A stretch of DNA of 24,230 nt, from positions 1 to 24,230 of IMG/VR virus record IMGVR_UViG_3300028597_000069. One strand, given 5' to 3'. Under the pieces are notes generated by a model that saw only the letters and a program-made list of their open reading frames with translations, did not search any database and was not told where the DNA came from. The position numbers were made by a program, and so were the translations under genes. Position 1 is the stretch's first letter; each line of letters begins with the position of its first letter. Shown one piece after another: positions 1 through 24,230 of this stretch. The stretch comes from a virus.

Positions 1-203
1 CTGCCGAACTGCGCGAACGAGGGAAGGGTGCCCTTGAGCCCGGCGAGCATCCCCCCGCCGAGCCCGTCGCCGATCTTCGGCCCGGCGGACTTCATGTCCC
101 CGGCGATGTCGGAGATTGTCTTATTGGCGCCGCGGCGTGCGGAGGCATAGCCGTGGCCGGTGTCGTCTTCGGCCTTGACGTGGATGACCACTTCGTTATC
201 CAT
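1..203 (-). CDS. Tape measure protein, N-terminal part (continues across the window ends)
   Basis: The frame opens at an ATG (203-201) behind GGGAGG and runs off the left edge after 67 codons plus two bases (AG). It begins MDNEVVIHVKAEDDTG, the usual start of actinophage tape measure proteins, followed by a Gly-rich stretch. The tape measure protein sets tail length and occupies the tail tube lumen before DNA ejection. Joining position 1 to position 24230 completes a Ser codon (AG+C) and continues in frame into the open frame at 22799-24230, giving about 544 residues in total. The start overlaps the end of the frameshifted chaperone GT (stop 198-196) by 8 nt, the usual G/GT to tape measure junction. 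The identification is secure. That both fragments are one gene is an inference from the frame match and the family order. Confidence 0.88.
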   Translation of the reverse strand, partial: MDNEVVIHVKAEDDTGHGYASARRGANKTISDIAGDMKSAGPKIGDGLGGGMLAGLKGTLPSFAQFG

Positions 204-707
204 CGGCCCCGTACCTCCCTTCTATCGCCAGCAGCTCGAACAGGTGTGCGTCCTCGGCGAGGATCTCCGACGGCAGTTTGCGGAACCGGTCACACAGTGC
301 GAGCAGGGTCCGCGCCTCGCTCAATTCGGCAGGCTCGCTGACGACATTTCCATCGGGATCGACAGCTCCACCGACGGCGCGGAATCTGTCGATGGCTCGT
401 CCAAAGGGGCGGTGACACCGGTAGCCGCCTTGTACCACTCGCGCAGGATCACACCGAGCACGACCTCTTCGAGGTGCTCCAGGATGCCGGCCGCGTTCGG
501 CGGCACCGGCTCCCCGTCGGCGTCCTCGAGGTTCCACTCGAGCAGGTTGTCGGCGAGCAGCTCAACCAGCGCCGCCCGGTCCTCGTCGCCGATCAGCCGG
601 CGCAACTCCAGGACCGTAGCGACGTTCGCCGAGCGTAGTTTCACCTCGGCACCGGCCATGGCGCCCTGAAACTGCAGGCTGTACGTGCGGCCCAGGCGGT
701 AACCCAT
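196..707 (-). CDS. Tail assembly chaperone GT (product of -1 ribosomal frameshift)
   Basis: This is the long form of the tail assembly chaperone. Translation starts at 707, shifts -1 at the CCCTTTG heptamer (402-408) and continues to the TGA at 198-196, giving about 170 residues. The extension after the shift reads sensibly and is protein-like (for example ARTLLALCDRFRKLPSEIL), while the same DNA in the zero frame ends early at 321. In lambda and most siphoviruses, G and GT coat and fold the tape measure protein during tail assembly, and the T portion recruits tail tube subunits. Position directly before the tape measure gene, the direction of the shift and the overlap with the tape measure start all fit. 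I read the shift from sequence; its efficiency is unknown. Confidence 0.85.
321..707 (-). CDS. Tail assembly chaperone G
   Basis: A 128-residue protein starting at an ATG (707-705) behind AAGGAG with 5-nt spacing. Its N terminus (MGYRLGRTYSLQFQG) is the usual opening of actinophage tail assembly chaperones, followed by a helical domain (residues about 30-95) and a low-complexity Ser/Pro tail after the frameshift site. It is the zero-frame product that ends at the TGA at 323-321. It lies between a tail tube gene and the tape measure gene, the canonical place. The last 26 residues, beyond the slippery site, look less constrained than the alternative frame. G is expected to be made in excess over GT and is absent from the mature virion. 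Confidence 0.87.
   Translation of the reverse strand: MGYRLGRTYSLQFQGAMAGAEVKLRSANVATVLELRRLIGDEDRAALVELLADNLLEWNLEDADGEPVPPNAAGILEHLEEVVLGVILREWYKAATGVTAPLDEPSTDSAPSVELSIPMEMSSASLPN
402..408 (-). promoter_or_regulatory. Programmed -1 frameshift site CCCTTTG
   Basis: On the minus strand the heptamer C CCT TTG sits exactly in the X XXY YYZ register of the G frame (codons CCT at 407-405 and TTG at 404-402). A one-base backward slip re-pairs both tRNAs on CCC and TTT and enters the open T frame that ends at 196. This is the classical arrangement for siphovirus G/GT. I did not identify a convincing downstream pseudoknot by eye. Confidence 0.85.
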
Positions 708-737
708 CGTGTCTCCTTGTGGTGGCGGTGGCGCGGG

Positions 738-1151
738 TCAGGCCCAGGTCGGGACGGTGCCGTCGGACAGCACCCCGGGCGCGGTCCAGGTGAGCTCGCC
801 GGACTGGGCGCGCGTGAGGGCGTAGTCGGTGAACAGGGTCTCGTTCGCCAGGGTCTGCCCGGACACGGCCAGGGTCACGGTGCGGGCCACGCTGGTGCTC
901 GGGACGGTCTTGAACACGGCGTGCGCCTGCCCGGCCTGGTCGTCGAACACCCCGTTCAGGGTGATGGTGAAGTCCGCCAGCAGCAACAGCCGCTCAAACG
1001 CGGACTTGTCGACACCGGTCACGTCCTGCACACCCCGGGGGGTGGAGAACGTGAAGTTGGTGACGTCGTTCTTGATGGCCTGCACGGACCCGCCGGAGTC
1101 GTCCACCGAAAGCGTGGTCCATCCGAGCCCGGTCTCTTTGACGGCTGCCAT
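738..1151 (-). CDS. Tail tube protein paralogue 1 (short)
   Basis: A 137-residue protein that begins MAAVKETGLG, exactly like the longer tail tube protein at 1606-2346, and shares a central DVTG(V/I)DKS motif and FDDQAGQAH with it. The ATG (1151-1149) follows GAGGGG, and the upstream gene stops 2 nt before the start. It lacks the extra C-terminal domain of the longer paralogue. It probably has the same beta-barrel tube fold and either co-assembles in the tube or serves as a tail-tube initiator or terminal ring. Placement just before the G/GT chaperones is where a major tail protein normally sits. Which of the two paralogues is the bulk tube subunit cannot be told from sequence. Confidence 0.78.
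   Translation of the reverse strand: MAAVKETGLGWTTLSVDDSGGSVQAIKNDVTNFTFSTPRGVQDVTGVDKSAFERLLLLADFTITLNGVFDDQAGQAHAVFKTVPSTSVARTVTLAVSGQTLANETLFTDYALTRAQSGELTWTAPGVLSDGTVPTWA
921..948. repeat. 28-bp direct repeat copy A (within tail tube paralogue 1)
   Basis: This 28-bp stretch is identical to 2131-2158 in the second tail tube gene and encodes FDDQAGQAH in both. A further 24 bp is identical around the two start codons (1129-1152 and 2324-2347). The surrounding sequence has diverged strongly, so these two blocks stand out. Confidence 0.85.
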
Positions 1152-1153
1152 GA

Positions 1154-1606
1154 CTATCCCCTCTGTCGCCGGTCGGCGAGCTGCTGCTGATGGGTGGCGA
1201 AGTCGTCCACCCAGTCGATGGCGGTGCGGGTCACCGGCCCGGTCCCGCGCGGGTTGCCCCGGTAGTCCCCGTCACGCACCAGATAGACGGGCTCACGCTC
1301 CAGCGGCACCCGGTGCTGACTGCTGCGGAAGCACTCCTGCCCCGGGGGAAACACGAACTCCCGGTCCGGGGAACCGAGTCCCGTGGTCTCCGTGAAGTGC
1401 CGGCCGTGGACCTTCCCGGTGATGTACTCGGCCAACTCCGACCCGACCGGTACGCGAGTGATCCAGCCGTGGCGCCAGCCCTGGCAGTCGACCTCGGCGC
1501 ACGTCGCCGGGCGGGTGTGCGTGGAGCGGGGCGCGCTGATCTGGTACGTCTTGTAGCCCTCCGGACCCACCTGCGGGTGCACCCGGAACAACTCCCGGCC
1601 GGCCAT
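1154..1606 (-). CDS. Conserved phage protein between the two tail tube genes
   Basis: A 150-residue soluble protein starting MAGRELFRVHPQVGPEGYK, with the ATG overlapping the upstream stop by 1 nt (TGATG at 1608-1604). It contains two cysteines in ATCAEVDCQGW (residues about 35-45) and a third in PGQECFRS, plus a conserved-looking HRVPLEREPVYLVRDGDYRG segment. I recognise it as a type of protein commonly found in the tail region of actinobacteriophages, but I cannot assign a biochemical role. The three cysteines and nearby histidines could bind a metal. Position inside the tail operon suggests a tail assembly or minor structural role. Confidence 0.7.
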   Translation of the reverse strand: MAGRELFRVHPQVGPEGYKTYQISAPRSTHTRPATCAEVDCQGWRHGWITRVPVGSELAEYITGKVHGRHFTETTGLGSPDREFVFPPGQECFRSSQHRVPLEREPVYLVRDGDYRGNPRGTGPVTRTAIDWVDDFATHQQQLADRRQRG

Positions 1607-2346
1607 CAGAAGCTCACCGCGGTCGCGTTGCGGGTGAACTGCACCGCGAAGACAGCGTTGGAGAAGGTGCCGGAGGTGATCGCCCGCACGTAGCGGCGGA
1701 TGGTGCCGGTGACCGCGATGCGCTCGCTGGTGATGCCGGTCGCGGCGGTGAACGCCATGGGCACACCGATGGCCGCGAAGGTGCTGTTATCGGCCGAGTC
1801 CTGCAGCGTGACCGTGACGGAGGTGCCGGTGAACGCGAACACGTGCAGCCACGCCTGCGCGCCCAGGCTGGTCGAGGCGCTGCCGTCCAGCCCGGTCGCC
1901 GGCGAGGTCGCCGAACCGTCGGTGCGCTTGCCGTCGGTCAGCATCCGGCCCCACTCCAGGCCGTAGCCGTTGGACACCGCGTTCACGGAGAACGAGAACG
2001 CCCCGTCAGCTGCGCGGGTGCCGTCGTAGTTGACCTGCTTGGCGACCGTGGAGGCGCACGCGTTGCCCTGCGTCGCCCCGTGGAAGTAGGACACGATCAC
2101 ATCGGTGGAGGGCAGGGTCGACAGCCGTGGGTGCGCCTGCCCGGCCTGGTCGTCGAACCAGGCCGTGAAGTCGATACCACCGTCGCGCAGCCCGCCGATG
2201 CGCTCGTAGCCGGACTTGTCGATGCCGGTGACGTCCATCGCCGCGGGTCCGCCGCCGATGCGCTGCACGCTGCCGACGTCGCCGGACAGGTCGTAGCCCG
2301 CGACGAACAGCCGGTCGCCCAGTCCGGTCTCTTTGACGGCTGCCAT
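1606..2346 (-). CDS. Major tail tube protein, long paralogue with C-terminal domain
   Basis: A 246-residue protein. The ATG at 2346-2344 was chosen because it follows GGGAG, lies one base after the upstream stop, and gives the MAAVKETGLG start shared with the short paralogue; the frame is open further upstream but that part is Arg/Pro-rich shadow. Residues 1 to about 150 match the tail tube fold of the paralogue (FDDQAGQAH, and a polar loop). The remaining roughly 95 residues (from about AQAWLHVFAFTG, with VTVTLQDSADNSTF) look like the extra beta-sandwich domain often displayed on the outside of siphovirus tails. It should polymerise as hexameric rings forming the tail tube. The function is strongly supported by family and place; the surface role of the C-terminal domain is inferred. 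Confidence 0.85.
   Translation of the reverse strand: MAAVKETGLGDRLFVAGYDLSGDVGSVQRIGGGPAAMDVTGIDKSGYERIGGLRDGGIDFTAWFDDQAGQAHPRLSTLPSTDVIVSYFHGATQGNACASTVAKQVNYDGTRAADGAFSFSVNAVSNGYGLEWGRMLTDGKRTDGSATSPATGLDGSASTSLGAQAWLHVFAFTGTSVTVTLQDSADNSTFAAIGVPMAFTAATGITSERIAVTGTIRRYVRAITSGTFSNAVFAVQFTRNATAVSF
2131..2158. repeat. 28-bp direct repeat copy B (within long tail tube gene)
   Basis: Identical to 921-948. See copy A. Retention of a 28-bp exact match between otherwise diverged paralogues suggests gene conversion or strong local constraint. Confidence 0.85.
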
Positions 2347-2347
2347 G

Positions 2348-2806
2348 TCAGGCTCCCTGCGTCCACGCGTCGTTGACGATGATCGGAATGGTGATGTCCA
2401 GGACCCGGAACATGGTCCGGTCGACGGACTGGTAGCCGGCCCGCAGCGCCAGCGGGCTGCCGTGCGCGCCGAGCAGGTCGACGTTGCGGGCATTGCCGCC
2501 CAGGTCGAAGTCGCCGGAGTAGGCGGTCAGCAGCGCGTCGGCGGCCGCGGCCAGGTTCGGATCGATCAGATCCTCGGGCTGCGCCGTGAACGGCTTGTAG
2601 ATCCGCCCGGTCAGCTCGACGCGGGCGCTGGTGGCGGCCAGCCCTGACGCGGCGGCGACCGGGCGGAGGTCGGACAGGAACACGGCGAAGGTCAGCCCCG
2701 TTCCCGGTGCGCTCTTCGGCTCGTGGCCTTGCACGGTGTCGAAGTAGCCCGACGCGGAGGCGGCGGAGGTGACGGCGTCGACCAGCGCCGGGAAGTTGAT
2801 GCTCAT
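2348..2806 (-). CDS. Tail terminator / tail completion protein
   Basis: A 152-residue protein with an ATG (2806-2804) behind a strong GGAGG and a 4-nt ATGA overlap with the upstream neck gene. The size, the mixed alpha/beta character, and the position between the gp10-like neck protein and the long tail tube gene match the siphovirus tail terminator (lambda gpU or HK97 gp10/11-type position), which caps the growing tail and joins it to the head. The central segment carries a Pro/Asp-rich loop (QPEDLIDPNLAAAADALL). No catalytic motif is visible. The assignment rests mainly on synteny and size. Confidence 0.65.
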   Translation of the reverse strand: MSINFPALVDAVTSAASASGYFDTVQGHEPKSAPGTGLTFAVFLSDLRPVAAASGLAATSARVELTGRIYKPFTAQPEDLIDPNLAAAADALLTAYSGDFDLGGNARNVDLLGAHGSPLALRAGYQSVDRTMFRVLDITIPIIVNDAWTQGA

Positions 2807-3171
2807 CCCATCCTCCGCACGTACTGCACGGCCACCCGGTTGGCGATCGCCCCGGCCCGGACGGACAGCTCGCGGGCGGCCCGGCGGAACGACGCGTAGC
2901 CCTTGAACCGGGTGGTGCGGTTACGCGAGCCCACGCCCTCGAGCCACGGCCCGTACACCACACCGTTGTCGGTGATCTCCCAGTCGCCGCCGGCCGCGGT
3001 GGCCTGCACGCGCGACTGGTAGAACCCGGTCGGGTTACGCAGCGAGGAGGCGAGGTTGGCCTGCACCAGGGCCTCGCCCATGTCGGCCACCTGCCGCTCG
3101 ATGTCGGCCACCATGGCAGTGGTCAGCCGTTCGGCCTCACCGTTGAACAGCGGCCCGGACACGTCGCCCAT
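2803..3171 (-). CDS. HK97 gp10-like neck / head-tail joining protein
   Basis: A 122-residue protein whose ATG (3171-3169) overlaps the connector stop by 1 nt (TGATG). The same frame is open far upstream but only as Arg-rich shadow of the connector gene. Features typical of the gp10-type neck protein are present: an N-terminal long helix (ERLTTAMVADIERQVADMGE), a central segment with NPTGFYQSRV, a GPWLEGVGSRNRTTRFKGY motif, and a basic C-terminal helix. The latter motif recurs in HK97-gp10-like proteins. It should sit at the head-tail interface below the connector ring. Function is inferred from motif pattern and synteny. Confidence 0.7.
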   Translation of the reverse strand: MGDVSGPLFNGEAERLTTAMVADIERQVADMGEALVQANLASSLRNPTGFYQSRVQATAAGGDWEITDNGVVYGPWLEGVGSRNRTTRFKGYASFRRAARELSVRAGAIANRVAVQYVRRMG

Positions 3172-4208
3172 CACACGGCCGCCGTTCGCATGGTGCGCCC
3201 CAACCCGCTCTTGGCGTCGCGTTCGATCTCGCGGATGCCGCGCCCGGATGCCTCGCGCTGGTTGTCGCCGGTGCCGGACGTGCGGGCGTAGCCGGACTGG
3301 CGCTGCAGCAGGTTGTTGACCGCATAGGCGAGGTTGAGCTCGGACAGCAGCGCCGGCGGCACCCAGCGGGTCACCGTGGCGCTGGTGGAGTGGGTGGCGG
3401 CGGTGGTGCCCAGCGCGGCCCGGGTCACCGTCAGCGTCCGCTGGGCGTACACCGGGGCTGCGGCGTGCGCGGCCAGGGTGGTGCCGTCCACGGCCCGGCG
3501 CACGGTCAGGTTGTTGCCGGCGACGTCCACGATGCGCAGCCGCTCGGCGTCGATCAGCAGCGTCTCGCCGGTGGTGTATGCGGCGCCGGAGGTCACGGCC
3601 AGGGTCTGCACGCTGTTGCCGGAGGCGAGCGACACCGACGTGTCGGCGGTGGCCAGCCACCCCTTGTCGACAACGACCATCCGTTCGGTGTCGATGCGGA
3701 TCAGCGAGCCCACCCCGACGCCGGGGATCGCGGCGCAGTCGACGCCGGTCTCTACCGTGTCCAGGGCCTCGGCGGTGGTGCCGACGGTCTCGGCGTCGTC
3801 GGTCCAGCCCCACACCCCGGCGACCGCGATGGCCCGCTGCGACGTGCTGCCGCCCTGCCAGTAGCCGCTGGTGCCGCGGTTCAGTTCGATCCTGCGGTAC
3901 GGGGGGCCGGCGTTGACGGGCTCGAGCAGGTAGTCGGACGCGCTGATGGCGGTGCCGCCGGAGGTCAGCGTGGTCAGTGAGATCAGTGGGTGCTCGTCGA
4001 GGTACAGGCGCACCGAGGCGACCGTGGGGCCGGGGTAGTCGAAGTAGCGGGTGCCGATGGTCGGCGCGAACGTCTGCACGTGCAGCAGGTCGTCGCAGGC
4101 GCGGGCGCCGGACTCGATCGCCCGGTCGATGTCACGGGCGGTGTACGCGCTCGCCTTGATGTCCTGCGCGGACATCACGTCCTCGCGGGTGGTGTACCAG
4201 ATGCCCAT
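3171..4208 (-). CDS. Head-tail connector protein (gp6-like, with inserted beta domain)
   Basis: A 345-residue protein starting MGIWYTTREDVMSAQDI, matching the usual start of actinophage head-tail connectors, so I prefer 4208 to an internal ATG at 4175 that has a nearer GAGG. The N-terminal helical part (residues about 10-45) is the gp6-like connector fold. A long middle region (about 130-280) is rich in Val/Thr/Ala, contains repeated IDTERM/IDAERL-type motifs, and looks like an inserted beta-rich domain. The C-terminal part returns to helices (LLSELNLAYAVNNLLQRQSG). It should form the ring attached to the portal. It follows a 69-bp gap holding only a small imperfect hairpin. Confidence 0.75.
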   Translation of the reverse strand: MGIWYTTREDVMSAQDIKASAYTARDIDRAIESGARACDDLLHVQTFAPTIGTRYFDYPGPTVASVRLYLDEHPLISLTTLTSGGTAISASDYLLEPVNAGPPYRRIELNRGTSGYWQGGSTSQRAIAVAGVWGWTDDAETVGTTAEALDTVETGVDCAAIPGVGVGSLIRIDTERMVVVDKGWLATADTSVSLASGNSVQTLAVTSGAAYTTGETLLIDAERLRIVDVAGNNLTVRRAVDGTTLAAHAAAPVYAQRTLTVTRAALGTTAATHSTSATVTRWVPPALLSELNLAYAVNNLLQRQSGYARTSGTGDNQREASGRGIREIERDAKSGLGRTMRTAAV

Positions 4209-4277
4209 GCTCCACGGCTGCTTTCTACGGGATACCCAGGCGGGGTATGCAGTTGTTGATCAGAGAGTACGCGTGAT

Positions 4278-4541
4278 CTAGCCGGGTGGGTCCGGAACGA
4301 CCTTCGGCGCGCCGACAGGTGCGGGCTGCACGGCAGGCTCGGCGATGACCACCACCGGAATGTCCTGCTTCAGATACGAGATCTGCGACCACGGGACGAA
4401 CCAGCGGGTCACCGTCCCGTTGGCCGCGGCCGTCTCCGCGCGCAGCCCGTACTGCTCGGCCTCGCCGTTGAGCAGTGGCACCTCGTTAGCCGCCCAGGAC
4501 ACCTTGGCGAGTACTGGGCGGCCCTCCACGAACCCTTGCAT
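4278..4541 (-). CDS. Small unknown phage protein, Pro-rich C terminus
   Basis: An 87-residue protein beginning MQGFVEGRPVLAKVSW. The ATG (4541-4539) overlaps the stop of the holin-like gene by 1 nt (TGATG). It has a probable compact domain (residues 1-70) with a tryptophan-rich RWFVPWSQISYL segment, then a Pro/Ala/Val tail. I do not recognise its function. It lies between the holin-like gene and the head-tail connector, so it is probably expressed late. It has no signal peptide or membrane segment. Confidence 0.6.
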   Translation of the reverse strand: MQGFVEGRPVLAKVSWAANEVPLLNGEAEQYGLRAETAAANGTVTRWFVPWSQISYLKQDIPVVVIAEPAVQPAPVGAPKVVPDPPG

Positions 4542-4888
4542 CAACGCACGACCAGCGACAGCAGCAGCGCATACAGCGGCATGATCAGCGTGACCATGAT
4601 GCCGATCTGCCACCTGCGGGCGGTGGCGGCCTCCTGCGCGGCGCGCGTGTGCATGTCCTCGTGGTCGAGGAAATCCTTACGGATCTGCTCCACCTGCTGT
4701 TTCAGACCGTCCACACCGCGGCTCCCGTGCGTATCGAGGTTGTCGAGTCGGCGCTCGGTGGCCTCGTGCGCCCGGTCCAGGCGGTCGATCTCGCGGTACA
4801 GGTGGAATGTGTCGCTCGTCTGCCCTGATGGCACCGGGGCAGGGTAGCCGCCACCGCTGGCCCGCTCAGCGGCCGGCTGGCTGGTCAT
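4541..4888 (-). CDS. Holin-like protein: coiled coil plus C-terminal membrane helix
   Basis: A protein of 115 residues from the ATG at 4888-4886 (GGGG about 8 nt upstream). A GTG at 4912, overlapping the previous stop, would add eight residues. Residues about 35-90 are charged and heptad-like (YREIDRLDRAHEATERRLDN), followed by one strongly hydrophobic helix (IMVTLIMPLYALLLSLV) and a two-residue tail. This topology resembles small phage membrane proteins sometimes called XhlA-like or accessory holins, but the position within the head operon and the lack of an adjacent endolysin weaken a holin assignment. It could equally be a membrane-anchored morphogenesis factor. Confidence 0.6.
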   Translation of the reverse strand: MTSQPAAERASGGGYPAPVPSGQTSDTFHLYREIDRLDRAHEATERRLDNLDTHGSRGVDGLKQQVEQIRKDFLDHEDMHTRAAQEAATARRWQIGIMVTLIMPLYALLLSLVVR

Positions 4889-4911
4889 GACGACTACCCC
4901 ATCCCCGCTCA

Positions 4912-5208
4912 CTACTGCTCAGCCCTGCCAGGTCCAGCCGTCGAACGGGCAGCGGAGCGTCCCGTCGGGGCCTTCCTGGAGGGGCCATCCGTCTGTCGGG
5001 CACTCGACTGGTCGCCACCGGTCGCGCTCTGCCCGTTCTTCGCGGTCGAGCCGCCGGATGTCGGCGAGCTGTTCCCAGCTGATACGTCATCACCGTCCCG
5101 AACCTCGTCGGCGTCGACCACGTTGGGCGACTGCTCGGAGCGGCCGGGCTCGTAGTAGCCGGGCTGCGCCTCGTCGGTCGGACCGCCGGCCTCACTGATC
5201 TTCGGCAT
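4912..5208 (-). CDS. Disordered head-region protein (MPKISE type)
   Basis: A 98-residue protein with a clear GAGAGGAG ribosome site 6 nt before the ATG (5208-5206). The first part (MPKISEAGGPTDEAQPGYYE) matches small proteins often found just after capsid genes in actinophages. The rest is Ser/Gly/Thr/Ala-rich and predicted disordered. From about codon 40 its DNA is shared with another frame that encodes a Cys-rich domain (4919-5086), which may explain the low-complexity composition. The function is unknown; a capsid-associated or scaffold-like role is possible. Confidence 0.65.
   Translation of the reverse strand: MPKISEAGGPTDEAQPGYYEPGRSEQSPNVVDADEVRDGDDVSAGNSSPTSGGSTAKNGQSATGGDQSSARQTDGPSRKAPTGRSAARSTAGPGRAEQ
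4919..5086 (-). other. Overlapping frame encoding a small zinc-ribbon-like protein, no clear start
   Basis: In the third minus-strand frame, 55 codons read ISWEQLADIRRLDREERAE, then CPTDGWPL, then CPFDGWTWQG and a TGA (4921-4919). Paired CPxDGWxxx motifs separated by about 16 residues look like a degenerate zinc ribbon and are typical of small actinophage proteins. The frame has two TGA codons (5092-5087) just upstream and no ATG, GTG or TTG. An ATG ACG at 5090-5085 lies one base out of frame; deleting the following T would give M-T-I-S-W. So it is either a real gene reached by frameshift, a recently broken gene, or a one-base sequence error. The overlap with 4912-5208 is nearly complete. Confidence 0.5.
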
Positions 5209-5226
5209 TGCTGCTCCTCTCGAAGG

Positions 5227-5268
5227 TCCCCGGGCGGGAACCGTTGATCACTGGTACCCGCCCGGGGA
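5227..5268 (-). terminator. GC-rich hairpin between capsid-associated gene and 4912-5208
   Basis: A perfect 12-bp inverted repeat (5227-5238 with 5257-5268, core CCCCGGGCGGG) with an 18-nt loop that can pair further. It lies in the 65-bp gap after the stop at 5274. There is no U-run on the minus strand, so it may act as an attenuator or an RNA 3'-end stabiliser for abundant capsid transcripts rather than as a full terminator. Confidence 0.6.
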
Positions 5269-5273
5269 ACGGA

Positions 5274-5729
5274 TCACGCGACGGAGGCGCCGTCCTCGAG
5301 GGGCACCCACGTCATGACCCAGCGCACCGAACCGGTGTTCGTCGCCGCGGTGTTGAGCCCGATCACGCCGATGTTCACGACGATCGGGTTACGCAGGTTG
5401 GAGATCCCGCCACCGGTCGACTTCACCATGGCGTCACCGGCCAGACCGGTCAGGGTCAGCAGACCGCCGGCGGCGAGCGCGTTGACATCGACAGTGCCGC
5501 ACAGGTCGTTGACCGTGCCCGTCGTCGGCGTCGCCACCAGCTTGACCGCGTTGGCCTGCGCCTGAATCGAGGTGGTGACCACGCCGATGATCGACGTGAC
5601 CATGATGCAGCCGCCGGACACGGTGAACAGCGTCCCCGTGGTGGTCGCCGGCAGCGCCGCGGTGGCCTTGGTGGAACGGTTGCCGAACGCAGCCTTCAGG
5701 AAGGCGGCGCCATCGTTGTAGACACTCAT
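5274..5729 (-). CDS. Capsid-associated structural protein B (possible decoration protein)
   Basis: A 151-residue, beta-rich, Thr/Val/Ala-rich protein. The ATG (5729-5727) overlaps the upstream stop by 1 nt (TGATG), and the frame upstream of it is shadow. It starts MSVYNDGAAFLKAAFGNRST and contains GGCIMVTSIIGVVTT and SNLRNPIVVNIGVIG. It is third in the capsid cluster, right after the capsid protein and structural protein A, in a place where decoration or head-fibre proteins are encoded. I cannot name the family. Hydrophobic beta strands without charged helices suggest a multimeric virion component. Confidence 0.6.
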   Translation of the reverse strand: MSVYNDGAAFLKAAFGNRSTKATAALPATTTGTLFTVSGGCIMVTSIIGVVTTSIQAQANAVKLVATPTTGTVNDLCGTVDVNALAAGGLLTLTGLAGDAMVKSTGGGISNLRNPIVVNIGVIGLNTAATNTGSVRWVMTWVPLEDGASVA

Positions 5730-6277
5730 CAGACGTTCACCGCACCCGGGTTCAGCAGGTTCGGCAGGTTGGTCGGCTTCTTCGGGTAGGACAGGCCGTG
5801 CACGATGTACAGGCACGAGCCCAGCAGGGCCGCACCGGTCGTGACGGCCGCGTTCAGCGACACGTGGGTGTATCCGTCGGCGAGCTGCGCCGCGTCCACC
5901 TCGATGACGATGATCTTCTGCTGTGCGCCGTACGTGGCGCCGACGATGGTGACCTCGGACGCGTCGGTCTGGGTGATGGCCACCCACGCCTCGTCGTTGT
6001 CGAGCGCCGTCTCCGCCTTGATGTACGACGTGAGCACGCCGGTGGCCGTGGCGGTCGCCGCGGTGTCCAGGTCGGCGGTCGTGCCGCCGGTGTAGGCGGT
6101 GTGCTGCTGCACGTCCAGCACCAGATCGTCGGCGGCACCGACGGCGGTGTTGACCACGAACGTGACGCCGGACGCGTTGGCCAGTGACAGCCGCTTGCCG
6201 GTGGCCGCGTTGGCGGTGTCCAGGTCTACGGGCGCCCAGCCGCAGCCGATGTCGAACAGTCTTCCAAGTGCACGCAT
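5729..6277 (-). CDS. Capsid-associated structural protein A
   Basis: A 182-residue protein. I chose the ATG at 6277-6275 behind a GAGAG-containing leader; a GTG at 6310 would add 11 residues. It starts MRALGRLFDIGCGWAPVDLD and continues with beta-rich sequence (GVTFVVNTAVGAADDLVLDV, and QKIIVIEVDAAQLADGYTHV), ending in a Pro/Asn-rich tail (PKKPTNLPNLLNPG). It directly follows the capsid gene and a strong hairpin. The composition and place suggest an abundant virion protein decorating the capsid or forming head spikes. The function is inferred from position only. Confidence 0.62.
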   Translation of the reverse strand: MRALGRLFDIGCGWAPVDLDTANAATGKRLSLANASGVTFVVNTAVGAADDLVLDVQQHTAYTGGTTADLDTAATATATGVLTSYIKAETALDNDEAWVAITQTDASEVTIVGATYGAQQKIIVIEVDAAQLADGYTHVSLNAAVTTGAALLGSCLYIVHGLSYPKKPTNLPNLLNPGAVNV

Positions 6278-6323
6278 GATGCCTGCTCTCTCGGTGGCCG
6301 CACTGGCCACCGCTGGGCCAGAG

Positions 6324-6345
6324 CCCCGGGCCGTCAGGCCCGGGG
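6324..6345 (-). terminator. Strong hairpin directly after the capsid gene
   Basis: CCCCGGGCC (6324-6332), a GTCA loop and GGCCCGGGG (6337-6345) form a perfect 9-bp stem in the 85-bp gap after the capsid stop at 6363. There is no U-run, so it is more likely an attenuator or mRNA 3'-end stabiliser setting the high capsid expression than a complete terminator. Confidence 0.6.
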
Positions 6346-6362
6346 GTCCAGCAGAGGGTTAA

Positions 6363-7718
6363 CTACCGGGTCGCCAGGTTGACGAACGGGCTGAGCGTGG
6401 AGCTGTTGTTGTGCGGGGTGATCGCCGAGGACAGCCACGGGCGGCCGTCGACCCGGGAGATGACCCGGTAGGACGTCTTGTCGCTCGTGAACTTGACGTG
6501 CTCCGAGGAGTCGACGGTCATCTCCTGCCGGTCACCGATCAGGTACATGCCCAGGTCGACGAACGACAGGTCCCCGACGTCGCCGAGGACAGCCGGCGCC
6601 TTCTCGCTCATGATCACCGGGCGGCCGAGCAGGGTGAGCTGCGGGGTGCCGTGTCCGTCGGTGAGCCACACCGCGGAACCGCCGGTGCCCACGCTCAGCG
6701 CCATGGTGGCCAGCTCGACGAACGTGTCGGGCGAGGCGATCCACACCGCGCGGGAGATGCTCGACGGGAGCATGCGCGTGTACATCTTGAGCACGTTCTC
6801 CCAGACGATGGTGTCGGCCACCTGCCCGGCCTCCTTCGCCACGGTGACCAGGGCCAGGTTGCCGGTGGCGAGCGCACCGAGCGGCTGGCCGACGCCGGAA
6901 CCGGACAGGAACGCCAGGTCCTCGAAGTACGACACCGCTTCCGGGAACACCTCGCTGATGAACATGCCGAACGCGCCGGCGCCGTCACGCACCAGCTCGT
7001 TGGTGACGTGCGCGAGCGCGGTGAGCTTCCACGCCTCGAGCTTCACGCTGCCGAAGGTGGCCTGGCTCTCGGTGAGCTCGGCGCCTTCCTCGGTCCAGTA
7101 GGCGACCACGCCGCCGTACACGCTGGACACGTTGGAGGTCGAGTCGATGCTCGGGAAGCGCAGGGTGCTGGAACCCATCGGCACGACCCGGGCGCGCGGG
7201 CGCACGATCGCGGTTTCCAGGCTGAGGCGCAGCAGCTCGGCGCGGAACTCCTCCGGCACCAGGAACCCGCCGTCGGAGGGCACCTTCTCCTGATAGGTGT
7301 TGAGGATCTCCAGCTTGTCGCGCTGCGCCTTGTTCTGCGGACCCTTGTGCCAGACGGTGGCGAAGAAATCGCCGATGTCGTCGAACTTGCCGTTGAGCGG
7401 CGCGCCCTTGGCCCGCTTGTTCTGCATCTTGGAGTACTCGAGGTTGGGGCCGGGCTTCACCTCGGGGAGCGACAGGTCGATGCGGTTGACCGCGTCCTTG
7501 CCGTGCTGCTTGAAGAACTCCGTCATGGTCGCCTGCACCTGCTCGTTGACCTGAGCGGTGATGTCGACCCGTTCGGCGTTCTTCGCCTCCACGTACGACT
7601 TCAGGGCGTTGGAGAACGACCCGTCGGCGACGGCGGCGGCGTGCTTGTCGGGGGAGTCGAGACCACTCAGGTAGTGGTCCCACTCGCCGGTGGTCTTCGG
7701 AAGCGCCGTTGTGGTCAC
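6363..7718 (-). CDS. Major capsid protein, HK97 fold
   Basis: A 451-residue protein. The GTG at 7718-7716 behind GGGAG, overlapping the protease stop by 4 nt (GTGA), is the preferred start. Residues about 1-140 are charged and helical (EKLEILNTYQEK-like), forming the N-terminal delta or scaffold region expected to be removed by the adjacent protease. VPSDGGFLVPEEFRAELL (147-164) is the classical opening of the HK97 phage capsid family, followed by the capsid fold with YWTEEGAELTESQ and SGSGVGQPLG motifs and the C-terminal part ending in SFVDLGMYLIGDR. It builds the icosahedral head. No separate scaffold gene is seen, in line with an HK97-type head. Very secure. Confidence 0.95.
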   Translation of the reverse strand: MTTTALPKTTGEWDHYLSGLDSPDKHAAAVADGSFSNALKSYVEAKNAERVDITAQVNEQVQATMTEFFKQHGKDAVNRIDLSLPEVKPGPNLEYSKMQNKRAKGAPLNGKFDDIGDFFATVWHKGPQNKAQRDKLEILNTYQEKVPSDGGFLVPEEFRAELLRLSLETAIVRPRARVVPMGSSTLRFPSIDSTSNVSSVYGGVVAYWTEEGAELTESQATFGSVKLEAWKLTALAHVTNELVRDGAGAFGMFISEVFPEAVSYFEDLAFLSGSGVGQPLGALATGNLALVTVAKEAGQVADTIVWENVLKMYTRMLPSSISRAVWIASPDTFVELATMALSVGTGGSAVWLTDGHGTPQLTLLGRPVIMSEKAPAVLGDVGDLSFVDLGMYLIGDRQEMTVDSSEHVKFTSDKTSYRVISRVDGRPWLSSAITPHNNSSTLSPFVNLATR

Positions 7719-8413
7719 TCGAAGACTCCCTTCATGAGGTTGGCGAACTGCTGCGGGTCCCACCGGGCGGTGGTCTCCGTGGTGCTGGTGATGCTGTTCT
7801 CCGGCGCCGCGGACGGCGGCCGGTCGATGCTGTCGGCCAGGCCCTCACGCACGGCGGCCTCGGCCGAGTACCACGTTTCGGCGTTCATCGCCTTGCGCCA
7901 CTTCTTGACGCCGCCGCCGGCCCGGTCGTCGTAGATCGAGGCGATGTTCTCCGACAGGTCGTCCAGGACCGCGGCGGTGTCGCGCATGTCCTTGGCGTTG
8001 CCGACGACCAGGCCCTGCGCCTCATGCACGAACAGCCGGGCCTGCTTGGCCATCACGACGGTGTCGGCGGCCATCACGATGAACGACGCGGCCGACGCGG
8101 CCAGCGAGTCGACGTAGGCGGTGACGTGCGCCGGGTGCTGCTTCAGCGCGGTGTAGATGCCGATGCCGTCCCACACCTGCCCGCCCTCGCTGTTCACGTG
8201 CAGATCCACCGGCTGGTTGCCCAGCGCGCGCAGGTCGTTGACGAAGTCGGAGGCGCCGACGCCGAACTCCCCGATGCTGTCGTAGATCCACATCTCGGCT
8301 TTGGCGGCACTGTTCTCGATCCGGTACCACGAGCCTGTGACATTGCGCGCCGGCTTGGCCCGGGCCTGCAGCGCGCCGGCGAGGTTGCCCAGGGTGGTCA
8401 GGTCAACTGTCAT
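7715..8413 (-). CDS. Prohead protease, ClpP-like (S14 family)
   Basis: A 232-residue protease starting at an ATG (8413-8411) that overlaps the portal stop by 4 nt (ATGA). It shows the ClpP-like core: VDLHVNSEGGQVWDGI (69-84), the catalytic serine in SLAASAASFIVMAAD (Ser107 of LAAS), and the catalytic histidine in LFVHEAQG (His130). The C-terminal ETWYSAEAAVREGLAD helix is typical of the family. It should cleave the capsid protein's N-terminal delta region during head maturation. It lies between portal and capsid as in most HK97-like clusters. Residue numbers come from manual counting. Confidence 0.93.
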   Translation of the reverse strand: MTVDLTTLGNLAGALQARAKPARNVTGSWYRIENSAAKAEMWIYDSIGEFGVGASDFVNDLRALGNQPVDLHVNSEGGQVWDGIGIYTALKQHPAHVTAYVDSLAASAASFIVMAADTVVMAKQARLFVHEAQGLVVGNAKDMRDTAAVLDDLSENIASIYDDRAGGGVKKWRKAMNAETWYSAEAAVREGLADSIDRPPSAAPENSITSTTETTARWDPQQFANLMKGVFE

Positions 8414-9855
8414 CTTCCGGCCTTCCGCTTGACGACCCGGCCGCGGCAGTCGTTGCCGTGCTCCTCGCCGATGCACCCGCGGTAGCCGCCACCGTCGGGA
8501 TAGTCCTCGTACGCCTCTTTGCGGTTGCGGTACACGTGGCCGTTGTTGGCCCGGCACGGCCCGCAGGTGTCGTCGTCGTTCTCCTCAACGGCCACCCAGT
8601 TCCACCGGGCGATGTTCTCCACCGACGCCCACCCGGCGGCGCTGTTCTCCAGCCCGGCCGCCGAGGTGACCACCTGCGCGGTCCAGCGCATGACGGGCAG
8701 CCCGACGGTGGCGCACGCGTCCTCGGCGGCGAAACCCGCACCGACCAGAGCCACCGCCCCGTTGACCTTCGCGGTGAGCTCGGACGCGTCGGCCTCCCGG
8801 TCGGCCGGGACCGGGTTGCAGTAGTCGAACTCCAGGCCCTGCGCGGTGGTGCCGAACATGGGCAGGAAGTCCGCGTTCAGCGCGCCCTTGATCCGCTCCA
8901 GGCGCGGCACCAGCAGCCACCGGGCGAACATGACCTCGGCGGCCTCGGCGTTGGCCCGGTTGACGTCCTCGACGGTGCCGAGCATCGGCTTGGGGTAGCC
9001 GAACGCCTCCCGGATCACCTCACGGTCGAGGCGGGACAGCTCCTCGAACTGCATGTCGCGCTGGGTGTACTTGCGGTCCACCCACTTGCCGGCCTCGAGG
9101 ATGGCGACCCGGTGTGACTGTGCGACGCCGCGGTGCTGCTCGTTCCACCGGTCGCGCAGGGTGCGGAACTCGTCGTCGCCGAGCATGTCCGGCACTTCGA
9201 TGATGCCGCCCGGCTCCGCGCTGTTCAGGAAGAAGTTGCGGTTCCACTGCGCCGAATACCGCGCGCTGTCGATGTTGGTCAGCACCGTCTGCACGGGGCC
9301 TAGGCCGCGGTACGGGTCCCCCGGGTTGGGCATCCGAAGCTGGATGACCTCGTCCGTGTCGAGGGGCACCTGCTCGCCGTCCGGGCTGCGGTAGACGTAG
9401 CCGGACAGGAACCGCTTCGGGTCCGGTACGGGGGTGATCCGGTCGGGGCGTACCGGCCACAGTTCCATCGGGGACGCCATGCCCCGCACCCGGCCGATCA
9501 CCCAGTCGGCCTCGCCGGTCAGGTCCAGGTGCTGCTGGAACGACTCGACGAACTCCTGCCGGGTCATGAACGGGTTGGGCTTGTTCAACACGGTCAGGGC
9601 GGCGTGGCGGGTCACCTCCACCCGGTCCTCGTCCTTGCCCGACGGCGCCGAGCGCCACAGCTTCCAGTCCACGGCGGCGGTCGCGTTGGCGGTGCGGTTG
9701 ACGATCTGGAACAGGGTGCCGTTGGCGCCGTACGCGGCGATCCCGGACAGCGGGTCACCGCCGACGGTCAGCGCCCCGGTCGGGTTGGTGCCGTAGCGGC
9801 GGCCGGTGTGCGGGATGGGTGCCTGGTTGCGCAGCAGTGCCCCTCGTAGCCCCAT
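8410..9855 (-). CDS. Portal protein with C-terminal Cys-rich minor-head-like domain
   Basis: A 481-residue HK97-type portal protein. The ATG at 9855-9853 overlaps the upstream stop by 1 nt (TGATG). The portal core includes LNKPNPFMTRQEFVESFQQH, LWPVRPDRITPVPDP, SAEPGGIIEVP and FGYPKPMLG, characteristic portal segments. The last roughly 57 residues (about 425-481) hold four cysteines arranged as CGPC...C...C (about 431, 434, 461, 470), resembling the C-terminal motif of phage Mu F/SPP1 gp7-type minor head proteins. Fusion of that tail to the portal explains why no separate minor head gene is seen. It forms the dodecameric DNA entry ring. Confidence 0.93.
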   Translation of the reverse strand: MGLRGALLRNQAPIPHTGRRYGTNPTGALTVGGDPLSGIAAYGANGTLFQIVNRTANATAAVDWKLWRSAPSGKDEDRVEVTRHAALTVLNKPNPFMTRQEFVESFQQHLDLTGEADWVIGRVRGMASPMELWPVRPDRITPVPDPKRFLSGYVYRSPDGEQVPLDTDEVIQLRMPNPGDPYRGLGPVQTVLTNIDSARYSAQWNRNFFLNSAEPGGIIEVPDMLGDDEFRTLRDRWNEQHRGVAQSHRVAILEAGKWVDRKYTQRDMQFEELSRLDREVIREAFGYPKPMLGTVEDVNRANAEAAEVMFARWLLVPRLERIKGALNADFLPMFGTTAQGLEFDYCNPVPADREADASELTAKVNGAVALVGAGFAAEDACATVGLPVMRWTAQVVTSAAGLENSAAGWASVENIARWNWVAVEENDDDTCGPCRANNGHVYRNRKEAYEDYPDGGGYRGCIGEEHGNDCRGRVVKRKAGR

Positions 9856-10028
9856 CAGTTGCCCCCTGCGCCGTTCGGGTCGGTGAGGTAGGCCAGGGCC
9901 AGCAGGGCCACCCCGGCGGCGCACAGCCCGGCCGGGACGGTCCACAGGAACGCGGCGGTGACCAGTGCGCACAGCCCCAGCAGCACGAGCACGATGGTGC
10001 GGACGGCGGCGAGGCGCTCCCAGTTCAC
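9855..10028 (-). CDS. Small two-helix membrane protein
   Basis: A 57-residue protein starting at a GTG (10028-10026) that overlaps the terminase stop by 4 nt (GTGA). After VNWERLAAVR it has two hydrophobic segments (residues about 11-28 and 31-47) separated by a short turn, then a polar tail ending in NGAGGN. Small membrane proteins between large terminase and portal are common in actinophages, but their function is unknown to me. With no lysis cassette elsewhere, it is a second holin candidate, though nothing in the sequence proves it. Confidence 0.65.
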   Translation of the reverse strand: MNWERLAAVRTIVLVLLGLCALVTAAFLWTVPAGLCAAGVALLALAYLTDPNGAGGN

Positions 10029-11356
10029 ATCCACCTCACACGCGGCTTGGCCTTGAGGTCCAGGTGCGCGACCAGATAGCGGGTGGCGTCCATACCGTCG
10101 TCCATCTCTTTGATCGGTGCGTCCTTGGCCGGGCGGTCGCCGGTCGGGGGCAGCCACACGTAGCCGCCGATCTCCTCCTCCGAGCAGGTCGGCCGGCCGG
10201 CCTCGGCGAGCGCGGAGTCGCGCTCGACCAGGGCGCCGGCGACGTAGAACAGCCGGGGCCTGCCGTCGCCGGCCGGGGTCAGCCGGGCCTTGACCGCCTG
10301 GATGCCGTCGGAGACGGTCTTGTGCGCCGGGGTGGTGGGTAGTCCCAGGTGGCGGGTGAGGGTGGCCCGGTCCTCGGCGTCGTGGTCGCAGATGACCGCG
10401 CGCGGCTTGGGCTCTTTCCACGTCCCGTCGGCGCGGGTGACGCAGCGCAGGATGGTCCGTACGTGGTCTTCGACGATGCGGCCGGTGTGGAAGATCTCCC
10501 GGTAGCGGAAGGCTCGGCCGTCGGGGTCGATCGCCCAGCACTGCAGGACGAACGGGTGGACGTAGCCGAAGTCGACGGTCCAGTAGCGGGTCCAGTCGTG
10601 CGGCGGGTCCAGCGGCTTGGGCACCAGGTTGACGGCCGGGTCGTACTCCTCATAGATGACACCCTCCGCGGCCACCCACCGGCCGAAGCGCAGCCGGGCC
10701 TTACGCACCCCAGTGAGGTTGTCGAGGCGGCCGAGGTACTCGCGGCCCTCGTCGGTGACAGAACCGTCATCGGAGAACAGCCGCGGGTTGTCCTCGTGCT
10801 GCGCGTAGATGATCCGGCAGACGCCGGCGTCGCAGCGCTGCTTCAACCAGTGATCGGGCCGGTCGGGGTTGCAGTCGGCGATCAGCTGCTGGAAGGACAC
10901 CTTGCCGTTACGCAGCCGGGTGGTCAGCGCCTCCCAGTCGGTGACGTTCAGCTCCGTCGCTTCCTGCACGTAGATCACGTCGTACTCGGAGGACATGATC
11001 TTTGACGGCTTGTCCATCCCACCGATGAGGATCTTCGAGCCGTTCTGGTACCGGTACTGGGCGGGCTCCTCGGCGGATCCGCCGTAGTAGTCGACGTGCC
11101 CGCGCTCCAGCGACTCGGGAATGACGAACTGTTTCCACGTCGCCAGCGCCGTGCTGGTCAGGGACGCGGCCGTCTTGCGCACGATCAGCCCGCGCATCCC
11201 CGGGTTGGCCAGCGCCATGTGGTGCAGCTTCTCCAGGCAGGCCCGGGACTTGCCGGTGCCGGCCGGGCCGGAGAGCAGGATCTCGTTGTCCCGGCCGCGC
11301 ATCACCTCGAGGGCGGCCCCGCGCGGGGCGTACACGCGTTCGAGCAGGGCGCTCAC
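10025..11356 (-). CDS. Terminase large subunit (ATPase plus nuclease)
   Basis: A 443-residue protein from a GTG (11356-11354) overlapping the small terminase stop by 4 nt (GTGA). Walker A is GPAGTGKS (residues 30-37); Walker B is YDVIYVQEATEL (125-136). The RNase H-like nuclease shows VDFGYVHP (Asp262), VICDHDAED (about 321-329) and EMDDGMDATRY (about 417-427), supplying the metal-binding aspartates. It packages DNA into proheads by ATP-driven translocation and cuts concatemers. Length is compact for the family but complete. No missing catalytic residue is obvious. Very secure. Confidence 0.95.
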   Translation of the reverse strand: MSALLERVYAPRGAALEVMRGRDNEILLSGPAGTGKSRACLEKLHHMALANPGMRGLIVRKTAASLTSTALATWKQFVIPESLERGHVDYYGGSAEEPAQYRYQNGSKILIGGMDKPSKIMSSEYDVIYVQEATELNVTDWEALTTRLRNGKVSFQQLIADCNPDRPDHWLKQRCDAGVCRIIYAQHEDNPRLFSDDGSVTDEGREYLGRLDNLTGVRKARLRFGRWVAAEGVIYEEYDPAVNLVPKPLDPPHDWTRYWTVDFGYVHPFVLQCWAIDPDGRAFRYREIFHTGRIVEDHVRTILRCVTRADGTWKEPKPRAVICDHDAEDRATLTRHLGLPTTPAHKTVSDGIQAVKARLTPAGDGRPRLFYVAGALVERDSALAEAGRPTCSEEEIGGYVWLPPTGDRPAKDAPIKEMDDGMDATRYLVAHLDLKAKPRVRWM

Positions 11357-11766
11357 GTGAGCGCCGCCGGGTCCAGGCCCGTGATGGTGTACGTGACGGA
11401 GCCGCCGACCTCGACGACCTGCTTCAGCTGTCCCAGCTCCTCGGCGATCTGGCGCAGCGCCGCGTGTTTGACCCGCAGCAGCTTCTCGTCGTCCTCGCCG
11501 GTGATGGTCTCGATGTCGGATTGCAGTTCGGCGACCCGGTTGAACTTGTCGGCGGCCCACAGCGCCGCCCACTTGTCGTCGAGCTGGGTGCGGACGGCGT
11601 CGATCTCCCGCTCGTGGCGGTCCCGGAACGCGGACACGGACGGCTGCGTCACCCCGTACTTGACGGCCAACTCAACCTGGGTGGCCTCGCCGGCGGCCAG
11701 GTCGCGGATCAGCGCGGTGCGGCGCCAGCCCCGCTCCAACTGCCCCGCCACCGCCATGATCAGCAT
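11353..11766 (-). CDS. Terminase small subunit (HTH DNA-binding)
   Basis: A 137-residue protein directly before the large terminase. The N-terminal region has a helix-turn-helix (EATQVELAVKYGVTQPSVSA, about residues 27-46), followed by a long charged helical segment and a C-terminal beta strand (VVEVGGSVTYTITGLD). It should bind the pac or cos site and present DNA to the large subunit. Two ATGs, at 11766 and 11757, are possible; neither has a good ribosome site, suggesting a weak or near-leaderless start. It is the first gene of the late operon, behind the candidate promoter at 11789-11817. Confidence 0.85.
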   Translation of the reverse strand: MLIMAVAGQLERGWRRTALIRDLAAGEATQVELAVKYGVTQPSVSAFRDRHEREIDAVRTQLDDKWAALWAADKFNRVAELQSDIETITGEDDEKLLRVKHAALRQIAEELGQLKQVVEVGGSVTYTITGLDPAALT

Positions 11767-11776
11767 GATAGCCGGA

Positions 11777-11804
11777 TCTAGCAGATTTCCTATACACCGC
11801 TAGA
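11777..11804. promoter_or_regulatory. Inverted repeat over the late promoter -10 (operator candidate)
   Basis: TCTAGC (11777-11782) and GCTAGA (11799-11804) form a 6-bp inverted repeat with a 16-bp spacer, spanning the -10 box. Its placement fits a dimeric repressor or activator site, but the half sites are short. Confidence 0.35.
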
Positions 11805-11817
11805 CGACGCGCCGCAA
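11789..11817 (-). promoter_or_regulatory. Candidate late promoter for the terminase/structural operon
   Basis: On the minus strand, TTGCGG (11817-11812), a 17-nt spacer and TATAGG (11794-11789) precede the small terminase start by 22 nt. It follows the hairpin terminator of the accessory block. This is a sequence match only. Confidence 0.5.
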
Positions 11818-11838
11818 TACGGGGGCGGGGTACGCGAA

Positions 11839-11868
11839 AGCCCCGGTCCACGGGGGCGGACCGGGGCT
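11839..11868 (-). terminator. Hairpin terminator after the accessory operon
   Basis: A perfect 11-bp stem (AGCCCCGGTCC at 11839-11849 with GGACCGGGGCT at 11858-11868), an 8-nt loop, and a short U run (TTT) on the minus strand. It lies 23 bp after the stop of the GIY-YIG gene and upstream of the late promoter, separating the plasmid-like block from the structural operon. Confidence 0.75.
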
Positions 11869-11891
11869 CCCCTGACGCAGCGCAACCAACG

Positions 11892-12284
11892 CTAGCGAGG
11901 CGTACGGTACGCCTCACGCTGCGCCTCGTACATCCGCCGCGCCTGGTAGATCGGGATCCGGCGCGGGTTGTGCTTGTTCCACTGGTAGTTGAACAGCGGT
12001 CGCTTGACCACGATGAACAGCGCCTCCATGACCCACAGCCGGATGCGGCCGCAGTCGGCCTGCCACAGCGGCCGGATAGGGCCGACGATCGCCCACGCCC
12101 ACGGCTGCGACGCCCGGTGCTGGGTGTCGCGGTAGAACAGCGGCGCCGACGTCTTGCCGATGTACGCGGCCCGGTGCACCCGGCCGTTGCGCAGGTCGGT
12201 GACGTCGTAGCCGTAGACGGTGCGGCGGCGTTTGCCCCACGGGCTGGTGGACAGGTGGCGCCGTCCCGACGGATACCGGGTCAT
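11892..12284 (-). CDS. GIY-YIG-like nuclease
   Basis: A 130-residue protein starting at an ATG (12284-12282) with a 4-nt ATGA overlap. It shows a GIY-YIG-like pattern: VYGYDVTD (23-30) in place of GIY, AYIGKT (40-45) for YIG, Arg52 and His56 in YRDTQH, Glu87 in VMEALFI, and Asn99 in PLFNYQWN. These match the order of the family's catalytic Tyr, Arg, Glu and the C-terminal Asn. The N terminus is basic. It is the last gene of the accessory block, just before the terminase genes. Possible roles are homing endonuclease, a nickase for packaging or transfer, or anti-competitor nuclease. The fold assignment is moderately firm; the role is inferred. Confidence 0.68.
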   Translation of the reverse strand: MTRYPSGRRHLSTSPWGKRRRTVYGYDVTDLRNGRVHRAAYIGKTSAPLFYRDTQHRASQPWAWAIVGPIRPLWQADCGRIRLWVMEALFIVVKRPLFNYQWNKHNPRRIPIYQARRMYEAQREAYRTPR

Positions 12285-12700
12285 GAGCGCACCTGCGCCT
12301 TCACCTTGATGGGGGCGCCGGCCAGCTTGAGCCGCTCCGTGCGCCAGACGATGGCCTTCTGCACGCCCACGCCCAGCCCGGTGCCGACCACCAGGGCGGA
12401 CAGGCTGAACGCGAACATCGGGTAGAGCAGGGACAGCGGGACACTGACCGTGCCGATGGTCCGCAGGGTCGCGTACACGTGCCGGGCGTACGGCCGTGGG
12501 GGCAGCGCGGTGTCCGGGACACAGAACTCCTTGGTGAGGATCGCACCGGAGAACCAGCGATAGGTGATGGTGACCGCACCGGGCAGGGCGCGGAAGCCCT
12601 TACGGACGCAGACGACCAGCAGGGCGAGTAGGCAGAGGGCCACGATGCCGAGGAACTCGAACAGCGCGGGTACGGCGGGCGCGACGCATGGCACGCACAT
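12281..12700 (-). CDS. Small membrane protein, Spd-like position
   Basis: A 139-residue protein from an ATG (12700-12698) overlapping the upstream stop by 1 nt (TGATG). Hydrophobic segments lie at about residues 9-33 and 84-115 with a soluble, Pro/Tyr-rich loop between (DTALPPRPYARHVY). The C terminus is basic. It sits immediately after a second small membrane protein and downstream of the TraB-like and DUF2637 genes, an arrangement like the spread (spd) genes of Streptomyces plasmids, which help plasmid DNA move between compartments of the recipient mycelium. No specific spd family can be named from sequence alone. Confidence 0.65.
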   Translation of the reverse strand: MCVPCVAPAVPALFEFLGIVALCLLALLVVCVRKGFRALPGAVTITYRWFSGAILTKEFCVPDTALPPRPYARHVYATLRTIGTVSVPLSLLYPMFAFSLSALVVGTGLGVGVQKAIVWRTERLKLAGAPIKVKAQVRS

Positions 12701-12984
12701 CAGCGCCACCAGCTCGGCTGCTTGAGCGCCAGCCGGGCGACCCGGGCCTCCGCGGCGGTGCGCTCAGCCTCGCGCCGGGCGGCCTCACGCGCCAGCGCCT
12801 GCTGGTGGTCCCGGTCGACGACCCAGGCGCAGCCGGCGAGGCAGACGAAGAACCCGGCGCCGAACCAGCCGACCCGGTCGTCGGCCTGGGTGGCCAGGAA
12901 GCAGAACAGCGCGGCGGCGGCGGTGGTCAGGATGCTCTGTCGGTAGCGACGTGCCCAGCGCCTGAGTGTGGTGGTGGCGGCCAT
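12700..12984 (-). CDS. Small membrane protein with C-terminal charged helix (Spd-like)
   Basis: A 94-residue protein with a good GAGGAG site 7 nt before its ATG (12984-12982). A basic N terminus (LRRWARRYRQS) is followed by two hydrophobic segments (about 17-33 and 40-56), then a long Ala/Arg/Glu-rich helix (residues about 58-88). The topology resembles small Spd proteins of actinomycete plasmids, which are thought to interact with each other and with TraB at the membrane. It may be co-translated with the next membrane gene. Assignment is by topology and context. Confidence 0.65.
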   Translation of the reverse strand: MAATTTLRRWARRYRQSILTTAAAALFCFLATQADDRVGWFGAGFFVCLAGCAWVVDRDHQQALAREAARREAERTAAEARVARLALKQPSWWR

Positions 12985-13018
12985 GGCGGTGTCTCCTCGG
13001 GTGGTGGTTACTTACATC

Positions 13019-13639
13019 TTACATGCCTACAGCTTGTGCGAGGCGGTCGATCGACTTCCGGTCCACCCCGCACAGGTCGGCGATCTCGCGACGCGGCCGG
13101 CCCTCGGCCAGCAGGGTCCGCGCCTTGTCCTTGTCCCACGCCTTGCGCGATCTCGAGGACGGGACAGCCGGGACAACGGTCAGGGTCGGGACAGCCGGGA
13201 CAGGGACACTGGCCGGGACATCGGCCGGTGGGACAGTCGCAGGGACACGGACAGGGCGCGCCCGTGGGACAGGGACAGCCGGGACATCAGCGGGCCTGTC
13301 CCGGTGTCCCGCGTGGATGACCACGAACCCGAGCACCATCGCGAGGGGCATGGTCGCGGCCATCAGCCACCAGGGCATCTCAGTCTCGGCGTAGCTGGCC
13401 CCGTTGAAGGCGAGGCTCATGACGGCCCCGTACCCGGCGGCGATCCAGCCGGCGGCGGGCGCCCGCTTCAGGTTGCGCAGCCCGACGAAGATCAGCCCGT
13501 CCAGGCCGATCGGGTGCAGCGCGGCGATGAACCACGGGTTGCCCTGCGCCTCGGCCACGCTGTAGATGTGCGCCGCCGAGCAGGCGAACGCGGCCAGGGC
13601 CACCCCGCCGGCGACCAGCTCGTCCCGGTTCAGCTTCAT
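13019..13639 (-). CDS. DUF2637-type membrane protein with C-terminal HTH (SpdA-like)
   Basis: A 206-residue protein. The ATG (13639-13637) overlaps the translocase stop by 4 nt (ATGA). Residues about 9-115 contain four hydrophobic helices in the DUF2637 pattern (MKLNRDELVAGGVALAAFAC, HPIGLDGLIFVG). Residues 119-160 form a Val-Pro repeat linker, and residues about 168-206 form a helix-turn-helix (RREIADLCGVDRKSIDRLA). DUF2637 proteins of actinomycete plasmids and AICEs usually sit beside the TraB/FtsK translocase. A membrane protein with a DNA-binding tail could tether element DNA to the translocase at the membrane. The linker DNA contains the GGGACA array, and every codon before a Val-Pro pair ends in T, unlike the rest of the gene. 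Confidence 0.82.
   Translation of the reverse strand: MKLNRDELVAGGVALAAFACSAAHIYSVAEAQGNPWFIAALHPIGLDGLIFVGLRNLKRAPAAGWIAAGYGAVMSLAFNGASYAETEMPWWLMAATMPLAMVLGFVVIHAGHRDRPADVPAVPVPRARPVRVPATVPPADVPASVPVPAVPTLTVVPAVPSSRSRKAWDKDKARTLLAEGRPRREIADLCGVDRKSIDRLAQAVGM
13161..13310 (+). repeat. GGGACA array: 11 direct hexamers plus 2 inverted copies
   Basis: GGGACA starts on the plus strand at 13161, 13170, 13188, 13197, 13203, 13215, 13230, 13242, 13266, 13272 and 13281. Two inverted copies (TGTCCC) begin at 13297 and 13305. All eleven direct copies encode Val-Pro on the minus strand, but in each the preceding codon ends in T (GAT, GCT, CCT, CGT, ACT, AGT, GTT), which is rare in this high-GC genome and not required by the protein. 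The spacing varies in multiples of three. I interpret it as a DNA recognition array resembling TraB recognition sites or iterons; the function is inferred. Confidence 0.85.
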
Positions 13640-15402
13640 GCGGCGGGCTCCATCCACTCGTCGAGGTCCTGCTCGCGGTACAGCTTGGCGTTCTGTGCGC
13701 CCTCACCGACCGGGCGCGGGAACTCCGCGTCGCGGTCGCGGGCGGTGCGCAGCCGCAGCACCAGGCGCTGGGCGGCCATGTCGTCGTCCGGATACTGCAC
13801 CTGCGCGTAATCACGCAGGGTGATGTAGACGGGGGTGTCGTCGTCGCCTGCTGTAACAGGCTGCGGGCTGGTAAAAGGAATACCTTCGTGCTGTTGCATC
13901 AGCGTCCGCACGTCCAGCATCTGCTCACCCTGCGTAGCCCACTCGATGAGCCGGGCCGCGTGCCGCTTCAGGTCCGGGTAGGCGCCCTGAAACACCGTGG
14001 CGTGGCCGGCCACGGCGTAGCCGAACCGGCCCGGCTTGATGCTCATCGCCGGCTTCTTCGCACCTGGTCCCATCACCAGGCGCCACGCACCCACCGGCAG
14101 GCGGCCGGCCAGGGCGAACGCCCCGAAGTTGTTCCGGCTGCCGATGTCGGCCTTGGTGACCTCCTGCGCCGCAAGGATCACGTTGATGTTGAACGCGCGG
14201 CCCTGCGATGCCAGCCGGTCCAGCGCCGCGAGAGCCGGGGAGCGGTTCGGGGCGCCACGGGGGCGGGTCGCCGCCCAGTGTTCGCGCAGCAGGGTCTGCA
14301 GGCTGTTGCGCTCCTCGAGGAGAACCACGATCCGGGGGAACGCGGCGTCGCCGTCGGCCACCGCCACCCCGCCGCGGCGGCGCAGCTCCATGTCCAGCCA
14401 CAGCACCGTGTCGTGAACCATGGCGGGCTCGCGGCAGTACAGCGCCCGCGGCACCTGCGACAGCCACCGGTGGGACACGTACTTCGGGTCAAGGACAACC
14501 ACCCCGGCGCCGGCGCGCATGAACTGCGCCACGATCCAGGCCATCAGCTCGGACTTACCCGAGCCTGACCCGCCCCCGATGCCGATGTGCGGACTGTCCT
14601 CGCCGAGGTCCCAGGACACCGGGCCGTGCGCGGACTGTCCCAGGTAGGGCGTCTCACTGTCCCAGTGGGCCAGCATCGTGTCCCACGTGACCCGGTCCGG
14701 GGGCTGCGGCGGTGTCCACAACTCGACGTGCGGGGCGGCGCCCTCCATGTTCCACCGGGCGTCCAGGGCGTGATGGCCGAGGCGCTCGCGGACCGCGGTC
14801 AGCAGGTTGTCGCGGTCGTTGTCGTGTAGGGCGTGCTCGGTGGGTAGCCCGATGGTGCCGACGGCCAGGCGGTCGCGGCCGTGCACCATGCCCGGCGGGA
14901 TGTCCACGTAGATGCCGTCGCGGGTGCGCAGCGTCGCCCACGCGGCCCGGCGGATGGGCGCGAGCACCTGCCGCTCGTGGCGGTAGTTGCGCACGTAGCG
15001 CACGCCCTTGAACGCCCCGTACCCCGCGAGGGGCAGCCAGGCGAGGGTGGGGCCGATCGGGTCCATCCACCAGGGGTCGCTGATGTCGAGCTTCTCCGTG
15101 GCCCACACGGCGCCGGTGTAGGGCAGCAGCCCGAAAGCAGGCACCCGGGTAAGTAGCAGCCCACGCTTCCAGCCGGGCCAGTACTGGTACGGGGCGGTGT
15201 GCCCGGAGCGGGTGAAGCACTTGGTGCCCGCGCGCCAGAACGTCGCGTCGGTGCGCGCCGTGCCGTCCAGGGGGCGGCAGGTGGCGAACCGGTAGACGAA
15301 CCCCAGCACCGGGAGGCGCCCGAACAGCACCGGTATCGGATCCTCGGACCCGGCGCGCCAGTTGGTATTGGGGGTGTCGACGTCCAGGAACGAGCCGGTC
15401 AT
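13636..15402 (-). CDS. TraB/FtsK-type DNA translocase (TraSA-like)
   Basis: A 588-residue protein; the ATG (15402-15400) has a 4-nt ATGA overlap with the upstream stop. Residues about 80-140 hold two weakly hydrophobic segments that may contact the membrane. The FtsK/SpoIIIE motor domain has Walker A GGGSGSGKS (276-284), Walker B RIVVLLEERNS (357-367) and a sensor-like NINVILAAQE (405-414). The last roughly 65 residues (ITLRDYAQ ... LYREQDLDEWM) resemble an excisionase-type winged helix. In Streptomyces plasmids such a motor moves double-stranded plasmid DNA between hyphae after binding clt repeats. It is followed by DUF2637 and two Spd-like genes. An alternative is a phage-encoded DNA pump for segregation. 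Family secure, biological role inferred. Confidence 0.87.
   Translation of the reverse strand: MTGSFLDVDTPNTNWRAGSEDPIPVLFGRLPVLGFVYRFATCRPLDGTARTDATFWRAGTKCFTRSGHTAPYQYWPGWKRGLLLTRVPAFGLLPYTGAVWATEKLDISDPWWMDPIGPTLAWLPLAGYGAFKGVRYVRNYRHERQVLAPIRRAAWATLRTRDGIYVDIPPGMVHGRDRLAVGTIGLPTEHALHDNDRDNLLTAVRERLGHHALDARWNMEGAAPHVELWTPPQPPDRVTWDTMLAHWDSETPYLGQSAHGPVSWDLGEDSPHIGIGGGSGSGKSELMAWIVAQFMRAGAGVVVLDPKYVSHRWLSQVPRALYCREPAMVHDTVLWLDMELRRRGGVAVADGDAAFPRIVVLLEERNSLQTLLREHWAATRPRGAPNRSPALAALDRLASQGRAFNINVILAAQEVTKADIGSRNNFGAFALAGRLPVGAWRLVMGPGAKKPAMSIKPGRFGYAVAGHATVFQGAYPDLKRHAARLIEWATQGEQMLDVRTLMQQHEGIPFTSPQPVTAGDDDTPVYITLRDYAQVQYPDDDMAAQRLVLRLRTARDRDAEFPRPVGEGAQNAKLYREQDLDEWMEPAA
14636..14684 (-). 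repeat. Three phased GGGACA copies inside the translocase gene
   Basis: TGTCCC (GGGACA on the minus strand) occurs at 14636-14641, 14658-14663 and 14679-14684, spaced 22 and 21 bp, about two helical turns. They fall in two different codon frames (TGG GAC A, TGG GAC A, CTG GGA CA), so a protein repeat does not account for all three. Confidence 0.55.
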
Positions 15403-15701
15403 GCCTCACCGCCCACCGGCCGGTACTCGCCGATCTGCACGCTCATGGTCAGGGCGTCGGCCTCGGTGTGCATGATCCGGGCGCCGGGCACCAGCTCGAC
15501 GAGGACGTGCGGCGGGACGGTGACGTACATGCTGCGGGGCTCGCGTGGGTGCTGCTCGGCGACGTGCACCGCGGCGAGGTCGATCAGCTCGGCGAGGGGG
15601 CGGGCCTGCTGGGCGGTGGTGGCGTCTACCGGCGGGTCCTGCCAGTCGCACAGGGTGCAGTCGAGCACGATCCGGCCGATCCAGCATCCGACGTTGATCA
15701 C
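15399..15701 (-). CDS. Small unknown protein upstream of the translocase
   Basis: A 100-residue protein from a GTG (15701-15699) behind a strong AGGAGG (5-nt spacing), ending in a 4-nt overlap with the translocase start. The N terminus carries three cysteines (CWIGRIVLDCTLC, residues about 6-18), including CxxC. The middle is helical (ARPLAELIDLAAVHVAEQH), then beta-rich (YVTVPPHVLVELVPGARI). I do not recognise the family. The strong ribosome site and tight coupling suggest it is made together with the translocase. A metal-binding regulatory role is possible but unproved. Confidence 0.62.
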   Translation of the reverse strand: MINVGCWIGRIVLDCTLCDWQDPPVDATTAQQARPLAELIDLAAVHVAEQHPREPRSMYVTVPPHVLVELVPGARIMHTEADALTMSVQIGEYRPVGGEA

Positions 15702-15734
15702 GGGTCCTCCTGGTGGCGGTCAGGGGCGGGGCGG

Positions 15735-16049
15735 TCAGGTCTCGCGGCGGGTGAACCTCAGCTTCAGCACCCGGCCCCGGTGGGAGCGCTCGGACTGCAT
15801 GACCAGGCCGTTGCTGTCGGCGTGCCACTTCGCGGCGACCCGGACCCGGGTGCACTGGCGCATCGCTTCCTCGTCGTCCTCGACCTCGGCGGGGATCAGC
15901 CGGCCCTCGTCGTCGATGCTGCCGACCCACAGCTGCCACACCCCGAGTTGGATCTTGTCCCACTCGTACACCGACCGGACCCGTCCGCTCTCGCGTGGCA
16001 CCTCATCAGCGGGAAGGGGGGCAGGTGTGATAGTCATACTCCACACCAT
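15735..16049 (-). CDS. Small unknown accessory protein
   Basis: A 104-residue protein. I chose the ATG at 16049-16047, 5 nt after GGAGG, over an ATG at 16037 that has no properly spaced site. It begins MVWSMTITPAPLPADEV and contains an acidic segment (AEVEDDEEAMRQCTRVRV) and a basic C terminus (RSHRGRVLKLRFTRRET). No known family is recognised. It lies among a run of small genes between the putative origin region and the translocase, a typical place for poorly characterised plasmid genes. Confidence 0.6.
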   Translation of the reverse strand: MVWSMTITPAPLPADEVPRESGRVRSVYEWDKIQLGVWQLWVGSIDDEGRLIPAEVEDDEEAMRQCTRVRVAAKWHADSNGLVMQSERSHRGRVLKLRFTRRET

Positions 16050-16075
16050 ACCCCCCTCCCCTATGCCCCTCCGCC

Positions 16076-16273
16076 CTATATGGCGAAGTACCACGTCGGC
16101 GTGGCGCAGGCCCGGTGCGGCAGCGGCTCACCCAGGGCGATCAGCTCGGGCACCACCACCGGCCACATCCGGCCGTCGTCGCGCGGGTACCAGCCCAGGA
16201 TGGCGTAGGCGCGCCCGTTGCCGTCGTGGCAGCGCACCGGCCCGTCGCCCACCGTCTCCAGGTCGCTGCTCAC
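16076..16273 (-). CDS. Small unknown protein (65 residues)
   Basis: It starts at a GTG (16273-16271) that overlaps the upstream stop by 4 nt (GTGA), giving VSSDLETVGDGPVRCHDG. A longer start at 16312 would lie inside the preceding gene. It reads as a compact beta-rich protein (AYAILGWYPRDDGRMWPVVV) with two cysteines. The function is not recognised. The overlap and codon use support coding. Confidence 0.58.
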   Translation of the reverse strand: MSSDLETVGDGPVRCHDGNGRAYAILGWYPRDDGRMWPVVVPELIALGEPLPHRACATPTWYFAI

Positions 16274-16611
16274 GCCGCCAGCTCCAGATCCGGCGGCAGC
16301 GCCTTCTCGCACGCCGCGGCGACCGTGGCGAGCAGGTCGGCGCGGACCTTGGCGTACACCGGCGGGAGGTACACCTCGAGGACACGCCCCAGGTGCTTCT
16401 GGCAGAGCAGGACGTCGGCTTCCTGGTCGACGGCCTCACCCGTGCACAACCCCGCACCGACACTGACGTAGCGGCAGGTACGCGGTTTGCGGGCCAGCTT
16501 GGCGGCGTGCCGGGCTTCCAGGCCTTTCGCCCGGCGGGCCAGCCGGACAGCCTCAGGTTCGGCCGGCGGGATCTCGAAGGTGAGCGGGTTGGGGCGTGCG
16601 GAGCGGGTCAT
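16270..16611 (-). CDS. Small unknown protein with Cys-rich core
   Basis: A 113-residue protein with AGGGA 8 nt before the ATG (16611-16609). The N-terminal half is basic and helical (LARRAKGLEARHAAKLARK); the middle contains CRYVSVGAGLC and CQKHL, three cysteines and a histidine that could bind zinc; the C terminus is helical. No family is recognised. The 91-bp gap upstream (16612-16702) holds no gene or clear element that I can see. It may be a small DNA-binding protein, an inference from charge and the Cys/His cluster only. Confidence 0.6.
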   Translation of the reverse strand: MTRSARPNPLTFEIPPAEPEAVRLARRAKGLEARHAAKLARKPRTCRYVSVGAGLCTGEAVDQEADVLLCQKHLGRVLEVYLPPVYAKVRADLLATVAAACEKALPPDLELAA

Positions 16612-16702
16612 GGCGGTTTCCCTGTCGTGTGGTGGCGGATAGCCGGAGCTATAAATCCTGCTGATACGTGAACGGCCTTACATCAGTGCAGCGCATACCG
16701 GC

Positions 16703-16969
16703 CTAGATCGGTACCCCTACCTCGGTGCTGGGCTGCCTGACGTCCAGCGGCACGATGTCGTACGCGGTGCCGTCGCAGCCCTCGACGACCCGGGCGGTGG
16801 CTTCTCCGTCGAGCCAGACGATCGGCACCAGTTCGTCATAGGTGTCGCGGATCTGCCAGGCGACGATGTGCCCCCACTCGGTGTAGCCCGTCCAGGTGCC
16901 GGCGTCCTGGTCCCGGACGGTGCAGGTGATCTTGACGTTGATGGCCGGTGACTGCGGGATGACGTTCAT
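16703..16969 (-). CDS. Small unknown protein after the repeat region
   Basis: An 88-residue protein from an ATG (16969-16967) behind AGAGGGGAAAGAG. It begins MNVIPQSPAINVKITCTVRD and is rich in beta strands and tryptophans (TWTGYTEWGHIVAWQIRD), without signal peptide or membrane helix. It is the first gene downstream of the GGGGGGAC repeat region and may be controlled from it. Family not recognised. Confidence 0.6.
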   Translation of the reverse strand: MNVIPQSPAINVKITCTVRDQDAGTWTGYTEWGHIVAWQIRDTYDELVPIVWLDGEATARVVEGCDGTAYDIVPLDVRQPSTEVGVPI

Positions 16970-16999
16970 TGCTCTTTCCCCTCTTCCTCTCGCTGCGTA

Positions 17000-17024
17000 G
17001 GGGGGACAGGGGGGACGTCCCCCC
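17000..17024. repeat. GGGGGGAC repeats, group 1 (two direct, one inverted)
   Basis: GGGGGGAC at 17000-17007 and 17009-17016, and its complement GTCCCCCC at 17017-17024. The last two form a perfect 16-bp palindrome, GGGGGGACGTCCCCCC (17009-17024). Confidence 0.8.
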
Positions 17025-17032
17025 TCCGTTTC

Positions 17033-17063
17033 GACTCACGCTGAGAAAGCCTCTACGTGAGTC
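17033..17063. promoter_or_regulatory. 8-bp inverted repeat GACTCACG / CGTGAGTC
   Basis: GACTCACG (17033-17040) and CGTGAGTC (17056-17063) pair perfectly across a 15-nt spacer. On the minus strand they fall between the candidate promoter and the 16703-16969 gene, so they may be an operator or a hairpin in the leader. Confidence 0.5.
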
Positions 17064-17086
17064 ACCCCTCTTTACATTTACACTTA

Positions 17087-17115
17087 CCTATATTCCCTGG
17101 TCGGAGGCTTGTCGT
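17087..17115 (-). promoter_or_regulatory. Candidate promoter for the small-gene/translocase operon
   Basis: On the minus strand ACGACA (17115-17110), a 17-nt spacer and TATAGG (17092-17087). The -10 hexamer is the same as in the candidate late promoter. Sequence match only. Confidence 0.35.
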
Positions 17116-17171
17116 TGATCTCCGGCCGTGTTAGGGAACCCTTACCGTTTTTCTCCCCGTGTCCGGGAGGT

Positions 17172-17197
17172 GGGGGGACATGTCCCCCCGTCCCCCC
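17172..17197. repeat. GGGGGGAC repeats, group 2 (18-bp perfect palindrome plus one copy)
   Basis: GGGGGGACATGTCCCCCC is a perfect 18-bp palindrome at 17172-17189, followed by another GTCCCCCC at 17190-17197. It begins 2 nt after the ATPase stop (17199) on the minus strand, so it could also act as a hairpin. Each outer copy contains the GGGACA hexamer of the 13161 array. Confidence 0.8.
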
Positions 17198-17198
17198 G

Positions 17199-18629
17199 TC
17201 ACGCTGGGCGACTTGTGCCCGGTCGCAAGATCCTGTTCTCGGGGTCCGCGTCCACCCACCCGACCGTGCGGGCATGGGCAAGAGCGGCATCGAAGAGACG
17301 CTTGTCCCGGCCGATGTTCTTCTTGTACGGCGCCCGGATGACCTCGCCCTCCTCGGCGACCTTGTGGGCGATGCACCGGGCCACCCGCTCGATGTCCGAG
17401 GACACCTCGAGCTGCACCAGCTGCACCGCGCGCGCCTCGTCGGTGCGCTTCTCCAACCGCCGGTCCTCGTCCTCGCGCGCCTTGCGGCTGCGGAACTCCA
17501 GCAGGCTGTCGCGGATCGCCGACGAGGTGGCCCACAGCATCGCGGCCAGGCCCCAGTCCTCGCGGGTCACGGCCAGCCGCCCGTCGATCAGGCAGAGCAG
17601 GGCGGCCAGCTTGCAGCGCATCAGCGGCTCGTGCGAGTCCAGTTCGTTGACCTGCACGGTGCCGTGGTGCTTGTCGACGGTGTGCTGCCGTAGCGAGCGG
17701 CGGATCTCCGCGGGGAAGCTGATGACACCCGACTCGGGCATGGCCGGCAGGTCGATCTGGCCGGGCCACGCGTAGTCGTCCTCGGGCATCTCGGTGTCCT
17801 GCGCGCCGAACCAGAGCAGCCGTTGCGGGGTGCCGGGGCCGATGTCGGACAGGATCTCCACGGCCACGTCCGGCTGGAACCCGATCAGCACGCCCATGGA
17901 GTAGGTCCCACCCTTGACCAGCCGGGTGGTCTCGTCGCGGGCGTTGGCCTGCCCCAGGGTGACCCCGTTCCACGCCGACCGGATGGCAGGGCCGAGAGTC
18001 GCCCCCTGCCGCTCCTTCATCAGCTTGTTGATGGTCTCGCCCTCGTCGACGTAGAAGAACGCGTTGTGCCGCACCTGCATCCGCACCCGCTCCTCGACGG
18101 GCTCGCCCTTGCGGTTGATCTCCCCGGTGTCGCGGACCTTGGTGCCCATGTAGACCTCGGCCAGGCCCTCGCCGGTGCCGATGCCGACGCCGTCCTTGAA
18201 CACGGTCGGGTCCTGCAGGTGCTCGGGCACCTCGATCAGTTGCTCGGCGGTGGCCGCGGCCGCGGACTTGCCGATGCCGGACGGGGCGAGCAGGCAGGCG
18301 AACAGGTTGCACGAGCCGTTCGGTCCGCGACCGGAGTCGAACTTCAGCCCGTGCGGGACCATCGCGGCGACCCGGGTCAGCACCGCGGCGAACACCGCGT
18401 CGGGGTGCGTCTGGGTGGCCCAGGCGGCCTGACGGATCCGCTTGAACACCTCGCGGGTGTCCCAGAACTGCACGGGCAGCCGGCGGATGGCCACTGCGCG
18501 CGCCTCGGGTGAGGCGACGTGCTCGGGCTCGGCGGTGATCTCCGGACCGACGTCGAGCAGGTCGCCGTTCTCGTCGGTCAGCCCGTCCCAGTCGTTGCCG
18601 TCCGGAACGTGCGCGTCTTCGCGGGTCAC
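17199..18629 (-). CDS. P-loop ATPase, probable replication protein (DUF3987-like helicase)
   Basis: A 476-residue protein from a GTG (18629-18627) overlapping the previous stop by 4 nt (GTGA). Walker A is APSGIGKS (115-122); Walker B is NAFFYVDEGETI (189-200), with DE at 195-196. Downstream motifs include TYSMGVLIGFQPDVAVEIL and a C-terminal winged-helix-like part. It resembles DUF3987/primase-associated helicases found on actinomycete plasmids, AICEs and phages. It has no primase domain and no second helicase gene is seen, so host primase would be needed. The adjacent repeat/AT-rich region supports a replication initiation or helicase role. The ATPase is certain; the exact family and role are inferred. 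Confidence 0.75.
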   Translation of the reverse strand: MTREDAHVPDGNDWDGLTDENGDLLDVGPEITAEPEHVASPEARAVAIRRLPVQFWDTREVFKRIRQAAWATQTHPDAVFAAVLTRVAAMVPHGLKFDSGRGPNGSCNLFACLLAPSGIGKSAAAATAEQLIEVPEHLQDPTVFKDGVGIGTGEGLAEVYMGTKVRDTGEINRKGEPVEERVRMQVRHNAFFYVDEGETINKLMKERQGATLGPAIRSAWNGVTLGQANARDETTRLVKGGTYSMGVLIGFQPDVAVEILSDIGPGTPQRLLWFGAQDTEMPEDDYAWPGQIDLPAMPESGVISFPAEIRRSLRQHTVDKHHGTVQVNELDSHEPLMRCKLAALLCLIDGRLAVTREDWGLAAMLWATSSAIRDSLLEFRSRKAREDEDRRLEKRTDEARAVQLVQLEVSSDIERVARCIAHKVAEEGEVIRAPYKKNIGRDKRLFDAALAHARTVGWVDADPENRILRPGTSRPA

Positions 18630-18970
18630 GCTGCCACCTCTTCGTTCATGTAGGTCGAGGGGAGCGGCAGCCCACCCTGGAAGTCGCTCACCCGGTCGAG
18701 GCGCGCCACGGCGTCGGCCTTGGCCCGGTAGGCGGCCTGGTCGTACCAGCGGCCCATGACCTGAACGGACGGCCGGGCCTGCAGCGCGGTCCATTCGTCG
18801 CGCTCTTCGGCCTCGCGCGCCTCGTAGCCCCAGCGCTGCGCGGTGCCCATCAGGTAGGCCACCTGATCGCGGGTGAACGTCGCGGCGGGATCGGCCAGCA
18901 TCGACACCAGCCGGTCCGTGGCGGTTCCCGTGGAGGCGGGAAGGGAGGTAGAATCAGTGGTGGGCGGCAT
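18626..18970 (-). CDS. Small unknown helical protein before the ATPase
   Basis: A 114-residue protein from an ATG (18970-18968), with GAGG about 9 nt upstream, ending in a 4-nt overlap with the ATPase start. A Ser/Thr-rich N terminus (about 1-20) is followed by helical sequence (FTRDQVAYLMGTAQRWGYEA) and a segment rich in Arg/Ala/Tyr (WYDQAAYRAKADAVARLD). It has no recognised family. Coupling to the ATPase suggests it assists it, for example as a loader or DNA-binding partner, but this is only inferred from arrangement. Confidence 0.65.
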   Translation of the reverse strand: MPPTTDSTSLPASTGTATDRLVSMLADPAATFTRDQVAYLMGTAQRWGYEAREAEERDEWTALQARPSVQVMGRWYDQAAYRAKADAVARLDRVSDFQGGLPLPSTYMNEEVAA

Positions 18971-19012
18971 TGACAGTGCCTCTTTCCCCTGTAAGGAACG
19001 TGCTGGGAGCGG

Positions 19013-19047
19013 AAAGCCGGGAACTCTTGGTCGGGTGGCCCGGCTTT
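19013..19047 (-). terminator. Hairpin between the first and second early genes (attenuator candidate)
   Basis: AAAGCCGGG (19013-19021) and CCCGGCTTT (19039-19047) form a perfect 9-bp stem with a 17-nt loop. On the minus strand it follows the stop of the 62-residue gene and is followed by only a short U-run (TTT, within the stem). On the plus strand a five-T run follows. It may partly terminate or attenuate transcription into the ATPase genes. Confidence 0.6.
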
Positions 19048-19054
19048 TTGCTGT

Positions 19055-19243
19055 TCACGTGCCTGTCGCGGTCGGTGGAGTGATCTCGTAGCCCTCGGCG
19101 ATCAGCAGCGTCTCGGCGGCCTGAATCCTGCGCTCGCGCGCCTTGGCCTTGCGGGCTGCGACGGCGGCCGAGGTGTCCGTGTTCCGAGTGCCCTTGAATC
19201 CCGGGGTGCGTCCCCGACGGCTTTCGGTCTTCGTGGTGGCCAT
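19055..19243 (-). CDS. First gene of the accessory operon, small basic protein
   Basis: A 62-residue protein starting at an ATG (19243-19241) with no ribosome site. The candidate promoter's -10 box lies 6 nt upstream, so the mRNA would be leaderless, which is common in actinomycetes. The N-terminal half is basic (MATTKTESRRGRTPGFKG), the middle is Ala/Arg-rich helical (AAVAARKAKARERRIQAAE), and the C terminus is LIAEGYEITPPTATGT. No family is recognised. Being first and leaderless, it may be a regulator, but it has no clear helix-turn-helix. Confidence 0.55.
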   Translation of the reverse strand: MATTKTESRRGRTPGFKGTRNTDTSAAVAARKAKARERRIQAAETLLIAEGYEITPPTATGT

Positions 19244-19249
19244 GGATCA

Positions 19250-19278
19250 AGTATGCCCGCAGTCGGGCCGCAATGCAA
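19250..19278 (-). promoter_or_regulatory. Candidate leaderless early promoter
   Basis: On the minus strand TTGCAT (19278-19273), a 17-nt spacer and CATACT (19255-19250) precede the ATG at 19243 by 6 nt, so the transcript would start at or next to the A of the ATG. It is the only good promoter found between the tail-gene terminator and the accessory operon. Another TTGACT lies at 19285-19280 but with a 24-nt spacer. Confidence 0.55.
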
Positions 19279-19357
19279 TAGTCAATGATCGTGGATCACG
19301 TCACTGGCCTGCACTTTCGTGCCCACATCACTCCCCGTAACCGTCCTATGACGCACA

Positions 19358-19401
19358 GCAGGAAGGCCCGGCCGCCACCACACGGTCCCGGGCCTTCCTG
19401 C
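19358..19401 (-). terminator. Hairpin terminator at the end of the late operon
   Basis: A perfect 14-bp stem (19358-19371 with 19388-19401; arms GCAGGAAGGCCCGG and CCGGGCCTTCCTGC) with a 16-nt loop, 15 bp after the stop of the tail-tip gene at 19417. It separates the late operon from the early promoter. The stem alone is strong; no U-run is seen on the minus strand. Confidence 0.75.
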
Positions 19402-19416
19402 CCCCTTGCGGGGTCT

Positions 19417-19965
19417 TTACAGCGGCCGCTCGAAGATCAGTTCGAACGCGCTGGAGAACTGCGATGACGCGTTCGCGTTGATCGCACCCGCCGAGTCCTG
19501 CCGCACGATCAGCTCCACGTAGTCGGTGCTGCCGTTCATGCTCACCAGCGCCTGACAGCTGGCCGCGAACGCGTTACCCGTGCCGATGGTCGACGGCGTG
19601 CCGGAGGTCGTCACCGTGTGCCCCGCCGCGCCACCGAACCGGGCCGCCGGCGCCAGGTTCGAGCTGCCATTCTTGCGGATGTTGCAGTCCATCGTCGTGC
19701 AGGACGACAGGGTGGCGGTGAAGTACGTACCCCGGGCGTCGTAGTACCCGGCCACCGTCGGAGTGATCCGGGTGTTGTTGGATGCCGGGTCGTGGAACCC
19801 GTGCGTGTCGATGTCGTCGGCGCCGGCGAACTGGATGGCGGTCTGCGTGTTGTCCGGGATCGACTGGGTGCCGTTGACGACCAGGCGCACCAGCGGCTTG
19901 CTGGTGGTGTAGTCGGCGATGCCCGTGATGTCGGCGCTCTCGACCGGATCCCCTGCAGCAACCAT
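19417..19965 (-). CDS. Tail-tip protein with C1q/TNF-like domain (receptor-binding candidate)
   Basis: A 182-residue protein from an ATG (19965-19963) that overlaps the upstream stop by 1 nt (TAATG). After a short N-terminal linker, residues about 33-182 form a beta-rich domain with the order SIPDNTQTAIQF ... ITPTVAGYYDARGTYFTATL ... NIRKNG ... YVELIVRQDSAGAINAN ... FSSAFELIFERPL, the pattern of C1q/TNF-like jelly rolls often found on phage tail-tip proteins. Such trimeric domains usually bind the host surface. It is the last gene of the late operon. The fold assignment is good; receptor binding is inferred. Confidence 0.75.
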   Translation of the reverse strand: MVAAGDPVESADITGIADYTTSKPLVRLVVNGTQSIPDNTQTAIQFAGADDIDTHGFHDPASNNTRITPTVAGYYDARGTYFTATLSSCTTMDCNIRKNGSSNLAPAARFGGAAGHTVTTSGTPSTIGTGNAFAASCQALVSMNGSTDYVELIVRQDSAGAINANASSQFSSAFELIFERPL

Positions 19966-22799
19966 TACAGCCCCCAATAGACAGGTCGGTACAGCCGCAC
20001 CCGCGCGCCGGCGGTCTGCGCCTTGCTGATGCCGTTGACCGCCCGGGTGACGGTGAACGTCTGCGGCGAGCTCGCGCCGCTGATGGTGGACACGGTCATC
20101 TGCTCACCGGCCACCATGATGTCGAACGGGAAGCTACCCGCGTCGGTCGTCCACAGGTCCGCGGTGAACGGTGTCGAGGAGTTGGCCGCCACCGACAGCG
20201 ACGTCGCCGACGAGGTCACCCCGGCGCTCAGCGTCGAGGTGCCGTGGTCGTAGCGCGACGTCCCGGCCTCGGTGGTGTAGTCGTAGCGGCCGGTGTTGTA
20301 GATCGTCGCCGGGGTCGTGTTGTACGTGATGGTCCACAGGTACCGGCCCAGCTCCTCGCTGTAACCCTGCACCAGCAGCAGCACGTCGTCGGGGGGCAGC
20401 CACGCGGGCAGGTCCACCAGCGCCGCGGTCATGCCCACGTCGAGGGCCATCGCCTGCGCGGTCAGCGTGGCCGAGGCGGTGAACACGGAGCGGTGCAGCC
20501 CGACGGCCAGGTTCGGGTAGCGGGCCTCGTCGGTCGACCCGCGGTTCGCGATCCATGAGGCGACCTCGGCGCAGCGCGAGTCCAGCTCGAGGTTCAGGGT
20601 CAGGTCGGTGTCGTACCGGCCGATGCCGGACGGCGGGTCCAGCACGCTCATGGCCCCGGATTCGATCTCGCGGCGGCCGGACCCGGCCTGCGCCCGGCGC
20701 ACCGTCACGTCGTTGGCGACGCCCTGGTCGTCCTCGGTGGGCACCGGCACCTCGGACAGGTGCTTGGCGTCGTAGTCCAGGTCGATGTCGCGGCGGTGCT
20801 CGAGCGCGGTGCGGGTCCAGTACTGCAGGCCGAGGAAGTCGCGGCCCTCGGCCAGGATGCCCAGGTCCGCATCGGCGGCGTCGTACATCAGGTCCATGTA
20901 CGTGCTCACGGTCTGATAGCCGAGCGTCTCGGTGTCGTCGGGGTCACCGACCACCTCGAGGGCCACCCCGTTCTCGTCGGACAGCCGGGCCATCCGGGCG
21001 CCGGCGGTCTCCCCCAGGTAGGCGTTCCCGGCCTGCGCCAGGGCGGTGGTGACGAAGTCCTCATCGGTGGTGGAGGTGTGCACGTGGCCGATCTGCGCGT
21101 CCACGAAGCTCGCCGACCCGGCCGTGCTGATGACCACCTGCGAGATCCGCCCCGGGCTGCCGGCGAAGGTGTTCGGCCCGATCCCGACGAACGACTCGGC
21201 GGCGACGTTCGACCAGCGGGCCGAGTACGACACGTTGCCCCCGGACGTCTCCATGATCAGGTTCATGGCGAGCCACTGCCCGTTCGGGGTGTACGACACC
21301 CCGCCGAACGAGCCGAACAGCACCGACTGGGTGTCCAGCACGGTCAGGGTCGCGTCGAGGAACTCGAACACGAACCCCAGCGCACCCACCTTGATGTTGA
21401 CCTTGCGGGCGGTGCCGGTGGTGGTCAGCGTGCAGAACGTCGAGTCCGACGCGGGCAGCGCGGCCAGCTTGAAATACATGGTGAAGTAGTTGGTGGCGGT
21501 CGCCGCGGTCGTCTTGGGGGTGCCGATGAACCGGCTGGTGGTGGCGCCCAGCGTGGTCACCTGCTCGGCGCCGGGCAGCGTCGAGGCGCCGCCGGGGGTC
21601 AGCGAGGTCGCTACGGCGTCGCGGGCACCGGACACGGCGCTGGCCGCGGCGGTGGCGCTCGCCCCGTCCTCGAGGGGCCAGTACCCGGTGAGGGTGGAGC
21701 GCTGCGACAACGCCCGGTAGATCGGTGAGCGGACCGGGGAGGCGCCCTGGGTCAGCCGGCGGATCACCCCTGAGGCGGTGCCGGTGATGTACACGTCCCG
21801 GCCGGACGGATCCCAGCGCTGCGGCAGGCTGGACAGCTCACCCCAGAACCGGCACCGATCGGAGGTGACCCGCGCGCCCGTACCTACGGTCCAGGTCTTG
21901 CCGGTGGAGTCGGCGAACGACGTCGCCCCGAACGACTGGGCGGTGAAGTCCGGGTTGGCGACGGTGCTGCCACCGATCGACGACAGCACCCGCAGCTTGT
22001 GGAACCGGCCCTGAAACGCCATGCCGTTGGAGAACACGGTGGCGTCGTCGTCGGCCTGCCCGGCGGTCAGCACCGCGCTGGACGAGAAGATAGACGTCAC
22101 GCCCGCGGTCGTCACGGTGGTGCCCAGCTGGGTGTACGTGCCGTCGATGCTCGAGGCGGTGTAGAACGCCACGTCGTGACCGGCCGCCCCGTTGTTCACG
22201 TCCAGGGTGACCTTGACGCTGATCCGGCCGGCCGTCGCGGGCACGGCGGCGGTGGAGGTGCGGGTGACCCGGGTCGCGAGGGTGCCGGCGGTCGTCCAGG
22301 AGAACAGCAGCTTGCCGTCGGGGGCGATGTACAGCACCCATGACCGCTGCTCCCCGGTGAGCTTGTACTTGCCGGCGATGATCTGATACAGCGGCGGTCG
22401 CCAGCTGTAGGGCTGAATGTCGGCGCGGACCTCGATGTCGCCGACAATGTCGAGCGCCGCCGTGTCCGGGGTGCTGGCGCGGGCGGTGAGGGTCTCGGAG
22501 AAGTCGTGCGGCAGCCGCAGATACGTATCGCCGGTCCCGGCCAGGACCCGCACCTGCGTGTTGCGGGGCAGCAGCCCGTAGTAGATCGACGACGGGTTCC
22601 GGTTGGAGAGCAGCCCGTCGCGGTTGTTCAGGATCAGTGACGCCGACTGCGCCGCGACCCGGGACTGCTCGTTGGAACGCCCTCGGCTGATCCGGATACC
22701 CGGCTGGCCACCCTCCGCGCGCACGCGCGAGGACAGGTCCGTCCACGTCCCGTTGATCAGGAACTCGGTGACCGGGTTACCGGTGGCAGGGAATCCCAT
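19965..22799 (-). CDS. Large minor tail protein with two LamG-like domains
   Basis: A 944-residue protein. The ATG (22799-22797) overlaps the tape measure stop by 1 nt (TGATG). The N-terminal part (residues 1-90, TEFLINGTWTDLSSRVRAEG and SASLILNNRDGLLSNRNPSS) is typical of actinophage minor tail proteins. Residues about 115-300 and 369-590 resemble LamG/concanavalin-like lectin domains (SWVLYIAPDGKLLFSW; LTGYWPLEDGASA). The remaining roughly 350 residues (ARMARLSDENGVALEVVGDP onward) look like a hub or distal-tail portion. It probably combines the distal tail/hub and carbohydrate-binding functions, since no separate Dit-like protein is encoded between it and the tape measure. Confidence 0.82.
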   Translation of the reverse strand: MGFPATGNPVTEFLINGTWTDLSSRVRAEGGQPGIRISRGRSNEQSRVAAQSASLILNNRDGLLSNRNPSSIYYGLLPRNTQVRVLAGTGDTYLRLPHDFSETLTARASTPDTAALDIVGDIEVRADIQPYSWRPPLYQIIAGKYKLTGEQRSWVLYIAPDGKLLFSWTTAGTLATRVTRTSTAAVPATAGRISVKVTLDVNNGAAGHDVAFYTASSIDGTYTQLGTTVTTAGVTSIFSSSAVLTAGQADDDATVFSNGMAFQGRFHKLRVLSSIGGSTVANPDFTAQSFGATSFADSTGKTWTVGTGARVTSDRCRFWGELSSLPQRWDPSGRDVYITGTASGVIRRLTQGASPVRSPIYRALSQRSTLTGYWPLEDGASATAAASAVSGARDAVATSLTPGGASTLPGAEQVTTLGATTSRFIGTPKTTAATATNYFTMYFKLAALPASDSTFCTLTTTGTARKVNIKVGALGFVFEFLDATLTVLDTQSVLFGSFGGVSYTPNGQWLAMNLIMETSGGNVSYSARWSNVAAESFVGIGPNTFAGSPGRISQVVISTAGSASFVDAQIGHVHTSTTDEDFVTTALAQAGNAYLGETAGARMARLSDENGVALEVVGDPDDTETLGYQTVSTYMDLMYDAADADLGILAEGRDFLGLQYWTRTALEHRRDIDLDYDAKHLSEVPVPTEDDQGVANDVTVRRAQAGSGRREIESGAMSVLDPPSGIGRYDTDLTLNLELDSRCAEVASWIANRGSTDEARYPNLAVGLHRSVFTASATLTAQAMALDVGMTAALVDLPAWLPPDDVLLLVQGYSEELGRYLWTITYNTTPATIYNTGRYDYTTEAGTSRYDHGTSTLSAGVTSSATSLSVAANSSTPFTADLWTTDAGSFPFDIMVAGEQMTVSTISGASSPQTFTVTRAVNGISKAQTAGARVRLYRPVYWGL

Positions 22800-24230
22800 C
22801 AGGTCCCCAGCACCGTCTGCACGTTGCCACCCTGCGCCCGGATCCCGCCGCGCAGCGCCTCCATGATCGACCGGGTGAACTGCGCCTCAGCGTCACGGGC
22901 GAACCGCAGGGTCACCTCCACCTTGCCGCCCCCGCCGGCCGCCATGCGCATACTGTCCGGGTTGGAGTGCACCTGCGTGCCAGGCGGCAGGTCGAGCAAC
23001 TCCGGGCCGCGCTCACCGACCCAGGTCCGGCCGTTGCGGGCACCACCGGCCGCGGCCGCGCCGACCAGCCCACCGGACGCCCGGGCGCCGGTGACGGAGT
23101 TACCGCCGTAGCTGATGTTCTCCTTGCGGGTCACCAGATACGTCTGACGGAAGGTGCCCTCCCAGGCGTGCGCGGCCGCTGATGCGTCGCGCAGGGACGC
23201 CTCGAGGCGGTCCATCTGGCCTTTGGTCAGTCCGGCGTTGCGTAGCGCGGTGCGCATGGCCGGGGTCAGCTTGCCGTTGAACCCGCCGGCGGCCGCGCCC
23301 ACCTTGCTGTTGAGCCCGAACGCGGCCTGCCCCAGTTCGGCCATGGCTTCCTTGGCCTCCCGGGAGCGGGGGCCGTGCTTCTTCAGCGCGTCGTTGTAGT
23401 TGGCCTGCGCCCTGGCCACGTCCCGCTGGCCCTTGATCATGGCGAACAGCGGGTCGGTCTGCGCCTGCATCTCGTCGGCGAGGCTCTTGAGTGCGCTCTC
23501 CTGCTCCTTGGTCGCCGACGTCGACGCGTCCTGCGCGTCCTTCAGTTTCTGCAGATAGGCGTTGTAGTCGTTGGCCTCGCCGGCGGCCCCGATCAGGCCC
23601 TGCCGGTACAGCTCGGCGGCCTCGCTGCCTTTCTTGTAGCCGTCCGCGGTGAGGTCCAGCCACGTCGAATGGTCCTCGAGGGCGTACCGCTGTTTGTCGA
23701 TGCTGTCGTCGAGGTCGTCGGTGGCACCTTTGGTCTCGGCCAGCCAGTTGACCAGCGTGCCCAGCACCGTCACGGTGTTGGTCAGTGACCGGCCCAGGTC
23801 GTCGACCGACGAGGCAGCCTCGTCGCCGTTGTCGGCCAGGGAGTCGAACACGTTGGAGACAGCCGTGCCGATGTTGTCGAACAGGCGCCCGAATGACTCG
23901 AAGACCGGCGAAGCGCCGGCCACCAGATTCCGGATCGACCTGATGATTTTCGTGCCGCCGGACAGGACACCATCCAGCAGCGGATCGACGAACTTGGAAC
24001 TGTCATCGAAGATGGACTTGATGTCGGGGAGCACGCCCCGAAATGCCGTCTTGACCTTCGCTATGGAATTGAGCGCCACCGGCACATACGACGACGCGGC
24101 CTCTTTCAGGTCGGCGCCGACAGACTCTTTCAGCTCCGCGCCTGCGGCCTTGACTGCCGGGTCTTTCGCGGCCAGCATCAGCCCGCCGATGATGCCGGCC
24201 CCGCCGGCCCCGCCCATCACCCCGGCCGCG
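22799..24230 (-). CDS. Tape measure protein, C-terminal part (continues across the window ends)
   Basis: The frame is open from the right edge (24230 gives the last base of a Ser codon split by the ends) to the TGA at 22801-22799, adding 476 residues. It begins AAGVMGGAGGAGIIGGLM, then LAAKDPAVKAAGAELKES, a highly typical actinophage tape measure segment, followed by long amphipathic helices, a region with DDLDDSIDKQRYALEDHSTW, and a C-terminal GERGPELLDLPPGTQVHSN motif usual for these proteins. A GTG/ATG pair at 24220 is probably not the start, since the left-edge fragment supplies the family's N terminus in frame. Combined length about 544 residues implies a short tail, roughly 80 nm at 1.5 angstrom per residue. 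Family very secure. Confidence 0.9.
   Translation of the reverse strand, partial: AAGVMGGAGGAGIIGGLMLAAKDPAVKAAGAELKESVGADLKEAASSYVPVALNSIAKVKTAFRGVLPDIKSIFDDSSKFVDPLLDGVLSGGTKIIRSIRNLVAGASPVFESFGRLFDNIGTAVSNVFDSLADNGDEAASSVDDLGRSLTNTVTVLGTLVNWLAETKGATDDLDDSIDKQRYALEDHSTWLDLTADGYKKGSEAAELYRQGLIGAAGEANDYNAYLQKLKDAQDASTSATKEQESALKSLADEMQAQTDPLFAMIKGQRDVARAQANYNDALKKHGPRSREAKEAMAELGQAAFGLNSKVGAAAGGFNGKLTPAMRTALRNAGLTKGQMDRLEASLRDASAAAHAWEGTFRQTYLVTRKENISYGGNSVTGARASGGLVGAAAAGGARNGRTWVGERGPELLDLPPGTQVHSNPDSMRMAAGGGGKVEVTLRFARDAEAQFTRSIMEALRGGIRAQGGNVQTVLGT

Follow-up and report, generated by a model that had tools for sequence, protein, structure and literature searches.

The linker-coding part of a DUF2637 gene contains a dense run of the hexamer GGGACA, all copies pointing the same way, in a virus record whose phage gene affinities are actinobacterial (the window, the whole stretch of 24,230 bases that was analyzed). 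This raises the questions of whether the DNA word is selected in its own right and, if so, which protein reads it. The large terminase of the window shares ~60% identity with its counterpart in Thermobifida phage P1312 and 63% with the closest terminase, at locus L483, and the DUF3987 primase-helicase is related to the primase/polymerases of Gordonia and Mycobacterium phages. The features that the argument uses are these.

13019..13657, minus strand: DUF2637 gene (PF10935), 212 aa, with a membrane part, an array-bearing linker and a C-terminal HTH
13301..13627, minus strand: four predicted membrane-length helices, residues 11-119 (single-sequence AlphaFold2, low confidence, pLDDT 44-68)
13145..13300, minus strand: Val-Pro linker (disordered; residues 120-171), encoded by the array-bearing DNA
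13028..13132, minus strand: three-helix HTH, residues 176-210 (model and Pfam HTH), proposed reader of the array
13161..13286, plus strand: array of eleven GGGACA copies, all in the same direction and in one codon phase, reading TGTCCC on the coding strand, 126 bp
13297..13310, minus strand: two inverted GGGACA adjoining the array (13297-13302 and 13305-13310), in different codon phases
13132..13137, minus strand: additional inverted GGGACA where the HTH-coding part begins
13636..15402, minus strand: HerA/FtsK-like (TraB-like) motor gene (DUF87), proposed partner, lying directly upstream of DUF2637
16999..17200, no strand assigned: putative replication origin, GGGAC(A) sites around an AT-rich stretch at the 3' end of the DUF3987 gene
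17199..18794, minus strand: DUF3987 primase-helicase gene, candidate initiator and rival candidate reader of the array

The GGGACA array and selection on the DNA word

The gene product matches PF10935 over residues 18-119 (E 2e-9; 37.9 bits against a cut-off of 22.8), and thus belongs to the DUF2637 family. Its HTH is modelled confidently by single-sequence AlphaFold2 (pLDDT 92-94 across residues 181-210) and has weak Pfam matches to HTH_28/HTH_7/HTH_23 (E 0.013-0.02). Direct homologues of P0001 were not found in plasmids, phages, genomes or viral contigs by tblastn or pattern scan.

On the plus strand, GGGACA starts at 13161, 13170, 13188, 13197, 13203, 13215, 13230, 13242, 13266, 13272 and 13281, and on the coding (minus) strand all eleven copies are TGTCCC in identical phase, read as xxT-GTC-CCn. 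Recounting the positions reproduced exactly the eleven one-direction copies in 126 bp and the inverted copies described in the initial annotation, together with its list of T-ending codons (GAT, GCT, CCT, CGT, ACT, GAT, AGT, CCT, GCT, GTT and GCT); such a codon precedes each Val-Pro in the linker, with no exceptions. The full window has 31 GGGACA where 19 are expected, with a maximum of 27 over 100 shuffles. Two groups of three copies each, too small to interpret, are also present at 14636-14684, within the motor gene, and at 12430-12521, in a gene downstream of DUF2637.

Permuting synonymous codons within the DUF2637 gene yields a mean of 1.4 GGGACA and a maximum of 7, with 11 copies reached in 0 of 20,000 permutations; resampling codons by window usage gives a mean of 0.68 and a maximum of 4, and 0 of 4,000 samples reach 11. 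T-ending codons are as rare as had been claimed, making up 6.1% of codons in the window genes, and the probability that all 11 codons before Val-Pro end in T is 8e-14. When the repeats are aligned, all six positions of the hexamer are invariant (2.0 bits) and each flanking column has at most 1.15 bits; because the hexamer is fixed while its flanks vary, recent tandem duplication is not the explanation. Nor does Val-Pro alone force GGGACA, since homologues mostly write Val-Pro without the preceding T: among 79 other DUF2637 homologues, T precedes Val-Pro in 18/136 instances and GTC is used in 51/136. The GGGACA word in the linker is under DNA-level selection, as the initial annotation had claimed and as the shuffles and the T-codon probability bear out. 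That annotation had also held that Val-Pro without the T in homologues would speak against selection; the T is literally missing from most of them, but the cause is that they use other words (see below), not that the word is unselected.

It is thus extremely improbable that the array is a by-product of a Val-Pro protein repeat combined with local codon bias or recent duplication, and the two statistics above exclude it. Val-Pro-rich linkers are known in further DUF2637 proteins, and the arrays at L527 and L577, which we set aside, are plain single-frame tandem repeats, but a by-product accounts poorly for the invariant hexamer, for the scarcity of the T elsewhere, for the inverted copies in the window, or for the multi-frame arrays of relatives. 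Separately, phage proteins at L151 and L206 have long VxDSVxDS-type repeats that also yield dense GGGACA, probably through protein-level repetition.

The neighboring motor and the replication origin as candidate readers

The DUF2637 gene lies immediately 3' of the TraB-like motor gene, as first described, and overlaps its 3' end; the motor matches DUF87 (E 2e-6) and an FtsK/SpoIIIE-like PHROG (E 1e-8). The same two genes are neighbors in L483, where the motor is 682 aa long with a winged-helix-like C-terminus, and on complete 7-kb Streptomyces plasmids. This arrangement, with the strong orientation of the array, is consistent with a loading site for the adjacent HerA/FtsK-like translocase, analogous to clt/TRS or KOPS. 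The clt/TRS sites of TraB/TraA translocases (pSVH1, pIJ101 and pWTY27) are short oriented repeats (PMC4170104, PMC3583192), and the pWTY27 clt consists of TraA-bound short direct repeats with a 16 bp overlap with traA (PMC3583192). The window resembles these systems in having oriented repeats beside or overlapping an FtsK-like motor gene with membrane partner proteins close by; it differs in that the array sits in the partner gene and that linker words of this type do not track the motor. At four Streptomyces loci with near-identical TraB motors (scores of 231-450 over the C-terminal 90 aa), the linker word is GGGTAC in L692 and GGTGAC in L651, and there is none in L699 and L702. Moreover, the motor of phage G001 (locus L004) is 59% identical to that of the window, yet there is no array near it, the sole strong array of that phage being at the 3' end of a primase gene. 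In these comparisons the word does not follow the DNA-binding domain of the motor. A weaker argument, as the record may be incomplete, comes from L437, where a linker array is present yet FtsK or DUF87 matches are absent from the 34-kb record. The proposal in the initial annotation that the array may be the translocase loading site is not supported as worded by these comparisons, and GGGACA as a TraB site was dropped as the leading idea; the motor is probably not the reader, and we regard a loading site as unlikely.

A second candidate is the replication initiator. In 47 of 51 selected viral loci, a helicase gene of AAA_25 or VapE type carries a two-orientation GGGACA array at its 3' end, and among 79 VapE homologues chosen regardless of arrays, at least four copies lie downstream in 27, as against none of the 79 in the upstream control. 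Raw array counts are lower bounds both for GGGACA and for a control word, CCCTGT, hence uninformative, and orientation was used instead: among the matches listed, arrays have both orientations in 63/120 cases for GGGACA versus 5/118 for CCCTGT. GGGACA-type arrays look like a very common family of phage-origin iterons, and would provide a simple handle for phage-origin prediction. Iteron origins 3' of primase/helicase genes include further the SaPI rep-ori and the phage P4 ori/crr.

The window helicase gene itself ends at such a region. It is arranged as GGGGGACAGGGGGGACGTCCCCCC, then an AT-rich stretch, then GGGGGGACATGTCCCCCCGTCCCCCC, with GGGAC(A) sites in both orientations at 17003, 17012, 17017, 17175, 17182 and 17190. 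Iterons occur at the corresponding place in 17 helicase relatives (36-41% identity) and in the Nonomuraea phage-plasmid L432, mostly as two sets flanking an AT-rich tract, their words including GGGGGGACA, GGTGGACA and TATGGACA; because of this positional match, 16999-17200 is very probably the phage origin.

It is because GGGACA is so widespread at helicase 3' ends that the linker copies were first suspected to be iterons for the initiator. The array would then be a second iteron cluster for the DUF3987 primase-helicase or a partner, with the main origin at 16999-17200, comparable to the phage P4 cis replication region or to incompatibility/handcuffing iterons. Consistent with this, the linker word is the core, GGGAC(A), of the phage's own putative origin, about nine relatives of the window helicase use GGGGGGACA as their origin word, and in L483 the helicase end is bare of iterons, the linker array being the only array in the record. 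Nonetheless, linker and origin words differ in both comparable phages: L437, whose helicase is of the same family and whose genes are similarly ordered, has GGGGGGACA at its origin and CGGAAC in its linker (three frames, both orientations), and L689 has GGGGGGACA and GGTGACC, respectively. A second cluster of the origin word was not found in the other helicase relatives, and GGGACAcc linker arrays also occur on 7-kb plasmids, one of which has an annotated 'protein rep'. The window array shares with iteron origins the clustering of short repeats, but lies ~4 kb from the helicase gene and inside a coding linker. Since linker and origin words differ in L437 and L689, the origin reader is probably not the reader of the linker array, and the iteron explanation, favored for a time, was demoted; it is improbable, and still the main rival to the explanation that we prefer below. 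Within this phage, where the linker word coincides with the putative origin core, one reader may be shared by both.

Other arrays also lie at helicase or primase 3' ends. TGTCCC/GGGACA arrays adjoin AAA_25/RepA-like, VapE-like and some DUF927 genes in many unrelated phages (L005-L232 and L353-L431), and related words (GTCCCA, GTCCTA and CTGTCC) are present at other such ends. The G001 array (in the record of L004) comprises fifteen ATGCAG in both orientations at 32098-32403, where a primase-like gene encoding 750 aa has its 3' end. The repAB iteron of pWTY27 is GTGGGAAC/TTCCCAC (PMC3583192).

Linker words and C-terminal HTHs among DUF2637 relatives

Arrays recur in the linkers of DUF2637 relatives. 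We surveyed 74 homologues from one subfamily, taking the region between the membrane part and the C-terminal HTH, and found multi-frame hexamer arrays in 23 of the 74 linkers compared with 15 of 1,423 control windows taken at those loci (odds ratio 42, p 2e-22); the remaining 51 homologues are without an array by this multi-frame test. These figures supersede a first survey in which orientation was handled less carefully (8/127 versus 7/1077). The words of relatives occur in both orientations and in more than one frame (two or three), for example GGGGACC in L672, CGGAAC in L437 and TGAACA in L483, the last with 27 copies in two frames. In the window, too, a selected hexamer array separates the membrane part from the HTH, with its 11 copies in a single phase and the inverted copies in others. 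The DUF2637 linker arrays apparently form a wider pattern that is undescribed so far; the papers searched contain nothing relevant on GGGACA arrays and no account of this pattern, and a single one of them mentions DUF2637.

The words differ from element to element, and they covary with the HTH. For 19 array-bearing genes we compared the 6-mer content of the whole linker, without picking words and with the HTH-coding part excluded. The mean cosine is 0.51 for HTH-similar pairs versus 0.02 for dissimilar pairs, and 0.567 versus 0.021 at matched similarity of the membrane part, with a permutation p of 5e-5, likewise on residuals after removal of the membrane-part trend, although adjacent linker and HTH sequences inherited as a block may mimic such covariation for close pairs. 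This test replaced a rank Mantel test on hand-picked words, in which the association was weak (r 0.15, p 0.04). Specific pairings include CGGAAC with the HTH TGTAIGxRLGxSDxYGRRVRRAAL (L437, L650 and L720), CGTCGACG with ASESTARTARGRVK (L697, L698, L709 and L715), and CCGGACC with ITRTQLRxIMRARGIPLGNEHIGPVL, a diverged version of which accompanies GGGGACC in L672. An exception is provided by L651, which has GGTGACC in common with L673 and L689 but no HTH similarity to them.

The window fits into this pattern through a looser motif. When ~80 linkers are ranked by G[AG]ACA, the top ones are those of the window, L483, L735, L683, L734 (whose linker word is GGGACACC), L733, L682 and L687; two complete 7-kb plasmids, both with GGGACAcc, are among them. 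All eight genes encode a homeodomain-like HTH of REIA/REAA type, with Pfam support for four; the motif was picked after some of these loci had been seen, so that the new ones are L682, L683 and L687, with L682 and L683 on one contig. The window HTH is only weakly similar to those of L733/L734 (BLOSUM62 score 16), with scores of 26 for L735 and 34 for L483. As judged from these sequence comparisons, the linker word varies with the C-terminal HTH and not with the membrane part, with the motor (L692, L651, L699 and L702) or with the origin (L437 and L689).

A DUF2637 protein as proposed reader of its own gene

The explanation that we favor, with a probability of roughly 0.55, is that the array comprises binding sites for the product of the DUF2637 gene itself and acts as a membrane tether or loading pad. 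The linker would be used twice, as a flexible Val-Pro tether in the protein and as an oriented GGGACA array in the DNA, whose reader would be the C-terminal HTH of that protein. With the four N-terminal helices anchoring the protein in the membrane, and several C-terminal HTHs bound to the clustered sites, phage or prophage DNA could be held at the membrane beside the HerA/FtsK-like motor, perhaps for segregation, spreading or loading. Site and reader would travel together because both are one gene. More tentatively, DUF2637 genes may constitute a widespread self-addressed class in actinobacterial phages, plasmids and integrated elements, in which word and HTH co-evolve and each element would have a private membrane landing pad that is inseparable from its reader.

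The window array is best placed with cis sites located within the very gene that encodes their presumed reader, rather than with demonstrated TraB loading sites. A precedent is SpdA2 of the Streptomyces plasmid pIJ101, which binds a palindrome (sps) within its own coding region and affects plasmid stability (PMC4170104). Both are cases of a small mobile-element protein with a site in its own gene, although for the window it is the site in the gene that is observed and the reader that is proposed. On the other hand, sps is one palindrome whereas the window has an array of direct hexamers, nor is SpdA2 said to be a membrane protein of the DUF2637 family. The spread protein SpdB2 of pSVH1 is an integral membrane protein that binds dsDNA, reportedly non-specifically, and interacts with TraB (cited in PMC4170104). 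It may be likened to the predicted DUF2637 membrane protein as a membrane protein encoded with transfer genes, but differs in the non-specific DNA binding reported for it.

If our explanation is correct, a large uncharacterized family of actinobacterial mobile-element membrane proteins gains a testable function, namely to tether its own DNA to the membrane in a sequence-specific manner, and many natural pairs of protein and DNA specificity become available, each within one gene. It would also be an unusual case of one sequence selected both as a protein linker and as a DNA address, and would account for repetitive linkers in DUF2637 proteins that might otherwise be taken for low-complexity sequence.

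A different layout is seen in the elements at L652-L680 (e.g., L656, 4460-4820), which have an LTRDLLRxAVKDKGL-type HTH. There the linker is without an array, and the space separating the DUF2637 gene from an upstream ORF, which appears by eye to be ATP-binding, is filled by an ACGGCA/AAGACG array.
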